A DNA stretch of 64,000 nt. It comes from Mucilaginibacter sp. (GTDB lineage: Bacteria > Bacteroidota > Bacteroidia > Sphingobacteriales > Sphingobacteriaceae). The notes below the pieces were generated by a model. The model was given only the letters and a program-made list of their open reading frames with translations. It searched no databases and was not told the DNA's origin. Made by a program: the position numbers and the translations under genes. Below, one piece after another: positions 1 through 64,000 of this stretch. Each line of letters opens with the position of its first letter. Position 1 is the first letter of the stretch. Location: positions 1 through 64,000 of the forward strand of contig NZ_JAQBOW010000108.1 of assembly GCF_028287845.1 (NCBI RefSeq). The letters are read 5' to 3'.

Positions 1-1115
1 ATGTCTGCTTTACACAACAGCATTAGTTCTTCAATATCATCGCCGGCCTCAAATAATAACCTGCGCACTGCCGAGTCTGTTACAATAGATTGCGACAATA
101 CTATTGGCCGCAAATGCAACTGAACCAGTTTTTGCACCAGTTTCATTTTTTCATTCAGCGGCAGTTTTAGCTGGGCAAATATTTTAGGCACCATGCGTGC
201 GCCCCGGTCCTCATGGCCATGAAACGTCCAGCCATGGCCGGCTTCAAAGCGTTTGGTGGCAGGTTTGGCAATGTCATGCAGTATTGCGGCCCAGCGTAGC
301 CAAAGGTCATCAGTCGTTTCGCAAATATTATCCAATACCTGCAAGGTATGGTAAAAATTGTCTTTATGTCCTTTACCATCAATATAATCAACACCATAAA
401 GTGCTACCATCTGCGGGAATATTTTATGCAACAGTCCGGTATCAAACAAATAATTAAAACCGATAGACGGTTTTGGCGATAATATGATCTTATTCAGTTC
501 GTCGGTAACGCGTTCTTGTGATACAATGCTAATACGATCAACATTATTTTTTATCGCATCTACAGCGATAGTATCAATTTTAAAATTCAACTGCGATGCA
601 AACCTGATGGCCCGCATCATCCTTAATGGATCATCAGAGAAAGTCTCGATAGGGTCGAGCGGTGTACGGATAAGTTTTGCTTCCAGATCCTTTATTCCGT
701 TAAAGGGATCTGTTAGCTGTCCAAACGCATCCGGATGCAAGGAAATAGCTAAAGCATTGATGGTAAAATCGCGGCGTTTCTGGTCGTCTTCTAAAGTGCC
801 GTTCTCTACAATTGGCTTGCGCGAATTTAAACGGTAGGATTCTTTACGCGCGCCAACAAATTCAACCTCAAGGTCCTGATATTTTAACGAGGCCGTGCCG
901 AAGTTTTTAAACACGGCCAGCTTTACTTTTAATTTTGCAGCTACAGCTTCGGCAAAGACAATGCCGTTGCCAATAATTACTATGTCTATATCTTTTGATG
1001 GTCGCTCTAAAAAGATATCGCGCACAAAACCGCCAATGGCATATACAGGCAAGTTTTGCTGGCCTGCAAGCTGCGATATAACGGTAAATACGTGATGTTT
1101 TAAATGTGCCTTCAT
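1..1115 (-). CDS. cca: CCA tRNA nucleotidyltransferase with HD domain, 3' end outside the window
   Basis: Adds or repairs the CCA end of tRNAs. The gene reads leftward from ATG at 1115 and runs off the left edge after 371 codons. Visible in order: the nucleotidyltransferase motif GGFVRD (residues 28-33) with the metal-binding pair DID (42-44), the RRDFTINAL motif (114-122), the DPLRMMRAIRFA segment (162-173) and an HD phosphohydrolase motif LHD (279-281) followed by FHGHE near residue 300. The nucleotidyltransferase plus HD layout fits the bacterial class II enzyme. It is preceded by an unusual repeat element (1159-1366) that separates it from the tsaC-like gene. The family is clear; CCA-adding versus a split CC/A-adding activity cannot be decided from sequence. 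Confidence 0.93.
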   Translation of the reverse strand, partial: MKAHLKHHVFTVISQLAGQQNLPVYAIGGFVRDIFLERPSKDIDIVIIGNGIVFAEAVAAKLKVKLAVFKNFGTASLKYQDLEVEFVGARKESYRLNSRKPIVENGTLEDDQKRRDFTINALAISLHPDAFGQLTDPFNGIKDLEAKLIRTPLDPIETFSDDPLRMMRAIRFASQLNFKIDTIAVDAIKNNVDRISIVSQERVTDELNKIILSPKPSIGFNYLFDTGLLHKIFPQMVALYGVDYIDGKGHKDNFYHTLQVLDNICETTDDLWLRWAAILHDIAKPATKRFEAGHGWTFHGHEDRGARMVPKIFAQLKLPLNEKMKLVQKLVQLHLRPIVLSQSIVTDSAVRRLLFEAGDDIEELMLLCKAD

Positions 1116-1384
1116 TATGTATCCTTTAAGGACGGGCAAAATTACAGAAATATGCCGCTTGTTTCACCGTGGGGTGAAACAAAATGAAACAAGTGAAACA
1201 AGATTTTGACTTAAAGTATTGTTTATGAGGTTGTTGCTAAAAAGTGATGAAACAAAATGTAACAACTTATTCGTCAGTAAAATTACACGTGGTGTTGATG
1301 TTTTTAATTGATAATCAAACAATTACAAATCGATGATTTTAGCGGTGATGAAACAAAATGAAACAATCATCGCCACCGTGTTAT
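1116..1384. other. Gene-free gap holding repeat element A
   Basis: 269 bases between the start of cca and the end of the tsaC-like gene. Apart from about 40 bases of cca leader it is filled by repeat element A (1159-1366), described separately. I see no ORF of note and no tRNA. Confidence 0.8.
1159..1366 (+). repeat. Dispersed noncoding element, copy A (inverted partner of 46442-46650)
   Basis: A 208-bp stretch that aligns along its whole length with the reverse complement of 46442-46650. It starts with a hairpin (arms 1159-1168 and 1173-1182, TTGTTTCACC / GGTGAAACAA, 4-nt loop). It then has three motif blocks built on AACAAAATGWAACAA (about 1178-1202, 1248-1265 and 1350-1366), separated by conserved spacers such as AACTTATTCGTCAGTA. 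The half-sites TGTTTCAC and GTGAAACA equal canonical parS half-sites but are 6 nt apart instead of adjacent. The function is unknown. A multi-site protein-binding element, a structured RNA or an immobile transposable relic are all possible. Confidence 0.85.
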
Positions 1385-1951
1385 TTAACGGCGTATAAAC
1401 TCGAATTGCCCGTTAGGCGACAGCTTCATAATAGTTGATGGATTTTTTATTTCCATACTGTGCTGGTCCACATCAACCACATAATCAACACCATCAATTA
1501 TCTCCTGGTCTATCTGCGAAAAGTATTGGGGCGATGGCTTGCCGCTGATATTGGCTGATGTAGATACTAATGGCTTCCGCAATCGTTGTATTAATCCCTG
1601 GCAAAAAGGATGATTTGATACCCTGATACCTATGCTGCCATCGCCCGCTATTAAAGCAGGCGAGATATTCCGCGCACCGGGAATTATTAGTGTTAGCGGG
1701 TTTTCGGCGTACTCTATAAGGCTATAAGCCAGTTCGGGTACCTCCAGCACGTAGCTTGCCAGCTTATTATCCGTATCCAGCAAAATAATCATGCTTTTAG
1801 CTTCGTCGCGTTGTTTAAGGCGATATATTTTTTGTACGGCTTCGGTATTTGCAGCATCGCAGCCTATACCCCAAATGGTATCAGTAGGGTAAAGGATAAT
1901 ACCGCCATCCTGCACAACTTTAAAAGCTTTAGCTACTTCGTCTCTAAGCAT
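1385..1951 (-). CDS. tsaC: L-threonylcarbamoyladenylate synthase (Sua5/YrdC/TsaC family)
   Basis: Makes threonylcarbamoyl-AMP from threonine, bicarbonate and ATP for the t6A37 modification of ANN-decoding tRNAs. The 188 residues are the single YrdC domain, without the extra C-terminal Sua5 domain. Visible motifs: PTDTIWGIG (22-30), the K46/R48 pair in RLKQR followed by KSM (52-54), and STSANISG (130-137), which together form the nucleotide and threonine site. Its start overlaps the last 8 bases of the GT9 gene upstream, so the two are translationally coupled. Repeat element A lies just past its stop codon. YciO-type paralogues look alike, but the preserved lysine/arginine/serine residues favour TsaC. 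Confidence 0.9.
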   Translation of the reverse strand: MLRDEVAKAFKVVQDGGIILYPTDTIWGIGCDAANTEAVQKIYRLKQRDEAKSMIILLDTDNKLASYVLEVPELAYSLIEYAENPLTLIIPGARNISPALIAGDGSIGIRVSNHPFCQGLIQRLRKPLVSTSANISGKPSPQYFSQIDQEIIDGVDYVVDVDQHSMEIKNPSTIMKLSPNGQFEFIRR

Positions 1952-2927
1952 GGTTTAAATATAAGCTCAACGCGTTAATAATTCTTTGTTCATCTAATAG
2001 TTCCATACACTTGGGTATGCCATACAGTTTACATTCATTGCGTACACAGGGTTCGCAATTTAACTGCCCCGCTCGTAGTACGGTTAATTTTTCTTTGTTG
2101 TAAGGCGCTGTATTATATTCATTACCTGCGCCAAATAACGCTATAACAGGTATGCCCAAACTATTACCTAAATGCGCCGGACCCGAATCTGTAGTCAGCA
2201 AAACTTTTGCGCCAGCCATTAAATTACTTAACGTGGCCAGCGTTGTTTTGCCGGTATAGTTTGCTACCCTGTCAACGTTTGCGGCGCCATCCAAAATCTG
2301 CTCTATAAAAACCGCGTCCTTTGGCGAGCCTATCAACCCAAAGTTTTTATCCGCAAAAGTGTTGGTTAATAAATTCAGCAAAGCTTTTCCTTTATCCAAA
2401 GGCATCCTTCGTGATTCCGCTTCCGAGTTAAAGTTTACCAGCACCAAATTATTAGGTTGTGCTACACCAGTATGCAGTTTTACTTGTTTGTGTGTAATTG
2501 GTTTTCCGGTAAACTGCTCTAATATGGCAAGGTATTCATCAACCCGGTGCGCGCTTAATGGCCTTTTGCAAACTTTGGTCAGCAAAAAGAAACCGCCTTC
2601 TTTACTGAAGCCAACACGCTGTTTGGCCCCAGTAGCTTTGCCCATTACGGCTGATGAAAGCGAATCGGGCAGAGTAAAGAACAGGTCGTAGTTTTCGGTA
2701 CGCAGGGTTTTGCCAAAACGATAAACACCGCCAAGCCCCTTATATTCCTGTTTTGAAAAGATGTGAATTTGGGTTAACCCTGGTATTAGTGATGCAATGG
2801 AGCTAAGCTCTTTTTTAATAATAACATCAATTTGCGCAGAGGGATAAAGCTGCTTAACCGTGGTGATGAAAGCCGTACTCATAACTACATCGCCAAGCCA
2901 GTTGGGCAGCCTTATTAATATCTTCAT
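1944..2927 (-). CDS. Glycosyltransferase family 9 (heptosyltransferase-like)
   Basis: A GT9 enzyme of the ADP-heptose:LPS heptosyltransferase type, expected to add a sugar to lipid A-core at the inner face of the inner membrane. The N-terminal Rossmann half has LGDVVMST (11-18), the usual acceptor-side motif. The C-terminal half has DSGPAHLGN (247-255), the nucleotide-sugar binding signature. A small cysteine group near the C terminus (C291, C294, C299, C307) resembles the metal-knuckle seen in some GT9 members. Length (327 aa) is normal. It overlaps the tsaC-like gene by 8 bases and lies downstream of dapD across a word-repeat gap. The exact sugar donor cannot be told. Confidence 0.85.
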   Translation of the reverse strand: MKILIRLPNWLGDVVMSTAFITTVKQLYPSAQIDVIIKKELSSIASLIPGLTQIHIFSKQEYKGLGGVYRFGKTLRTENYDLFFTLPDSLSSAVMGKATGAKQRVGFSKEGGFFLLTKVCKRPLSAHRVDEYLAILEQFTGKPITHKQVKLHTGVAQPNNLVLVNFNSEAESRRMPLDKGKALLNLLTNTFADKNFGLIGSPKDAVFIEQILDGAANVDRVANYTGKTTLATLSNLMAGAKVLLTTDSGPAHLGNSLGIPVIALFGAGNEYNTAPYNKEKLTVLRAGQLNCEPCVRNECKLYGIPKCMELLDEQRIINALSLYLNHA

Positions 2928-2930
2928 TAT

Positions 2931-3036
2931 CAGAGATTAGAGATTAAAGATTAGAGATTAGATGCAATGCATTAGAAGTAAGTGCTGCAAACTATGCTTA
3001 ACTAATCTCTAATATTTAACCTCTAATCTCTAAATT
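2931..3036. repeat. Word-repeat inverted gap (GATTAGA type)
   Basis: The gap between dapD and the GT9 gene holds several copies of AGATTAGAGATTA at 2934-2960 and the complementary TAATCTCTAAT / CCTCTAATCTCTAA at about 3000-3034, so the two flanks can pair around a ~40-nt middle. The same architecture recurs in other gaps of this window. It could act as a terminator or RNA-stability stem, but there is no T-run typical of an intrinsic terminator. Confidence 0.75.
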
Positions 3037-3852
3037 CTAAACAGCCACATTGTTTTCCCTCAAGGCATCATTTAACGATGTCTTTTTATCGGTTGATTCT
3101 TTGCGTTTGCCAATAATTAAAGCACAAGGAACCTGGAAATCACCGGCAGGGAATTTTTTAGTGTATGAACCCGGAATAACAACCGAACGTGCCGGTACGC
3201 GGCCCTTATACTCAACCGGGCTGCTGCCTGTAACGTCAATTATTTTGGTAGATGCGGTTAAAACTACGTTTGCACCTAAAACTACTTCAGTTTCTAAATG
3301 CACACCTTCTACCACTATGGCTCTTGAGCCTAAAAAGCAATTATCTTCTATAATAACCGGAGCAGCTTGTACGGGTTCTAAAACACCGCCAATACCTACG
3401 CCACCACTCAGGTGAACATGCTTGCCAATTTGCGCGCATGAACCTACAGTTGCCCAAGTATCAACCATAGTGCCTTCATCAACATAAGCGCCTATGTTTA
3501 CATAGCTTGGCATCAGAATAACTCCCTTTGCTATGTATGCGCCATAACGTGCCACAGCATGAGGCACAACACGTACGCCGGTTGCCTTATAGTCGGTTTT
3601 TAATTTCATTTTATCATGAAATACAAAAGGCCCAACCTTTATCTCTTCCATGGTACGGATAGGGAAATATAATATTACCGCTTTCTTTATCCAGTCGTTA
3701 GTGTGCCAGCGGGTGCCAATTAGTTCGGCAACGCGTATTTCGCCTTTGTCAAGTCGTTCAACAACGGTTTCAATGGCATCAGTATATTCGTTATAAGCTA
3801 ACAGGTTCCTGTCTTCCCAGGCCTGTTCAATTAATTTTTGTAGGTCTTGCAT
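3037..3852 (-). CDS. dapD: 2,3,4,5-tetrahydropyridine-2,6-dicarboxylate N-succinyltransferase
   Basis: Transfers succinyl from succinyl-CoA to tetrahydrodipicolinate, the committed acyl step of the diaminopimelate/lysine route, so it feeds both lysine and peptidoglycan. The 271-aa length is standard. The N-terminal third is helical. The middle is a left-handed beta helix with hexapeptide-type turns (GAYIAKGVILMPSYVNIG, then GTMVDTWATVGSCAQIG), including the MVDTWATVGS signature of DapD. The C-terminal part holds the CoA-binding extension. It is divergent from the S4-domain gene at 3975. No other dap gene is nearby. Confidence 0.95.
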   Translation of the reverse strand: MQDLQKLIEQAWEDRNLLAYNEYTDAIETVVERLDKGEIRVAELIGTRWHTNDWIKKAVILYFPIRTMEEIKVGPFVFHDKMKLKTDYKATGVRVVPHAVARYGAYIAKGVILMPSYVNIGAYVDEGTMVDTWATVGSCAQIGKHVHLSGGVGIGGVLEPVQAAPVIIEDNCFLGSRAIVVEGVHLETEVVLGANVVLTASTKIIDVTGSSPVEYKGRVPARSVVIPGSYTKKFPAGDFQVPCALIIGKRKESTDKKTSLNDALRENNVAV

Positions 3853-3954
3853 TGATAAATTTAAACTTTCGACAAATTAAAGGAATTTTAGGGAGATTTG
3901 TTTGTATAAGGATAATGTGGATGTAAATACTGATGCTATTTGAGAAATCATTTT

Positions 3955-3962
3955 TATTTTTG
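3955..3962 (+). promoter_or_regulatory. Candidate -7 box (TAnnTTTG) of the S4-domain gene
   Basis: TATTTTTG ends 12 nt before the ATG at 3975, matching the Bacteroidota -7 consensus. Its position inside the longer possible reading frame (from 3933) argues that the shorter start is the real one. No convincing -33 TTG at normal spacing was seen. Confidence 0.45.
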
Positions 3963-3974
3963 CTGAAGATTACC

Positions 3975-4382
3975 ATGCCCGAAAAAGAAAAACTTCGAAT
4001 AGATAAATACCTGTGGTCCATACGCCTGTTTAAAACGCGTACGCTGGCATCTGATGCCTGCAAGGCGGGGCGCGTAAAGCTGGAGGGTAACAACATCAAA
4101 CCATCGCACGAGGTTAAGCTGGGCGAAACCTACCAGGTATCAAAGGGCCCTGATCGTAAAATTATCAGGGTAACCGGTTTGTTAGAAAGCCGTACAGATG
4201 CAAAAACCGCCGTTGGCTATTATGAAGATATTACCCCGGTTGAGCAAACACCGGCATTTAAATCTATGTTTCACGCCCCGGTATTAAAACGCGACAGGGG
4301 CACGGGTCGCCCCACCAAAAGGGACAGGCGCGAGATAGATGATTTGCAGGATGGGTTTTTTATAAAGAAAAAGGAAGAGTAA
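3975..4382 (+). CDS. Small S4-domain RNA-binding protein (HslR/Hsp15-like)
   Basis: A 135-aa RNA-binding protein. The S4 domain spans roughly residues 7-65 (LRIDKYLWSIRLFKTRTLA, then a CKAGRVKLEG turn and a PSHEVKLGE strand). The tail is basic and likely disordered (RDRGTGRPTKRDRR). By family it resembles Hsp15 (HslR), which recycles stalled 50S subunits carrying peptidyl-tRNA, but many Bacteroidota S4 proteins of this size are uncharacterised. An upstream ATG at 3933 would add 14 residues, but these are hydrophobic and unlike the family, and the candidate promoter box lies inside that extension. It converges on engB. Confidence 0.85.
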   Translation: MPEKEKLRIDKYLWSIRLFKTRTLASDACKAGRVKLEGNNIKPSHEVKLGETYQVSKGPDRKIIRVTGLLESRTDAKTAVGYYEDITPVEQTPAFKSMFHAPVLKRDRGTGRPTKRDRREIDDLQDGFFIKKKEE

Positions 4383-4406
4383 TCATACAGCGCTTTGTTG
4401 TTTTTG

Positions 4407-5030
4407 TTAATCAAAGGCTTTAAATTCAGGCACCTCAAACGTCTGATTTATCCCTCCAACAAACCCTAATATTTCATCGCGGCCGCTGTGCAGCTCGGCG
4501 GATGTGATAAAGTATTGTGGTATTTCTTCAAATGTTTCTCCTAATGCTTTTTTAAATTTCGCAACATTTTGATCTGTTTTTACGCCCGATTGTTTATCGG
4601 CCTTAGTAAATACCAACACAAACGACAGGCCCTTTTCGCCCAGCCAGTTACAAAATTCCAGGTCTATTTTTTGTGGTTCGAGGCGGCTGTCTATCAGTAC
4701 CATTACGCATTGCAGACTTTCGCGCTTATCTAAATATTGTTGTATAAACTTGTTCCAGTCGGCTTTTTTGGTTTTTGACGCGCGTGCATAACCATAGCCG
4801 GGCAGATCCACAATATACCAGTTATCGTTTACCAAAAAATGGTTTATCAGCTGGGTTTTACCTGGTGTTTGCGATGTTTTAGCCAATCCTTTTTTAGCCA
4901 CCAGCATATTTATTAACGAAGATTTACCCACATTAGAGCGGCCAATAAAAGCATACTCGGGCTTTACCGGTGGCGGAAGCTTTGAAATTTGGGTGTTGCT
5001 GCAAATAAATTCGGCTGATTTTATGATCAT
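4407..5030 (-). CDS. engB: Ribosome biogenesis GTPase EngB (YsxC/YihA)
   Basis: Essential small GTPase of the TrmE-Era-EngA superfamily that helps assemble the large ribosomal subunit. All G motifs are present: G1 GRSNVGKSS (30-38), G2 threonine in TPGKTQ (55-60), G3 DLPG (75-78), G4 TKAD (142-145) and G5 SA (177-178). The 207-aa length fits a stand-alone GTP-binding domain with short ends. The gap upstream (5040-5185) is a word-repeat region, so it is probably transcribed alone. There is no sign of damage. Confidence 0.96.
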   Translation of the reverse strand: MIIKSAEFICSNTQISKLPPPVKPEYAFIGRSNVGKSSLINMLVAKKGLAKTSQTPGKTQLINHFLVNDNWYIVDLPGYGYARASKTKKADWNKFIQQYLDKRESLQCVMVLIDSRLEPQKIDLEFCNWLGEKGLSFVLVFTKADKQSGVKTDQNVAKFKKALGETFEEIPQYFITSAELHSGRDEILGFVGGINQTFEVPEFKAFD

Positions 5031-5039
5031 GGGGGCAAA

Positions 5040-5185
5040 GATAGTGATTAGAGATTAGTTGATTAGAGATTGGTTATTAAAGATTAAAGAAACATAATGT
5101 TAAGTGACCCGTCTCTTTTGACAGTTCTATTATAATTTTAACCAGCCTAATCTCCAATTAACTAATCTCTAATTACTAATTTCGT
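5040..5185. repeat. Word-repeat inverted gap (GATTAGAGATT type)
   Basis: Between divergent engB and the VOC gene. The left side has GATTAGAGATTAGTTGATTA and relatives (5046-5088). The right side has the complement, CTAATCTCC...CTAATCTCTAATTAC (5150-5180). The middle holds GTGACCCGTCTCTTTTGAC with no obvious function. The layout matches the gap at 2931-3036. Confidence 0.7.
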
Positions 5186-5187
5186 AA

Positions 5188-5676
5188 ATGAGCGATTATA
5201 AAATACCCGCGCAAACCCGCATAGGGCATGTGCATTTAAAGGTGAGCGATATACAAAAATCATTAGATTTTTACTGCGGATTGCTGGGTTTCGAGAAAAT
5301 GGTTATGTATGGCGAGCAGGCGGCATTTATATCAGCCGGGGGCTACCATCATCATATCGGACTAAATACCTGGCAAAGCAAGGGCGCGCCGCCAGCGCCC
5401 GAGTATGCGCCCGGATTGTTCCATATCGCTATATTATACCATGAACGCAAGGACCTTGCCGTAATTTTGCAACGATTGATAGATGCCAAATATGAAATAA
5501 CCGGCGCGTCGGACCACGGCGTGTCAGAAGCTATTTATTTGGATGACCCGGACCGCAACGGTGTTGAACTATACTGGGATCGTCCCCGCGAGGAATGGCC
5601 GAAAGATGAAAATGGCGATTTAACCATGTATACCCGCAGGTTGGATATTGAAGGATTATTGGCGTTGGCCAAATAA
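5188..5676 (+). CDS. VOC (glyoxalase/dioxygenase superfamily) protein
   Basis: A 162-aa vicinal-oxygen-chelate fold protein. The first beta-alpha-beta module starts at GHVHLKVSDIQKSLDFY (residues 13-29), with the first metal-ligand histidine in GHVHLKV. The second module ends with GVELYWDRP, carrying the glutamate ligand; a histidine in FHIAILYHER lies between. The HHH cluster in GGYHHHIG lies in the first module. This resembles the extradiol dioxygenase-like (CatE-type) branch more than glyoxalase I, but the substrate is not readable. It is followed after 16 nt by a GNAT gene that appears to have its own promoter box. Confidence 0.8.
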   Translation: MSDYKIPAQTRIGHVHLKVSDIQKSLDFYCGLLGFEKMVMYGEQAAFISAGGYHHHIGLNTWQSKGAPPAPEYAPGLFHIAILYHERKDLAVILQRLIDAKYEITGASDHGVSEAIYLDDPDRNGVELYWDRPREEWPKDENGDLTMYTRRLDIEGLLALAK

Positions 5677-5677
5677 T

Positions 5678-5685
5678 TATCTTTG
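5678..5685 (+). promoter_or_regulatory. Candidate -7 box (TATCTTTG) of the GNAT gene
   Basis: TATCTTTG matches TAnnTTTG. A TTG at 5659-5661 lies 16 nt upstream as a possible -33 element. The box ends 7 nt before ATG 5693, so transcription would start almost at the start codon. Confidence 0.5.
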
Positions 5686-5692
5686 TCAAATT

Positions 5693-6178
5693 ATGACAGC
5701 TTTTTTAAGACCAGTTCAATTTAAAGATAATGTTGAACTGGCCCGTATTATCCGCGACGTTTTTGAAGAATTTGACGCGCCTAAGGAGGGCTCGGTTTAT
5801 TCAGACGATCAAACCGATCATTTATTTGAATTATTTAACGATACACCCGGCAGTTGCTATTTTGTAGCCGAAGAGAATGGTGTATTATTAGGCGGTTGCG
5901 GAGTTTTCCCTACAGAAGGTTTGCCCAATGGTTATGCCGAATTAGTGAAGCTTTACTTATCAGCAGCTACCCGCGGCAAAGGCATTGGTAAAATACTGAT
6001 GGAAAAATGTTTTGAGGCAGCTACAGGATTAGGGTATACCCACTTGTACCTGGAATCTTTTCCTCAATTTGCTAAAGCGGTAAGTATGTATGAGGGAATG
6101 GGTTGTATAAGAATAGATCAGCCGTTGGGTAACTCCGGGCATTTTGCCTGTACCATTTGGTTGGTGAAGGAGTTGTAG
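5693..6178 (+). CDS. GNAT family N-acetyltransferase
   Basis: A single GNAT domain of 161 aa. The acetyl-CoA pyrophosphate-binding loop is visible as RGKGIGKILM, preceded by the beta-4 strand ELVKLYLSAATRG and followed by LYLESFPQFAKAVSMYEGMG, the usual C-terminal strand-helix in which the product is released. ATG 5693 is preferred over 5648 because the longer version would run back into the VOC gene and the -7 box lies between. The GNAT fold does not reveal the acceptor; amino-acid or small-amine acetylation is typical. A MITE-like repeat (6232-6358) follows the stop codon. Confidence 0.85.
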   Translation: MTAFLRPVQFKDNVELARIIRDVFEEFDAPKEGSVYSDDQTDHLFELFNDTPGSCYFVAEENGVLLGGCGVFPTEGLPNGYAELVKLYLSAATRGKGIGKILMEKCFEAATGLGYTHLYLESFPQFAKAVSMYEGMGCIRIDQPLGNSGHFACTIWLVKEL

Positions 6179-6231
6179 TGACCACTTATAGCGCAGTCAA
6201 ACTATAAGGGCAAACACGTTAATTTTCTTAG

Positions 6232-6358
6232 CCCTCTTTCCGCGCAGCGAAGAGAGAATCGCCGCCGTGCATTGGCGTTAATGTCGCTTTATTAGTACTC
6301 ACCCGATCATCGCTAAGTCACTCGATCACCCTCTCGTCCGCAAGCGGTAAAGAGGGTT
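6232..6358 (+). repeat. MITE-like element, copy 1
   Basis: A 127-bp element with inverted ends (CCCTCTTTCCGC...GCGGTAAAGAGGGTT). It aligns with the reverse complement of 40383-40544: shared blocks are TGCATTGGCG, TACTCACCC, CATCGCTA and the right end CACCCTCTC-TCCGCAAGCGG. It lacks part of the left interior of copy 2. It has no ORF. It lies between the GNAT gene and menG. Confidence 0.8.
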
Positions 6359-6433
6359 GGGGTGGTGGTTTTTATTTTAATCCGTTTGCCTTAATCAAAC
6401 TATCAACTTAATCAATGGTTCATACAAATAAAT

Positions 6434-6441
6434 TATCTTTG
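6434..6441 (+). promoter_or_regulatory. Candidate -7 box (TATCTTTG) of menG
   Basis: TATCTTTG ends 10 nt before the menG ATG at 6452. It matches the Bacteroidota -7 consensus; no clear -33 TTG was seen. Confidence 0.45.
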
Positions 6442-6451
6442 CCCTTACAAT

Positions 6452-7183
6452 ATGAGCAAAACCATCACCCCGTACCACAATAACCAGGGCACCAAGAAAG
6501 AGCAGGTGGCCGATATGTTTAACAATATATCAAAAACATATGATTTCCTGAACCATTTCATGTCGTTGGGTATTGATATTATCTGGCGAAAAAAGGCTAT
6601 CAATGAGTTAAAGAAAGATCAGCCTAAACTGATACTGGATGTAGCTACCGGTACCGGCGATTTTGCTTTCGAGGCCTTATCCATACTAAAACCCGAAAAA
6701 ATTATTGGCGTTGATATTTCGCAGGGGATGCTTGACATCGCCAAACAAAAAATAGCTAAGCGTAATTTAGGCGATAAATTTGAAGTTAAACTGGGCGACT
6801 CTGAAAAACTGCCTTTTGAAGCCGATGGGTTTGACGCGGTAACCGTTGCTTACGGTGTGCGTAATTTTGAAAATTTAGAATTGGGCCTTGCCGATATTAA
6901 CCGTGTTTTAAAACCGGGGGGTAAAGCCGTGGTGCTTGAGTTTTCTAAACCCAAAGTTTTCCCGGTAAAACAGTTATATAAGTTTTACTTTAATTATATA
7001 ACCCCCGGTATTGGCAAGCTTTTTTCTAAAGATTCAAGAGCTTACTCTTATTTGCCCGAGTCGGTAGCTGCTTTTCCGGATGGGAAAGACTTTATTGCCT
7101 TAATGGATAGGGTGGGCTTTAAACATACCAAATGCAGGCCTTTAGCGTTTGGTATCTGTTCAATATATACAGGCGTTAAATGA
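6452..7183 (+). CDS. menG: Demethylmenaquinone methyltransferase
   Basis: SAM-dependent C-methyltransferase for the last step of menaquinone synthesis (UbiE/MenG family, 243 aa). The SAM motif I LDVATGTGD is at residues 62-70. The family signatures DMFNNISKTYDFLNHFMSLG (21-40) and RVLKPGGKAVVLEFSKP are intact. Because this lineage respires with menaquinone, MenG is a safer name than UbiE. porT follows immediately. A 27-bp tandem duplication now separates the two, whereas one copy alone would give an ATGA stop/start overlap (see findings). Confidence 0.95.
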   Translation: MSKTITPYHNNQGTKKEQVADMFNNISKTYDFLNHFMSLGIDIIWRKKAINELKKDQPKLILDVATGTGDFAFEALSILKPEKIIGVDISQGMLDIAKQKIAKRNLGDKFEVKLGDSEKLPFEADGFDAVTVAYGVRNFENLELGLADINRVLKPGGKAVVLEFSKPKVFPVKQLYKFYFNYITPGIGKLFSKDSRAYSYLPESVAAFPDGKDFIALMDRVGFKHTKCRPLAFGICSIYTGVK

Positions 7184-7219
7184 TAAACTGCATATACAGG
7201 CGTTAAATGAATAAACTGC
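7165..7219 (+). repeat. 27/28-bp tandem duplication across the menG-porT junction
   Basis: The sequence beginning ATATACAGGCGTTAAATGA occurs at 7165-7191 and again at 7192-7219, differing by one inserted A. The first copy contains the menG stop codon and the second contains the porT start codon. Confidence 0.95.
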
Positions 7220-7941
7220 GATACCAGCTAATTGTATTATTCTTTTTTTGCTGTAATTGCCTGTTTGCGCAATCTGTACCGGCATGGGGCGGCGGTGCCG
7301 ACCAAGAGGACCAAAGCTTTGGCTTTACTTTTAGTTATATAAGCAGTTATTATAAAATTGATAAAAATCCAGACTGGCGCAAGCCTTTTATTGATAACGA
7401 AGGCACTAAAGTAACCGACTCTTTAAGAAGTATCAATTCGCCCAACGCGCAGGGGTTTGCGGTTGGCTTCCTTTCGCGCTATAGTATTACCGATCATTTG
7501 GAAGCCAGGATAGCCCCATCATTGATTTTTGCCGACCGTAGCATTACTTATGTATATAATACATCTTCGTTAAATACAACCAAGGCGGTGCAGTCTACCA
7601 TGATAGATGTACCCATATCATTAAAACTAAAGTCAGACCGTTTAGGCGATTTTAGGGCCTACATTACGGGTGGCGTAAAATATTCGCAAAACATTGGTTC
7701 AAAATCAAACCCTAATGCTAACGTAGCACAACTGGATAAGGTGGTTAGAAACGCGAGTGGTTTTGCCTCGTACGAGGTGGGCATAGGATGTGATATTTAT
7801 TTCGAGTTTTTTAAGCTATCGCCCGAGATAAAGTTATCAAACTCATTCGGAGATGTATTGCTGCATGAAAATAGCGCGTTTGCTAACCCGATAAGTAAAT
7901 TATTATTGCATACACTGATGTTTACGCTGTATTTTGAGTAG
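7207..7941 (+). CDS. porT: PorT-like type IX secretion outer-membrane protein
   Basis: A 244-aa outer-membrane protein with a signal peptide (residues 1-22, ending CLFAQ). The rest is beta-barrel-like with alternating aromatic strands (FGFTFSYISSYYKI, ARIAPSLIFADRSITYVYN, ISLKLKSDRLGDFRAYITGG) and a C-terminal strand ending in FTLYFE. PorT is needed for the type IX secretion system that exports gliding and adhesion proteins, gingipains or polysaccharide-degrading enzymes. The menG(ubiE)-porT neighbourhood is well known in Bacteroidota, which supports the call. A PorT-family paralogue outside secretion cannot be ruled out. Confidence 0.85.
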   Translation: MNKLRYQLIVLFFFCCNCLFAQSVPAWGGGADQEDQSFGFTFSYISSYYKIDKNPDWRKPFIDNEGTKVTDSLRSINSPNAQGFAVGFLSRYSITDHLEARIAPSLIFADRSITYVYNTSSLNTTKAVQSTMIDVPISLKLKSDRLGDFRAYITGGVKYSQNIGSKSNPNANVAQLDKVVRNASGFASYEVGIGCDIYFEFFKLSPEIKLSNSFGDVLLHENSAFANPISKLLLHTLMFTLYFE

Positions 7942-8035
7942 AGGTGAACCAACTTAATTAAATTGAGAAACTGAATATACGGGCTCAGTGGAATAGGAAT
8001 TGTTTAATTTTGTTTATATTTGATAAAAACATTAT

Positions 8036-8248
8036 ATGCCAGTTGCACTCAATAATACTCAATTGGAGATTCTGAAATTGTTTAGGAATGATCAGCCGGA
8101 AGAAGAGCTTCAGGAGATCAGGTCATTACTTATTGCATATCTGGCTAATAAAGTAACCTTAGAAGCCGATAATGCATTTCATGAAAAAGGTTATACTTCT
8201 GCCATTTTTGAAAAATGGAAACAGGAACATTTTCGGAAAACAGCTTAA
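8036..8248 (+). CDS. Putative antitoxin of a PIN-domain pair
   Basis: A 70-aa acidic, helical protein ending in basic residues. Its stop lies 3 nt before the PIN-domain gene. No DNA-binding motif can be named with certainty. The small size, the position directly before a PIN toxin and the tight spacing make it the likely antitoxin. A TATATTTG box about 8016-8023 could be its promoter. Confidence 0.6.
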   Translation: MPVALNNTQLEILKLFRNDQPEEELQEIRSLLIAYLANKVTLEADNAFHEKGYTSAIFEKWKQEHFRKTA

Positions 8249-8251
8249 CAA

Positions 8252-8662
8252 ATGACTGTTGTAATAGACTGCAATATTTTTGTTATGTGTCTTACATCCG
8301 CGTCACCGTATCACTTTATTTATCAATCTTTGATTAGTGGTAAATTCAACCTGGCTGTAACCGGAGATATTTTGTTGGAATACGAGGAAATAGTACAGAG
8401 AAAATATAGCATTACAACAGCGCAAACATTTATTACGTTACTAAATGAATTGCCAAATGTATTTTATATGCGCACTCATTATCAATGGAAATTGATAATA
8501 ATGGATCCTGATGATAATAAATATTGTGATTGTGCTATTGCCGGACAGGCTACATATATTGTTACGGAGGATAAGCATTTTGATATACTGAAAGATATTC
8601 CTTTTCCTTCAGTTACCACAATCACGATAGACCAGTTTTTAAAAATTCTTCAATCTGCCTGA
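8252..8662 (+). CDS. PIN-domain toxin (putative ribonuclease)
   Basis: A 136-aa PIN protein of the COG1569 type ('putative toxin-antitoxin system toxin component'). The acidic metal-binding residues are present: D6 in VVIDCNIF, E43/E45/E46 in LLEYEEIV, D93 in DPDDNKYCDCAIAG and E106/D107 in IVTEDKHF. Such proteins are Mg-dependent RNases that block translation when free of antitoxin. It is the second gene of a two-gene unit with the 70-aa ORF and is not linked to other genes. Confidence 0.8.
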   Translation: MTVVIDCNIFVMCLTSASPYHFIYQSLISGKFNLAVTGDILLEYEEIVQRKYSITTAQTFITLLNELPNVFYMRTHYQWKLIIMDPDDNKYCDCAIAGQATYIVTEDKHFDILKDIPFPSVTTITIDQFLKILQSA

Positions 8663-8771
8663 CCCGGCAGGTGCACCCTGATATAAAGACTTAACCTATT
8701 TACTTTCTTTTAATACAGAAAAACCTCTAATTCCCAACGAAAAAGTATAATTTCGCAGTAGATTTTATATT

Positions 8772-9536
8772 ATGTTTATGGCTAAAATTGCATTAATTAC
8801 CGGGGCCACAGCAGGAATTGGCGAGGCCTGTGCCAATTTGTTTGCACGCGAAAATTATAACCTGATACTTACCGGCAGGCGGCTTGACAGGTTGGAGAAA
8901 CTGGCAGCGCATCTTAATAAAAAGTATAATACAGAGGTAGCAGTTTGCGCGTTTGATGTGCGCGACCGCGAGCAGGTAATTACTAACCTGAATAATTTGC
9001 CTGAAAAATGGAAAAAGGTTAACGTGCTGATAAATAATGCCGGCCTTAGCCAGGGGCTTGACCCTATACAAAATGGCAGCCTGGATGATTGGGACACCAT
9101 GATAGATACCAACGTTAAAGGCCTGCTATATGTTAGCAAAGTAGTATCAAACTGGATGATAACTAATGGCACGGGCCATATTGTAAATATAGGATCAATA
9201 GCCGGTAAAGAAGTTTACCCTAATGGTAATGTATATTGTGCAACCAAACACGCGGTTGACGCGTTGAACAAAGGCATGCGTATTGACCTGGTATCGCACG
9301 GTATTAAAGTTACCGCGGTGCATCCCGGAGCTGCCGAAACTGAGTTTTCGGAAGTTAGGTTTCATGGCGATAAGGAGCGCGCAAAAAAGGTTTATGACGG
9401 TTTTGAGCCATTGGTAGCCGCGGATATTGCCGAAAGTATATGGTTTGTGGTAACCCGCCCGGCGCATGTTAACATTAATGAGCTAACCATTATGCCAACC
9501 GCGCAGGCTAGCGCTACAGTAATTTTTAGAAAGTAA
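8772..9536 (+). CDS. Short-chain dehydrogenase/reductase (YdfG-like)
   Basis: A classical SDR of 254 aa. NAD(P)-binding TGATAGIG at residues 10-17, NNAG at 88-91, active-site serine S142 (NIGSIAG) and YCATK with Y155/K159. An arginine-rich segment TGRRLDRLEKL after beta-2 favours NADP(H). The sequence is closest in style to YdfG-type 3-hydroxy acid dehydrogenases (serine, allo-threonine, malonic semialdehyde), but substrate assignment is weak. ATG at 8778 is an equally plausible start. Confidence 0.85.
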   Translation: MFMAKIALITGATAGIGEACANLFARENYNLILTGRRLDRLEKLAAHLNKKYNTEVAVCAFDVRDREQVITNLNNLPEKWKKVNVLINNAGLSQGLDPIQNGSLDDWDTMIDTNVKGLLYVSKVVSNWMITNGTGHIVNIGSIAGKEVYPNGNVYCATKHAVDALNKGMRIDLVSHGIKVTAVHPGAAETEFSEVRFHGDKERAKKVYDGFEPLVAADIAESIWFVVTRPAHVNINELTIMPTAQASATVIFRK

Positions 9537-9538
9537 TG

Positions 9539-9682
9539 AGGATATGTAAATGTGCGGATATGCATATGTGTAAATGAATAAATCAAAGAACTAAGCTTTT
9601 TACTAATCCGGGATAAAAATGATAAGTACAGATTTGCAAATAAAATCATTCACTCAATCACTCATTCCATAATTCACTAATT
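9539..9682. repeat. Word-repeat gap (ATGTGNAAATG / CACTCAATCACTCATTC)
   Basis: The gap after the SDR gene holds a run of similar words GATATGTAAATGTGCGGATATG (two near-copies, 9540-9575) and later ATTCACTCAATCACTCATTC followed by ATTCACTAATT (9649-9682). These words are not reverse complements of one another, unlike the other gaps. No ORF or terminator is clear. Confidence 0.5.
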
Positions 9683-9689
9683 AAAAAAG

Positions 9690-10139
9690 ATGTCATTAAT
9701 AACACTAATAGATCAGGATATAAAATTGGCTATGCTGGCCAAGCAGGCAGACCGTTTACGCGGGCTGCGTGCAATAAAATCTGCATTGCTGGTTGCAAAA
9801 ACAGAAAAAGGAGCAGCAGAAGAGTTAACCCCTGAAGCGGAGATTAAGGTGTTGCAGAAATTGGTAAAACAGCGCAAAGAATCTGCAGATATTTATAAAG
9901 CCCAAAATCGTGATGATCTTTACCAGATAGAAATTGCCGAAATGGAGGTTATTGAACCCTATTTGCCGCAACAAATGAGCAGGTTTGAAATTGAAGGTTT
10001 TATACAAGAGGTAATAGCCAGGATTGGTGCTACATCAATACAGGATATGGGCCGTGTAATGGGTATGGCTAATAAAGAACTTGCCGGGCAGGCAGATGGC
10101 AAAACAATATCAGAGGTTGTAAAACAATTGTTAGGATAA
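9690..10139 (+). CDS. GatB/YqeY domain protein
   Basis: A 149-aa stand-alone GatB/YqeY domain, the helical module also found at the C terminus of GatB in tRNA amidotransferase. Family features seen: an N-terminal helix with KLAMLAKQADRLRGLRAIKSA, the E-rich middle EAEIKVLQKLVKQRKES, and the C-terminal MGRVMGMANKELAGQADGK segment that binds the tRNA tail in GatB. The stand-alone protein's role is unknown, though tRNA-related quality control is assumed. It stands alone between two gaps. Confidence 0.88.
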   Translation: MSLITLIDQDIKLAMLAKQADRLRGLRAIKSALLVAKTEKGAAEELTPEAEIKVLQKLVKQRKESADIYKAQNRDDLYQIEIAEMEVIEPYLPQQMSRFEIEGFIQEVIARIGATSIQDMGRVMGMANKELAGQADGKTISEVVKQLLG

Positions 10140-10211
10140 TTTATTTGATATAATTGTTGCAGGTAAGCCGCAATAAACTATTTTTAAAACTTAAACATTA
10201 CAAATTTATAT

Positions 10212-10973
10212 ATGGGTTTCGTGCTTAAAGAGGAACGTGGTTTTAGTTACATCGATGAGGGCGAGGGCGAAGTGCTGTTGTTGCTGCACGGTTTAATGGG
10301 CGGATTAAGTAACTGGGAAGTGGTTATTGAAGAATTTAGCAAAAAGTACAGGGTAATTTTACCTATGCTGCCGGTATATGATTTGCCTGTAATAACTACG
10401 GGGGTAAAAACTTTATCAAAACATGTACATAAATTTATAAAGTTTAAAAAGTTAGAAAATGTTGTTTTACTGGGTAACTCGTTAGGCGGGCATGTTGGTT
10501 TAATATATGTACTTGCACATGCCGAAAAGGTAAAAGCTTTAGTATTAACCGGAAGTTCGGGTTTATACGAAAATGCTTTTGGCGGATCTTTTCCGCGCCG
10601 CGAAAGTATTGAGTTTGTAAAAGAAAAGGTAGAATACACATTTTATGACCCTAAAATTGCTTCGCCCGAATTAATTGACGAAGTTTATAAATTAGTTAAT
10701 GACCGCCATAGTGTAATAAGGTTATTAGCTATGGCAAAATCGGCCATACGCCATAACATGAAAAAGGACCTGAATAAAATACGTGTCCCGGTATCATTAA
10801 TATGGGGTAAAAACGATAAAATTACACCGCCGGAAGTTGCTGATGAGTTTCATCAGTTGCTGCCCGACTCTGAATTACACTGGATTGATAAATGCGGGCA
10901 TGCACCAATGATGGAACATCCGCACGAATTTAACCGGTTGTTAAAAGGGTTTTTAGACAAAATAAAAACATAA
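10212..10973 (+). CDS. Alpha/beta-fold hydrolase
   Basis: A 253-aa cytosolic hydrolase with a complete catalytic triad: nucleophile S90 in GNSLGG (88-93), D202 in WGKNDKITPP and H230 in CGHAPMMEHP. The oxyanion HGLMGG is at 26-31. The lid region (120-180) is helical. The substrate is unknown; esterases, C-C hydrolases and dehalogenase relatives share this pattern. The CBS gene begins 1 nt after its stop, so the two are one transcript. The pair precedes nadK. Confidence 0.85.
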   Translation: MGFVLKEERGFSYIDEGEGEVLLLLHGLMGGLSNWEVVIEEFSKKYRVILPMLPVYDLPVITTGVKTLSKHVHKFIKFKKLENVVLLGNSLGGHVGLIYVLAHAEKVKALVLTGSSGLYENAFGGSFPRRESIEFVKEKVEYTFYDPKIASPELIDEVYKLVNDRHSVIRLLAMAKSAIRHNMKKDLNKIRVPVSLIWGKNDKITPPEVADEFHQLLPDSELHWIDKCGHAPMMEHPHEFNRLLKGFLDKIKT

Positions 10974-10974
10974 T

Positions 10975-11637
10975 ATGTTTGCAGTTGAACTGATAGCTAA
11001 TGCCATACCACCGGTACATACTTCTGATAGCGTGCAGAAAGTGTTGGACCGCATGGTTGAGTTTCGCGTGCGCCATCTGCCAATTGTAAACGAAGAACAG
11101 TTTTTGGGGCTGCTATCAGAAAACGATATTTTACCCGAGGTTGATGCCCAAACACCAATTGGGGCCCTGGCACTATCATTGGTTAACCCATACGTGCGCG
11201 AAGACCAGCATATATATGATGTTATCCGCCTGTTTTATGAGCAGCAGTTAACCGTTGTACCCGTGCTTGATATCAAAAAGAACTACCTTGGCCTTATATC
11301 CATTAATGCCATGAATGAATATTTTGCAACTATAACATCGGTTTCACAGCCCGGTGGTATAATTATGTTGGATATCGATAATAAAAATAACTCGCTGGCG
11401 CACATGGCGCAAATTGTTGAGTCTGACAATGCGCAGATATTGAGTTCGTATGTTCGTACCTTTCCTGATTCAACCCGGATGGAGGTTACACTAAAAGTAA
11501 ACAAGCAGGATATCTCTAATATAATTGCAACCTTTTTGCGTTATGAGTACAACGTAAAAGCCACCTTTAACCATAGCAACAATAATAACGGAGCAATGGA
11601 TAGGTATGATTCATTAATGAATTACTTAAATTTATAG
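10975..11637 (+). CDS. CBS-domain protein
   Basis: A 220-aa cytosolic protein with tandem CBS motifs at about residues 7-60 and 70-120 (the Bateman fold that senses adenine nucleotides), and a C-terminal ACT-like part (about 130-205: PGGIIMLDIDNKNNSLAHMA, then a beta strand RTFPDSTRMEVTLKV). CBS plus ACT-like modules are regulatory. Its partner may be the hydrolase translated 1 nt upstream. The function is not known. Confidence 0.8.
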   Translation: MFAVELIANAIPPVHTSDSVQKVLDRMVEFRVRHLPIVNEEQFLGLLSENDILPEVDAQTPIGALALSLVNPYVREDQHIYDVIRLFYEQQLTVVPVLDIKKNYLGLISINAMNEYFATITSVSQPGGIIMLDIDNKNNSLAHMAQIVESDNAQILSSYVRTFPDSTRMEVTLKVNKQDISNIIATFLRYEYNVKATFNHSNNNNGAMDRYDSLMNYLNL

Positions 11638-11778
11638 GTTCATAGTCAATAGACCATAGACCATAGCATTTATTATAATACAAAAAACTATAGACCATCG
11701 ACTATGGTCTATAGACTATTTTATCATAACACAAAAAACTATTGACCATCGACTATGGTCCATGGACTATAAACTAAC
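11638..11778. repeat. Word-repeat inverted gap (GACCATAG / CTATGGTC) with 40-bp direct repeat
   Basis: The gap holds ATAGACCATAGACCATAG near 11650-11667, then two 40-bp near-identical direct copies (11680-11719 and 11731-11770, 3 mismatches). Each contains GACCATCGACTATGGTC, itself an inverted repeat. It lies between the CBS gene and nadK and leaves about 10 bases before the nadK start. Confidence 0.9.
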
Positions 11779-11780
11779 CC

Positions 11781-12662
11781 ATGAGAATAGCAGTATACGG
11801 CAGACAATTTAATGACCAGGCGGTACTTCCCTTTATACAACACGTATTTGATAATTTGTCGCAACATGGTGTAGATATTTATGTTCATCACCAGCTAAAT
11901 AACTATTTATCAGGTAAAATAAACACAGTAGCCTATCATGTGCTTAATGAGGGCGAACAAATAAAAGGCTTTATTGATGTGTTTATCACACTTGGCGGCG
12001 ATGGTACCTTGCTGGATATGGTAAGCGTTATAAGCGATTCGGGCGTTCCGGTAATAGGTATTAATTTTGGCAGGTTGGGCTTTTTGGCAAGTGTAAATAA
12101 AAGCGACATTGCCGCAGCCATATACGCGGTTGTAAACAATCAGTTTACGCTTGATAGCCGGGGATTATTAAGTGTTGATTCTGAACTTAATATTCTGGGC
12201 AAGGATAATTTTGCCTTAAATGATATCACTATTCATAAGCGGGATGATTCGGCAATGATAACTACCCACATGTTTTTAGATGGCGAATTTTTAAATTCGT
12301 ACTGGGGCGATGGTATCATTATAGCAACTGCAACGGGCTCAACAGCTTATTCATTAAGTTGCGGCGGACCAATTATTTTTCCGGAATCAAATAGCATAGT
12401 GGTTACACCGGTTTCTCCTCATAACTTAAACGTACGGCCAATTGTATTGCCCGATACTTGTAAGTTATCTTTCGAAGTAGAATTCCGCAGCTCTAATTAT
12501 TTACTATCCTGCGATTCAAGAACAGTTGTAATTGATAAACCTATAAAATTCGAGGTACATAAGGCTGATTTTGAATTAAATCTGGTGCGGTTAAGTAATG
12601 AAAGCTATTTATCCACGTTAAGAAACAAATTATTGTGGGGCCTTGATGCACGCAATTATTAA
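11781..12662 (+). CDS. nadK: NAD kinase
   Basis: Phosphorylates NAD+ to NADP+ using ATP, the sole route to NADP. 293 aa, typical length. The catalytic GGDGT is at residues 72-76 and the conserved ATATGSTAYSLSCGGP segment lies near 180-196, with the family's NE/D region FALNDITIHKR before it. The PorG-like gene starts 11 nt later, and the order nadK-DUF6089-uppS-bamA-skp is a conserved Bacteroidota arrangement as far as I know. Confidence 0.95.
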   Translation: MRIAVYGRQFNDQAVLPFIQHVFDNLSQHGVDIYVHHQLNNYLSGKINTVAYHVLNEGEQIKGFIDVFITLGGDGTLLDMVSVISDSGVPVIGINFGRLGFLASVNKSDIAAAIYAVVNNQFTLDSRGLLSVDSELNILGKDNFALNDITIHKRDDSAMITTHMFLDGEFLNSYWGDGIIIATATGSTAYSLSCGGPIIFPESNSIVVTPVSPHNLNVRPIVLPDTCKLSFEVEFRSSNYLLSCDSRTVVIDKPIKFEVHKADFELNLVRLSNESYLSTLRNKLLWGLDARNY

Positions 12663-12672
12663 ATTTTGATGG

Positions 12673-13455
12673 ATGGCTAAATATTTAGCAATTATATTTT
12701 TGATATTATTTTGCTATAACGCACGGGCACAATCCTGGGAAGTGGGTGGGTTTGCGGGCGGCTCAGGCTATATGGGCGATCTGAACCCGAATAACCCGCT
12801 TAAAATTTCAGGCATAGCGGCAGGCGGCTTTATAAAGCGCAACATTAATGGCTATGTGTCAATAAAGGCCGGATATACTTATGGCAAAATCAGCGCTGCC
12901 GATAGCACCTCAGGCAATCAGCAGCAACGTGATCGTAACCTTAGCTTTACTACACGGCTAAATGAGATAAGCTTAACCGGCGAATTTAATTTTATGAAAT
13001 ACATACCATCGGTTAGTCATGATATATATACACCCTTTATTTATGCAGGTATAGGCTATACAGGTTATAATCCGCAGGCTAATTACCAGGGTAAAACATA
13101 TGATCTGCGGCCCTTAACCACCGAAGGGCAAAGCACACCCTATCCAAACTCCACCATAGTTGCGCCTTTTGGCGTTGGTATTAAGTATAATGTTGCAGGC
13201 AGGTTAAGTTTAATAGCTGATTTGGGTTACCGCGTTACTTTTACAGATTATTTGGATGATGTAAGTGGGTTATATGCTGATAAAAGCAACCTATCCGGGG
13301 TGGCAAAGGCTCTGTCTGATCGGTCCGGAGAAAAAACAGGTATTTATACCGGATATGCCGGTACACAACGCGGCGATTTAAGACCGCATGATACCTACCT
13401 ATTTGTAGGCTTTTCTATATCATATACTTTTATTACCCCAAAATGTTATTTTTAA
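12673..13455 (+). CDS. porG: DUF6089 outer-membrane protein, PorG-like
   Basis: A 260-aa protein with a signal peptide (residues 1-19, ending NARAQ) and a barrel-like body of glycine/aromatic strands (WEVGGFAGGSGYMGDLNP at the start, SISYTF near the end). The N-terminal GGSGYMGDLNP is a hallmark of DUF6089. In Porphyromonas, PorG of the type IX secretion system is a member of this fold and its gene lies beside uppS and bamA, the same context as here. The PorG name rests on fold plus synteny, not on residue-level evidence. It follows nadK by 10 nt and likely shares its transcript. Confidence 0.72.
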   Translation: MAKYLAIIFLILFCYNARAQSWEVGGFAGGSGYMGDLNPNNPLKISGIAAGGFIKRNINGYVSIKAGYTYGKISAADSTSGNQQQRDRNLSFTTRLNEISLTGEFNFMKYIPSVSHDIYTPFIYAGIGYTGYNPQANYQGKTYDLRPLTTEGQSTPYPNSTIVAPFGVGIKYNVAGRLSLIADLGYRVTFTDYLDDVSGLYADKSNLSGVAKALSDRSGEKTGIYTGYAGTQRGDLRPHDTYLFVGFSISYTFITPKCYF

Positions 13456-13736
13456 GCAAGGCTCGTTAGTTTATTTCATTACTAACGTGGCAGTTTTGTG
13501 ATAAGTAAAAGAACGACAAAGCAATAGCAAATGAAAAATCAAAACCGCCAATTTTAGGCGCAAACTTTCTTTTCATCAGCATACTAAAAAAATACAAAGG
13601 AAGTTTTACCTTTGTCACCTGAAAAATTGGGCATTATTTACCAAAAGCATAATTATCGGGCGTGTTATTAACTAATAGTTTTTGATAAAAAAGTACGCTT
13701 ATAAGCTTATTAAGGCTTATTGATGGGTAAAAGGAA
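13456..13736. other. Gap before uppS with a candidate promoter
   Basis: 281 bases without a gene. TACCTTTG at 13607-13614 fits the -7 box and would give a leader of about 115 nt for uppS. A stem CTCGTTAGT/ATTACTAACG-like match follows the porG stop (13466-13493) and may be a weak terminator. Nothing else stands out. Confidence 0.5.
13607..13614 (+). promoter_or_regulatory. Candidate -7 box (TACCTTTG) of the uppS-bamA-skp unit
   Basis: Matches TAnnTTTG, 122 nt before the uppS ATG. It would drive uppS and perhaps bamA. Confidence 0.4.
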
Positions 13737-14477
13737 ATGAGTTATAAGGATAAGATTGATTTGTTAAAGTTACCGCAGCACATAGCCATTATAATGGATG
13801 GTAATGGCAGGTGGGCTAAAGATAAAGGCAAATTGAGAGTATTTGGTCATCATAGCGGTGTGCTTTCTGTAAGGGACGTGGTTGAAGGTGCGGTAGACCT
13901 GAGTATTAAATATCTTACCCTATACACTTTTTCTTCTGAAAACTGGAATCGCCCAAAGCTTGAAGTTATGGCCATTATGGAATTAATGGTGAACACCATA
14001 CATAAAGAGATAAAAAACTTTATGGAAAAAAATGTGCGTTTAAACGCCATTGGCGATCTAAGTATGCTACCAAAAAGATGTTTTGATGAGCTTAATAGCG
14101 CTATTAAAACAACATCAGGCAATACCGGCCTTGTGCTTACGCTGGCATTAAGCTATAGCTCGCGGCGCGAAATTGTACAAGCTGCAAAAAACATAGCCAT
14201 TAAAGTGCAAAGTGGCGATATTAATATAAATGATATTGACGAAGAACTTTTTGAAAATAACTTGTACACCGGCGATATGCCTGATCCGGAATTATTGATC
14301 AGGACAAGCGGAGAATTCCGCATAAGTAATTATTTGCTTTGGCAAATTGCCTATGCCGAATTGTATTTTACACCAAAGTTATGGCCGGATTTTCGTAAGG
14401 AAGATTTGTATGAAGCCATACTGGATTATCAAAAACGCGAACGCAGATTTGGTATGACAAGCGAGCAAGTCAACTAA
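13737..14477 (+). CDS. uppS: Isoprenyl transferase (undecaprenyl diphosphate synthase)
   Basis: Cis-prenyltransferase that makes undecaprenyl diphosphate, the lipid carrier for peptidoglycan and LPS sugars. 246 aa. The signature IIMDGNGRWAKDKG (residues 18-31) holds the catalytic D21 and the diphosphate-binding GNGR; H39 follows in FGHHSG. The C-terminal RTSGEFRISNYLLWQIAYAE motif, with its two arginines and serine for isopentenyl diphosphate, is intact. bamA follows after 63 nt. Confidence 0.95.
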   Translation: MSYKDKIDLLKLPQHIAIIMDGNGRWAKDKGKLRVFGHHSGVLSVRDVVEGAVDLSIKYLTLYTFSSENWNRPKLEVMAIMELMVNTIHKEIKNFMEKNVRLNAIGDLSMLPKRCFDELNSAIKTTSGNTGLVLTLALSYSSRREIVQAAKNIAIKVQSGDININDIDEELFENNLYTGDMPDPELLIRTSGEFRISNYLLWQIAYAELYFTPKLWPDFRKEDLYEAILDYQKRERRFGMTSEQVN

Positions 14478-14540
14478 ATTTTTTCTTTTAACACTTTTTA
14501 ACAACTGTATAAATTATTTTTAGCCCACTAAAATATCCGA

Positions 14541-17093
14541 ATGAATAAATTTCTGTTTGCTATTCTTTTCTCTGTAATAAGTGCTGGCGCCATAGCTCAG
14601 GTTCGACCAAACCCTGCAATGTTAACCAGGAAATCTGCTGATACTTTGAGCTATCTAAATCCTAAAGAGTATATTATTGGGGGCATTACTATTACAGGCA
14701 CACAACATCTGGATAAAGATGTGTTGCTGCAAATATCTAAGTTGGTTAAAGGCGATAAGATCACTTTACCCGGCGAAGCTAACGCCGCCGTTATAAAAAA
14801 CCTGTATAAGGAAAATTTATTTGATGATATACAATTAAATATCACTAAAATTAATTTAGATACAGTATACCTGGAAATAGCTATAAAAGAGTTGCCTCGT
14901 TTATCACGTTTGCACATAACAGGCATACGTAAAGGAGAAATTGAGGATATAAATAAAAAGCTGGCTGATAAAACCGGTAAAATTGTAAATGCCAATTTAT
15001 TAAATACAACCACCTCAATAATAAAGAAACATTTTAATGAGAAAGGGTTTTTAAATACTACGGTAAACATAAGACAAAGACCAGATCCGGGTGACGCGAA
15101 TAGTTTAATACTTGATGTTGCTGTTAATAAAGGCAGAAAAGTAATGATAAACTCGGTTACATTTGAGGGTAATAAGGCGTTCTCGCAATCCAGTTTAAAG
15201 GGGTTCCTGTCAAAAACCCGAACCCGCAAGTTTTATAACATATTTGGATCGAAAAAATTCAAAGATGATAAGTATATAGAGGATAAACAGAACCTAATTG
15301 AAAAAATGCAGGCTAAAGGATACCGTGATGCTTCATTAATAAGCGATACGGTGACCAAACATGACTTTGAAACGGTAGATGTTAAAATTAAAGTTTACGA
15401 AGGGCCTAAATATTATTTTGGCAGCATTAAATGGTCTGGCAACGCTAAATACAATAATGATATATTGAATAGAGTATTACGTATTAGCAAAGGCGATGTT
15501 TTTAGTGAAGAAACACTAAATAAAAGATTGAGCGGCGGCGGCCAAAATAGCGATGATGTTTCGTCACTTTATTTAAACGATGGCTATTTAACTTATAATG
15601 CTGATCCGGTACAAACCCGCATACATAATGATACGGTTGATCTGGATATAAGAATATTTGAAGGCCCGCAGTATACCATAAATCGTGTTACTGTTAAAGG
15701 TAATGATGTAACCAACGACAAAGTGGTTTTGCGCGAATTGCAAACGCTGCCGGGACAGAAATTTAATAAAGCGTTGCTGGTAGAAAGTACCCGTATAATT
15801 GGCCAGTTAGGAAATTTTGATGATCAGAAAACCGATCCTAAGCCGGTTAATATAAACTCGCAGGATGGTACTGTTGATTTGATCTATAATGTTGTAGAGA
15901 AACCATCAGATCAGGTTGAGCTTTCCGGCGGTTACGGTGGCGGACAGTTGGTAGGAACACTTGGCCTTACCTTTAATAATTTCTCTATAAAAAATATTTT
16001 TCATCTTAAAGATTACAAGCCATTACCAAAAGGCGACGGCGAAAAGTTAAGCTTAAGAGGGCAATCAAGCGGTCACTCTTATCAAAATTATTCGTTCACT
16101 TTTTCTGAACCATGGTTAGGTGGCAAAAAACCTATATATTTTGCTTTTTCTGCCTATACACAGTTAAGTTCAACCGGCGATTATTATGCAAAAACAGATC
16201 CTAATTATAATTACCTGCGCATTAATGGTGTTGGTGTTACTTTAGGTAAACACTTAAAATGGCCCGATAACCATTTCCAGTTAAATTATTCATTAAACTT
16301 TGATCATTATAATCTGGATAATTACCCCGGCTATCTGTTCTCTAACGGAACATCATATAATATTAAGCTAACACAAGAGCTTACCCGCAACTCGCTGGAT
16401 GGGTCGCCCGTGTTTCCTACAGGAGGTTCAAATATTAAATTTACGCTGCAAGGCACGCCACCATATTCATTATTTAACAACATTAATTACAAGCTGCCGC
16501 CTACGCAGGAACAGCTTTACCATTTTGTAGAATATTATAAGGTGAAATTTGATGCCCAATGGTTTACACATCTTGCAGGTAAATTTGTGTTAATGACACA
16601 GGTTAGGTTTGGATTTTTGGGAGAATATAATTCTGAAGTACCGGGATCGCCGTTTGAAAGATTTAAACTGGGTGGCGACGGTATGCAAAGCTACCAGTTT
16701 TTACAGGGTAGTGATATAATTGGTTTAAGAGGGTATCAGAATTTTTCTATTGTACCGGTAGGAACAAATTATAACACTACTACCAATCCGGGCAGTGCGA
16801 TATATAACAAATATACAATTGAGCTTCGCCACCCCGTTATTACCAGTGCATCGGCTACTATATTTATGCTGGCCTTTGCCGAAGGTGGAAACGTTTGGAA
16901 TCAATTCTCGCAATTTAATCCTTATAACGTAAGAAGATCAGCAGGTGTGGGTGCCAGAGTATTTTTACCTATTTTTGGCTTACTTGGTTTAGATTATGGT
17001 TATGGCTTTGATGCTATACCGGGGATACCGTCGGCTAATAAGGGCCAGTTCAGTTTCTCGATCTCACAAAGCTTAAGTGGTGGGTTTAATTAA
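14541..17093 (+). CDS. bamA: Outer-membrane protein assembly factor BamA
   Basis: Omp85 protein that inserts beta barrels into the outer membrane. 850 aa: signal peptide 1-19 (ending GAIAQ), then about five POTRA domains (roughly 45-440, seen as repeated phrases like ITGTQHLDKDVLL, VTFEGNKAFSQSSLKGFL, IKWSGNAKYNNDIL, VTVKGNDVTNDKVVL), then a C-terminal 16-strand barrel with the lid-loop motif GLRGYQN (VRGF/Y type). It lies between uppS and two Skp-like genes, the standard envelope-biogenesis block. Confidence 0.95.
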   Translation: MNKFLFAILFSVISAGAIAQVRPNPAMLTRKSADTLSYLNPKEYIIGGITITGTQHLDKDVLLQISKLVKGDKITLPGEANAAVIKNLYKENLFDDIQLNITKINLDTVYLEIAIKELPRLSRLHITGIRKGEIEDINKKLADKTGKIVNANLLNTTTSIIKKHFNEKGFLNTTVNIRQRPDPGDANSLILDVAVNKGRKVMINSVTFEGNKAFSQSSLKGFLSKTRTRKFYNIFGSKKFKDDKYIEDKQNLIEKMQAKGYRDASLISDTVTKHDFETVDVKIKVYEGPKYYFGSIKWSGNAKYNNDILNRVLRISKGDVFSEETLNKRLSGGGQNSDDVSSLYLNDGYLTYNADPVQTRIHNDTVDLDIRIFEGPQYTINRVTVKGNDVTNDKVVLRELQTLPGQKFNKALLVESTRIIGQLGNFDDQKTDPKPVNINSQDGTVDLIYNVVEKPSDQVELSGGYGGGQLVGTLGLTFNNFSIKNIFHLKDYKPLPKGDGEKLSLRGQSSGHSYQNYSFTFSEPWLGGKKPIYFAFSAYTQLSSTGDYYAKTDPNYNYLRINGVGVTLGKHLKWPDNHFQLNYSLNFDHYNLDNYPGYLFSNGTSYNIKLTQELTRNSLDGSPVFPTGGSNIKFTLQGTPPYSLFNNINYKLPPTQEQLYHFVEYYKVKFDAQWFTHLAGKFVLMTQVRFGFLGEYNSEVPGSPFERFKLGGDGMQSYQFLQGSDIIGLRGYQNFSIVPVGTNYNTTTNPGSAIYNKYTIELRHPVITSASATIFMLAFAEGGNVWNQFSQFNPYNVRRSAGVGARVFLPIFGLLGLDYGYGFDAIPGIPSANKGQFSFSISQSLSGGFN

Positions 17094-17106
17094 TTAAGAA
17101 AAAATT

Positions 17107-17637
17107 ATGAAAAAGATAATTTTCACACTGGCTTTTACGTTCTTAGCAATCACTACTTCGTTTGCGCAGCGGTTTGGTTATGTTGATTCTGATTATATTT
17201 TAAAACACATGCCCGATTACGCATCTGCTCAAAAACAATTAGGTGCGTTATCAGATCAATGGCAGAAAGAGGTTGATGGCCGTTTTCAGGAAATTGACCG
17301 CTTATATAAAACATACCAGGCAGATCAGGTTTTAATGGCCCCTGATATGAAAAAGCGTCGCGAAGCAGAAATAGTTGATAAAGAAAAGATAGCTAAGGAT
17401 TTTCAACGCCAAAAATTTGGCCCTGATGGAGAACTGGAGCAAAAAAGCAGCTCGATAATGAAACCTATACAGGATAAAGTGGCAAAAGCCGTACAAGCAG
17501 TTGCCGAAGCCGAAAGCCTGGATATAATATTTGACAAAAACAGCGAATTAATTATGATGTATGCTAATCCGCGTTATGATAAAAGCGCTGATGTTATTAC
17601 ACGCCTGGGATTAAAGCCGGGAGTATTTGCTAAATAA
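17107..17637 (+). CDS. OmpH/Skp-like periplasmic chaperone 1
   Basis: A 176-aa Skp/OmpH family protein: signal peptide 1-21 (TTSFAQ), a short beta strand FGYVDSDYIL, then long helices with coiled-coil character (about 38-130) and a closing beta region. Skp trimers hold unfolded outer-membrane proteins in their tentacles on the way to BamA, encoded just upstream. It is the first of two tandem homologues; the second begins after about 50 nt. Confidence 0.9.
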   Translation: MKKIIFTLAFTFLAITTSFAQRFGYVDSDYILKHMPDYASAQKQLGALSDQWQKEVDGRFQEIDRLYKTYQADQVLMAPDMKKRREAEIVDKEKIAKDFQRQKFGPDGELEQKSSSIMKPIQDKVAKAVQAVAEAESLDIIFDKNSELIMMYANPRYDKSADVITRLGLKPGVFAK

Positions 17638-17686
17638 ATTTATTATACATATAATCGCACTAATTATTAAACACAGAACAAAAACA

Positions 17687-18202
17687 ATGAAAAAACTATT
17701 TAAAGTTGCTTTGATTGCAGGATGCATGATATTACTTATGGGCAACTTTGCCAAAGCACAAACAAAAATTGGGCATATTGCATTTGATCAGGTTGTAGGT
17801 TTACTGCCAGAGCTTGCTACAGTAAAAACTCAGCTTGCCGCATACCAAAAAACATGGTCTGATCAATTGGGTACGCTTAATACTGAATATCAAAATAAGC
17901 TTAACGACTACCAGTCTAAACAAGCAACAATGACAGATGCTGTTAAATCATTAAAACAAGCTGAATTAACCGATCTGGGCAAAAGATTCCAGGAGCAGCA
18001 ATCAAATGCGCAACAACAGGTAGACGCTAAAACTAATGAATTAAGTAAGCCTTTAATTGATAAAGTACGCGCAGCAGTAACTGCCGTAGCTAAAGAAAAA
18101 GGTTATGCTTATGTATTAAACTCAACTCAAACAGATCTATTGGTATCACCGGATGCTGATGATTTAATGCCGGCTGTTAAAGCTAAATTAGGATTGAAAT
18201 AA
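17687..18202 (+). CDS. OmpH/Skp-like periplasmic chaperone 2
   Basis: A second Skp/OmpH protein of 171 aa. ATG 17687 begins a standard signal peptide (MKKLFKVALIAGCMILLMG...AKAQ); an in-frame ATG at 17627 overlaps the previous gene and would add a poor leader. Strand KIGHIAFDQVVGLLPEL, then a Q/K-rich helical pair (about 35-125) and a closing AYVLNSTQTDLLV strand. The tandem pair probably arose by duplication and has diverged strongly. A perfect terminator follows. Confidence 0.9.
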   Translation: MKKLFKVALIAGCMILLMGNFAKAQTKIGHIAFDQVVGLLPELATVKTQLAAYQKTWSDQLGTLNTEYQNKLNDYQSKQATMTDAVKSLKQAELTDLGKRFQEQQSNAQQQVDAKTNELSKPLIDKVRAAVTAVAKEKGYAYVLNSTQTDLLVSPDADDLMPAVKAKLGLK

Positions 18203-18223
18203 TATTTTAATAAATACATTTAC

Positions 18224-18256
18224 AAAGCGCCCCGGTATATGGGGCGCTTTTTTTAT
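18224..18256 (+). terminator. Intrinsic terminator after the skp genes
   Basis: Stem AAAGCGCCCC (18224-18233) / GGGGCGCTTT (18241-18250) with a 7-nt loop, followed by a T-run. Ends the uppS-bamA-skp-skp unit. Confidence 0.93.
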
Positions 18257-18305
18257 TTTTGATCGTTGATTTTTTTGATTAGGGGATTTCACTGATTCTT
18301 TACTT

Positions 18306-18341
18306 TTTAATCTTCAATAACCAATCTTTATTCCTAATCTC
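18306..18341 (+). repeat. 36-bp inverted repeat, left copy (flanks murI-nuoH)
   Basis: Exactly the reverse complement of 20428-20463. It lies inside a longer CTAATCTCTAATTAACCAATC-type word region (about 18297-18365). Confidence 0.95.
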
Positions 18342-18368
18342 TAATTAACCAATCTCTAATCATTAACA

Positions 18369-19208
18369 ATGTCCAACCAGCCAATAGGTATTTTTGATTC
18401 GGGAATAGGCGGTCTTACCGTTTTTCGGTCGATAGCCGAACAGTTGCCCGGCTATGATTATATTTATTTAGGCGATAATAGTCGCGCGCCATACGGTAAT
18501 CGCTCATTCAATACCATCCACCAATATACCTGGGAGTGTGTGCAATGGCTGTTTAAGCAAGGCTGCCCGTTAATTATACTGGCCTGTAACACCGCGTCGG
18601 CTAAGGCGCTGCGCAATATTCAGCAGTTAGATATGAAGGGTTTGGATCCCGCTAAAAGGATACTGGGTGTCATCCGTCCCACTGCCGAGGTAATTGGCAA
18701 TTACTCTGCCACAAAAGAAATTGGCGTATTGGGTACTATAGGCACCGTGAAATCTGAATCTTATTTAATAGAGATACAAAAATTTTTTCCCGATCTTAAA
18801 GTATACCAGCAAGCCTGCCCGCTTTGGGTGCCCTTAGTAGAAAGCGGTGAATACGAAAAACCCGGATCAGATTATTTTATTAAGGAATACCTTGACCAAA
18901 TAATGGCACAATCTGCCAATATTGATACGCTGCTCCTGGCCTGCACCCATTACCCTTTGCTGATGGACAAAATAAAAGCGCATTTACCCGCCAATATTAA
19001 GGTGATAGCGCAAGGCGATATAGTAGCCAAAAGTCTGGTTGATTACCTGCATCGCCACCCCGGGCTGGAGCAGAAATTAAGCAAAGCAGGTACCCGCAAA
19101 TTTTATACTACTACAGATGATACCGCCGATTTTGACCAGCATGCTTCACGGTTCTTCTCGGCACCGGTAACGTCAGAATTTGTATCGGTTACGGAGTTTG
19201 GCTGTTAA
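18369..19208 (+). CDS. murI: Glutamate racemase
   Basis: Interconverts L- and D-glutamate for peptidoglycan. 279 aa, normal length. Two catalytic cysteines are present, in ACNTASA and ACTHYP. The FDSGIGGLTV motif near the start (residues 8-17) holds the first active-site aspartate and serine. The gene lies between skp and nuoH, inside a 36-bp inverted repeat. No other mur genes are near. Confidence 0.95.
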   Translation: MSNQPIGIFDSGIGGLTVFRSIAEQLPGYDYIYLGDNSRAPYGNRSFNTIHQYTWECVQWLFKQGCPLIILACNTASAKALRNIQQLDMKGLDPAKRILGVIRPTAEVIGNYSATKEIGVLGTIGTVKSESYLIEIQKFFPDLKVYQQACPLWVPLVESGEYEKPGSDYFIKEYLDQIMAQSANIDTLLLACTHYPLLMDKIKAHLPANIKVIAQGDIVAKSLVDYLHRHPGLEQKLSKAGTRKFYTTTDDTADFDQHASRFFSAPVTSEFVSVTEFGC

Positions 19209-19338
19209 GCCTCAAACCCATGAAACACCGAGTTTAGGTAACGCTTATTTCATTTTCTGCCAGGTCAACCAACTTAATACCCGCTATCTGCCATAATTTA
19301 ACAACCATTTATTAAGTTTGCAGCTAAAATAAACGGGG

Positions 19339-20409
19339 TTGAGTTTTTATATTACATATGTTCTTGTAAGTATTGGGCTGTTTGCCTTCTCGGCTTTATT
19401 TGCGCTTTTTGCAGTGTATGGCGAACGCAAGGTTTCCGCATTTATCCAAGATAGGCTGGGCCCTACCGAAACTGGTAAATTTGGCCTGCTGCAAACACTT
19501 GCAGATATACTAAAGCTGCTGCAAAAAGAAATGATAATCCCTACAGCCGCCGACAAAATATTATTTATGATGGCGCCGGCTATTATATTTATAGCCGTGT
19601 ATATGGGTTTTGCCGCTTTGCCATGGGCACCGGGTTTAATCCCGTCAAAAATAAACCTGGGGCTTTACTATATTTTCGCCATTATATCTATCGAAACGCT
19701 GGGCATATTAATGGCCGGTTGGGGATCGAATAATAAATATTCTATATTGGGTGCCATGCGGTCGGCCGCGCAAATTATATCTTATGAGATACCTGCCGGA
19801 TTTGCCTTGATATCTGTAGTGATGATAGCGCAAACACTTAACCTACAGGATATAGCCATGCAGCAAGGTACCTTATCTGCCGAAAAAATAAAATTTTTAG
19901 GTTTTTGGGATGTAACCAAAACAGGAGGATTGTTATCATGGAACATATTCAGGGCGCCGCATTTGATCATTGCTTTTGTGATCTATTTTATAGCCTCATT
20001 AGCCGAGAGTAACCGCGCGCCGTTTGATATACCCGAAGCAGAATCAGAGCTGGTATCTGGCTTTCATACAGAGTTTACCGGGTTGCGTTTCGGGTTGGTG
20101 TTTTTAGCCGAATACTCTATGATGTTCCTCGTATCGATGGTGGGCGTTATCCTTTTTTTAGGGGCATGGAACACGCCCCTGCCCAACATGGGGGCCATGC
20201 ATTTAGCCGACTGGACAACAAACAAAGCATGGGGCATATTTTGGATAGCCACCAAAACATTAACGCTGGTGGGTATACAAATGTGGATTAGGTGGACCAT
20301 ACCAAGACTACGCGTAGACCAATTAATGAACTTATGCTGGAAAGTATTAACACCATTGGCATTTATATGCATGCTGGTATCAGGTATATGGCGGATATGG
20401 TTGATGTAG
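19339..20409 (+). CDS. nuoH: NADH-quinone oxidoreductase subunit H
   Basis: Membrane subunit at the junction of complex I arms, contributing to the quinone channel and first proton path. 356 aa, about 8 membrane segments. The conserved stretches GERKVSAFIQDRLGP (residues 28-42) and SLAESNRAPFDIPEAESELVSGF (about 219-241) are intact. Translation must start at TTG 19339, because the only nearby ATG is out of frame. It is the first nuo gene here and directly follows murI; nuoI comes after a 126-nt gap, unusually wide for this operon. Confidence 0.95.
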   Translation: MSFYITYVLVSIGLFAFSALFALFAVYGERKVSAFIQDRLGPTETGKFGLLQTLADILKLLQKEMIIPTAADKILFMMAPAIIFIAVYMGFAALPWAPGLIPSKINLGLYYIFAIISIETLGILMAGWGSNNKYSILGAMRSAAQIISYEIPAGFALISVVMIAQTLNLQDIAMQQGTLSAEKIKFLGFWDVTKTGGLLSWNIFRAPHLIIAFVIYFIASLAESNRAPFDIPEAESELVSGFHTEFTGLRFGLVFLAEYSMMFLVSMVGVILFLGAWNTPLPNMGAMHLADWTTNKAWGIFWIATKTLTLVGIQMWIRWTIPRLRVDQLMNLCWKVLTPLAFICMLVSGIWRIWLM

Positions 20410-20427
20410 GTTAGTGATTAGTTATTG

Positions 20428-20463
20428 GAGATTAGGAATAAAGATTGGTTATTGAAGATTAAA
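20428..20463 (+). repeat. 36-bp inverted repeat, right copy
   Basis: Exact reverse complement of 18306-18341. It lies in the 126-nt nuoH-nuoI gap, inside the word region 20411-20470, followed by a degenerate CAGTGAAATCAAA-like repeat (20474-20540) that also resembles the sequence near 18278-18300. Confidence 0.95.
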
Positions 20464-20535
20464 GATTAATAATCGGTGAAATCAAAATAAAATAACAATA
20501 CAGGTAAAATCAGTGAAATCAAATAATAAAAATCA

Positions 20536-21123
20536 GTGATCAATAAAACAATAAACGGATTTAAAACTACCTGGAAAGGGCTATCCCTTACCGTAAGGCA
20601 CCTCTTTGCCTCAAACGCGAAACGGGAGGTGATATCTGTTACTGATGATAATTATTTTAAAAGGATGGAGGGTACAAATACTATCCAGTACCCGCACCAG
20701 TCACTTCCGGTGCCCGAGGTTGGCCGTTACCAGCTGGATGTAGAAATAGATGACTGTATTGTATGCGATCTCTGTGCTAAAATTTGCCCGGTTGATTGTA
20801 TCACCATCGATTCCATAAAAGCTACTGAATTGATTGGGAACACATCAGACGGTTCGCCTAAACGTATTTATGCCGCCAAGTTTGATATTGATATGGCCAA
20901 GTGTATGTACTGCGGCTTGTGTACCATAGTTTGCCCTACCGAATGCATTGTAATGACCAATCAGTATGACAAGACGGTGTTTGAATTAAAAGATCTTAAC
21001 TACGAATTTTCTGATATGACACCCGAAGTTGCTGCCGAAAAAAAGCAACTACTGGAAAATCAAATAGCCGAAAGGCAGGCAGCAAAATTGGCTGCCATGA
21101 ATAAAAAGGGGGACGGCGCATGA
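20536..21123 (+). CDS. nuoI: NADH-quinone oxidoreductase subunit I
   Basis: Carries clusters N6a and N6b that pass electrons toward N2. 195 aa. Two [4Fe-4S] motifs are complete: CIVCDLCAKICPVDC and CMYCGLCTIVCPTEC. It starts at GTG 20536. The tail is rich in Lys/Ala/Gln and probably disordered. nuoJ begins inside its last codons (ATGA, 4-nt overlap), so the two are coupled. Confidence 0.95.
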   Translation: MINKTINGFKTTWKGLSLTVRHLFASNAKREVISVTDDNYFKRMEGTNTIQYPHQSLPVPEVGRYQLDVEIDDCIVCDLCAKICPVDCITIDSIKATELIGNTSDGSPKRIYAAKFDIDMAKCMYCGLCTIVCPTECIVMTNQYDKTVFELKDLNYEFSDMTPEVAAEKKQLLENQIAERQAAKLAAMNKKGDGA

Positions 21124-21671
21124 GTTTAGCACAGGTGCTTTTTTATGTGATGGCTTTTATAGTGGTGGGATCGGCGTTATTTGTGGCATCAACAAAAAAC
21201 CTGGTGCGCTCTATTTTTATGTTTTTTATAACGCTGTTCGCGCTGGCAGGATTATACGTTTTGGCACTGGCAGATTTTGTAGCTATAACCCAAATAGTAA
21301 TTTATGTAGGTGGGATTTTAGTGCTGATATTGTTCGCTTTTATGCTGTCGGGCAAAGAAACGCTGAATGTATTACAGCAGCAAAAAAGCAAATTCATCAG
21401 CTTGAACAAATTGCCTGCAATACTATTGGCAGTGCTGTTTTTTATGGTGATGGTGAATGTGATAACTAAAATTGACGCCGGTAATATAGGCTGGATAAAA
21501 CAGGTCATCAGCACAAATACAGATATCAAGCCAAACGAGGAAATGATAAACAACATCGGCATTAATTTAATGACAAGATATTTATTACCGTTTGAAGCTA
21601 TATCTATACTGTTGATGATGGCTTTGGTAGGTGCGGCCCATTTATCCAGAAAGGAGCGTGGCGCGGTATGA
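21120..21671 (+). CDS. nuoJ: NADH-quinone oxidoreductase subunit J
   Basis: 183-aa complex I membrane subunit with five predicted segments (for example VLFYVMAFIVVGSALFVAS and AITQIVIYVGGILVLILFA, the latter the conserved helix with the pi-bulge). It overlaps nuoI at the start and nuoK at the end by 4 nt each (ATGA). Confidence 0.93.
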   Translation: MSLAQVLFYVMAFIVVGSALFVASTKNLVRSIFMFFITLFALAGLYVLALADFVAITQIVIYVGGILVLILFAFMLSGKETLNVLQQQKSKFISLNKLPAILLAVLFFMVMVNVITKIDAGNIGWIKQVISTNTDIKPNEEMINNIGINLMTRYLLPFEAISILLMMALVGAAHLSRKERGAV

Positions 21672-21973
21672 TAACTTTAACCGATTTTTTAATAGTGAGC
21701 GCAGCCCTGTTTTGTATAGGTTTATACATGATCGTATCAAAACATAACGCTATACAAATATTAATAGGCATTGAACTAATGCTAAATGCCGCCATTTTAA
21801 ACCTGGTAGCATTTGGTAAGTTTGATAAGATTAATAACGGCGGGCAAATTTTTGCCCTGTTTGCTATTATACTTGCAGCGGCAACAACAGCGGTAGCTTT
21901 AGCGATAATATTAAACGTTTATAAAAAATACAGGACCATTGATCCGGCAAGGATTAATAACTTGAAAGATTGA
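21668..21973 (+). CDS. nuoK: NADH-quinone oxidoreductase subunit K
   Basis: 101-aa complex I subunit with three membrane helices. The conserved glutamates for proton transfer are visible in IGIELMLNAAILNL and in the preceding helix region. It overlaps nuoJ by 4 nt; nuoL begins 10 nt downstream. Confidence 0.95.
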   Translation: MITLTDFLIVSAALFCIGLYMIVSKHNAIQILIGIELMLNAAILNLVAFGKFDKINNGGQIFALFAIILAAATTAVALAIILNVYKKYRTIDPARINNLKD

Positions 21974-21983
21974 GCTAAACTAT

Positions 21984-24041
21984 TTGAAAACACTCATACC
22001 ATACCAGGACCTATCAACCATTTACTTTGCAATAGCAGCAGTATTATTGCCGCTGTTTGCCTGTATAGTAAATTGCTGTTTGCCCGGTAAGCGTAATAAG
22101 GTTTCGGGCTGGATAGCTACCATAGCTATTTTGGCAAGCTGTGTTTTATCCATTTCCATTTTTACTAAAACATGGAACGGCCACCCCGCGCATGTGCAGC
22201 AGCTTTGGTTCACTATTGGTGCTACGCAGTTATATGCCGGAATTTTGTTGAATAACCTGTCGGCAATACTATTGTTGCTGGTTACGGTAATTGCGTTGCC
22301 CGTGCATATATACTCCATTGCCTACATGAAAAACGACGATAATTACGATCGTTACTTCATCTACCTCAGCTTTTTTTGTTTCAGCATGCTGGCGCTGGTA
22401 GTTATTGATAGTATGGCGCTGTTTTATGCTTTCTGGGAGCTGGTAGGCTTTTCATCTTATTTATTGATAGGTTTTTGGTTCATCCGCGAAAAAGCGGTGC
22501 AGGCCAATAAAAAAGCTTTCCTAATGAACCGTATTGGTGATGTGGGTTTATTAACTGCCATCATTATCTTGTTTGCCCAGTATCACACCTTTGATATCGC
22601 TCAACTTTTTGGCGATGGCGGCCTAGTTAGCCAATCAACCATTACCAATGGTTTATGGGTATCGCCGGTTGGTAGTTTGCCTGCAATTTGGCAATATGTA
22701 GCCTGCGGTGGTATATTCTTAGGGGTTGCGGCCAAATCGGCACAGTTCCCGCTGCATACCTGGCTGCCCGATGCTATGGAAGGGCCAACTTCGGTATCGG
22801 CGTTAATTCACGCGGCAACAATGGTAGCTGCGGGCGTATTTTTATTAGGCAGGGTCTATCCCATATTTAACACAACAGAGCTGGATATATTAGCCATAAT
22901 AGGCTGCTTTACCGCTTTTATGGCCGCCACCATCGCGCTAACGCAAAACGATTTGAAACGCATTTTGGCTTATTCTACCATATCGCAATTAGGCTTTATG
23001 GTAATGGCTATGGGGATTGGGGCTTATGCTTCGTCGCTGTTTCATTTGGTTACGCACGCGTTTTTTAAATGTTTGTTGTTTTTGGTAGCGGGTATTGTTA
23101 TCCACCAAATGCAGCACATCAAAGAAGATAACGATCTGGACATCGATCCGCAAAATATTTTATACATGGGCGGCTTGCGCAAGAAACTGCCGTTTACATT
23201 TATTGCCGCTGTTATTGGCGGCCTGGCGCTGATAGGCTTGCCGCTTACATCGGGTTATTTATCAAAGGATGGTATTTTAGTACAAGCTGTTGATTGGTCA
23301 GACAGTAAAAGCATCGGGTTTAGATTAGTACCTATAGGTGCTATCATCACCACCTGGCTAACCGCTTTTTATGTAGCGAGGCTGATAGTAAAAGTGTTTT
23401 TTGGCGAGTTTAAATTGGAGCAATTCCATCCACATATAAAATACCATATCAGCGATGGCGGGTGGAAATACCGTGTGCCGTTAATGCTGTTGGGTGTGGC
23501 TTGTTTGTTCCCACTGTTTTCGCTTAACCCGGTGTTGTATGAGCGTGCCTGGGTGTTTACCGGTTTTAGTTCTATCCACATAGATCGGGTAAACCCTTAC
23601 CATACTATTGTACCGGTAGGTGTAAATATATTAAGCTTGTTTTTGATCTATTGGGCATGGGCGGTTTACACTGGGCGCAAAATGCTGGTGTTCCCGCAAA
23701 CCGGCTTATTGTTCCATGTGTCGTACCACGAATGGTATATTGATAAAGTATACAATAAAGTGGTAGTACGTGCGGTAATGGCTTTAAGCAGGGCCCTGTC
23801 ATGGTTTGATCGTAAGGTTATTGACGGTTTTATCCACCTGCTGTCAGCCATTACCATAGCCATATCAAAAATAGCTGCCTGGTTTGATTATAATGTTATC
23901 GACGGAATATCGCGCCTGCTTACCTTTATCGTGCAATTAACCGGTAATTTTGTGCGCCGGTTTCAAGGCGGTAAAATTCAATATTATTTGTTTAGCATGC
24001 TGGCAATTGTACTGGCCCTGCTTATTTATTTATCTATTTAG
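21984..24041 (+). CDS. nuoL: NADH-quinone oxidoreductase subunit L
   Basis: Large antiporter-like proton-pumping subunit, 685 aa, with about 14-16 membrane helices plus the long amphipathic lateral helix at the end. Key motifs: FYAFWELVGFSSYLLIGFW (helix-5 glutamate), HTWLPDAMEGPTSVSALIHAATMVAAG (helix-7 lysine region) and AYSTISQLGFMVMAMG. The start codon is TTG at 21984. The C-terminal half has a repeated phrase, WFDRKVIDGFIHLLS / WFDYNVIDGISRLL. A word-repeat gap of 153 nt separates it from nuoM. Confidence 0.95.
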   Translation: MKTLIPYQDLSTIYFAIAAVLLPLFACIVNCCLPGKRNKVSGWIATIAILASCVLSISIFTKTWNGHPAHVQQLWFTIGATQLYAGILLNNLSAILLLLVTVIALPVHIYSIAYMKNDDNYDRYFIYLSFFCFSMLALVVIDSMALFYAFWELVGFSSYLLIGFWFIREKAVQANKKAFLMNRIGDVGLLTAIIILFAQYHTFDIAQLFGDGGLVSQSTITNGLWVSPVGSLPAIWQYVACGGIFLGVAAKSAQFPLHTWLPDAMEGPTSVSALIHAATMVAAGVFLLGRVYPIFNTTELDILAIIGCFTAFMAATIALTQNDLKRILAYSTISQLGFMVMAMGIGAYASSLFHLVTHAFFKCLLFLVAGIVIHQMQHIKEDNDLDIDPQNILYMGGLRKKLPFTFIAAVIGGLALIGLPLTSGYLSKDGILVQAVDWSDSKSIGFRLVPIGAIITTWLTAFYVARLIVKVFFGEFKLEQFHPHIKYHISDGGWKYRVPLMLLGVACLFPLFSLNPVLYERAWVFTGFSSIHIDRVNPYHTIVPVGVNILSLFLIYWAWAVYTGRKMLVFPQTGLLFHVSYHEWYIDKVYNKVVVRAVMALSRALSWFDRKVIDGFIHLLSAITIAISKIAAWFDYNVIDGISRLLTFIVQLTGNFVRRFQGGKIQYYLFSMLAIVLALLIYLSI

Positions 24042-24045
24042 ATGT

Positions 24046-24190
24046 GATTTAGATATGAGATTTGAAACATTAGATTTGAGATTAATTGCCACATCGTTAT
24101 CGTGTAGAGCGGCTAATCTGGATATGTCTGAAATTTCAAAACGCCAATTCAGGATCTCATATCTCATGTCTCAAATCTCAAATCTCACCA
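24046..24190. repeat. Word-repeat inverted gap (GATTTGAGAT / ATCTCAAATC) inside the nuo operon
   Basis: Left: GATTTAGATATGAGATTTGAAACATTAGATTTGAGATTA (24048-24086). Right: ATCTCATATCTCATGTCTCAAATCTCAAATCTC (24154-24186). The flanks are complementary. It lies between nuoL and nuoM and probably folds as RNA in the operon transcript. Confidence 0.85.
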
Positions 24191-24194
24191 AAGA

Positions 24195-25802
24195 ATGAAC
24201 TTACTAACCATACTCATATTTATCCCCCTGCTATTCGGACTCATCATCGCATTGATGCCTTCCAACTGGCGCGGTAGTTTTAAATACATTACACTGCTGG
24301 CTACATTGGTGCAGTTGTGTATGAGCGTGTGGTTATACCTCAACTTTAAAACGGGCGCGGCTTTTGGCGGTATAGCTACCGAGAGTCAGTTTCAATTTGT
24401 TCAAAAACTACCCTGGATAAACCTTAACCTGGGCAGCATGGGCCATATGCAAATGGATTATTTTGTGGGGATAGACGGTATATCCATCACCCTGCTGGTA
24501 ATGACATCATTGGTATTGGTTATTGCTGCGCTGGCATCCTGGGAAATTAAGAGTAACCTCAAAGGGTTCTTCGTGCTTTTCCTGATATTGGATATGGCAG
24601 TACTCGGCGTATTTTGCTCGCTGGATTTTTTCCTGTTCTATATTTTTTACGAATTAATGCTACTGCCATTATACTTCCTGATAGGTATGTGGGGAGGGGC
24701 ACGGCGCGAGTACGCCGCTATAAAATTCTTCCTATATACCCTGTTCGGTTCAGTATTTATGTTACTGGTGATGATAGGCTTGTACTTGTCGGTTATTGAT
24801 CCGGCTACCGGCAACCATACTTTTAATATGGTGCAGATGATGAACCCGGCTAATTACGGGCATGATTCAATATTTTCAACATTAAGCCATTATACCTTAT
24901 TTGGTGTACAGGCACGCACGCTTGGCTTCATTATACTATTTATCGCCTTTGCCATTAAGGTTCCGGTTGTGCCATTGCATACCTGGCTGCCCGACGCGCA
25001 CGTAGAGGCACCTACCCCGGTATCTATCATTTTAGCGGCTATCTTGCTTAAAATAGGCGGTTACGGAATTATAAGGATATGTTTAGGCATATTCCCCGAC
25101 GTAGCCGTATCCGGTGCATTTTGGCTGGGCTTGCTGGGTGTTATCTCTATAATATATGGCGCGTTAAACGCGTTGGCTCAGCGCGATCTGAAGCGGGTTA
25201 TCGCTTATTCGTCTGTATCGCAAATGGGGTTTGTATTGCTGGGCATAGCCTCGCAAACTGCCGAGGGATTAAGCGGGGCGGTAATACAAATGGTGAGCCA
25301 TGGATTTTTATCAACTATGCTGTTCTTCCTGGCAGGGGTAGTTTATAACAGGGTGCATGACAGGGATATCAGCCATTTTCGCGGATTGGGTACCCTGATG
25401 CCAAAATATACCATATTTATAATGATAGCCTTCTTTGCTTCATTGGGCCTGCCGGGGTTTTCTGCATTTATTGCCGAGGCATTCTCATTAACAGGTGCTT
25501 TTAAATCGGCATCGGTTAACGGCTTACTACCTTATTGGATGGCGGTTTGCGGCGCAGTTGGTATACTGCTAAGTGCCTGCTATTTTTTATGGACACTGCA
25601 ACGCATGTTCTTTGGGTCGGTATCATTAAAAGGAGGAGAGGTTTGGAAAACAGCTTTAGCCGACCTGAATGTTCGTGAAATAATTACCCTGTTGCCTTTG
25701 GCGATAATAGTGTTAGTTTTAGGCATAATGCCATCGTTGGTTTTTGATAAGATTAATGATTCGGTATTGGCGCTGGTGCAGTTTTTACATGTAAATAAAT
25801 AA
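24195..25802 (+). CDS. nuoM: NADH-quinone oxidoreductase subunit M
   Basis: Antiporter-like complex I subunit of 535 aa, about 14 helices. The typical FLFYIFYELMLLPLYFLIG (glutamate), PLHTWLPDAHVEAPTPVSIILAAILLKIG (lysine) and AYSSVSQMGFVLLGIA motifs are present. nuoN follows 1 nt after the stop, so nuoM and nuoN are tightly coupled. Confidence 0.95.
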   Translation: MNLLTILIFIPLLFGLIIALMPSNWRGSFKYITLLATLVQLCMSVWLYLNFKTGAAFGGIATESQFQFVQKLPWINLNLGSMGHMQMDYFVGIDGISITLLVMTSLVLVIAALASWEIKSNLKGFFVLFLILDMAVLGVFCSLDFFLFYIFYELMLLPLYFLIGMWGGARREYAAIKFFLYTLFGSVFMLLVMIGLYLSVIDPATGNHTFNMVQMMNPANYGHDSIFSTLSHYTLFGVQARTLGFIILFIAFAIKVPVVPLHTWLPDAHVEAPTPVSIILAAILLKIGGYGIIRICLGIFPDVAVSGAFWLGLLGVISIIYGALNALAQRDLKRVIAYSSVSQMGFVLLGIASQTAEGLSGAVIQMVSHGFLSTMLFFLAGVVYNRVHDRDISHFRGLGTLMPKYTIFIMIAFFASLGLPGFSAFIAEAFSLTGAFKSASVNGLLPYWMAVCGAVGILLSACYFLWTLQRMFFGSVSLKGGEVWKTALADLNVREIITLLPLAIIVLVLGIMPSLVFDKINDSVLALVQFLHVNK

Positions 25803-25803
25803 T

Positions 25804-27303
25804 ATGCACGATCTGCTACCCTATATACAAGGACAATTAACCCAGATACTGGGCGATATGCACTATTTCGGTCCCGAAATATGCTTGTCCTTGTTGTTTA
25901 TTGTAGTATTAATTACCGACTTGCTGTTTGGCCGTAACTCTGAAAAATTATGCCGCATTGTAGCATGCGGGGGTGTTATATTGGTAATATCTAAAGATAT
26001 TTTACAACTGCACCTAATTGGAGACCATAATATATTTCTGTTTAGCGATATGTTGCTGCAGAATCATATATCTTTAATTTTTAGGCTCATTATTGACAGC
26101 TCGGCTTTCTTGTTGTTACTGTACTTCGCGTGGGACGAGCCTTTGGCATCGCATACAAAAAAACTTTCCGACCTTTATTCTATAAGTATAGCCGCGATAC
26201 TTGGCCTTCATTTAATGACGATGGCGGTAAACCTGCTATCGGTTTATTTGGCTATCGAGATGGTATCCATAGCATCATATCTGTTGGTGGCTTATCGTTC
26301 AGAAAATGCTTTTAGCACCGAGGCCGGGTTAAAATATGTACTATTCGGCGCGGCGGCATCGGCTATTATGTTATATGGTATATCATTACTTTACGGCTTT
26401 ACCGGTACGTTGAGTTTGTTCGACCCTAACTTTGTAGCAGGACTTATACAGGTTAATGCAGCAGGCACAACTTTCGCGTTGATATTAGTATTGGTTGGCA
26501 TAGGCTTTAAATTATCATTTGTACCCCTGCATTTTTGGGTACCCGATGTATACGAAGGCGCGCCAACGCCAATTACCGCGTTCCTGTCTACTGTGCCAAA
26601 AATTGCCGCGTTTGGATTGGTGCTTAATTTTTTAACACCATTCTTAATCTCTCCGCAATGGAAAGCATTTGATTTTGGGTTATACCTGTCGGTTATCGGC
26701 ATTATTACCATGATAGCGGGCAACTTTGCCGCTGTAATGCAAAACAACGTTAAGCGCATGCTGGCTTACTCCAGCATAGGCCATACAGGTTTTGCTTTAA
26801 TGGCGATAGTTACCTTTACATCACAAGGTATTACGGCCCTGGCTTATTACCTGGCAGTGTATGTTATAGCTAATATTGGCGCGCTGATGCTGGTAACCTA
26901 TTTCACAAAAATTACCGGATCAGAAGATGTAAATACTTACAAGGGCCTGGGCCTTAAATATCCTGCAGCATCTATATGTTTTATAATTATACTTATATCA
27001 TTAACCGGGTTACCGGTAACCGCCGGCTTTACGGGGAAATTATTAGTGTTCTCTGCGGTTTATAGTGTTTACCAGGCAAATCATAATATCTGGTTGCTGT
27101 TATTAACCATAACCGGGGCGCTTACTACGGTGGTATCTTTATTTTACTACATTAAAATTCCGCTTAATTTATTTTTGAAACGGACAGAAAATACCGCAGA
27201 ACCAATAGCGCAGTCTGCTTATATCTTAGTTTTTGCCGTAATTATATCCATAATACTGGTATTGTTAGGTATTTTCCCTAATTGGCTCATCAAATTCTTA
27301 TAA
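25804..27303 (+). CDS. nuoN: NADH-quinone oxidoreductase subunit N
   Basis: Third antiporter-like complex I subunit, 499 aa, about 14 helices. Conserved AIEMVSIASYLLVAY (helix-5 glutamate), PLHFWVPDVYEGAPTPITAFLSTVPKIAAF and AYSSIGHTGFALMAI are present. It closes the run of membrane-arm genes. amtB follows after 106 nt with its own likely control region. Confidence 0.95.
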   Translation: MHDLLPYIQGQLTQILGDMHYFGPEICLSLLFIVVLITDLLFGRNSEKLCRIVACGGVILVISKDILQLHLIGDHNIFLFSDMLLQNHISLIFRLIIDSSAFLLLLYFAWDEPLASHTKKLSDLYSISIAAILGLHLMTMAVNLLSVYLAIEMVSIASYLLVAYRSENAFSTEAGLKYVLFGAAASAIMLYGISLLYGFTGTLSLFDPNFVAGLIQVNAAGTTFALILVLVGIGFKLSFVPLHFWVPDVYEGAPTPITAFLSTVPKIAAFGLVLNFLTPFLISPQWKAFDFGLYLSVIGIITMIAGNFAAVMQNNVKRMLAYSSIGHTGFALMAIVTFTSQGITALAYYLAVYVIANIGALMLVTYFTKITGSEDVNTYKGLGLKYPAASICFIIILISLTGLPVTAGFTGKLLVFSAVYSVYQANHNIWLLLLTITGALTTVVSLFYYIKIPLNLFLKRTENTAEPIAQSAYILVFAVIISIILVLLGIFPNWLIKFL

Positions 27304-27354
27304 AAGGAATCGTTGTATATCTTTTTAATAAAAAATTAACGTTTATTTCATTTT

Positions 27355-27374
27355 ATTATGATTTAAATCATAAT
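27355..27374. promoter_or_regulatory. 20-bp perfect palindrome upstream of amtB, FNR/Crp-like
   Basis: ATTATGATTTAAATCATAAT reads the same on both strands and ends 35 nt before the amtB start. The core TGAT-TTAA-ATCA resembles the FNR box TTGATnnnnATCAA. A Crp/Fnr-type regulator or another dimeric repressor is a reasonable guess; the regulator is not in the window. Confidence 0.55.
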
Positions 27375-27409
27375 TTCAGGCGTTTTTTAAATTATTCTTA
27401 AACAATTCC

Positions 27410-28717
27410 ATGAAGCGCTATTTTCCTTTTTTTATTATCCTTTGCATTTTAGTATTAACCTTTATTTTCCCTTCCGTCGAGTTTAAAAACACGGGCACAT
27501 CACATTTTAACACTGGCGATATTGCCTGGATGCTCATGTCGACAGCCCTGGTTTTAATTATGACCCCCGGCCTTGCGTTTTTTTATGGCGGTATGGTAAA
27601 TAAGAAAAACGTAATATCAACTATGCTGCAAAGTGTGGTTTGTATGGTTATCATCACCGTAATGTGGGGCATATTTGGTTTTAGCCTTGCCTTCGGCGAT
27701 AGTTTTCATGGTATAATAGGCAACCCCGCAACTTACTTTATGATGAAGGGTATGCTTGGCGATTCGACCTGGAAACTGGCGCCAACTATCCCTCTGCTAT
27801 TATTTGCCATGTACCAGTTAAAATTCGCTATTATAACCCCGGCATTAATAACAGGAGCTTTTGCAGAGCGTATTCGCTTTAACTCGTACATTATATTTTT
27901 ATGCCTATTCAGCATATTTATTTTCTCGCCGTTGGCACATTGTACCTGGCACCCCGATGGCTTATTGGCCAAATTAGGTGTGCTTGATTTTGCAGGGGGC
28001 ACGGTAGTGCATATGTCGGCAGGATGGGCGGCTTTGGCATCGGCACTATATTTAAAAAAGCGAAACGAACCCAGCCATGCGCCCGCCCGCATTACCTATG
28101 TGTTAATAGGCACGGGGCTTTTGTGGTTCGGTTGGTTTGGGTTCAACGCGGGCTCGGCATTTGGGGCAAACCAATTAGCGGTTACAGCTTTAGCTACCAG
28201 TACAAGCGCATCGGCAGCAGCCGGCTTAACCTGGATATTTTTTGATATGTTAAAGGGTCGTAAACCGTCAGCCATGGGTACTTGTATAGGTGCTGTAGTT
28301 GGGTTAGTTGCTATTACACCTGCGGCTGGTTATGTATCTATCCCGCATTCATTGGCAATAGGTATTATTTCGGCCATAATAAGTAATTTGGTTGTAGAGT
28401 GGCGCACCCGCACTTCAATAGATGATACGCTGGACGTATTTCCTTGTCACGGTGTTGGCGGTATGGTGGGTATGTTGCTTACCGGTGTGTTTGCCAATAA
28501 AAACGTCAATCCGGCCAATACTACCGGAAATGGCTTGTTTTTCGGAGAGCATCACTTGTTTTTTGTACAGTTATTTGCCTTGGTCATAGTTTCTATCTAT
28601 GCTTTTTTTGGCTCACTGCTGCTGCTTAAAATTACCGATATGATATCACCGTTACGTGTTTCGAAAGAAGACGAGGTAATTGGTCTGGATATTAGCCAGC
28701 ACGGCGAAAGATTATAA
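27410..28717 (+). CDS. amtB: Ammonium transporter (Amt family)
   Basis: Trimeric ammonia/ammonium channel of the inner membrane, 435 aa. Eleven helices plus an N-terminal hydrophobic segment (residues 4-22). The twin pore histidines lie in GGTVVHMSAGWAAL and DVFPCHGVGGMVGM; the GVLDFAGG and WFGWFGFNAGS signatures are intact. Bacterial amtB is usually followed by glnK (PII), which is not seen here. A perfect palindrome upstream (27355-27374) suggests regulated expression. Confidence 0.93.
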   Translation: MKRYFPFFIILCILVLTFIFPSVEFKNTGTSHFNTGDIAWMLMSTALVLIMTPGLAFFYGGMVNKKNVISTMLQSVVCMVIITVMWGIFGFSLAFGDSFHGIIGNPATYFMMKGMLGDSTWKLAPTIPLLLFAMYQLKFAIITPALITGAFAERIRFNSYIIFLCLFSIFIFSPLAHCTWHPDGLLAKLGVLDFAGGTVVHMSAGWAALASALYLKKRNEPSHAPARITYVLIGTGLLWFGWFGFNAGSAFGANQLAVTALATSTSASAAAGLTWIFFDMLKGRKPSAMGTCIGAVVGLVAITPAAGYVSIPHSLAIGIISAIISNLVVEWRTRTSIDDTLDVFPCHGVGGMVGMLLTGVFANKNVNPANTTGNGLFFGEHHLFFVQLFALVIVSIYAFFGSLLLLKITDMISPLRVSKEDEVIGLDISQHGERL

Positions 28718-28751
28718 AATCAACTTTTCCAATTTATAAACCAAAGTTGAG

Positions 28752-28777
28752 GGCCGGCTAATTTGCCGGCCTTTTTT
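28752..28777 (+). terminator. Intrinsic terminator after amtB
   Basis: Stem GGCCGGC (28752-28758) / GCCGGCC (28765-28771), 6-nt loop, then six T. Confidence 0.93.
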
Positions 28778-28788
28778 AACTTATTACA

Positions 28789-28815
28789 TTTGACAACTTT
28801 TTAAAAGTTGTCAAA
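28789..28815. repeat. Palindrome TTTGACAACTTTT-T-AAAAGTTGTCAAA
   Basis: A 13-bp perfect inverted repeat around a single T, just downstream of the amtB terminator and about 120 nt before the long purF paralogue. I believe similar GTTGTCAAA palindromes are common in this family; the role is unknown. It could equally be an operator for the downstream gene. Confidence 0.75.
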
Positions 28816-28911
28816 TCTTTAGCTTGCTTATGTAATGGATAGGTTATGATATTATTAATTTTTAATACGAATTAATGACAATTCATTTAGTTATACTTTA
28901 TAATAAAATTA

Positions 28912-28919
28912 TAACTTTG
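28912..28919 (+). promoter_or_regulatory. Candidate -7 box (TAACTTTG) of the purF-like gene
   Basis: TAACTTTG ends 17 nt before ATG 28937. Confidence 0.45.
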
Positions 28920-28936
28920 CCGGCTCATCATCAATC

Positions 28937-30844
28937 ATGAGCGATCAGATTAAACATGAATGCGGTGTGGCATTTATCCGTCTTTTAAAGCCACTATCTT
29001 TTTATCAGAAAAAATACGGCACTGCGCTGTATGGCTTAAACAAGCTTTATCTTTTAATGGAAAAACAACACAACCGGGGCCAGGATGGCGCTGGAGTTGC
29101 TACTATTAAATTGGATATTGCCCCGGGTAAGCGATACATAAGCAGGCACCGATCCATGGCATCAAATGCGGTGGCTGATATATTTGAATATATTCAGAAA
29201 AAATTTGCTGACATACAGAAGGAGACGCCCGAAAGAATGGCTGATGCAGAATGGCTCAAAGAAAACGTTAGTTTTACCGGCGAAGTTTTATTGGGTCATT
29301 TACGTTATGGTACGCATGGCAAAAACAGTATTGAAAGCTGCCACCCGTTTTTAAGGCAAAACAACTGGATGACACGTAACCTGGTTATTGCAGGTAACTT
29401 TAACATGACCAATGTTGATGAGCTGTTACAACAGCTATATGACCTGGGCCAGCATCCAAAAGAAAAAGCCGATACCATTACAGTGCTTGAAAAAATGGGT
29501 CATTTTATTGATACCGAGAACCAGGGCCTATTTGACCAATACAAACGTGAGGGATTAGACGATAACGTAGAGATAAGCAAGCTGATAGCCAATGATATGG
29601 ATGTAGCTAAAATTCTGCGTAAATCTGCCAGGAACTGGGATGGTGGTTATACCATTGCTGGTATGTTGGGCCACGGTGACGCGTTTGTAATGCGCGACCC
29701 GGTTGGTATACGCCCTGCTTATTATTATTATAACGATGAAATTGTAGTGGCTGCTTCAGAGCGTCCTGCTATACAAACTGCTTTTAATATCCCTATTGAT
29801 GATATTAAAGAAATACGCCCCGGCCATGCTTTAATTGTAAAAAAGAATGGCAAGATAACCGAGGATATGTTTAGCGAGCCGTTGGAAAAGAAAGCATGCT
29901 CTTTTGAGCGTATCTATTTTTCGAGGGGGAGCGACGCGTCTATCTATCGCGAGCGTAAACAATTAGGCAGGCTGCTTTGCCCGCAAATATTAAACGCGGT
30001 TGATAATGATATAAAAAATACCGTATTCTCTTACATACCAAACACTGCCGAAGTTGCCTTTTATGGCATGGTAGAAGGGGTACATAAGTACATTAAAAAA
30101 TACCAGCGCGACAGACTGCTTAACCGCGAGGATAAAATAAGCGAAGAAGAGTTAACCGAGGTATTATGTCTTGCGCCACGTGTTGAAAAAATAGCCATTA
30201 AGGATGTTAAGCTGCGCACCTTTATAACCCAGGACGCCGACCGCAGCGAAATGGTAGCGCATGTATATGATACTACTTATGGCCTTATAAAAAATGGCGC
30301 AGATACGCTTGTTGTACTGGATGATTCTATTGTTAGGGGTACAACGCTTAAGCAAAGTATATTGAAAATTCTGGATCGTTTGGGTCCTAAAAAAATTGTA
30401 GTGGTTTCATCGGCCCCGCAAATTCGATATCCTGATTGTTATGGCATTGATATGTCGCGTATGGGCGAGTTTGTTGCTTTTGAAGCAGCCATCAGCTTGC
30501 TAAAAGAACAAGGAAAAGAAGCTGTTATAGCCGACGTTTATAAAAAATGCAATGATAGTGCCGCCTTGCCTAAAGAAGAGGTGGTAAACTACGTAAAAGC
30601 TATTTATGAGCCTTTTACAGATCAGCAGATCTCAGACCGTATAGCAAAGATCATTACACCAAAAGAGATAAACTGCGAGGTTGAAGTGATCTATCAAACT
30701 TTAGATAACCTGCATAAAGCTTGCCCTGACCATACCGGCGATTGGTATTTCTCCGGAGATTACCCTACCCCGGGCGGTAATAAAGTAGTTAACCGCGCTT
30801 TCGTTAACTGGATGGAAGGTAAGAACCAACGGGCTTATATGTAA
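28937..30844 (+). CDS. Long amidophosphoribosyltransferase paralogue (PurF family)
   Basis: A 635-aa class II glutamine amidotransferase plus phosphoribosyltransferase. The nucleophile cysteine is C9 in HECGVAF, after an 8-residue propeptide that must be removed, as in Bacillus PurF. NRGQDGAG (residues 47-54), LGHLRYGTHG and GNFNMTN are glutaminase features; VVLDDSIVRGTTLKQS is the PRPP loop. Normal PurF is about 470-510 aa; the extra residues lie in an insert after GNFNMTN (about 155-215) and in a C-terminal extension (about 540-635). Bacteroidota often carry such a long form besides regular PurF. Whether it makes phosphoribosylamine or something else is unknown. Isolated gene. Confidence 0.82.
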   Translation: MSDQIKHECGVAFIRLLKPLSFYQKKYGTALYGLNKLYLLMEKQHNRGQDGAGVATIKLDIAPGKRYISRHRSMASNAVADIFEYIQKKFADIQKETPERMADAEWLKENVSFTGEVLLGHLRYGTHGKNSIESCHPFLRQNNWMTRNLVIAGNFNMTNVDELLQQLYDLGQHPKEKADTITVLEKMGHFIDTENQGLFDQYKREGLDDNVEISKLIANDMDVAKILRKSARNWDGGYTIAGMLGHGDAFVMRDPVGIRPAYYYYNDEIVVAASERPAIQTAFNIPIDDIKEIRPGHALIVKKNGKITEDMFSEPLEKKACSFERIYFSRGSDASIYRERKQLGRLLCPQILNAVDNDIKNTVFSYIPNTAEVAFYGMVEGVHKYIKKYQRDRLLNREDKISEEELTEVLCLAPRVEKIAIKDVKLRTFITQDADRSEMVAHVYDTTYGLIKNGADTLVVLDDSIVRGTTLKQSILKILDRLGPKKIVVVSSAPQIRYPDCYGIDMSRMGEFVAFEAAISLLKEQGKEAVIADVYKKCNDSAALPKEEVVNYVKAIYEPFTDQQISDRIAKIITPKEINCEVEVIYQTLDNLHKACPDHTGDWYFSGDYPTPGGNKVVNRAFVNWMEGKNQRAYM

Positions 30845-30847
30845 TAT

Positions 30848-30976
30848 TGAGGTAAAAGGATTCTTAGAGGTAAAAGGAATAAAGGTAAAAGGCGAAAGGT
30901 GTTTAACATTTCGCCTTTTGTTATTTGTATTATTCCCAGAAAAACCTTTCCCCTTTCACCTTTTACCTTTTACCTC
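30848..30976. repeat. Word-repeat inverted gap (AGGTAAAAGG / CCTTTTACCT)
   Basis: Left: GAGGTAAAAGG repeated three times plus GGCGAAAGG (30849-30900). Right: CCTTTCCCCTTTCACC and TTTTACCTTTTACCT (30943-30976). The middle ACATTTCGCCTTTTG can pair with the GCGAAAGGTG side. It lies between convergent genes and may serve as a two-way terminator. Confidence 0.85.
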
Positions 30977-30977
30977 C

Positions 30978-31631
30978 CTACCCCGCAGGCGCTGCAAAAA
31001 CGTAATGCGTAACCAGCTTATCCACCAATATTAATGATGCAATAATTAAAGCTATCCCGGCCACTTCGTTAAGGCGATGTACAAACTTTTCGGATATCTT
31101 GTCGCGCAGTTTGTTAGCATAAAATGCTTTGGTGGTATCCAGCCCAAATTGCACAATTAATATAGTTAAAAACATAATGGCAATTTTAAATGCGCGGTGG
31201 TGCACGCCATTATGGTAAATGGTACTTGCGGTACCAATAACAGTTATCCAATGGAATAAAATAGCAGGATTAAAAATGCACAGCAAAAATCCCTTTAAAA
31301 AATACCCGGTGCGTTTAAGGCCGGTAGGGGCTACATTAGTGTAATTTACTTTGGCCTTCTTGAAAATATAGCGGATGCCCACTACAAATAATATAATACT
31401 GCCTACAACGCCGGCAATGGTTTTTGTTTGGGCTGATACCTCAAATAATTGCGAACCAAAAAGTATGGTACCTACAAATACAACGTCACTACTTACCACA
31501 CCCAACGCCAGGAAAACGCCCGCGTGGAAGCCCCTTTCTATGCTGGTTTTAATTAAAGCAAAAAATACAGGGCCTGTTAAAAACGTTAGCACAATCCCAA
31601 TTCCTATGCCCGAAATAACAGCTTCTATCAT
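30978..31631 (-). CDS. LysE family transporter
   Basis: A 217-aa inner-membrane protein with six predicted helices, beginning IEAVISGIGIGIVLTFLTGPVFFALIKTSIERG, the typical LysE/RhtB start with the GP-FF motif. Family members export amino acids or other small solutes; substrate cannot be told. It is divergent from the MFS gene at 31797. Confidence 0.85.
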   Translation of the reverse strand: MIEAVISGIGIGIVLTFLTGPVFFALIKTSIERGFHAGVFLALGVVSSDVVFVGTILFGSQLFEVSAQTKTIAGVVGSIILFVVGIRYIFKKAKVNYTNVAPTGLKRTGYFLKGFLLCIFNPAILFHWITVIGTASTIYHNGVHHRAFKIAIMFLTILIVQFGLDTTKAFYANKLRDKISEKFVHRLNEVAGIALIIASLILVDKLVTHYVFAAPAG

Positions 31632-31796
31632 TAATATAGCCTTGAGTCAGTTTTAAAGAATGCGAATATGCGATTTTTATCTCTTAAATAAAGAAACTTA
31701 ATGTTGTGTCTCTATTAATTTAAATAGTATAATGAAAATTATAAAAAATGGATTATGTTAGTACTTTAAAACCAAATTCATCAACCTAAAATAAAA

Positions 31797-33413
31797 ATGG
31801 AACAAAAACAAACAAAAAATTATGGTTCGGCACTATATACGCTGGTTACCGTATTTTTTTTCTGGGGCTTTTTAGCCGCTTCAAACGGTATATTTATACC
31901 TTTTTGCAAAACTCACTTTCATTTAACCCAGTTCGAGTCGCAGTTAATTGATTTTACTTTTTATGGCGGATATTTTATCGGCTCATTAATATTGTACTTT
32001 GCTTCGCAGATAAGCAAGACCGATATTTTAAATAAATTGGGCTACAAAAATGGTATAATCATGGGCTTGGTTGTATCAGCATGTGGTGCGTTGTTAATGA
32101 TACCTGCTGTTGCCGCTGGTTCGTACGCGCTTGTTTTGTCGGCCATATTTGTTATTACCGTTGGTTTCTCCTTACAACAAACCTCGGCAAATCCGTTTGT
32201 GGTTGCGTTGGGCCCGTCAGAAACCGGCTCTAACCGTTTAAATTTTGCAGGCAGTATAAATAATATTGGCGCCTTATTGGGCCCTGCTGTTATCAGTATT
32301 GTGCTATTTGGGTCGGCAAGCAGCCATATCGCGCCTGCCGATGTTAAAATATCATCTATTGATAATTTGTATTACATATTTGCAGGCTTGTTATTAGCCG
32401 TAGCATTATTTTTCTGGCTATCAAAATTACCGGTAGTTACCAGCGACGAGAAATTCGAGAACAGTAAAAGACCGGGGCTGCCAATTATTATTATGTGTAT
32501 TGGATTTTTAATTATCCTGGCTGCTGATCCTTTGGTGAGCATGACAGGTATACCAAAATCAGTTTTCATTTATTCGGCATTAGCACTTATCATTTTAACC
32601 TTAATAAGTTCGCTATTATCGGCACAGAAAAAAAGCGAAGGCTGGGGCGCTATGCAATATCCGCAGTTAATTTTAGGTATGATAGCCATATTTACTTACG
32701 TAGGTACAGAGGTTACTATACAAAGTAATATGGGCGCTTTACTTAAAACTCCGTTGTTTGGTGGTTTTAAAGATTCAGAAATAGCACCTTATATTTCGCT
32801 TTATTGGGGTAGCTTAATGATAGGTAGGTTTACAGGTGCTATAGGTGCGTTCAACTTGTCAAAAATGACAAAAAATATTTTAACTGTTGTAGTTCCTTTT
32901 GTGGCATTTGGTATAGTATTACTGGTAAACCGGTCAACAGTAGCCGATGTTAGTACGCTGTTTGTTTATTCAATAAGTATTTCAATATTGGTTGTAGCAT
33001 TTTTCATCGGCCAGCAAAAACCGGTGCGCACCCTGGTTACTTTTGGTATACTGGGCGTAATATTTATGCTGATAGGTTTATTTTCAACCGGTATGGTAGC
33101 CGTATTCTCTTTTATTAGCGGTGGTTTATGCTGCTCTATTATGTGGCCGTCAATCTTCTCTTTATCTATCACAGGTTTAGGTAAGTATACAGGGCAAGGT
33201 TCGGCATTTTTAATTATGATGATATTAGGTGGTTCAATTATACCGCCGGTACAAGGCTTTATGGCCGATACTATTGGTATACATCAATCATACCTCGTTC
33301 CGGTTATTGGCTTTGCCTACATTGTATTCTTCGCGTGGAAAGTGCGTGTCGAGCTAATCAAGCAAGGCATCAACATAGACCATGTGCAACTTGAAAAAAG
33401 CGGCGGGCACTAA
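31797..33413 (+). CDS. Sugar MFS transporter, FucP/GluP-like
   Basis: A 538-aa major facilitator close to the fucose/galactose/glucose:H+ symporters of Bacteroidota. The family opening is visible as [19 protein letters not shown], followed by [18 protein letters not shown]-like residues, and [18 protein letters not shown] is characteristic of FucP-type proteins. At 538 aa it is longer than E. coli FucP (438 aa), with additional hydrophobic segments near 370-440. It stands alone, so the sugar is unknown. Confidence 0.85.
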
Positions 33414-33414
33414 T

Positions 33415-33496
33415 TTTTAGTCATTAGTCACTGGTCATTAGTAATTGTTAGATTTTTATAATTTACTGTTACTAATGACTAATGACACAATGACGA
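33415..33496. repeat. Word-repeat inverted gap (GTCATTAGTCA / TGACTAATGAC)
   Basis: TAGTCATTAGTCACTGGTCATTAGT (33418-33442) pairs with ACTAATGACTAATGACAC and AATGACGAATGAC (33472-33500), the second arm reaching the start codon of the next gene. Confidence 0.85.
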
Positions 33497-33973
33497 ATGA
33501 CAACTATGAAACCATCTTTCGATACCATCTTTATGAAACTGGCTACCGACCTGGCTCTGCGCTCGCATTGCGTAAAGGCTCATGTTGGTGCGGTTTTAAC
33601 ACGCGATACGCGTATTATATCCATAGGCTATAACGGCCCGCCTGCAGGCACGCATAACTGTGATGAAGAGTGGCCGGATGTTGGTTGTGCGCGCGACTCG
33701 AAGGGCAGTTGCTCGCTTGCTTTGCATGCCGAAGAGAACGCCATACTATACGCCGTTAAAAGCGGTGCCAAGCTGGAAGGTGCTACGTTGTATACAACAT
33801 TGTCTCCGTGTATAGCCTGTGCACGGTTAATATTCTCTGCCGGTATTAAACAAGTTTTTTTTAATAAATCATACGCCCAATACAAAGGCATAGCCAGCGA
33901 TGAAGGGGTTGATTTTTTAAATAAGTTTGGGGTGCCTACGGTGAGGCTGTCCGAACACGATTCGATAGATTAA
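33497..33973 (+). CDS. dCMP deaminase (ComEB family)
   Basis: Zinc-dependent deoxycytidylate deaminase that supplies dUMP for thymidylate. 158 aa. The zinc and catalytic site is complete: HAEENAI (His and catalytic Glu) and SPCIACA (two Cys). The ISIGYNGPPAGTHNC segment with its extra cysteine is typical of dCMP deaminases. A second ATG at 33506 would trim three residues. Confidence 0.9.
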   Translation: MTTMKPSFDTIFMKLATDLALRSHCVKAHVGAVLTRDTRIISIGYNGPPAGTHNCDEEWPDVGCARDSKGSCSLALHAEENAILYAVKSGAKLEGATLYTTLSPCIACARLIFSAGIKQVFFNKSYAQYKGIASDEGVDFLNKFGVPTVRLSEHDSID

Positions 33974-34066
33974 TACGATTATAATGATTGTATCGTGTAT
34001 ATAGTAAGTTTCGCTTGTCTAAGGCGGCCCGCAATCTTTTAAATCCTAAAAATCAATAAATAGTTT

Positions 34067-34741
34067 TCAGACAAGTAACGGCTCAACCCTATCCAGCGCA
34101 AATTGCAATTGTTCAACAGGTGTCAAATCTGTATTATCTAATATAATAGCATCATCCGCGCGTGTTAGGGGACTTTCTTTGCGGGTAGTATCGGCATAAT
34201 CACGGTGGGCAAGGTTTTCAAATACTTCTTCAAGGGTGATGGTAGGGTTGGTTGGCAAAAGCTCTTTATACCGCCTTTCTGCACGTATTTTAGGGTCGGC
34301 TGTCATAAATAGTTTTATCTGTGCATGCGGGAAAACTACAGTGCCAATATCGCGGCCATCCATCACAATATTTTTTGATTTGCCCATGCGCTGCTGTTGG
34401 CACACCATTTCTGCACGTACTTCGTGGATTGCAGCCACGGCACTTACCTTGTCTGACACAGGCATCTGACGGATTTCTTCTGATACTTCCTCGTCATTTA
34501 GCGTAATGTGTGTCTGATAATCGCGCGAGTGAAAGTTGAGGTGAATGTTTTTTAAAGCTTCGGCAATTTGAACATGATCGCTCATATCAATATTATTGCG
34601 TAAAAAGTACAATGCCACAGCGCGGTACATTGCCCCGCTGTCTACATAGATAAAATGAAGTTTTTTTGCCAGGGCCTTAGCTAAAGTGCTTTTTCCGCAC
34701 GATGAATAACCATCAATAGCTACTACAATATTACTGCTCAT
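34067..34741 (-). CDS. cmk: Cytidylate kinase
   Basis: Phosphorylates CMP and dCMP; 224 aa from ATG at 34741. The P-loop IDGYSSCGKSTLAK starts at residue 9, the conserved DSGAMYRAVALYFL at about 36, and MDGRDIGTVVFPHA near 129. A longer reading frame to 34876 exists, but its extra 45 residues derive from a dispersed GGCTTTAGCC-type repeat and are not part of the enzyme. It follows the dCMP deaminase convergently, so both pyrimidine genes are neighbours on opposite strands. Confidence 0.93.
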   Translation of the reverse strand: MSSNIVVAIDGYSSCGKSTLAKALAKKLHFIYVDSGAMYRAVALYFLRNNIDMSDHVQIAEALKNIHLNFHSRDYQTHITLNDEEVSEEIRQMPVSDKVSAVAAIHEVRAEMVCQQQRMGKSKNIVMDGRDIGTVVFPHAQIKLFMTADPKIRAERRYKELLPTNPTITLEEVFENLAHRDYADTTRKESPLTRADDAIILDNTDLTPVEQLQFALDRVEPLLV

Positions 34742-34837
34742 GTATAACAAAGTTATAAAAAATTGTGAGTGGTTGATTAGGTGAGTAGTTGATTTTGTTG
34801 ACAAATACACAACTATTAGCAACAGATTGAATAAATA

Positions 34838-34909
34838 GGCAGCGCGGGCTTTAGCCCTTATCTGTTCCTCAGCCAACGGATAGAAAAGCCATTTAATAAG
34901 GCTTTAGCC
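34838..34909. repeat. Dispersed GGGCTTTAGCCC-type repeat
   Basis: GGGCT-TT-AGCCC at 34846-34857 and GGCT-TT-AGCC at 34900-34909, separated by TCTGTTCCTCAGCCAACGGA. Read on the minus strand it encodes an artificial AEEQIRAKARAAY-like extension fused to cmk. Such elements, with 'GGCTAAAGCC' palindromes, are, to my knowledge, widespread in Bacteroidota genomes. Confidence 0.75.
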
Positions 34910-34952
34910 AAACTCAAACCATTCACTCAATCCAACTTAATTAACTAATAAC

Positions 34953-34960
34953 TAACTTTG
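34953..34960 (+). promoter_or_regulatory. TAACTTTG box just before arfB
   Basis: Matches TAnnTTTG but ends only 3 nt before ATG 34964, so it would place the transcription start inside the gene; it may be coincidence or mark a start codon slightly downstream. Confidence 0.3.
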
Positions 34961-34963
34961 ACC

Positions 34964-35374
34964 ATGAATTTTTCTAAGACCGAATTACAAAAAGAAACCT
35001 TTTACAAAACATCACGCAGTGGGGGTAAGGGCGGGCAAAACGTAAATAAGGTATCAAGCAAAGTAGAGCTGTTGTTTTCTGTTAATGATTCGGCTTTGTT
35101 TAGTGAGGAGGAGAAACAGTTGCTTAACCAAAAACTACAATCCCGTTTTAACAAAGATGGCTATGTGCAGGTAATTTGTGATGAAGAACGCAGCCAATAT
35201 CTAAACAAAGAAAAAGCTTTGGAGCGATTGGTGGGTTTATTAATCCGCTCATTACAGGTACCCAAAATACGCAAGTCTACCAAACCCAGCAAAAAAGCGA
35301 AAGCCGAGCGCCTGGATAATAAAAAAATACAGTCGGTTAAGAAAGAAGGCCGGAAAAGAAATTTCGAGATCTAA
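34964..35374 (+). CDS. arfB: Alternative ribosome-rescue factor ArfB (YaeJ-like)
   Basis: Peptidyl-tRNA hydrolase that rescues non-stop ribosomes. 136 aa from ATG 34964. The catalytic GGQ lies in SGGKGGQNVNKVSSKVEL, followed by a compact domain, then the basic tail (KIRKSTKPSKKAKAERLDNKK) that enters the empty mRNA channel. This is the class-I release-factor-like domain without a codon-recognition domain. Bacteroidota often rely on ArfB-like proteins alongside tmRNA. Confidence 0.9.
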   Translation: MNFSKTELQKETFYKTSRSGGKGGQNVNKVSSKVELLFSVNDSALFSEEEKQLLNQKLQSRFNKDGYVQVICDEERSQYLNKEKALERLVGLLIRSLQVPKIRKSTKPSKKAKAERLDNKKIQSVKKEGRKRNFEI

Positions 35375-36334
35375 TTAAAAACGGTAGATAGCAGTCATCG
35401 AACCCCATTGATGGGTATAAATCATCAGTTTTGTATCGCGCGAATGAAATATGGCCGAAAAATCCAACACCCAACGATCGGTGGTATAAGTTAAACCTAA
35501 TTCATTACTAAACATTAGCGGCTCTGGTACGCCTACTACCTCTTCGCTACCCGGTTGGTTATGTTTTTCAAATAAACCACCCTGCACGGTTGCATCATAA
35601 CCTACATAGTTAAGCTGGGGCTTATAATAAAAGAAAAATTCGTGCCGATGTAATGGGGTAATACGCTTGGCTGCAATAGCGGTGCTTTGTGTGCTGGCCG
35701 AATTAAATAATTGATTAAAATTACCAAACCTAAACAACGGACCCACGCCTGCACCCGTAAAACCGGTACCTAAATTGCCATAGGCACTTACAGACATATC
35801 CACCAATGCGCCCCTTGCTACCAATTTATTATATTCGGCAGAGAGATTGAGTTCTAAGTCGTTTTTTATTTGATACTGCCAACCACTTATATGATAAAAA
35901 CCAAAAGCATTGTGAACAAACTCTTGCGCAGTTTGCCCGCCCGATGCCGGGCCAACAACGCCTAATTGCGCGCCTAACTTTAGGTTGCTTTCGTTTTTAT
36001 AAAGTAAATTTAGGGTAGAGCCTACATAGAGGTAACCGGCAAATGGCCGGTCTACATACTTAGCAGCGAGTATCATGCCGGTTTGGGGGTTAAATATTTT
36101 TTGGCCCATCTCCAACCCGAATATTTTATTCTGAAGATGGGTGCTATCATTATCTTTAACTTTTAAAGCATGGCGGTAGTACAAAAATATGCCATCGGTA
36201 TAATAATTATCACCGCCACGTGCCAGGTACGAATCATTATCCGTTTGGATGCCAAACTCATTACGTTGTGTTTGCGCGAAGGCGCAGGTTGTTGTAATGA
36301 CAAAAAGCAGTACTAAAAATAATTTTCGGTTCAT
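35375..36334 (-). CDS. LpxR-like outer-membrane lipid A deacylase (DUF2219)
   Basis: A 319-aa outer-membrane protein with signal peptide (residues 1-20, ending CAFAQ). The early NEFGIQTDNDSYLARGGDNYYTDGI segment carries the N-D pair and the T of the LpxR active site. The later FVHNAFGFYHISGWQYQIKNDLELN segment offers histidine and acidic residues. LpxR removes the 3'-acyloxyacyl chain of lipid A with Ca2+. The barrel strands continue to the end. Its stop lies 1 nt past the arfB stop, so the genes converge without a terminator. Confidence 0.78.
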   Translation of the reverse strand: MNRKLFLVLLFVITTTCAFAQTQRNEFGIQTDNDSYLARGGDNYYTDGIFLYYRHALKVKDNDSTHLQNKIFGLEMGQKIFNPQTGMILAAKYVDRPFAGYLYVGSTLNLLYKNESNLKLGAQLGVVGPASGGQTAQEFVHNAFGFYHISGWQYQIKNDLELNLSAEYNKLVARGALVDMSVSAYGNLGTGFTGAGVGPLFRFGNFNQLFNSASTQSTAIAAKRITPLHRHEFFFYYKPQLNYVGYDATVQGGLFEKHNQPGSEEVVGVPEPLMFSNELGLTYTTDRWVLDFSAIFHSRDTKLMIYTHQWGSMTAIYRF

Positions 36335-36381
36335 TCGTTAGTAGCCGCTATGTGATATAATAAATGGAAAAAATATTTTAA

Positions 36382-38859
36382 TTAATTATTTGCTTTAATA
36401 TCTGTTTTAACTGTTAAGTCAAGCGGCTCATTAACTTTTTCATCCAACAGCGCCAGGTTAATAACTTCGCGCATACTGGTTACATAATGAAACTGCAAAT
36501 CTCTGATATAGCTTTCCTTTATCTCCAAAATATCTTTTTTATTTGATTTGCATAGAATGATCTCTTTAATATTGGCGCGTTTGGCAGCCAGTATTTTTTC
36601 TTTTAAACCACCTACCGGTAATACACGGCCCCGCAAAGTAATTTCGCCTGTCATAGCTAAATGTGGTTTAACTTTGCGCTGTGTAAATGCAGAAGTTAAC
36701 GCGGTTAACATGGTAATACCTGCCGATGGGCCATCCTTAGGTGTAGCACCTGCCGGAACGTGTACATGCACGTCCCACTGTTCAAACAGTTTCGGGTGGA
36801 TATTGAAATAGCCGGCGTGCGCGCGTAAGTAGGCTAACGCTATAGTTGCCGATTCTTTCATTACATCACCTAAACTACCTGTTAAAGTTAAATGCCCTTT
36901 ACCTGGGCTTAGGCTGGCTTCAATAAACAATATGTCGCCGCCTACCGATGTCCAGGCAAGGCCGGTTACTACTCCGGCTACGTCGTTGCCTTCGTATAGG
37001 TCCTTGTCAAATATGGGTGCACCTAATATGGTTTCAACATCCTTTTTGCTTACTATAGCGTTGTAGGTCTCTTCCAGTGCTATTTTTTTTGCAATACCGC
37101 GCACTACCGAGCCTATCTTTTTCTCCAATCCACGCACGCCCGACTCGCGGGTATAATCTTCTATCAGTTTCTCTATCACATCAGGTTTTATAGTGATATC
37201 TTTTAATTTCAGGCCGTGTGCATCGCGTTGTTTTGGCAATAGGTGCTGTTTGGATATCTCAACTTTTTCCTCGATGGTATAACCGTTCACTTCGATGATC
37301 TCCATGCGGTCAAGCAAGGCCGGCTGTATGTTGCTTAATGAGTTGGCTGTCGCGATGAACATTACGTTAGAAAGGTCGAAATCCATCTCTACATAATGGT
37401 CATAAAAGGTACTGTTTTGTTCGGGATCCAACACTTCCAATAAAGCCGATGATGGGTCGCCCCTGAAATCATTGCCCACCTTATCTATTTCATCCAAAAT
37501 AAATACCGGATTAGCCGCACCTGCTTTTTTAACAGATTGTATAATACGCCCGGGCATAGCGCCAATATAGGTTTTACGGTGGCCGCGAATCTCGGCCTCA
37601 TCACGTATGCCGCCTAAAGCCATACGCACATATTTGCGTCCTAAAGCTTTGGCAATTGATTTACCCAACGATGTTTTACCAACTCCCGGAGGGCCAACCA
37701 AACAAAGTATAGGCGCTTTCATGTTGTGTTTTAGCTTTAATACAGCCAAATATTCAATAATACGGTGCTTCACCTTATCTAAACCGAAGTGGTCCTTATC
37801 CAACACCTTTTGGGCGCGTTTAAGGTCGAAGTTATCTTTAGTAAATTCGTTCCAGGGCAGGTCAAGCAATAGCTCGAGGTAGTTTATTTGTACAGAATAA
37901 TCAGCAGCGGCAGGGTTGGTGCGTACCAGCTTTTCAACCTCTTTATCAAAATGCGTTTTAACCTCAACGTTCCATTTCTTTTTGGCGCCGCGCTGGCGCA
38001 GGTTGTCAATTTCCAGGTCGGGCGATGTTCCGCCCAATTCTTCCTGTATAGTTTTAATTTGCTGATTTAAAAAGTAATCCCGCTGCTGTTTATCAAGGTC
38101 AACACGCACCCGGGTTTGTATCTGGTTCTTTAATTCAAGTAATTGCAGCTCCATGGTTAAATGCTCCAAAACCAGGTTAGCCATATCGCGGCGATTGGTT
38201 ACTTCCAGCAGCTTTTGTTTGGCCATCATATCGGCATTCATGTTTGATGATATGAAATTCATCAAAAACGAAGTGCTTTCAATATTACGGATAGCTATAC
38301 CGGCCTCGCTTGGGATATTTGGCGAAAGCTGTATGATATTCATAGCCATATCCTTAATAGAGGATATCATGGCCTTAAACTCTTTATCTTCTTTTGATCT
38401 TTTTACCTCCTTAAAAGGCTCAATAGTAGCTTTTATATAAGGCTCGCTTTGTACTTCTTCTTTTAAGTAAAAGCGTTTTTTACCCTGTAGTATAACGGTT
38501 GTATTACCATCAGGCATTTGCAGCATTTTTATAATTAAAGCTACAGTGCCTATTGTATTTAACTGACTAAAGCTTGGGTCTTCAATAGCTACATCTTTTT
38601 GTGATACTACACCTATCATGCGGCTACCTTTATTGGCATCACGTATTAATTTGATGGACTTGTCTCTGCCAACCGTAATGGGAATAACCACGCCCGGAAA
38701 AAGCACAGTATTACGCAACGGCAGTATAGGTAAAAACTCAGGTACCTGCTCGTTATTCATTTCTTCCTCATCCTCTGAGGACATCAGAGGGAAAAATTCA
38801 GAATCTTCATTTATCACTGGCAAAACATTTTTAAAATCAAAGGGGTCAAAACTCATCAA
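36382..38859 (-). CDS. lon: ATP-dependent protease Lon
   Basis: Cytosolic AAA+ serine protease, 825 aa. The N-terminal LON substrate domain is at about 41-240, Walker A GPPGVGKT at 389-396, Walker B VFILDEIDK at 452-460, and the proteolytic Ser-Lys dyad S712 (KDGPSAGIT) and K755 (GGLKEK), spaced 43 residues apart as in E. coli. The acidic N-terminal extension of about 40 residues (EEEMNNEQ) is longer than in E. coli and common in this phylum. No heat-shock motif is evident upstream. It is divergent from the TPR gene. Confidence 0.96.
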   Translation of the reverse strand: MMSFDPFDFKNVLPVINEDSEFFPLMSSEDEEEMNNEQVPEFLPILPLRNTVLFPGVVIPITVGRDKSIKLIRDANKGSRMIGVVSQKDVAIEDPSFSQLNTIGTVALIIKMLQMPDGNTTVILQGKKRFYLKEEVQSEPYIKATIEPFKEVKRSKEDKEFKAMISSIKDMAMNIIQLSPNIPSEAGIAIRNIESTSFLMNFISSNMNADMMAKQKLLEVTNRRDMANLVLEHLTMELQLLELKNQIQTRVRVDLDKQQRDYFLNQQIKTIQEELGGTSPDLEIDNLRQRGAKKKWNVEVKTHFDKEVEKLVRTNPAAADYSVQINYLELLLDLPWNEFTKDNFDLKRAQKVLDKDHFGLDKVKHRIIEYLAVLKLKHNMKAPILCLVGPPGVGKTSLGKSIAKALGRKYVRMALGGIRDEAEIRGHRKTYIGAMPGRIIQSVKKAGAANPVFILDEIDKVGNDFRGDPSSALLEVLDPEQNSTFYDHYVEMDFDLSNVMFIATANSLSNIQPALLDRMEIIEVNGYTIEEKVEISKQHLLPKQRDAHGLKLKDITIKPDVIEKLIEDYTRESGVRGLEKKIGSVVRGIAKKIALEETYNAIVSKKDVETILGAPIFDKDLYEGNDVAGVVTGLAWTSVGGDILFIEASLSPGKGHLTLTGSLGDVMKESATIALAYLRAHAGYFNIHPKLFEQWDVHVHVPAGATPKDGPSAGITMLTALTSAFTQRKVKPHLAMTGEITLRGRVLPVGGLKEKILAAKRANIKEIILCKSNKKDILEIKESYIRDLQFHYVTSMREVINLALLDEKVNEPLDLTVKTDIKANN

Positions 38860-39221
38860 ATACTTTATATATCAATAAAAAAACGTCATGTTGTCAGCTT
38901 ATAAAAATTAAGCGGGCATTAACACGGGTAAAATAGCGGTTACTATTAAATGCATACTCTATTTCAAGAGCTATGCCAAGATAAGGTAATTCAGACACAA
39001 CAGTTACTTTAGCATTGTATCAGTTTGATTACATGCTATTTACAAATTTACCTGCTTTTTATTAAATCTTTTTAAATAAATTGATAAAGATGAAAAAAAG
39101 TCATACCCTTGCCCTGCATAATTTATTGAGGGACTTTTTTTTAATATATAGGCGGGTATGCATAATAATTTATAATTAAAGGAGTTAACTAAGTACTATT
39201 TGTTAACAAAATAAGTTTTTA
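38860..39221. other. 362-nt gap between divergent lon and the TPR gene, with an orphan hairpin
   Basis: AT-rich. A terminator-like hairpin lies at 39093-39142 although no gene ends here. A 29-codon ORF (39090-39179, beginning MKKSHTLALHNLLRDFFL) spans it. No strong -7 box was seen. The region may hide a small RNA or a leader; otherwise nothing is visible. Confidence 0.5.
39093..39142. terminator. Orphan terminator-like hairpin upstream of the TPR gene
   Basis: Stem AAAAAAAGTC (39093-39102) / GACTTTTTTTT (39132-39142) with an inner CCCT/AGGG pairing and about 25-nt loop. It works for both strands. No known gene ends just before it. Confidence 0.6.
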
Positions 39222-39860
39222 ATGAGGTTACCGGTCTTAGTATCTTTCCTGATTATCTCTTCTGTTGAACATGCAGCATCACAAAATGCCTATGTTAGAT
39301 TAGGAAAACAGGCTTATATTGACGGAAATTTTAAAGCGGCGGTAACGCAGCTGGAAAAAGGATGTATGATAGACTCTACCAATGCTAACGCCTTATGGAT
39401 GTTAGGTTATTCTTATTATCATAGCGACAATTATCTTAAATCTATAACCGCCTTTACCAAAGAAATAGCTATTACCCCTGCCGATGCTCACGCTTATTAC
39501 TACAGGGCGAGGGCGCAATATCACTTAGGCACGGATAGCCAGGTGCCGGCCGAAAAGGAAAAATATTTATTGGGCGCGATTATAGATTTTACCAAAGCCA
39601 TATCCATTAATCCTGCCGATACAAAACTGACGGTTTTTTATCAAAATCGCGGTCTTGTTTATAAAGACTACGCCGCGTTTAAACTACAAACAAACTCTCG
39701 ATTTTACGATAGAAGAAGAGGCATCGACGCCTTGAAAGCATCTATTGCCGATCTGCAAAAGGTTTTGGATAGTGATGGAAACCGCAGTGATATATCTAAT
39801 ATTTCTTCGCTGATAGACTTGTCAAAAGAAAAATTGGCCACGGCTGTTGGTCACCATTAA
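39222..39860 (+). CDS. Exported TPR protein
   Basis: A 212-aa protein with an N-terminal signal (1-20, ending HAASQ) and three to four TPR-like units (AYVRLGKQAYIDGNFKAAVT, ANALWMLGYSYYHSDNYLKS, AHAYYYRARAQYHLG, FYQNRGLVYKDYAAF). Probably a periplasmic or membrane-anchored scaffold; no enzyme motif. It converges with the lipoprotein gene at 39857, overlapping by 4 nt at the stop codons. Confidence 0.8.
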   Translation: MRLPVLVSFLIISSVEHAASQNAYVRLGKQAYIDGNFKAAVTQLEKGCMIDSTNANALWMLGYSYYHSDNYLKSITAFTKEIAITPADAHAYYYRARAQYHLGTDSQVPAEKEKYLLGAIIDFTKAISINPADTKLTVFYQNRGLVYKDYAAFKLQTNSRFYDRRRGIDALKASIADLQKVLDSDGNRSDISNISSLIDLSKEKLATAVGHH

Positions 39861-40423
39861 TTTAAGGTGCCTTTTATCGTATACGTATTGGCCCCCAGCA
39901 AACGTACTTTCTGATATTTTTGTATGATATAAAGTGAATCAGGGAAATAGCTTAGTTTTTCGTTGGTTTGATACAGTATGTTTTCAGTACGGTTATAGAT
40001 CAATATCCATTTAACTTTATCGGCCTGTTTATTAATAACTATCAACTGCGTTTTAAGATCGATAGTCTTTGCACGGTAAATGATGGAGGCGCCGTTGGTT
40101 TGAATATTGTAACTATCCCGCCACGCAGGTTTGTTAATGTCTGATTCGCTGAATGAGCTTAACTCAAGTCCCCAGTTGCTGATGTGTACCTTCTTTGTTT
40201 CGGTAATACCGTTGTGAGTAACGGTTTTGTTGGTAAGATGATTTAGCTTAGTAAGGCGCAAACTATCAGCATGAAAGTAACCCTTTATATTGAAAAATTT
40301 AACATCGCTTTTTTCCGTATCTGGTTTGCATGATGGGAGAAGATATGTAAAAGATATTGCAAATAAATAAAAGAGAATTTTTAACCCTCTTTCCCGCTTG
40401 CGGAAGAGAGGGTCGACAAGCAT
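39857..40423 (-). CDS. Putative lipoprotein whose 5' end lies in a MITE-like element
   Basis: Probably 188 aa from ATG 40423. The mature part (from about residue 33) is a beta-rich domain of unknown function (KGYFHADSLRLTKLNHLTN... IKGTLN). A lipobox-like ...FTYLLPSC ends the signal. The codons just before the hydrophobic core (LKILFYLFAIS) are TTA AAA, not a start. The nearest in-frame ATG lies inside the MITE-like copy (40383-40544) and gives an n-region MLVDPLFRKRERG, basic as a signal peptide needs. A longer frame to 40588 would overlap gpmI and run through the whole element. The gene may alternatively be broken by the insertion. Confidence 0.6.
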   Translation of the reverse strand: MLVDPLFRKRERGLKILFYLFAISFTYLLPSCKPDTEKSDVKFFNIKGYFHADSLRLTKLNHLTNKTVTHNGITETKKVHISNWGLELSSFSESDINKPAWRDSYNIQTNGASIIYRAKTIDLKTQLIVINKQADKVKWILIYNRTENILYQTNEKLSYFPDSLYIIQKYQKVRLLGANTYTIKGTLN

Positions 40424-40544
40424 AGCGATGTCTGGGTGAGTAAACGTTCGCCAATGCAATAACGCTATTGGTGCATTATTAATCCACTCACCCGGTCTTT
40501 GCTTCGCCCGACCACCCTCTCTTCGGCAAACCGTAAAGAGGGTT
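40383..40544 (-). repeat. MITE-like element, copy 2
   Basis: 162 bp with inverted ends AACCCTCTTTCCCGC / GTAAAGAGGGTTT and an inner pair of sub-ends (GGAAGAGAGGGTCG / CGACCACCCTCTCTTC). It aligns with 6232-6358 after reverse complementing. It lies between gpmI and the hydrophobic core of the lipoprotein gene. It encodes no transposase. Confidence 0.85.
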
Positions 40545-40568
40545 TCTTTAATTTGCTTTATAAGATTC

Positions 40569-42092
40569 CTACACCAATACATTCCCACCCATTTCTTCAG
40601 GAATTGTAATACCTAAAATATGAAGTACTGTTGGTGCAATATCACCCAACTTGCCATCTTTAACCGCTTTAACATCTTTATCAATAACAATGCAAGGTAC
40701 CAGGTTGGTGGTATGCGCGGTGTTTGGCGTTCCGTCGTTATTTATCATGTAATCGGCGTTGCCATGATCGGCTAAAATAATGAAGGAGTAGCCATTGGCT
40801 AAGCCTGCTTCTACCACATCTTTACAGCATCTGTCGGCCGTTTCGGCAGCTTTAACAACCGCGCTGAAAACTCCTGTATGCCCCACCATATCGGTGTTGG
40901 CAAAGTTTAGTACAATAAAATCGGGCCAGCCGCTTTTTAGTTCGGGGATGATGGCATCGCGTATACCTTCGGCGCTCATTTCAGGCTGCAGATCATAGGT
41001 TGCAACTTTTGGCGATGGCACCATCAGGCGTTTTTCGTTTATAAATTCTTTCTCGCGTCCGCCCGAAAAGAAGAAGGTAACGTGAGGGTATTTTTCTGTT
41101 TCGGCAATACGGATCTGGTTCTTGCCGGCATCCTGCAAAATCTCGCCCAAAGTTTTTGTAAGATCCTCTTTAGTAAATACAACTTTAACATTTTTAAATG
41201 TTTCGTCGTAAGTGGTCATGGTAACATAATACAGATTAAGCGGCTGCAGGTTATATTCCGGGAAAGCCTTTTGTGTAAGCGCTACGGTAATTTCGCGACC
41301 ACGATCAGTACGGAAATTAAAGCATATCACTACGTCGCCCTCTTTTATAACCGCAAGCGGTTGCCCCGCGCTATTGGTTTTAACAATAGGCTGCATAAAC
41401 TCGTCGGTAACATCCTTTAAGTATGCCTCTTTAATAACCTGTTGTATATTGTTAGTTGGTTGGCCGGTACCGTGTACCATTACGTCATAGGCTTGTTTAA
41501 CACGCTCCCAACGGTTGTCGCGATCCATAGCATAATACCGACCGATAGCCGATGCCAGCTTAACAGGAGTGTTGGCAATATGGTCCTCCAAATCAGTAAT
41601 AAAACCTAAACCCGATTTTGGGTCGGTATCCCGTCCATCTAAAAAAGCATGAACAAAAACATTACTTAGTCCGGAGGTAACTGCCGCGTCACATAATCCT
41701 TTTAAGTGTTTTATATGCGAGTGTACGCCGCCATCAGATACTAAACCAATGAAATGTACATCTTTATTATTTTGTTTAGCATAATCAAACGCGTCTTTTA
41801 AAACCGGGTTGGTTATCAGCTCATTATCATCAACCGCTTTGTTAATGCGGCCAAGCTCCTGGTAAACGGTACGGCCGGCACCCAAATTCATGTGCCCTAC
41901 TTCCGAGTTGCCCATTTGCCCATCCGGCAAACCAACGGCCATGCCTGATGCTTCCAGCTTTGAGTTTGGATAGTTTGCTATCAGCGAATCAAAAAATGGC
42001 GTATGAGCCGCCAATATAGCGTTCGACTGATCGTTACGGCCGTAACCCCAGCCATCTAAAATTATTAATGCAAGTTTCTTGTTGTTTTCCAC
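40569..42092 (-). CDS. gpmI: 2,3-bisphosphoglycerate-independent phosphoglycerate mutase
   Basis: Glycolytic interconversion of 3- and 2-phosphoglycerate using two Mn2+. 507 aa. The alkaline-phosphatase-like core begins LALIILDGWGYG with the metal aspartate. The phospho-serine lies in GNSEVGHMNLGAGR, and DGRDTDPKSG and ADHGNADYM are metal/substrate segments. Full length and intact. Any extended frame of the downstream lipoprotein gene would overlap its end. Confidence 0.95.
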   Translation of the reverse strand: MENNKKLALIILDGWGYGRNDQSNAILAAHTPFFDSLIANYPNSKLEASGMAVGLPDGQMGNSEVGHMNLGAGRTVYQELGRINKAVDDNELITNPVLKDAFDYAKQNNKDVHFIGLVSDGGVHSHIKHLKGLCDAAVTSGLSNVFVHAFLDGRDTDPKSGLGFITDLEDHIANTPVKLASAIGRYYAMDRDNRWERVKQAYDVMVHGTGQPTNNIQQVIKEAYLKDVTDEFMQPIVKTNSAGQPLAVIKEGDVVICFNFRTDRGREITVALTQKAFPEYNLQPLNLYYVTMTTYDETFKNVKVVFTKEDLTKTLGEILQDAGKNQIRIAETEKYPHVTFFFSGGREKEFINEKRLMVPSPKVATYDLQPEMSAEGIRDAIIPELKSGWPDFIVLNFANTDMVGHTGVFSAVVKAAETADRCCKDVVEAGLANGYSFIILADHGNADYMINNDGTPNTAHTTNLVPCIVIDKDVKAVKDGKLGDIAPTVLHILGITIPEEMGGNVLV

Positions 42093-42149
42093 AGTGCAAA
42101 TATAAAGGTGATGGGGGATAGATTATAATTAATTTGTTAGAACGCGCGG

Positions 42150-42189
42150 TTACTCACCCCGACTACGCTTCGCTGGTCGGGGTGAGTAA
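42150..42189. repeat. Strong hairpin TTACTCACCCCGAC ... GTCGGGGTGAGTAA
   Basis: 14-bp perfect arms (42150-42163, 42176-42189) around a 12-nt middle. The TACTCACCC core also occurs in the MITE-like elements, so it may be a shortened relative of them. Located between gpmI and the MetX-like gene. Confidence 0.9.
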
Positions 42190-42287
42190 TCGCCGATTTG
42201 AATTTAATAAACCCACGCTTGCATGAACTTATTCTTTTATATAGATTTATCCAATCAATTATCCGTACCATACAGTATTTATTTTTC

Positions 42288-43322
42288 ATGAAAAATTTCC
42301 TTTTTGCTATCGCGCTTTTATTTACAGGCGTTACAATATCACAGGCTCAAAACACACGCCGCCCCGACAGGCAGCAAATAGCTTCAATTGGCGACCTGAA
42401 ACTACAATCGGGCAGTGTTATTACCGATTGTAAGGTTGGTTACCGCATGTATGGCCAGTTAAACAGTACCAAAAGTAATGTTGTACTGTTGCTAACCTGG
42501 TTTGGCGGCACATCAAGCAATAACGCCGGAGGGGATACCTGGAAAGCAATTGACACTACACGCTATTGTTTAATAATTGTTGATGCTTTGGGTAATGGCA
42601 TATCCTCATCACCATCAAACAGCATAAAACAGCATGGAATGCAGTTCCCGGTTTTTAATATTGCCGACATGGTAGAGAGCCAGCATCAGCTACTTACACA
42701 AAAATTTGGTGTCAGCCATGTTAAAGCCATTACGGGCATTTCTATGGGTGGTATACAAACCTTCCAGTGGGCGGTGAGTTATCCTGATTTTATGGATGCT
42801 TTGGTGCCTATAGTTGGCAGTCCGCAACCTACCAGTTTCGACCTGATGCTTTACAGCACATTTAAGAATATTGTTGAAACAGATACCGAATATAATCATG
42901 GTGATTACAAGGTTAACCCTAAAATAAGCAATGCCAATTTACTGTGGGAGCTATTTTTAACATCACCGTCCGAAAGGGTAAGAACCAAATCGCACGATGA
43001 TTTTACCAAATGGTTTAATGGTGTGAAAGGCAGCGGGCACCCCGACTGGAACGATACCTGGTACCAAATTACAGCTATAATAACGCACGATATTAGTAAA
43101 CCCTATAATGGCTCAATGAAAGAAGCCGCAGCGCACATTAAGGCCAAAATGATCATCATTTCATCTAAGCAAGATCACATGGTTAACCCTACCCCGGCCA
43201 TTGAATTTTCAAAGCTGCTGCCCGATGCCAAACTGGTACTGATAGACAGCGATGCAGGGCACCTGGCCGGAAATTTTGGTAATGCTACTATTAGAAATAG
43301 CGTGATTGAAATACTGCAATAA
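42288..43322 (+). CDS. Exported alpha/beta hydrolase of the MetX (homoserine acetyltransferase) family
   Basis: A 344-aa protein. ATG 42288 begins a clear signal peptide (MKNFLFAIALLFTGVTISQAQ); an upstream ATG at 42198 would put about 30 residues in front of it. The MetX-type elements are the nucleophile in ITGISMGGIQTFQWAVSYPDFM, the aspartate in KQDHMVNP and the histidine in DAGHLAGN. True MetX is cytosolic and lacks a signal, so this exported relative is more likely a hydrolase or acyltransferase with another substrate. Confidence 0.75.
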   Translation: MKNFLFAIALLFTGVTISQAQNTRRPDRQQIASIGDLKLQSGSVITDCKVGYRMYGQLNSTKSNVVLLLTWFGGTSSNNAGGDTWKAIDTTRYCLIIVDALGNGISSSPSNSIKQHGMQFPVFNIADMVESQHQLLTQKFGVSHVKAITGISMGGIQTFQWAVSYPDFMDALVPIVGSPQPTSFDLMLYSTFKNIVETDTEYNHGDYKVNPKISNANLLWELFLTSPSERVRTKSHDDFTKWFNGVKGSGHPDWNDTWYQITAIITHDISKPYNGSMKEAAAHIKAKMIIISSKQDHMVNPTPAIEFSKLLPDAKLVLIDSDAGHLAGNFGNATIRNSVIEILQ

Positions 43323-43374
43323 GGGGAGTAATTATTGCTTTACTGGAAATAACATTGATTAAGGGTTTGAATAC

Positions 43375-43573
43375 GGGGATTGCAAATCCCCTGAAAAGTT
43401 AGTCCGGGATTATAAATCCGGACTAACAGGGTTATATCGATATTTACCCTTAACGGTAGGAGTATTCGAAAGATTTGTGTTAGTCCGAATTTATAATCCC
43501 GGACTTGAATAGTTGCGGATTTGTAATCCGCTTAAGGCATTAAGTTAACCGAGGATTGCAAACCCGGACTAAC
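43375..43573. repeat. REP-like palindrome cluster (GTTAGTCCGG / GGATTtgtAATCC types)
   Basis: Perfect short palindromes: GGGGATT-gca-AATCCCC (43375-43391), GTTAGTCCGG...CCGGACTAAC (43398-43427, 10-bp arms), GCGGATT-tgt-AATCCGC (43515-43531). Related half copies occur at 43480-43506 and 43550-43572. The 44-bp direct repeat at 43432-43475 lies inside the cluster. Confidence 0.9.
43432..43475 (+). repeat. 44-bp direct repeat, left copy
   Basis: Matches 44437-44480 at 41 of 44 positions, same orientation, 1005 bp apart. Together they bracket the SGNH lipoprotein gene. Confidence 0.93.
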
Positions 43574-43630
43574 ATGAAAAAGGGTGATAAGGTAGAAAAA
43601 GAAAAGACGAAACCAAAGCCTAAAAAGTAA
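43574..43630 (+). CDS. Possible 18-aa lysine-rich micro-ORF
   Basis: ATG 43574 to TAA 43630 encodes MKKGDKVEKEKTKPKPKK. It directly follows the last palindrome of the REP cluster and precedes the stem at 43651. It may be accidental; peptides this basic are sometimes RNA-binding. No homologue known to me. Confidence 0.2.
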   Translation: MKKGDKVEKEKTKPKPKK

Positions 43631-43650
43631 CTGTATTTATTTATACATTT

Positions 43651-43676
43651 AAGCCGCCTAACAAGTGGCTTTTTTT
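43651..43676 (+). terminator. Small terminator-like stem before the SGNH gene
   Basis: AAGCC (43651-43655) pairs with GGCTT (43667-43671), followed by T's to 43676. The stem is short; its T-run overlaps the 5' region of the next gene's longer frame, which supports the shorter GTG start at 43692. Confidence 0.5.
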
Positions 43677-43691
43677 ATTGACCTAAATCAC

Positions 43692-44336
43692 GTGAAGAAA
43701 TTAGTACTATTTGGATTGTTTATAGCAGCAATATATTCATGTAAAAAACCCCCACTTATTGATTTAGGCCAAAAACCAATTGGTCAATATCTATATGAGG
43801 GTGATAGCATGACAGATACGGTACAGGGGTACAGATTTAATTGGCCTGCGCAAATAGTTAAACTTAGTAAATCCGCATTTCTTACGCCACAGGTAAATGT
43901 GGCTACCACAGCAGAGACCGTTCAAATGATGGATGGTGAGTATGCAACCCAAGTACACCCCCATGCCCCTAACCCAAATCAAAACTATTTCTTTTTCTTA
44001 TTGGCGGGTACAAATGATGCTTATTTCGGTCATTCGCCGGCACAAATATATAGTGACTTAAAAACCGAATGGAAACAGGCACGGGGAGATGGCTTTAAAG
44101 TAGTTGCATTTTGTTTGCCCCGTTCAACTATGCTTATAAGAGATACTACCAATGTCAAGGTAAACAAACTTATAATAGCAGATTTATCCCAATTTGATTA
44201 TTTAATAAGGACGGACACCCTTCTCCCTGATCCTACAGACCTAACGCTATGGCAAACTGATGGCATCCATCCAAATGCTGCGGGATCAATTAAAATTGCC
44301 AAAGAGGTTTTAAATGTAATAGCGGTGAAGAATTAA
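43692..44336 (+). CDS. SGNH/GDSL hydrolase lipoprotein
   Basis: A 214-aa exported protein from GTG 43692. The signal MKKLVLFGLFIAAIYSC ends in a lipobox cysteine. SGNH blocks: block I GDSMTD (nucleophile Ser), block III AGTND (Gly/Asn), block V DGIHPNAAG (Asp and His). Likely an esterase or deacetylase acting on a carbohydrate ester or lipid at the cell surface. An earlier GTG (43665) would put charged residues before the signal. It lies between 44-bp direct repeats with a REP cluster in front, which suggests recent acquisition or rearrangement. Confidence 0.75.
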   Translation: MKKLVLFGLFIAAIYSCKKPPLIDLGQKPIGQYLYEGDSMTDTVQGYRFNWPAQIVKLSKSAFLTPQVNVATTAETVQMMDGEYATQVHPHAPNPNQNYFFFLLAGTNDAYFGHSPAQIYSDLKTEWKQARGDGFKVVAFCLPRSTMLIRDTTNVKVNKLIIADLSQFDYLIRTDTLLPDPTDLTLWQTDGIHPNAAGSIKIAKEVLNVIAVKN

Positions 44337-44436
44337 AGAAATGGTTATAAAAATAAAATAAAACCGATAATATCTTATCATGGTCTAACGGGTATATAGT
44401 CTCCTGTTATCACCAACAAATTGTGCGTTGACCAGT

Positions 44437-44480
44437 TTATATCGATATTTACCTTTAACATTAGGAGTATTCGAAAGATT
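44437..44480 (+). repeat. 44-bp direct repeat, right copy
   Basis: 41 of 44 identities with 43432-43475 (TATCGATATTTACC...GGAGTATTCGAAAGATT core). Confidence 0.93.
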
Positions 44481-44497
44481 CTAAAAACACCTTTTTG

Positions 44498-44568
44498 TCA
44501 TCCTGAACATAGTGAAGGATCTTATTAAATCGATAAGTATAAAAGCAGTCATTCTACGTTCAGAATGA
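44498..44568. repeat. Inverted TCATCCTGAAC / GTTCAGAATGA element
   Basis: 11-bp ends with one mismatch. The 'GTCATCCTGAAC...AGTGAAGGATC' phrase is, to my knowledge, a widespread intergenic repeat in Bacteroidota; here it sits between the direct repeat and nadC. Confidence 0.75.
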
Positions 44569-44668
44569 TAAATAATCTTTCTAACACCCTTAATCTGTTA
44601 TTCAGACATCCGCAAACTATCACATCCAAAAAATGTTATTACTTTTGATCTTCTAAAATATACTTGAT

Positions 44669-45514
44669 TTGGACAAAGAACTTGTACGCCCATTTATAGA
44701 TAATGCCCTAAAAGAAGATGTTGGCGATGGCGACCATACATCATTAGCCACCATACCAGTTGGCACCATTGGCAAAGCCAAACTGTTGGTTAAAGACCCT
44801 GGTATAATTGCCGGCGTTGAGCTGGCCAAATATATTTTTCACTGCGTTGATGAGGACCTTAAGCTAAACGTATTTATTACAGATGGCACCGAAGTTAAAC
44901 CAAAAGATATTGTATTTGAAGTTGAGGGCAGCGCCATAAGTATTTTAACCGCCGAGCGATTGGTGCTGAATTGCATGCAGCGCATGTCTGGCATTGCTAC
45001 CGCTACCGACCATATTGTAGACCTGTTAAAAGGCACCAATACCCAGGTTTTAGATACCCGCAAAACCACACCCGGTATGCGTTATTTAGAAAAATGGGCC
45101 GTACGCATTGGCGGAGGTACTAACCATCGCTTTGGCTTGTATGATATGATGCTGATTAAAGATAATCATGTGGATTATTCGGGCGGGATTGCCAGGGCTA
45201 TTGAGAACGCGCATCAATACATCAACGTGCACAACAAAAAACTGATTATAGAAATTGAGGTACGTAACCTTGAAGAGCTGGAAGAGGTTTTGCGAACCGG
45301 TGGTGTAGACCGTATATTGCTGGATAATTTTAATTACAGCGATCTTAAACAAGCGGTAAATATTATCGAGGGCCGGTACATTACCGAAGCATCAGGCGGC
45401 ATAAATATTGATAACGTGCGCGAATTTGCCAACTGTGGGGTTGATTATGTATCCGTAGGTGCTATAACACACTCTGTTACCTGTATGGACCTGAGCTTAA
45501 AAGCTATTAAATAA
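44669..45514 (+). CDS. nadC: Nicotinate-nucleotide pyrophosphorylase (carboxylating)
   Basis: Quinolinate phosphoribosyltransferase of de novo NAD synthesis, 281 aa. Reading starts at TTG 44669 (MDKELVRPFIDNALKEDVGDGDHTS). Key segments DTRKTTPGMRYLEKWAVRIGGGTNHRFGL and MLIKDNH (Lys/Asp contacts), EIEVRNLEELEE and ASGGINIDNV are intact. nadA and nadB are not in the window. plsY follows after 91 nt. Confidence 0.95.
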   Translation: MDKELVRPFIDNALKEDVGDGDHTSLATIPVGTIGKAKLLVKDPGIIAGVELAKYIFHCVDEDLKLNVFITDGTEVKPKDIVFEVEGSAISILTAERLVLNCMQRMSGIATATDHIVDLLKGTNTQVLDTRKTTPGMRYLEKWAVRIGGGTNHRFGLYDMMLIKDNHVDYSGGIARAIENAHQYINVHNKKLIIEIEVRNLEELEEVLRTGGVDRILLDNFNYSDLKQAVNIIEGRYITEASGGINIDNVREFANCGVDYVSVGAITHSVTCMDLSLKAIK

Positions 45515-45605
45515 TCCTGCTAATTATTCTGTTAGTATAAATGTTTTGCTTTTAAATATAATTAAACTTGTTAGTACAATTACCAATTTTTAATATTGCG
45601 TTGAT

Positions 45606-46253
45606 ATGATCACCCCTTATTCTATTGCTGCGCTCATATTGGCCTACATGTTTGGCTCTATCCCCACCGCGGTATGGATAGGGCAGGCATTTTTTAATAT
45701 TGACGTACGCGAGTACGGCAGCGGTAACGCCGGGGCCACCAATACCTTTAGGGTGCTTGGCAAAAAGGCCGGCATACCTGTTATGCTGCTGGATATTTTA
45801 AAAGGATGGACAGCCACAAACCTTGCCTTTGTTATAGGAGTTGGTGTTACCGGTCCTTATCATTCAGTACCTTTCTATAATTATCAGCTTGCCCTGGGCA
45901 TAGCCGCCGTAATGGGCCACTTGTTCCCGGTATTTGCCGGGTTTAGGGGGGGTAAGGGTATTGCAACCTTATTTGGTATGATACTGGCTGTTAATTTACC
46001 CGCGGCTTTATTGTGTGTATCGGTATTTATTGTGGTATTACTAATTACCCGGTATGTATCGTTAGGCTCTATCATAGCAGGCTTTACTTACCCCATTGGT
46101 GTAACTTTTATTTTCCCCACTTATATTAAATCGGTTATTATATACGGCATGTGTATGTGCCTGTTGATATTAGTAACCCATCAAAAAAATATTGAGCGCC
46201 TTTTAAAAGGGAAAGAATCAAAGGTTAATTTCTTCAAGAAAAAAGCAAGCTAA
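45606..46253 (+). CDS. plsY: Glycerol-3-phosphate acyltransferase (acyl-phosphate type)
   Basis: Inner-membrane enzyme that makes lysophosphatidic acid from acyl-phosphate and glycerol-3-phosphate. 215 aa, about seven segments. Motifs: SIPTAVWIG (16-24), EYGSGNAGATNTFRVLGKKAG and FRGGKGIATLFG. Downstream is a palindromic intergenic region, so it ends its transcript here. Confidence 0.95.
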   Translation: MITPYSIAALILAYMFGSIPTAVWIGQAFFNIDVREYGSGNAGATNTFRVLGKKAGIPVMLLDILKGWTATNLAFVIGVGVTGPYHSVPFYNYQLALGIAAVMGHLFPVFAGFRGGKGIATLFGMILAVNLPAALLCVSVFIVVLLITRYVSLGSIIAGFTYPIGVTFIFPTYIKSVIIYGMCMCLLILVTHQKNIERLLKGKESKVNFFKKKAS

Positions 46254-46275
46254 CGTGAGTTTGGGATAAGCTCTA

Positions 46276-46397
46276 TGTCATTTCGATACAAGGTACGAGT
46301 GAGAAATCTTATACACCATACGATATTGCCGTACAAAGCGTATAAGATTTCTCTTTCACCCCCAACACACAACCGCCCCGGCTCCATCGAAATGACA
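46276..46397. repeat. 122-bp nested palindromic element
   Basis: Outer inverted ends TGTCATTTCGA (46276-46286) / TCGAAATGACA (46387-46397). Inner perfect arms GAGAAATCTTATAC (46301-46314) / GTATAAGATTTCTC (46340-46353). Similar 'GTCATTTCGA...AGAAATC' elements are, as I know them, common in Bacteroidota; they resemble non-autonomous transposable elements or REP units. Confidence 0.88.
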
Positions 46398-46441
46398 ATT
46401 TTATTGATTTATACTATTTAAGCTAAAAAGAAACAGAAATG

Positions 46442-46650
46442 TTGTTTCATTTTGTTACACCACTGCTAAATATTCTTTTTTGTAATTTATTGATAATCAG
46501 AAATATAATTAAAAATTACGCATAAAAATACTGACGAATAAGTTGTTACATTTTGTTACATCACTTTTTCGTATTTTGTTTATTTTCAATAGGTTAAGTC
46601 GAAATCTTGTTACACTTGTTACATTTTGTTACACATTTTGGTGTAACAAA
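46442..46650 (-). repeat. Dispersed noncoding element, copy B
   Basis: Reverse complement aligns throughout with 1159-1366. Blocks AACAAGTG[A/T]AACAAGATTT, AAAGTGATG[A/T]AACAAAATG and AACTTATTCGTCAGTA are shared, as is TTTAGC[G/A]GTG. Its hairpin (46625-46634 / 46641-46650, TTTGTTACAC / GTGTAACAAA) replaces the TTTCAC of copy A by TTACAC on both arms. It ends 2 nt from the pabB stop codon. Confidence 0.85.
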
Positions 46651-46651
46651 A

Positions 46652-47920
46652 CTAAGCAGGCAGCTGCCCTAAAACCTCTAAAATAGCCTTGGCTTTAAGC
46701 AGGCATTCCTCATACTCATTTTCGGCATCGGCATGGTAGGTTATGGCGCTGCCCACATGGAAGGACAGGTATTTCTCTGCCGAATTATATAATAACGTCC
46801 TAATCACTACATTAAAATCAAAATCATTATCGGGGCTAAAGTAACCTATAGCACCTGAGTATACCCCACGCTTGCTGCGCTCATACTGTTCCATCAGCCG
46901 CATCGAATTGATCTTGGGCGCGCCGGTCATGCTTCCCATAGGGAAGGTATTGCGTATGGCTTCTACGGCGGTAATTCCGTCCTGTAATTCACATACAACC
47001 GTTGATATCATTTGGTGCACCTGGTTAAAGGTATAGATGCCAAATAGCTCTTCGGTTTTTACCGTACCGGGTTTGGCCGAATGGGTAAGGTCATTACGCA
47101 CCAAGTCAACTATCATCACATTTTCCTGTAGCTCTTTGGCGTGATTGCGCAGTTGTTGTTTGATGGCCTCGTCTTCCTGCTTTGTATTACCTCGTTTGGC
47201 GGTGCCCTTAATGGGTTGCGATATAAGTTTGCTGCCCCGTTTAGCTAAAAAGCGCTCGGGCGAGGCGCAAAGAATATACTTGTCATGCCATTTAAAAAAA
47301 GTACCAAACGGTGTCGGCGAGACGAGGTTAAGCTGTAAAAAAGTAGCTAGAGGATCTATTTGTGCACCGGCAGCAAAAAACTCCTGGCAAAAGTTGGTTA
47401 CGTAGATATCGCCCCGGCTGATGTGGCCCTTAATTTTGTTAACAGTGGCTATATAATCCTCTTTACTAAACCTCGATTGAAGGTCAATGTTATTCGCTGG
47501 TGAAGTGATGGGTATTTGTTGTTCAATGGATTCAAAAATGGCCTGCGGATTATCGGCAGTTATTTCCACCTGTTCGCCGTTAATCAATATCAAATACTGC
47601 GGAGCGAAAAAACACAGATCAGGAAAAGTAAGATGATCCGGGTTTGAAGATGATAAATTCTCCACCTCGTTCTTCAAATCATAACTAAAAAAGCCTGTTA
47701 ACCAGCCCGGGTTCTTTGCGCGAAAGTTTTCTAACTGTTTAAAAGCCGACCCGATATTTGCAACTATGTAGTCTTTAACACCGGCGGCAATTAACGTGTC
47801 AAATTTTGAATAGGGGTCATTAAAGTTATTAGAATCGAGATAGCAAGCCGCATCAAAAGCAGCGGCCCATTGCAGGGCCTTTTGTTTAAATAAACGCAGA
47901 TCGGTTACCTGTTTAATCAC
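46652..47920 (-). CDS. pabB: Anthranilate/aminodeoxychorismate synthase component I-like (PabB type)
   Basis: A 422-aa chorismate-binding enzyme. The C-terminal catalytic domain (about 160-415) holds IKGTAKRG, IVDLVRNDLTH, FPMGSMTGAPK and SGAIGYFSPDNDFDFNVVIRT, all metal/chorismate-site motifs. The N-terminal third is the usual Anth_synt_I_N domain. With no trp genes nearby, a role in folate (PabB, making aminodeoxychorismate with a PabA glutaminase) is likelier than tryptophan; a class IV aminotransferase (possible PabC) lies at 59685. The call between PabB and TrpE is by context only. Confidence 0.8.
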   Translation of the reverse strand: MIKQVTDLRLFKQKALQWAAAFDAACYLDSNNFNDPYSKFDTLIAAGVKDYIVANIGSAFKQLENFRAKNPGWLTGFFSYDLKNEVENLSSSNPDHLTFPDLCFFAPQYLILINGEQVEITADNPQAIFESIEQQIPITSPANNIDLQSRFSKEDYIATVNKIKGHISRGDIYVTNFCQEFFAAGAQIDPLATFLQLNLVSPTPFGTFFKWHDKYILCASPERFLAKRGSKLISQPIKGTAKRGNTKQEDEAIKQQLRNHAKELQENVMIVDLVRNDLTHSAKPGTVKTEELFGIYTFNQVHQMISTVVCELQDGITAVEAIRNTFPMGSMTGAPKINSMRLMEQYERSKRGVYSGAIGYFSPDNDFDFNVVIRTLLYNSAEKYLSFHVGSAITYHADAENEYEECLLKAKAILEVLGQLPA

Positions 47921-47938
47921 AAATACAAAGTTAAAGCA

Positions 47939-47964
47939 AAAGGCTCCGGATTAGTGGAGCCTTT
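47939..47964. terminator. Terminator between purA and pabB
   Basis: AAAGGCTCC (47939-47947) / GGAGCCTTT (47956-47964) with an 8-nt loop. Suited to end the leftward purA transcript before pabB. Confidence 0.85.
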
Positions 47965-47988
47965 ATGTTATTTATTAGCCATTGCCTG

Positions 47989-49460
<1,472 letters not shown>

Positions 49461-49539
49461 AAGAATAAATTTCCAGCAGGTCTTTTCATATCCAGGTCCC
49501 CGAATGCCTGCGTGCTTACAACCGGTTTATCCATTTTCC

Positions 49540-50007
49540 TTATACTTTTCTCTCACAGAATCCTGCCTTAAGTTTTTCACAATTCCCATAGAGGTTTAAG
49601 GAGTGATGTTTGATCTCGAATTTTAATAAGCCACCCATCATACTTTGTATCTGCTGTATGCGCGGATCACAAAATTCAACTACTTTGCCGCAATCAATGC
49701 AGATAATATGGTCGTGCTGTTTGTAGCCATATGATTTTTCAAACTGGGCCATGTTCTTGCCAAACTGGTGTTTAGTCACCAGGTCGCACGATACCAATAG
49801 TTCCAGTGTATTATATACCGTTGCACGACTTACCCGGTATTTTTTATTTTTCATATGGATGTACAGTGACTCCACATCAAAATGGTCACTGCGTGAATAA
49901 ATTTCTTCCAGTATAGCAAAACGTTCAGGGGTTTTCCTGAGATTTTTATTTTCGAGATAAGCCTCGAAGATTTTTTTAACCATGGCTATGGTTTCCTGTG
50001 GCATCAT
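49540..50007 (-). CDS. fur: Fur family transcriptional regulator
   Basis: A 155-aa Fur/PerR/Zur-type repressor. The N-terminal winged helix (about 10-85) includes [19 protein letters not shown] as recognition region. [17 protein letters not shown] carries the H/C metal residues, with the first Cys pair C-x2-C. The second CxxC of Fur is replaced by [11 protein letters not shown] at the C terminus. Iron, zinc or peroxide sensing cannot be distinguished by eye. It lies between relA/spoT and purA, and all three read leftward. Confidence 0.88.
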
Positions 50008-50070
50008 ATTTTGTTAAAGGGTCAAAGTTATTAATAATAAAATAGAATCAACAGATAACAATCAAGCCTC

Positions 50071-50151
50071 AGGATGCAAGAATCCGGAGCTAAGATAAGC
50101 CATACAGGAAATCAAAAAGGCACTCATGTATCTTGATTCCTGCATCCTGAC
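50071..50151. repeat. Inverted gap repeat CAGGATGCA-AGAATC / GATTCC-TGCATCCTG
   Basis: CTCAGGATGCAAGAATC...AGCTAAGATA (50071-50097) pairs with TATCTTGATTCCTGCATCCTGA (50129-50150). It lies between fur and relA/spoT, another case of the word-repeat architecture. Confidence 0.85.
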
Positions 50152-50163
50152 TGCCCTGGTTGT

Positions 50164-52410
50164 TCAGGACGCTTTCTCAATGGCCGAATCGAAACGGTTC
50201 ACGGAGGTTACCCCTTTCACCATCTTTAATCTTTTGATCAGGTTATCCAGATGTTCCGTATCGTTTACGTATACCATTATAGAACCCTCAAAAATGCCAT
50301 TGTCGCTATCCACTGTGATCGAGCGCATATTCACCTTAAAATCATTCGAAATAACTGTGGTTAATTTATTGATCAGGCCTACATCATCTATCCCTGTGAT
50401 TCTTAGTCCGGTTAAAAATGCCAGTTCCTGCTGGTTGGTCCATCTTGCTTTGACAATGCGGTAGCCATAATTTGCCATCAGTTTGGCTGCATTGGGACAA
50501 TTCGTACGGTGTATTTTTATACCATCGCTAACGGTAATAAAACCAAAAACATCATCGCCGGGAATAGGGTTGCAGCAATTGGCCAGTTTATAGTCAATTT
50601 TCTGCATGTCCTCACCGATCAGCAGCATGTCGCTGTCTTTGGTTTTGATATTGCGCAACAGGCTTTGTACCTGTTCAGTCTCTATTTTATCCTGCGGTTT
50701 ATTTTCAATTACTTTCTCTGAAGCCAGGTATTCCTTCAGGTCCTTCATATCGATCGTGCCCTGTGCTACATTAAAAAAGAGGTCCTGCGTGGAAGCCAGC
50801 TTAAAATAATAACTGATCTTGTGTATGTTTTCGGAATTGTAAGTGATCTTCAGGGATTTCATCTTACGTTCCAGTATCTCCTTGCCATCATCAGCTATTT
50901 TCCGTTTTTCTTCCTTCAGGGCCGATTTTATTTTGGCTTTAGCTTTGGCCGTCACCACAATATTGAGCCAGTCTTCCTTTGGTGTTTGCTTGCTGGAAGT
51001 GATGATTTCTACCTGGTCGCCGTTTTGCAGTTTGTAGCTTAGCGGCACCAGCTTATGGTTCACTTTGGCGCCAATACAACTGGCACCCACATCGGTATGT
51101 ATCTCAAAAGCAAAGTCAAGTGCTGTCGCATTTAGCGGTAACTGAATAAGGGCGCCTTTTGGTGTGAAAATGAATATCTCGTCCGAAAACAAGTTCATTT
51201 TAAAATCATCAAGGAAATCGAGTGCGTTTGATTCCGGGTTCTTTAACATGTCACGCACTTTTTGTACCCATTGATCAAGCCCGCTGTCGGTTGACGATTC
51301 TTTATATTTCCAGTGTGCAGCAAAGCCTTTTTCAGCGATCTCGTTCATCCTTTTGGTGCGTATCTGCACTTCAACCCACTGCCCGCGGGGCCCCATTACT
51401 GTCGTATGCAATGATTCGTATCCATTTGCCTTTGGTGAGGATATCCAGTCGCGCAGACGATCCGGATTAGGGCGATACAGGTCGGTAACTATTGAATATG
51501 CCTTCCAGCAATCTGCTTTTTCATTTTCAGGCGTGCTGTCCAGAATGATCCTGATCGCAAACAGGTCGTATACCTCCTCAAACGGGATGGCCTTTTTCTT
51601 CATCTTGTTCCAGATCGAATGGATAGATTTTGGCCGGCCGAATACATCGGAATGCAATCCCTGTCCTTCCAGTACTTTTTTTACCGGTTCACTAAAATCC
51701 CTGATAAATTTTTCCCGTTCAGCTTTTTTCTCGTTCAGCTTATTTTTGATGAACTGGTAGGTTTCGCGTTCCATGTACTTCATGGACAGGTCTTCCAGTT
51801 CTGATTTTATAGCGTACAAGCCCAGGCGATGCGCCAGCGGGGCGTACAAATAAACCGTTTCGGATGAAAGTTTAAGCTGCTTATCGCGCGGCATATACTC
51901 CATCGTTCGCATATTATGCAGGCGGTCGGCAAGTTTTATCAATATTACCCTCACATCATCGGCAAGGGTAAGCAGCATTTTTCGGAAATTTTCGGCCTGT
52001 AATGAGCTATTGGTATCAAATACACCCGAAATTTTGGTTAATCCGTCAATAATTTTGGCAACCTTCTTGCCAAATTCCCTTTCAATATCATCCAGTGTTA
52101 CAGCCGTGTCCTCCACCACATCGTGCAATAAAGCGCAGACAATTGAGGTCGTTCCCAGGCCGATCTCTTCGGCGGCAATTTGTGCTACAGCAATAGGATG
52201 GTAGATATAAGGTTCGCCAGATTTGCGGCGCATGTCTTTATGGCTTTCAAGGGCCATGTCAAACGCTTTACGTATCATCCGTTTATCACCTTTTTGCAAG
52301 GTGGATTTACTGGCGCGCAGCAAAGCACGATATCTTTTCAGTATCTCATTCTTTTCAGCTTCTATATCGATCACTAAATCTTTCATGTTCACATCCACGT
52401 ATAAAATCAC
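50164..52410 (-). CDS. RelA/SpoT family (p)ppGpp synthetase/hydrolase
   Basis: Stringent-response enzyme, 748 aa. HD hydrolase domain with H71 and HD96-97 (LLHDVVEDT), synthetase domain ending NGYESLHTTVMG, TGS domain (KGALIQLPLNATALDFAFEIHTDVG), and a C-terminal zinc-finger/ACT region (LANCCNPIPGDDVFGF then an ACT fold LRITGIDDVGLINKL). The preserved HD residues suggest a bifunctional Rel rather than a synthetase-only RelA. A start at M9 (MKDLVIDIE) is also possible. Confidence 0.93.
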   Translation of the reverse strand: MILYVDVNMKDLVIDIEAEKNEILKRYRALLRASKSTLQKGDKRMIRKAFDMALESHKDMRRKSGEPYIYHPIAVAQIAAEEIGLGTTSIVCALLHDVVEDTAVTLDDIEREFGKKVAKIIDGLTKISGVFDTNSSLQAENFRKMLLTLADDVRVILIKLADRLHNMRTMEYMPRDKQLKLSSETVYLYAPLAHRLGLYAIKSELEDLSMKYMERETYQFIKNKLNEKKAEREKFIRDFSEPVKKVLEGQGLHSDVFGRPKSIHSIWNKMKKKAIPFEEVYDLFAIRIILDSTPENEKADCWKAYSIVTDLYRPNPDRLRDWISSPKANGYESLHTTVMGPRGQWVEVQIRTKRMNEIAEKGFAAHWKYKESSTDSGLDQWVQKVRDMLKNPESNALDFLDDFKMNLFSDEIFIFTPKGALIQLPLNATALDFAFEIHTDVGASCIGAKVNHKLVPLSYKLQNGDQVEIITSSKQTPKEDWLNIVVTAKAKAKIKSALKEEKRKIADDGKEILERKMKSLKITYNSENIHKISYYFKLASTQDLFFNVAQGTIDMKDLKEYLASEKVIENKPQDKIETEQVQSLLRNIKTKDSDMLLIGEDMQKIDYKLANCCNPIPGDDVFGFITVSDGIKIHRTNCPNAAKLMANYGYRIVKARWTNQQELAFLTGLRITGIDDVGLINKLTTVISNDFKVNMRSITVDSDNGIFEGSIMVYVNDTEHLDNLIKRLKMVKGVTSVNRFDSAIEKAS

Positions 52411-52468
52411 TAACTTGCAATAAAAAAGTTAATTGCAGGTTATTATTCAAATCCAAAAAAAATTACGT

Positions 52469-52476
52469 TAATTTTG
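52469..52476 (+). promoter_or_regulatory. Candidate -7 box (TAATTTTG) of the DUF4294 operon
   Basis: TAATTTTG ends 14 nt before ATG 52491 and would drive the DUF4294-GPx-bshB1 unit. Confidence 0.45.
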
Positions 52477-52490
52477 TAGTACGTAAAATT

Positions 52491-53105
52491 ATGAAATTTA
52501 TTGGTTTTCTCTTGTTGTTTTCCTGTAGCCTTGGGGTGGTAAAAGCCCAGGAACGACAGGCCAGTCCATTGGTTATGGGCAAAAATGATACCATCAAAAC
52601 GTATCTTACAAATATTGACGGTGAATTGGTCCCAATGATCGTCACCTCCGAGATCAGGATAGTGGATGTAAGGATATTCAAAAGCAGAGCAGATCGCGAT
52701 GCCTATAACCGTTTAAGGTACAATGTTTATAAAGTATTACCCTATGCTAAGTTTGCAGCCGAAAGGTATGAAAAGTTACAGCGCAACCTGGCTACAACAG
52801 CCGATAAAAAGAGACAAAAACTGATGGTGGATACCTGCGAAACCCAAATAAAGGATCTGTTTAAACGGGAAATCGAAAACCTGACAATTAGTCAGGGCGA
52901 GGTTTTAATCAAACTCATTGACAGACAAACAGGTACTACCAGCTTTGAAATGGTGAAAGAATTAAAGGGCGGATTGAAAGCTTTTATGTTTCAATCGGTA
53001 GCCCGGTTTTTTGGCCATAATTTAAAGGAAACGTATGACCCTAATGAGGAACGGGATATTGAGGCTATTCTTCAACAGGCGGGATACTATTCCTACAAAA
53101 ATTGA
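52491..53105 (+). CDS. DUF4294 protein
   Basis: A 204-aa exported protein: signal peptide 1-19 (ending VVKAQ), then the DUF4294 domain with VRIFKSRADRDAYNRLRYNVYKVLPYAK and the helical C-terminal half. Found in Bacteroidota only, as far as I know, and of unknown function. It is the first gene of a tight unit with glutathione peroxidase and BshB1. Confidence 0.85.
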   Translation: MKFIGFLLLFSCSLGVVKAQERQASPLVMGKNDTIKTYLTNIDGELVPMIVTSEIRIVDVRIFKSRADRDAYNRLRYNVYKVLPYAKFAAERYEKLQRNLATTADKKRQKLMVDTCETQIKDLFKREIENLTISQGEVLIKLIDRQTGTTSFEMVKELKGGLKAFMFQSVARFFGHNLKETYDPNEERDIEAILQQAGYYSYKN

Positions 53106-53107
53106 TA

Positions 53108-53608
53108 ATGGACAATCACAGCATCTACCAGTTTAATGTACAACAATTAGACGGTGAAGTAATAAGCTTATCTGAATATAAAGATAAGGTCCTTTTGATA
53201 GTAAATACCGCCTCGCAATGTAGTTTTACTCCACAGCTTAAAGAATTGGCAACCTTAAAGAACGAATTTAAGGATAAAGATTTCGAAATACTGGCTTTCC
53301 CATCAAATGATTTTGGCGGACAGGAACCTTTGGAAGGCAAGGAAATAGCAGAATTTTGTGAGAATAATGGCACCAATTACCCGGTTTTTGAAAAAATAAG
53401 GGTAAGGGGGCCTTACGCGCATGCCTTATACCAGTTTTTCGCCGATAAGAAACAAAACGGAATATTGAAATCTGTCCCCAGGTGGAACTTCCATAAGTTT
53501 TTAATCGGTAAAAATGGTTTGGTTACTGATTTCTTTTATCCGTTCACCAAGCCAACTTCCTCAAAGATCCGGAAAAAGATCGCCCGTTTGCTATCCCCAA
53601 AAAAATAG
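53108..53608 (+). CDS. Glutathione peroxidase-like thiol peroxidase
   Basis: A 166-aa peroxidase reducing hydroperoxides, probably with thioredoxin as donor. Peroxidatic C38 in NTASQCSFTPQ, Gln in FPSNDFGGQEP and Trp/Asn in RWNFHKFLIG form the classical tetrad. There is no selenocysteine and no signal peptide, so it is cytosolic. ATG 53108 follows the DUF4294 stop by 2 nt. The bshB1 gene follows across overlapping codons, tying peroxide defence to bacillithiol. Confidence 0.9.
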   Translation: MDNHSIYQFNVQQLDGEVISLSEYKDKVLLIVNTASQCSFTPQLKELATLKNEFKDKDFEILAFPSNDFGGQEPLEGKEIAEFCENNGTNYPVFEKIRVRGPYAHALYQFFADKKQNGILKSVPRWNFHKFLIGKNGLVTDFFYPFTKPTSSKIRKKIARLLSPKK

Positions 53609-53619
53609 TGTGTTTGTAT

Positions 53620-54342
53620 ATGCTTAAATTAGATATATTGGTTTTACCGGTTCATCCCGACGATGCTGAACTGGGCTGTTCGGGTACTATTTTGAAAGAA
53701 ATATCCTTAGGTAAAAAGGTGGGTATTGTTGACCTGACCAGGGGTGAACTGGGCACACGCGGGTCCGCAGAAATTCGTGGCCGGGAGGCTGCTGAATCAG
53801 CCGGGCTACTGGGGCTCACTGTAAGAGATAACCTTTCGCTGCCGGATGGTTTTTTTGAAAATACAAAACAATACCAGTTAAAGGTAATAGAGGCTATACG
53901 CAGATTCAAGCCCGAAATCGTTATTACAAATGGTTACCATGACCGTCATCCGGACCATGGCCGGGCGAGCGACCTGGTTGAGGCTTCGGCATTTTTGGCC
54001 GGGCTCCGGAAAATAGAAACTCGTTATAATAACCAGGTGCAGGAAGCATGGCGGCCTAATTTGGTGTTACACTTTATACAGGATAATTATATTAAACCCG
54101 ATATTCTTGTTGATGTAACCAACTATTGGGATAAAAAGGTAGAAAGCATCCGTGCCTTTGGCTCCCAGTTTTTTAATCCCAGCTGGCAAAACGAGCCTGA
54201 AACCTATATATCATCGCCCGACTTTATCGAAATAATTGAAGCAAGGGCAAGGGAGTTCGGCAAAAGTATCCGTGTGAAGTATGCTGAAGGCTTTACTTCA
54301 AGAAAGATATTAGGGGTGGATAACCTGTTCGACCTTAAATAA
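53620..54342 (+). CDS. bshB1: N-acetylglucosaminyl-malate deacetylase (bacillithiol synthesis)
   Basis: A PIG-L-type zinc deacetylase of 240 aa that removes acetyl from GlcNAc-malate, step two of bacillithiol synthesis. VHPDDAELGC (11-20) provides zinc His and Asp residues, and NGYHDRHPDHGRASDLV supplies the third ligand. LTRGELGTRGSAEIRGREA is the typical family loop. ATG 53620 fits the family start better than GTG 53608, which overlaps the GPx stop. No bshA or bshC is present here. Confidence 0.85.
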   Translation: MLKLDILVLPVHPDDAELGCSGTILKEISLGKKVGIVDLTRGELGTRGSAEIRGREAAESAGLLGLTVRDNLSLPDGFFENTKQYQLKVIEAIRRFKPEIVITNGYHDRHPDHGRASDLVEASAFLAGLRKIETRYNNQVQEAWRPNLVLHFIQDNYIKPDILVDVTNYWDKKVESIRAFGSQFFNPSWQNEPETYISSPDFIEIIEARAREFGKSIRVKYAEGFTSRKILGVDNLFDLK

Positions 54343-54350
54343 AAGACGCT

Positions 54351-54374
54351 AGAGCGGTAATGCCTTACCGCTCT
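54351..54374. terminator. Two-way terminator
   Basis: AGAGCGGTAA (54351-54360) / TTACCGCTCT (54365-54374), 4-nt loop, perfect. It lies between the convergent bshB1 and the 147-aa gene. Confidence 0.85.
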
Positions 54375-54378
54375 GCAA

Positions 54379-54822
54379 TTATGCCTTTACATATTCAAAG
54401 CGGTTATTATCGTTACTTCTTTCTCTTCTTAGCTTATTTTCCTTTGCAAGCTTTAAAAGTATCCCTGATAATTCAGATGTTTTAAAATCAGAATCGTAAT
54501 GTTCTTTACAATACTCGGCTATTTCAGAGATGGAATGCCTTGCATTAAAGAAATCAGTTGATAATAATTGATTCAGAACTTTAGTAGCTCCTGGCTTCTT
54601 GCGGCCAGCCGGCGAAAAGTTTTCATCATCCTCCCCGGATTTTTGTTTGCGTCCTCTTTTACTGAACGCATCCGTTCCCTCTGTATCCCCTTTCTCTGAT
54701 TCCATTATTGCATCTAAAAGACGATCAATAATTTTTACCTGTACAGCTTCAGAGCGGAATGAATTAACAACTTCGGCTATCTCTAACAGCTGCTTTTTTA
54801 GTTTTTCAATGTGCTTGCTCAT
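54379..54822 (-). CDS. Unknown protein with coiled-coil start and winged-helix-like end
   Basis: 147 aa. Residues 1-40 are helical and acidic/basic mixed (KHIEKLKKQLLEIAEVV). Residues 45-75 are low-complexity and charged (SKRGRKQKSGEDDENFSPAGRKKPG). Residues 76-145 look like a small winged helix (VLNQLLSTDFFNARHSISEIAEYCKEHYDSDFKTSELSGILLKLA...). It may bind DNA; I do not recognise the family. Flanked by a terminator and the word-free gap before the lysine aminotransferase. Confidence 0.7.
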   Translation of the reverse strand: MSKHIEKLKKQLLEIAEVVNSFRSEAVQVKIIDRLLDAIMESEKGDTEGTDAFSKRGRKQKSGEDDENFSPAGRKKPGATKVLNQLLSTDFFNARHSISEIAEYCKEHYDSDFKTSELSGILLKLAKENKLRRERSNDNNRFEYVKA

Positions 54823-54976
54823 GATCGTTATAAACTACCCGATTAGGGGATATATGAAATGTAAAATTAACCGCCATAATAATTAGAAATATTGCCTATT
54901 CTGGTTAAAAAATAGTATATATTAATATATGGACAGTTAATAAACGTAAATCGGCTAATATAGTATCAATAAGACG

Positions 54977-55013
54977 AAAAAAGCGCCTATTGTTTTGAGA
55001 AACAGACGCTTTG
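54977..55013 (-). terminator. Terminator of the lysine 6-aminotransferase gene
   Basis: On the minus strand AAAGCGTCT pairs with AGGCGCTTT (one mismatch) and is followed by T's; inner GTTTC/AACAA-type pairing also possible. Lies 23 nt past the gene end. Confidence 0.8.
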
Positions 55014-55035
55014 TAGCAAAAATATTACAAAAGTA

Positions 55036-56367
55036 TTATAATATGCCTAATATTTTTTCGAGCACAGCAAGGCCTTCATCAATATGGTCTTTATCCATGA
55101 TGAGCGCAGGTCTGAAACGTATGGTTTGATTTCCGCATCCAAGGAACATGACATTGCTGTTCATTCCTTCCTTAATAAAATTATCGCGCCTGTTTTTATC
55201 AGGAAAATCAAATGCGGTAAGCAAACCTTTGCCCCTGACGTTACTTATAATAGACTGCCGTTCGGCAATTTTTGATAATTCACTTTGCAGGTATTCGCCT
55301 ACAACGGCTGCATTCCCGCACAGATTATCTTCATCAATAATTTCCATTATTTTGGATGAACGCACCATATCAACCAGGCTGCCCCCCCATGTCGAATTGA
55401 TCCGCGAGGATACTTTAAATACATTATCTTCTACTTCATCCACCTTTTTGCCTGCTAAAATACCGCATACCTGCATCTTTTTTCCAAAAGCCAGTATATC
55501 AGGACGCGCGTTCGGGCCAAAGTGCTCATGGCACCAGAATTTACCCGAAAGCCCAACGCCGGTTTGCACTTCGTCATAGATAAGCATAGCTTCATTCTCG
55601 TCAGCCAACTGCCTTAATTGTTCCAAAAATTCCTGTCTGACGTGATTATCGCCGCCTTCGGATTGTATCGGTTCAATAATGATGGCACAAATGTCATCTT
55701 TGTTGATTTCAAATGCTTTTTTGATTTGTTCAATAGATAAAGCCTCCCTGTTTAACAAATCTTCATGATTGCTGTCAGAATAAGGGAAATTGATCTGAGG
55801 GAGCGATACCCTTGGCCAGTCGAACTTGGCGAACCACTTGGTTTTAGCAGGCAGGGTATTAGTTAAGCTTAACGTATAACCGCTCCGGCCGTGAAAAGCA
55901 TGTTCAAAATGCAGTATTTTAAATCCTTTTTCTTTGGTATATCCTTTTGCAAAGTTTTTCTGTACTTTCCAGTCCATAGATACTTTAAGCGCATTTTCAA
56001 TAGCAAGAGAGCCTCCGGCAATAAAAAAGGCATGGGGCAGATATTCAGGAATGCCAACCCTGTCAAATGTTTCAACAAACTGGGCGTACTGAGCGGTATA
56101 TATGTCAGAGTTGGAAGGGTTGGTTAATGCTGCCAGCATCAGATTCTTTTTGAACGCTTCGTCATTAATCATTTTGGGATGATTATAACCTAAAGGAACC
56201 GAAGCGAAGCAGGTAAAAAAGTCGAGATAGGTGCGTTTATATTTCGCATCATAAATATAAACGCCCTTGCTTTTTTCCATATCAAAAGTAAGGTCGAAAC
56301 CATCGGCAAGGATGTGCTTCTTTAATGAAGCCTGGACATCTTCGGGGGAAACTAATAGATTATACAT
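55036..56367 (-). CDS. lat: L-lysine 6-aminotransferase
   Basis: A class III PLP aminotransferase (443 aa) that moves the epsilon-amino group of lysine to 2-oxoglutarate, giving piperideine-6-carboxylate. The LAT type is recognisable from GVYIYDAKYKRTYLDFFTCFASVPLGYNHP, HFEHAFHGRSGYTLSLTNT and IYDEVQTGVGLSGKFWCHEHF; the PLP lysine lies in LAFGKKMQVCG. In other bacteria it belongs to lysine catabolism or to beta-lactam precursor formation. No piperideine-6-carboxylate dehydrogenase is near. Confidence 0.85.
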   Translation of the reverse strand: MYNLLVSPEDVQASLKKHILADGFDLTFDMEKSKGVYIYDAKYKRTYLDFFTCFASVPLGYNHPKMINDEAFKKNLMLAALTNPSNSDIYTAQYAQFVETFDRVGIPEYLPHAFFIAGGSLAIENALKVSMDWKVQKNFAKGYTKEKGFKILHFEHAFHGRSGYTLSLTNTLPAKTKWFAKFDWPRVSLPQINFPYSDSNHEDLLNREALSIEQIKKAFEINKDDICAIIIEPIQSEGGDNHVRQEFLEQLRQLADENEAMLIYDEVQTGVGLSGKFWCHEHFGPNARPDILAFGKKMQVCGILAGKKVDEVEDNVFKVSSRINSTWGGSLVDMVRSSKIMEIIDEDNLCGNAAVVGEYLQSELSKIAERQSIISNVRGKGLLTAFDFPDKNRRDNFIKEGMNSNVMFLGCGNQTIRFRPALIMDKDHIDEGLAVLEKILGIL

Positions 56368-56384
56368 ATGTAAATCGGTTTCCT

Positions 56385-56392
56385 CAAATTTA
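56385..56392 (-). promoter_or_regulatory. Candidate -7 box (TAAATTTG) of lat
   Basis: On the minus strand TAAATTTG ends 17 nt before the ATG at 56367. Confidence 0.45.
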
Positions 56393-56442
56393 CGAAAAAG
56401 TGCTCAAAAACAACAATTTAGGCAGTTTTTGAACCGATTGGA

Positions 56443-56479
56443 CAAAAAGTAACTTTAAATTGTTTAAAGTTACTTTTTG
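56443..56479. repeat. Perfect 17-bp hairpin (CAAAAAGTAAC... / ...GTTACTTTTTG)
   Basis: Arms 56443-56459 and 56463-56479 around TTG; no mismatch. It lies in the 199-nt gap between lat and the desulfhydrase gene. It could terminate the leftward desulfhydrase transcript or bind a regulator. The flanking stretch 56480-56566 can be read as a 24-codon tail fragment (ending DWKREQIN) that may be the remnant of a gene. Confidence 0.85.
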
Positions 56480-56566
56480 TACCAAAGCTCAAAATAGTTT
56501 TGAAGAACTTGATCGCAAATTTTCTTCCGGAAAGACGTTTGTCGACTGGAAAAGGGAGCAAATCAA

Positions 56567-57457
56567 TTAAATAAACTTGTCTTTCATCCCCAGCAAGCCC
56601 CATATTCCACCGGTGTGGATAGCCAGTATCCGGCTTCCGGATTCAAAATATTTTTTACCAGCCAGATCATACAGGGCGTAGAGCATCTTGCCGGTATAAA
56701 CCGGTTCTATCAATATTCCTGTTGAAGCCACAAATTGCCTGACAAATTCAATAAGCTGCTCATCCACTTTTCCATAGCCGCCAAAATGATATTCAGTGTG
56801 CAGTTGATAATCCGCCGGTTCAGTTAAAAAGGCATTGACGTCCTGTCTTAAAAAACCGCCATTTTTTAACACCGGTATCCCGTGAAACCGGGTCGGGAGA
56901 TGGTTTGCTGATAATCCATTGATAATACCCGCCGCTGTGGTCCCGGTACCACAAGCGCAAAAAATATGATTATAGGGATCAGTTAATTCATCAACCAACT
57001 CGCTGCATCCTTTGGCTGCTAATACAGATGCTCCACCCTCGTCGATAAAAAAAGCTTTACGGTCATCTGCGAAGTGTTTATCGAATAATGAGGATTTATC
57101 GCGATAACTTTCACGATCAGTAAATATTAAATTCATGCCATGCAGCCGGCATAAAAACAAGGTGTCATTACTCACCTGTTCACCGCGTACAAAGCCTGTC
57201 GACTTGAAACCAAACCGTGCGGCTGCGGCTGCCACCGCCAGTAAATGATTGGAATAGGCGCCACCGAATGTTATCAGGTGTGTTTTGTTTTCGGTTTGGG
57301 CCTGTTTTAACAGGTACTTTAACTTGCGCCACTTATTGCCCGATATGACAGGGTGGATCAGGTCGTCGCGCTTAATGAAGACTTTTAAACCCTGTTCATC
57401 AAATAGTTTATCTTGGATTTGATGAACAGGGCTAAAGATCTCGAAATCGATATTCAT
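56567..57457 (-). CDS. D-cysteine desulfhydrase / ACC deaminase family PLP enzyme
   Basis: A fold-type II PLP enzyme of 296 aa. PLP-lysine K44 in SGNKWRKLKYLL, the cofactor-binding GTGTTAAGIINGL and the C-terminal TGGIWGLLGM are visible. True ACC deaminases are about 330-340 aa; the shorter length fits D-cysteine desulfhydrase or uncharacterised Bacteroidota homologues. A DUF6588-like gene lies just upstream (9-nt gap) on the same strand. Confidence 0.82.
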   Translation of the reverse strand: MNIDFEIFSPVHQIQDKLFDEQGLKVFIKRDDLIHPVISGNKWRKLKYLLKQAQTENKTHLITFGGAYSNHLLAVAAAAARFGFKSTGFVRGEQVSNDTLFLCRLHGMNLIFTDRESYRDKSSLFDKHFADDRKAFFIDEGGASVLAAKGCSELVDELTDPYNHIFCACGTGTTAAGIINGLSANHLPTRFHGIPVLKNGGFLRQDVNAFLTEPADYQLHTEYHFGGYGKVDEQLIEFVRQFVASTGILIEPVYTGKMLYALYDLAGKKYFESGSRILAIHTGGIWGLLGMKDKFI

Positions 57458-57466
57458 TAAGCAAAT

Positions 57467-58528
57467 TTAGAAACCAAATCCGATACCGGCGTTAGCAGAT
57501 TGATATTGGCCCGGGCTATAGGAAGCATAAATACGGAAAATGGCTAAATTTAACTGGAACCCGATATCAGCGCGTAAACCATTTACACTGGATTCGTTGA
57601 TATGAACCGGATCGGTGATTGTCGCATAATAGCCAGAAGATGAACTAACGGGATAATTGCCCAACACGCTAAAATCTGTAGAAGCACTTTGGTAACCGAC
57701 AGACAAGAACGGAGTAAAGAAAAGTAATTTTTTAGAAATAATTGCCTGAACATTTATCCCGCTGAAATGACCCTTGATTTGTTGATTTGAAAAATCTGAC
57801 GACTGATTGCCAGGCACCGGCTGGGTGCCATTATCCGGCTGCACATTAAGTGTTTTACTATAGTTAATGCGGTTGTAGTTAACAGCCAAAGCCAGATCAA
57901 ATGGTATCAGTTTTTTTCCTGCTTTTCCTGCAAAATCCTGTATGATATCATGTTTGATACCGAAGCCAATCATTCCGATTGAGCCTCCGTTACTACCTAT
58001 ATTAACGGTTGGCGTGGTGCGTATCGTTAAATCGGTATTTTTAAATACGCCAATGGTGAGCTGGATGTCCGGTGCCGGAATATAGCTTATTACACCGCCG
58101 GGCATATTAAAAGATCCTATTTTATTCCCGTTGTTATCTTTGATATCCATCAAAGGGGTTGCTCCATTAGTATTGCCTCCAAAGGTTGGTGCAATATTCG
58201 TTGCAGATGCCGGGTCGACCTGTAAATGGTTGGACAAACCGATTCGAGTTACATCAAAACTTTGGGCACTGGCAGGCACCTGAGCAACATTAGCCGAAAT
58301 ACGCAGGTCAAAATGCAGAAATTTCTTGGTTTTGGCCGTGTTGTTCCAACCGCTGTTTAAGCCTATTCCAAAGCCTTTAAATAACGGTTCGGCAAAGTTC
58401 TGAATAAGCTTTGTGGCATCTGCCGGGCTTGATTTAATTAATTGGTCAAACCCGCTGTTTTGGGCATTGGCTTTAAAGGTTACAACCATTAGGATAACCA
58501 TAATTAGTAGGGTAGTGGTTCTTTTCAT
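57467..58528 (-). CDS. DUF6588-like exported protein
   Basis: A 353-aa probable outer-membrane protein with signal peptide (MKRTTTLLIMVILMVVTFKANAQ). The body is beta-barrel-like with alternating glycine strands (GGNTNGATPLMDIKDNNGN, GGSIGMIGFGIKHDII, RIYASYSPGQYQSANAGIGFGF). Members are common in Bacteroidota, function unknown. A run of eight C/G lies 13 nt before its start codon (58542-58549). Confidence 0.75.
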   Translation of the reverse strand: MKRTTTLLIMVILMVVTFKANAQNSGFDQLIKSSPADATKLIQNFAEPLFKGFGIGLNSGWNNTAKTKKFLHFDLRISANVAQVPASAQSFDVTRIGLSNHLQVDPASATNIAPTFGGNTNGATPLMDIKDNNGNKIGSFNMPGGVISYIPAPDIQLTIGVFKNTDLTIRTTPTVNIGSNGGSIGMIGFGIKHDIIQDFAGKAGKKLIPFDLALAVNYNRINYSKTLNVQPDNGTQPVPGNQSSDFSNQQIKGHFSGINVQAIISKKLLFFTPFLSVGYQSASTDFSVLGNYPVSSSSGYYATITDPVHINESSVNGLRADIGFQLNLAIFRIYASYSPGQYQSANAGIGFGF

Positions 58529-58541
58529 AGTTTAACTAATT

Positions 58542-58549
58542 GGGGGGGG
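58542..58549. repeat. G8 homopolymer upstream of the DUF6588-like gene
   Basis: Eight consecutive G (58542-58549), read as C8 in the gene's orientation, ending 13 nt before ATG. Such runs slip easily and may vary between cells, or the length may be a base-calling issue. Confidence 0.9.
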
Positions 58550-58613
58550 TGATTCTTTTTGTGATTTAAGTTTAAACAAGTATTATCAATAATTAATAGT
58601 CTAAAAAAACGAG

Positions 58614-58621
58614 TACTTTTG
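58614..58621 (+). promoter_or_regulatory. Candidate -7 box (TACTTTTG) of rluD
   Basis: Ends 5 nt before the rluD ATG, so a near-leaderless transcript is implied. Confidence 0.4.
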
Positions 58622-58626
58622 CCCCA

Positions 58627-59670
58627 ATGGCAATCGGGATCGAACTGTTAGAGCAAGAAGAACAGGACTTATACGAACATCTGCGGATAATAGTTGACAA
58701 GGGGCAATCTTTTTTGCGCATAGATAAATTTTTAATGTACCGCATTGAAAATGCATCGCGTAACCGTATCCAAAATGCCATTGAGCAGGGAAATGTGCTG
58801 GTTAATGATAAAACGGTAAAGGCCAGCTACAAGGTTAAGCCGCTCGATGTCATTTCGGTTGTACTGCCCCATCCGCCGCGAGATACGGAGGTATACCCTG
58901 AAAATCTGCCTGTAAATATTGCTTATGAGGATAATGATGTGCTGATCGTCAATAAGGAGGCCGGTATGGTGGTACACCCTGGCTATAATAATTATACAGG
59001 CACCCTGGTAAATGCGCTGGTTTACCATTTTCAGCAACTGCCCACGCTGCCGGGTAATGATGGCCGGCCGGGCTTAGTTCACCGCATTGATAAGGATACT
59101 TCAGGACTGTTGCTTATTAGTAAGAATGAGCGCTCGATGACCTATCTTGCACGCCAGTTTTTTGAGCATACCATTACCAGGAAGTATCTCGCCCTGGTTT
59201 GGGGTGATATAGAAAAGGACGGAACCGTAACCGGATATATAGGGCGCAGTGTGAATGACAGAAGGGTGATGTCTATTTATGATGATCCCGAAAAAGGAAA
59301 ATGGTCTGTGACACATTACAAGGTATTGGAACGACTGAATTATGTAACGCTGATCGAATGCCAGTTGGAGACCGGGCGTACACACCAGATAAGGGCGCAC
59401 ATGAAACATATCGGGCACCCATTATTTAGCGATGCTGCATATGGAGGCGACCGCATTTTAAAGGGAACTGTTTTTAGTAAATACAAGCAGTTTGTTGAAA
59501 ATTGTTTTGAATTGATGCCCCGGCAGGCTTTGCATGCCCAAACTTTGGGGTTTACTCATCCTTCATTAAAAAAATATATTCACTTTGAAGCGCCTCTGCC
59601 GGAGGACTTTGAATCAGTTTTGCAAAAATGGCGCAAATATTCCGGCGCTATTACAGAGCAAAACACGTAA
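58627..59670 (+). CDS. rluD: RluA/RluD family pseudouridine synthase
   Basis: 347 aa: an N-terminal S4 domain (about 30-95: FLRIDKFLMYRIENASRNRIQ) and the catalytic domain with D155 in HRIDKDTSGLLLIS, plus LETGRTHQIRAHMKHIGHP, the conserved RTHQIR motif. RluD makes pseudouridine 1911/1915/1917 of 23S rRNA in E. coli; the S4 plus RluA layout here fits RluD best. A class IV aminotransferase follows after 14 nt on the same strand. Confidence 0.88.
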   Translation: MAIGIELLEQEEQDLYEHLRIIVDKGQSFLRIDKFLMYRIENASRNRIQNAIEQGNVLVNDKTVKASYKVKPLDVISVVLPHPPRDTEVYPENLPVNIAYEDNDVLIVNKEAGMVVHPGYNNYTGTLVNALVYHFQQLPTLPGNDGRPGLVHRIDKDTSGLLLISKNERSMTYLARQFFEHTITRKYLALVWGDIEKDGTVTGYIGRSVNDRRVMSIYDDPEKGKWSVTHYKVLERLNYVTLIECQLETGRTHQIRAHMKHIGHPLFSDAAYGGDRILKGTVFSKYKQFVENCFELMPRQALHAQTLGFTHPSLKKYIHFEAPLPEDFESVLQKWRKYSGAITEQNT

Positions 59671-59684
59671 TTTGTTGTTGATTT

Positions 59685-60521
59685 ATGATGCCTCTTTTTA
59701 TCAATTTCAATGGCGAACTTTTACACGCTGACAGCAAACTGCTTACCACTGCTAACCGTGCCTTCAGGTATGGTGACGGCTTATTTGAAAGCATGCGGTT
59801 GATGAAAGGACAACTTAAGTTTGCCGATCTGCATGCCGACCGGCTGCAGCGGGCGATGAAGGCCCTAAAGATCGATGGGTACTCGCAAATGGACACCTGG
59901 TTTTTAAAGGAGAAGGTTGAACAGCTTGCCAGCCGCAATAAAATTAAGCATGGCCGTTTACGCCTGACAGTTTACCGGGATTCGGAAGGGTTTTACACGC
60001 CAACGCAAAACAAGATGGGTTACTGCATTGAATTGCAGCCGATGGATGAACCACGTTATTTTTTGAATGACAAGGGCCTGATCATGGATATTTTTACTGA
60101 TCTGGCCAAACCAACCAACTTTTTGTCGAATATTAAAACCTGCAACTCATTGATCTATGTATTGGCAGGGATATTTAAAACCCAGAACCGGCTGGACGAT
60201 ACCTTTTTGCTAAATCAAAATGGATATTTATGCGAAGCAAGCAGCTCGAATATTTTTGTTTGGTATAAGAGCCATTTATATACCCCCGCATTGAGCGAGG
60301 GCTGCGTGGAAGGTGTAATGCGACAGATCATCATCAAACTGGCCAAACAGACTAATATACCTTTTACCGAAGCGCAGATAAACCCCGATATATTATACGA
60401 AGCGGACGAGGTGTTTTTATCTAATGCCACCACCGGCATACAGTGGGTAATGGGTTATGGCGTCAAACGCTATTTTAACCGCCTTAGCAAAGGCCTCATG
60501 GACGAATTGAATAAGATGTAG
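59685..60521 (+). CDS. Class IV aminotransferase (PabC/branched-chain type)
   Basis: A 278-aa PLP enzyme of the D-amino acid/branched-chain/aminodeoxychorismate lyase family. The PLP lysine is in [16 protein letters not shown]; the C-terminal phosphate-binding [12 protein letters not shown] is present. Aminodeoxychorismate lyase (PabC) activity would complement the pabB gene at 46652, but branched-chain aminotransferase activity is equally compatible. Its last 26 bases overlap the end of the DUF3050 gene on the other strand. Confidence 0.8.
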
Positions 60522-61323
60522 GAGTGACAGATTCTGTTACCTGTATTTCTTTTAATATGCCATCCCAGAGGGCCATACGTTCCTGCAATGCTTCTTTTAC
60601 AGCTTGAGTGGCTTCCATCCATTTGCCCTGGTCGTCGCCGCATAGTTCGGCCGTCATCTGGTAAGCCAACTGTGAATGGTGTTCTCCGTCAACCTCAATA
60701 TGGCGTTCTAGATAATATAAAAGCGTATCTACTTTACCAGGCAATTGTTTGTTGATTTCTTTAACCATGCTGATGAACATGCCAGGTATTAGGTCTTCGC
60801 GGCCGAAAGTGAACACCGCAGCTTGCAAATAAGGTTTGCCGGTGTCGACCACATCAAATGTATGTTGTACAAACTGCCGGGCCGCAGCCGGGATATTAGC
60901 GATAATAAGCGCCTCGTCAATATTTTTCCCACCTGATAATTCAGTAAACAAACTGTTGATTCCCGTGATTGGACATCCTGCCTGTTGCATAGCCTCCAGG
61001 TATAATTCAAAATGACTGGTGCGGCGGCCCTGCGCATCTACATCACTTTCTTCCCCCAGGACAATTTCGTTGATGAGGTAACGGGTACCGGCATTGCCAA
61101 CGGGCATCCATGGAATGCCGGTGCTTGTCAGTTTTTGCTGTAGTGCCTTAAGCAGCGACATAAAATCCCAAACCGCAAACACATGGTGCCCCATAAAAGT
61201 ATTAAGATCGTCAATCGTCCGGATGTTTTTATAAAGCTCGTGCTGTATCAGTTGGCGGCGTAAAGGTTCAATTTCAGCTTTTAGTTGGGCTATCCTGCCC
61301 GCATGTCCGTTCATCATCATCAC
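60496..61323 (-). CDS. DUF3050 protein (haem oxygenase-like fold)
   Basis: A 275-aa DUF3050 protein. The family is predicted to share the haem-oxygenase-like helical bundle; [20 protein letters not shown] (residues 47-66) and [12 protein letters not shown] offer histidine and acidic residues for metal or cofactor. The function is unknown; some homologues of the fold are metal-dependent oxidases. It converges with the class IV aminotransferase, overlapping 26 nt. Confidence 0.8.
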
Positions 61324-61409
61324 GCAAAAGTAACAGTTAATTAGTTTGGCAACAGATATTTATTGATTTATGACGGAAAATTGATGGTGGTATTTTTGTT
61401 TATTAAGCG

Positions 61410-62327
61410 CTACAATCTCACCCCCCTTAAAAACTCCGCGACACGCATACGTTTTTTACCCTCCAACTGAACATCAGTCAGGATGACAAAGCCATCCGGG
61501 GCAGCAACTTTTAAAAAGGTTCTGTTGTCTGACAGGAACTCACCTGGTTGTTCGCCTGTTTCTGCCAACTCATATTCAGCCCCGAATACTTTTAATATCT
61601 TTTCATTCAATGCCGTATAGGCGGTCGGATAAGGACTGAGCCCCCTTATCAGATTATAGATCTTTTCAGCCGGCTGGTTCCAGTCAATTTTACAATCTTC
61701 TTTAAAAATTTTAGGTGCATGTTTTAATTCAACTCCTTCTGCTAAATGATGTTGTGGATTTTCGGCATACCGTCCGCTTTCAACCGCCTTTACCGTTTTA
61801 ACCAGCAGGCCAGCACCCTTATACATCAAACGGTCATGCAATTCGCCGGCAGTTTCATGGCCTGTGAGCGTAATTTTTTCGGTAAACAATATATCCCCCG
61901 TATCTATCTCATGCTTTAAGAAGAAAGTGGTAACACCGCTTTCCTTTTCACCGTTGATCAACACCCAATTAATCGGGGCCGCACCACGGTATTGTGGCAA
62001 TAGTGAAGCATGCAGGTTGATAGTCCCTCGCGCAGGCATGTTCCACACCACTTCCGGCAGCATCCGGAAGGCAACCACTACCTGCAGATCGGCATTGAGT
62101 GCTTTCAGTTCTTTAAGGAATTCTTCGTTCTTCAGCTTTTCAGGTTGAAGCACCTTTAAGCCGTGTGCTGCCGCATATTGCTTGACTGCGCTTTCGCTCA
62201 CTTTCTGCCCGCGTCCGGCAGGTTTATCCGGCGCTGTAACTACGCCTGCAACTTCACAGCCCGATTGGATCAGTTCATCCAATGAGGCTACAGCAAATTC
62301 GGGCGTACCCATAAAAACAATTCTCAT
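61410..62327 (-). CDS. fmt: Methionyl-tRNA formyltransferase
   Basis: Formylates initiator Met-tRNA with 10-formyl-THF. 305 aa. Catalytic triad residues N104 and H106 (INLHASLLPQYRGAAP) and D142 (KHEIDTGDILF). MGTPEFAVASLDELI at the start and the C-terminal OB-like domain are normal. namZ lies 15 nt upstream on the same strand, so they may be co-transcribed. The def gene is not seen. Confidence 0.95.
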   Translation of the reverse strand: MRIVFMGTPEFAVASLDELIQSGCEVAGVVTAPDKPAGRGQKVSESAVKQYAAAHGLKVLQPEKLKNEEFLKELKALNADLQVVVAFRMLPEVVWNMPARGTINLHASLLPQYRGAAPINWVLINGEKESGVTTFFLKHEIDTGDILFTEKITLTGHETAGELHDRLMYKGAGLLVKTVKAVESGRYAENPQHHLAEGVELKHAPKIFKEDCKIDWNQPAEKIYNLIRGLSPYPTAYTALNEKILKVFGAEYELAETGEQPGEFLSDNRTFLKVAAPDGFVILTDVQLEGKKRMRVAEFLRGVRL

Positions 62328-62342
62328 ATCCGTGACAGGGCT

Positions 62343-63521
62343 TTAATGGTACAATAAATATTTTCTGCGCATCACCTTGTATTTGGTCAGTGCCGGTTCC
62401 CAGCTTTCCCTGATGTCTTGTTCGCTTTTTCCTGCTTCAATTTGTTTTCTAAGCTGGTCAGTACCTGCGAGCTTGGTAAAATAAGCATTAAAAAAATGTG
62501 CCTTGTCCGGGAATGCTTGGTATAATTTTATCAGCCACAATATATCGATTTTCTTGCTATTTCTGAACTGCTTAACATCGTAACTTCTCAGGTCTATACC
62601 GTAACAGGTTTTGTTTTTTTGCGGTGGATCTTCACTCATTCCGGGTATGCTTAGCGGTGTAAATGCGAAACTGAATTGACCTTTTAACAGCGGGTGCCCC
62701 AACGCCAGGAAAGGAAACAAAGTCCCTCGGCCCAAACTAAGGGTAGTGCCTTCAAATAAACATACGCTGGGATAAAGCAATATAGATTTGGCCGTATTCA
62801 GGTTAGGTGAGGGGTTAATAGGCAATGTATAGGGTAAAGCATGATCATATCCGGCCATTTTTACGATTTTCAGTTTACATTTTATGTGGTCTTTGAGCCA
62901 GCCTTCGCCGTTTATCATTTGTGCATATTCGCCAAGGGTTAAACCATGAACAACGGGTAAGGGGTCAAGGCCTACAAACGAACGATAGGCGGTATCGAGC
63001 ATCGGTCCGTCAACATAAAAACCATTCGGATTTGGCCGGTCTAATATCATTAACTCCACGTGGTTCTCAGCACAGGCCTCCATTACATAGTGCAGGGTGG
63101 ATAAATAAGTATAAAAACGCGCCCCCACGTCCTGTATATCGAATATCATCAAATCTATGCCCTGCAGATCGGCCGGCGTGGGTTTATAATGCTTTCCATA
63201 TAATGAAATGGCCGGTACGCCTGTTTTGGGATCGACACTATCATTTACAGCAGCGCCGTTGCTGGCATTGCCTCTGAAACCATGCTCCGGGCCAAATATT
63301 TTTGTTATGCGGATGCCTGCCTTTAGCAGGCTGTCGACACTGGATACCTGGTTTTTTCCGATTACCGATGTTTGGTTGATCACCATTCCGATATTTTTGT
63401 TTTTAAGGTAGTCTACATATAATTCAGTCCTGTCGGCGCCGGTAAGCAAAGGACCCTGTGCGTAGGCAATTGTTGGCAGGCTGAGCTTCAGCAACAAAAT
63501 AATCAGGCATAATTTTTTCAT
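62343..63521 (-). CDS. namZ: Exo-beta-N-acetylmuramidase NamZ (DUF1343)
   Basis: 392 aa from ATG 63521, the first codon of the signal peptide (MKKLCLIILLLKLSLPTIAYAQ). The longer frame to 63575 would only add residues before it. The DUF1343 domain is recognisable from VINQTSVIGK, FGPEHGFRGNA, DLMIFDIQDVGARFYTYLSTL, LDRPNPNGFYVDGP and SLGRGTLFPF. NamZ releases MurNAc from peptidoglycan fragments, a recycling step in Bacteroidota. Divergent from the permease gene. Confidence 0.88.
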   Translation of the reverse strand: MKKLCLIILLLKLSLPTIAYAQGPLLTGADRTELYVDYLKNKNIGMVINQTSVIGKNQVSSVDSLLKAGIRITKIFGPEHGFRGNASNGAAVNDSVDPKTGVPAISLYGKHYKPTPADLQGIDLMIFDIQDVGARFYTYLSTLHYVMEACAENHVELMILDRPNPNGFYVDGPMLDTAYRSFVGLDPLPVVHGLTLGEYAQMINGEGWLKDHIKCKLKIVKMAGYDHALPYTLPINPSPNLNTAKSILLYPSVCLFEGTTLSLGRGTLFPFLALGHPLLKGQFSFAFTPLSIPGMSEDPPQKNKTCYGIDLRSYDVKQFRNSKKIDILWLIKLYQAFPDKAHFFNAYFTKLAGTDQLRKQIEAGKSEQDIRESWEPALTKYKVMRRKYLLYH

Positions 63522-63644
63522 TGGAGATTTTGTTTTTACAGGTAATATGTCTTGATGCAAAATATAAACACACAAACACGGATAATGTCAGATCAATTCA
63601 CCCGAAATCTGCATATTTGCGAAAGTACAAAAAATCAACCTGCA

Positions 63645-64000
63645 TTGAGTTTCGCCTCGTTTATATCCGCTAGAATATCGTTTCAGTCGAACCGCACTTT
63701 TTCAAAGCTGATTGTGCGCATAGCTGTTGTCGGTATTATGCTGGGCCTGGGCGTGATGATCTTATCGGTGGCCGTTATTAGGGGTTTTAAACAGGAGATC
63801 AGGGAAAAACTACGCGGTTTTGCCGGGGATATCCTGGTGCAAAAGTTTGACAATAATTATTCTGATCAAAATTCGCCTTTCAACACAGACAACTCCTTTG
63901 TAAAAAAAGTCCAGTCCAATCCATTGTTTACCCGCATTATGCCGATAGCTACCAAACCCGGCATTATCAAAACCCGCACGGAGATTGAAGGTGTGGTGAT
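63645..64000 (+). CDS. LolC/LolE or FtsX-like permease, 3' end outside the window
   Basis: N-terminal 118 codons of an ABC transporter permease (MacB/LolC/E superfamily). A first membrane segment VRIAVVGIMLGLGVMILSVAVIRG is followed by the cytosolic/periplasmic start FKQEIREKLRGFAGDILV. This family opening is typical of lipoprotein-release permeases. Start: ATG 63585 is possible, but TTG 63645 gives the family-like beginning (LSFASFISARISF), and CATATTTG at about 63612, one base off the -7 box, lies between the two. Confidence 0.78.
   Translation, partial: MSFASFISARISFQSNRTFSKLIVRIAVVGIMLGLGVMILSVAVIRGFKQEIREKLRGFAGDILVQKFDNNYSDQNSPFNTDNSFVKKVQSNPLFTRIMPIATKPGIIKTRTEIEGVV

Follow-up and report, generated by a model that had tools for sequence, protein, structure and literature searches.

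Intergenic hairpins with arms of seven-nucleotide words in Mucilaginibacter and other Bacteroidota

Word hairpins between the genes of the window

The window, i.e. the whole stretch of DNA analysed here, is a 64-kb part of contig C38 in the draft genome G000 (3.74 Mb), whose nearest named relatives by dapD are Mucilaginibacter kameinonensis (89%) and M. aurantiaciroseus (88%). Inverted and tandem repeats were listed in its intergenic gaps, and 39 gaps were set against dinucleotide shuffles. A common layout is found in six gaps (2931-3036, 5040-5185, 11638-11778, 24046-24190, 30848-30976 and 33415-33496): a tandemly repeated word on the left faces its reverse complement on the right, the arms being ~16-50 nt long and built of 7-nt units (periods 7, 14 and 15, the last as 7+8). 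The inverted matches reach z-scores of 6.1 to 18.8 over dinucleotide shuffles, and RNA folding gave z-scores of -3.2 to -8.4 in the seven gaps folded. The original prediction had listed nine gaps with a short word in one half and its inverse in the other; six of them carry this structure, whereas those at 18297 and 20411 hold single arms and the one at 50071 a weak word array. Its statement that the words differ from gap to gap under a constant plan holds, and the shared period of 7 is added here: GATTAGA, GACCATA, GATTTGA, GGTAAAA and TTAGTCA are phases of 7-nt units. The features are as follows:

2932..2961, forward strand: 5' arm of GATTAGA x4 units (30 nt, 93% complementary to 3002-3031; folding z -7.0 and -8.4)
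3002..3031, forward strand: 3' arm of CTAATCT units, partner of 2932..2961
5042..5090, forward strand: 5' arm of GATTAGA words, in a divergent gap beside an engB-like GTPase gene
5091..5148, forward strand: loop of the 5031 element; on the reverse strand, the sequence beside the arm is CTTAACATTATGTTTCT
5149..5178, forward strand: 3' arm of the 5042 element, 90% complementary over 30 nt
9537..9689, no strand assigned: probable hybrid gap beyond the nine of the original prediction, GATATGC-type (GATATGCAAATGTGC) on the left and TTCACTC-type (TTCACTCAATCACTC) on the right (by eye, z not raised)
11641..11666, forward strand: 5' arm of GACCATA words; another word family (GTTCATTA) at the sister genome locus
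11669..11770, forward strand: duplicated 51-nt unit with two C-word arms (period 51, 2 copies)
18318..18360, forward strand: single C-word arm, upstream of an Asp/Glu racemase-family gene
20416..20469, forward strand: single G-word arm, between nuoH and nuoI
24051..24082, forward strand: 5' arm of GATTTGA/GATATGA words, between nuoL and nuoM
24154..24187, forward strand: 3' arm of the nuoL-nuoM element, paired with 24051..24082
30867..30903, forward strand: 5' arm of AGGTAAA words, in a convergent gap
30940..30976, forward strand: 3' arm of ACCTTTT words, partner of 30867..30903
33417..33446, forward strand: 5' arm of TTAGTCA words
33471..33501, forward strand: 3' arm of ACTAATG words, partner of 33417..33446
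50071..50151, no strand assigned: weak short member, AGGATGC-AAGAATC with an inverted partner (about two units per arm)

The element at 2932-3031 sits between dapD and a glycosyltransferase-9 gene. The two single arms, in gaps 18297-18365 and 20411-20470, repeat one another in inverted orientation; they are identical over 36 nt, lie ~2 kb apart and bracket two genes, the racemase-family gene and nuoH. Gap 50071-50151 has a stem z-score of 5.6 and is weak as a word array. Rfam gave no match above the gathering score in the 64-kb window. Overall, elements are ~60-210 nt long and fall into several families with arm words of 7 nt, sometimes 8 nt.

The junction at 4383/4407, near the 5031 element, marks a rearrangement: its two sides lie ~46 kb apart in G053, the closest genome found to G000. 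Elsewhere, GTGAAACAA / TGTTACA repeats occupy long gaps (window 838-1384 and 46254-46651; L214:16053-16377), and a related stretch occurs elsewhere in G053.

Period, distribution and polarity

Of the genus, 149 genomes were searched; the sample used for the gap counts comprised 1.66 Mb with 905 gaps, its nearest named relatives being Mucilaginibacter. Gene calls behind the gap counts came from a simple ORF finder; a two-array detector was applied to gaps only, and a separate scan covered the whole sequence. Sixteen of the genus stretches were centred on dapD, a locus that is often filled, and those of G013, G010, G046, G034, G011 and G026 were placed blindly. The 400 kb of G000 beyond the window are contigs chosen by matches to GATTAGAGATTAG, so that the sample from this genome is biased and its element density inflated (464 kb gave twenty detections); in 220 kb of G010 no hairpin was found.

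Word hairpins between genes are real and far above chance. In the window, period-7 hairpins were detected in 6 of 38 gaps and in none of 100 dinucleotide-shuffled windows; in the genus sample there were 39 against a mean of 0.15 per shuffle (20 shuffles), and four of period 8 against 0.1 per shuffle. Among the 905 gaps, the numbers for periods 5 to 13 were 0, 1, 39, 4, 2, 1, 1, 0 and 0. Chance, or the ordinary composition of AT-rich gaps, is refuted by these shuffle and period controls and retains a practically negligible probability. Merging periods 7 and 8 gave 42 genus hairpins, which form the basis of the polarity and composition counts below. Single arrays also favour 7-nt units over other lengths, with a smaller excess than paired arms. 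In the whole-sequence scan, 38 of 39 listed hairpins fell outside genes, and the arms lie close to them (median distances of 5.5 and 7 nt). The structures extend beyond the genus: 16 named loci from Mucilaginibacter, Pedobacter and relatives (321 kb) yielded nine hairpins of period 7 or 8, and 64 other Bacteroidota loci (1.05 Mb) yielded seven, with periods 11 and 13 represented once each.

The arms have a polarity. Each of the 42 merged hairpins of the genus has a 5' arm richer in G and a 3' arm richer in C, irrespective of whether the gap is tandem (28/28), convergent (10/10) or divergent (4/4). The named Bacteroidota follow with 9/9 and 6/7, i.e. 57 of 58 cases overall; these cases are partly dependent, the 42 genus hairpins representing ~35 distinct loci, with the dapD gap counted in six genomes and 5031 and 11638 in two each, and the dapD gap recurs among the named genomes. 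Other inverted repeats of the same genomes are divided between G-first (154), C-first (132) and ties (46), and the strongly skewed ones among them between 23 G-first and 22 C-first. Unpaired arrays conform less strictly, G-words lying on the left side or C-words on the right side in 83 of 101 genus cases and 36 of 48 cases from named genomes. Start-codon avoidance ahead of genes was considered as a cause of the polarity and rejected, convergent gaps being equally G-first (10/10). The polarity sharply constrains any mechanism.

A template-switching model, in which hairpins are made and mended during strand switching, predicts that the 5' side has more G than C and more U than A (PMC8794818, as described in excerpts of that paper). 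Pooled 5' arms consist of 40% A, 30% T, 23.5% G and 6.5% C. Contrary to the second half of the prediction, A exceeds T in 30 of the 42 hairpins (T exceeds A in 11).

Turnover at fixed loci and copying between loci

In orthologous gaps the words differ between species while the layout is kept. After dapD (30 loci, of which 23 were parsed and 7 dropped), a period-7 hairpin is detectable in 14 of the 23 genomes, with words that include GATTAGA, GATATGA, GTTTTGA and AAGTCAT; others have 8-nt or degenerate words and, in a few cases, plain stem-loops (by eye). The same picture is found in the gap before the NAD-kinase gene (hairpins detected in 17/30 genomes) and in the engB-like gap (9/30); between nuoL and nuoM, hairpins were detected in 6/30. 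Across four loci, the 6-mers of arms from the same locus overlap with a mean Jaccard index of 0.118 (278 pairs), compared with 0.025 for different loci of different genomes (742 pairs); 19% of the same-locus pairs have no 6-mer in common. Since same-locus arms are more alike than random pairs, plain descent accounts for some of the pattern, which as a whole is descent plus heavy turnover. An indel spectrum over the orthologous gaps of three loci was set aside, as its filter admitted forced alignments. The turnover of words under a constant layout was what the original prediction expected of the same locus, and its shuffled control came out empty; thus, neither fixed words at fixed loci nor an equal yield from shuffled sequence, either of which would have spoken against it, was found (the comparison being between species, not strains).

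Upstream of engB-like orthologues, a palindrome, TGTTTAAACA, recurs in many genus members (for example L288, L289, L299 and L301; by eye).

The nuoL-nuoM junction was read in 26 of 30 loci (G000 included; four were without the search motif). The gap measures 0-16 nt in 10 genomes and ~87-211 nt in 16, the lengths being approximate because five of the 26 downstream starts were set a few nucleotides before the likely ATG. Filled gaps mostly have G-words first and C-words last (by eye), the words vary by lineage (GATATGA, AAGAATC, AAGGTAA and others), and the stop codon often falls within the first word. The elements here lie inside one run of complex I subunit genes from nuoH to nuoN, which is probably transcribed as one operon; if so, a strong terminator at this position would be costly.

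These junctions bear on the proposal that selection maintains an RNA stem-loop at gene ends, for termination or mRNA protection, while the words drift freely. The strong folds agree with it, as do a plain stem-loop after dapD in G023, G057 and L085 (by eye) and the lower frequency of hairpins in divergent gaps (3/159 gaps of 70-350 nt, compared with 35/480 others; Fisher p 0.011). Against it stand the elements within the nuo run, the 10 of 26 genomes without any nuoL-nuoM element, and a complete terminator-like hairpin inside the loop of L205:16724-16941 (by eye). Moreover, a scan of positions 1-40000 (loops of 3-8 nt) placed a terminator at the arms in one of eight element gaps, 11638; in gap 18203, the same stem-plus-T-run scan placed the terminator site outside the arm. 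Hybrid gaps with two non-matching words (by eye) and lone arms persist as well. Selection for stems, one of the processes originally suggested, is therefore doubtful, and as a full account we consider it improbable.

The comparison with G053 bears on the rate of change. Eleven plain gaps (gap 9537-9689, with indels of 31 and 8 nt, was entered among them) differ by 4.4% substitutions (0-9.9% each) and six indels of at least 5 nt, and seven element gaps by 11.4% and 12 such indels. The higher mean of the element gaps is due to two rebuilt gaps with forced alignments; the other five differ by 4.5-9.2%, within the range of plain gaps. In one clear whole-unit case, the 5031 element is longer in G053 by 35 nt, i.e. 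five 7-nt words; indels of at least 5 nt in element gaps measure 5, 6, 8, 11, 15, 16 and 18 nt in addition to this 35-nt one. In gap 11638 the word family itself differs between the two genomes, while the flanks are 91-98% identical (eight 100-nt bins), and gap 24042 is largely rebuilt. The G000 word at 11638 is also present there in G123 and G110, and the G053 word is common to G097, G038 and G041 (both by eye). Large word changes thus look like element replacement rather than slow drift, on the basis of few cases.

Local slippage and template switching within each gap, independent of other loci, would account for the 35-nt expansion in G053. It is in line with the slippage tendency of bacterial heptanucleotides (excerpts of PMC4679880, citing Mrazek 2007) and with the ability of template switching to make and mend hairpins and to place G on the 5' side (PMC8794818, likewise in excerpts). 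The excess of A over T in most 5' arms argues against it, as does the swap of a word family between unchanged flanks, and loops that are common to several loci speak against it as a complete account. As the sole process it appears very unlikely.

Such common loops are found in the GATTAG family, the one family for which they were shown (up to 36 pairs, each against the maximum of 200 shuffles, so that the weakest matches could be due to chance). Two G000 loci on separate contigs and one G053 locus have the loop in common, with scores of 62, 64 and 43, where shuffles reach 18-20 at most. Part of it recurs at two further loci, one in G000 and one in G053, and the 5031 element of the window has 14-18 nt of it beside the arm (scores 23-26; shuffle maxima 19-23). 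The amplified word in the 3' arms of these loop-sharing elements varies (TTCAATC at one, TCTAATC at a second). Whole hairpins also match at non-orthologous places. The element at G000:C133 has a duplicated layout similar to that of gap 11638 (compared without a shuffle control); this likeness and the common loops indicate that copying between loci takes part. Thus, several word families exist and at least one spreads. The original prediction of a generating process as opposed to one spreading element is borne out as far as turnover is concerned; its second half was too strong, given that GATTAG loops are shared between different loci of one genome.

MITE- or REP-like non-autonomous transposon families, with a transposase that recognises the hairpin and heptamers that are a secondary decoration by slippage, would explain these shared loops and the hairpin matches at non-orthologous places, as well as the nuoL-nuoM junctions that are either empty or filled; recognition of the ends would also give a fixed polarity. 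Nevertheless, no target-site duplication was seen by eye at the nuoL-nuoM junction among the 26 genomes (which include no gain between very close genomes), and hairpin ends differ between word families, with no common terminal sequence by eye. Paired word arms were, furthermore, found beside none of 23 Y1/RAYT loci. Taken together, transposition of this kind seems rather unlikely.

Candidate enzymes, known repeats and interpretation

RAYT/Y1 transposases were rejected as mobilisers on the basis of these 23 loci, from six genomes; the Y1/RAYT group was the one searched among transposases, and it yielded no mobilising enzyme for the word hairpins. A lone weak array lies beside four of the loci (L330, L333, L338 and L349), and many of the 19 loci inspected by eye carry other, GC-rich hairpins. 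Of these four, the one that most resembles a word array is at L333 (G041), with 8-nt units of GAATGATT type in the gap left of the Y1 transposase gene. A reverse transcriptase was likewise rejected as the generator: RVT_1 occurs in three of eight genomes only, with no match in G053, G041, G013, G046 and G011, all of which bear elements. Ku is present in all eight genus genomes, which speaks neither for nor against an origin by end joining.

SbcD is part of a nuclease that acts on palindromes (PMC3315005, excerpts). It was found above the NCBIfam cut-off in none of eight genus genomes (G000, G053, G041, G013, G010, G046, G034 and G011), five of which have partial matches below the cut-off. In a phylum-wide sample of 70 genomes (G000 in the sample), 27 have a match above it; since the other 43 are without it as well, the absence is not special to the genus. 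The 19 SbcD-positive genomes inspected (397 kb, 20 stretches, 192 gaps) contained one hairpin, compared with 42 in the 1.66 Mb of the genus. A tie between SbcD absence and hairpin abundance is no more than a lead, as relatedness confounds the comparison.

In cyanobacteria, short tandemly repeated repetitive (STRR) sequences consist of degenerate 7-nt units, and in the P6b hairpins of the tRNA-Leu intron such arms face each other and pair; they are known from one intron locus or as one-sided arrays, unlike the scattered, many-worded facing arms described here. Repeats of the dispersed kind are normally identified by their sequence, whereas here the layout is kept and the sequence exchanged; a sequence-based repeat finder would therefore tend to split one phenomenon into many.

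Arrays of the heptanucleotide TAACTGA have been described in Beggiatoaceae, Cyanobacteria and some Bacteroidetes, often near start codons and, in one strain comparison, with indels mostly in 7-nt steps (PMC4679880). The word hairpins resemble these simple sequence repeats in their intergenic, tandem 7-nt units and strain-specific change; they differ in that the excerpts describe one direct-repeat word and a single indirect repeat in the BOGUAY genome, whereas the elements here have many words, paired inverted arms, G-first polarity and loci that switch from one word family to another. REP elements are likewise short dispersed extragenic palindromes, mostly in tandem or convergent gaps; as described in excerpts of PMC3733652, they are 20-40 bp long with mostly GTAG or CGTC tags, and the present elements are longer and built of words. 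A further difference from the REP/RAYT system is the absence of paired word arms beside all 23 Y1/RAYT genes examined. The minisatellite MITE of Porphyromonas gingivalis, also from Bacteroidota, combines inverted repeats and tandem units in a dispersed element (excerpts of PMC4596501); here, by contrast, the tandem units make up the inverted arms, and the words differ by locus. Dispersed copies with common sequence beyond the repeat unit, a MITE-like trait, were found in the GATTAG family only. Judged by titles and abstract openings, no description of paired heptamer-word hairpins in Bacteroidota was found in the open-licence literature. The exchange of words under a constant layout, with the G-rich arm almost always first, suggests a class of small dispersed repeats that has received little description.

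The reading that we favour, at roughly even confidence, is that of dispersed palindromic repeats with heptamer arms, which are rewritten through slippage and through copying from one element to another and are tolerated at gene junctions. These elements could operate in the following manner: Arms would grow and shrink by slippage, with a preference for 7-nt steps. Template switching may copy one arm onto the other and thereby rewrite the element; a hairpin's own arm is its best match in only 17 of 42 cases and among the top three in 28, which does not bear out such copying and is not decisive for pairing specific to the two arms beyond the word. Ectopic copying between elements, possibly primed by words that they have in common, would spread words as local dialects. 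Most elements would be tolerated passengers of gene junctions and not selected terminators. A wider version is considered with lower confidence: Bacteroidota-wide palindromes with rewritable 7-nt arrays, which would be united by a plan rather than by sequence (two facing arrays, G-rich arm first, on either strand), would be made or copied by a strand-asymmetric activity, and may be tolerated where no SbcCD is present to cleave hairpins. Given the dense sampling of species in the genus, origin, movement and rewriting of the palindromes are directly testable.

Several other repeats were observed alongside. Long inverted repeats of two types, GTCATTGCGAGG..CGAAGCAATCTC and GTCATTCTGAGC..GAAGAATCT, are dispersed over L185, L077, L167, L059, L200 and others. 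GC-rich stretches with inverted parts, alike by eye, are located at window 6179-6451 (including 181 nt missing from G053), 40383-40544 and 42093-42197 and at L215:384-806, the last two matching across 35 nt. Finally, AGTCCGGGATTATAAATCC hairpins at window 43323-43664 match those flanking the Y1/RAYT gene at G000:C149 (L343) and therefore look like ordinary REPs.
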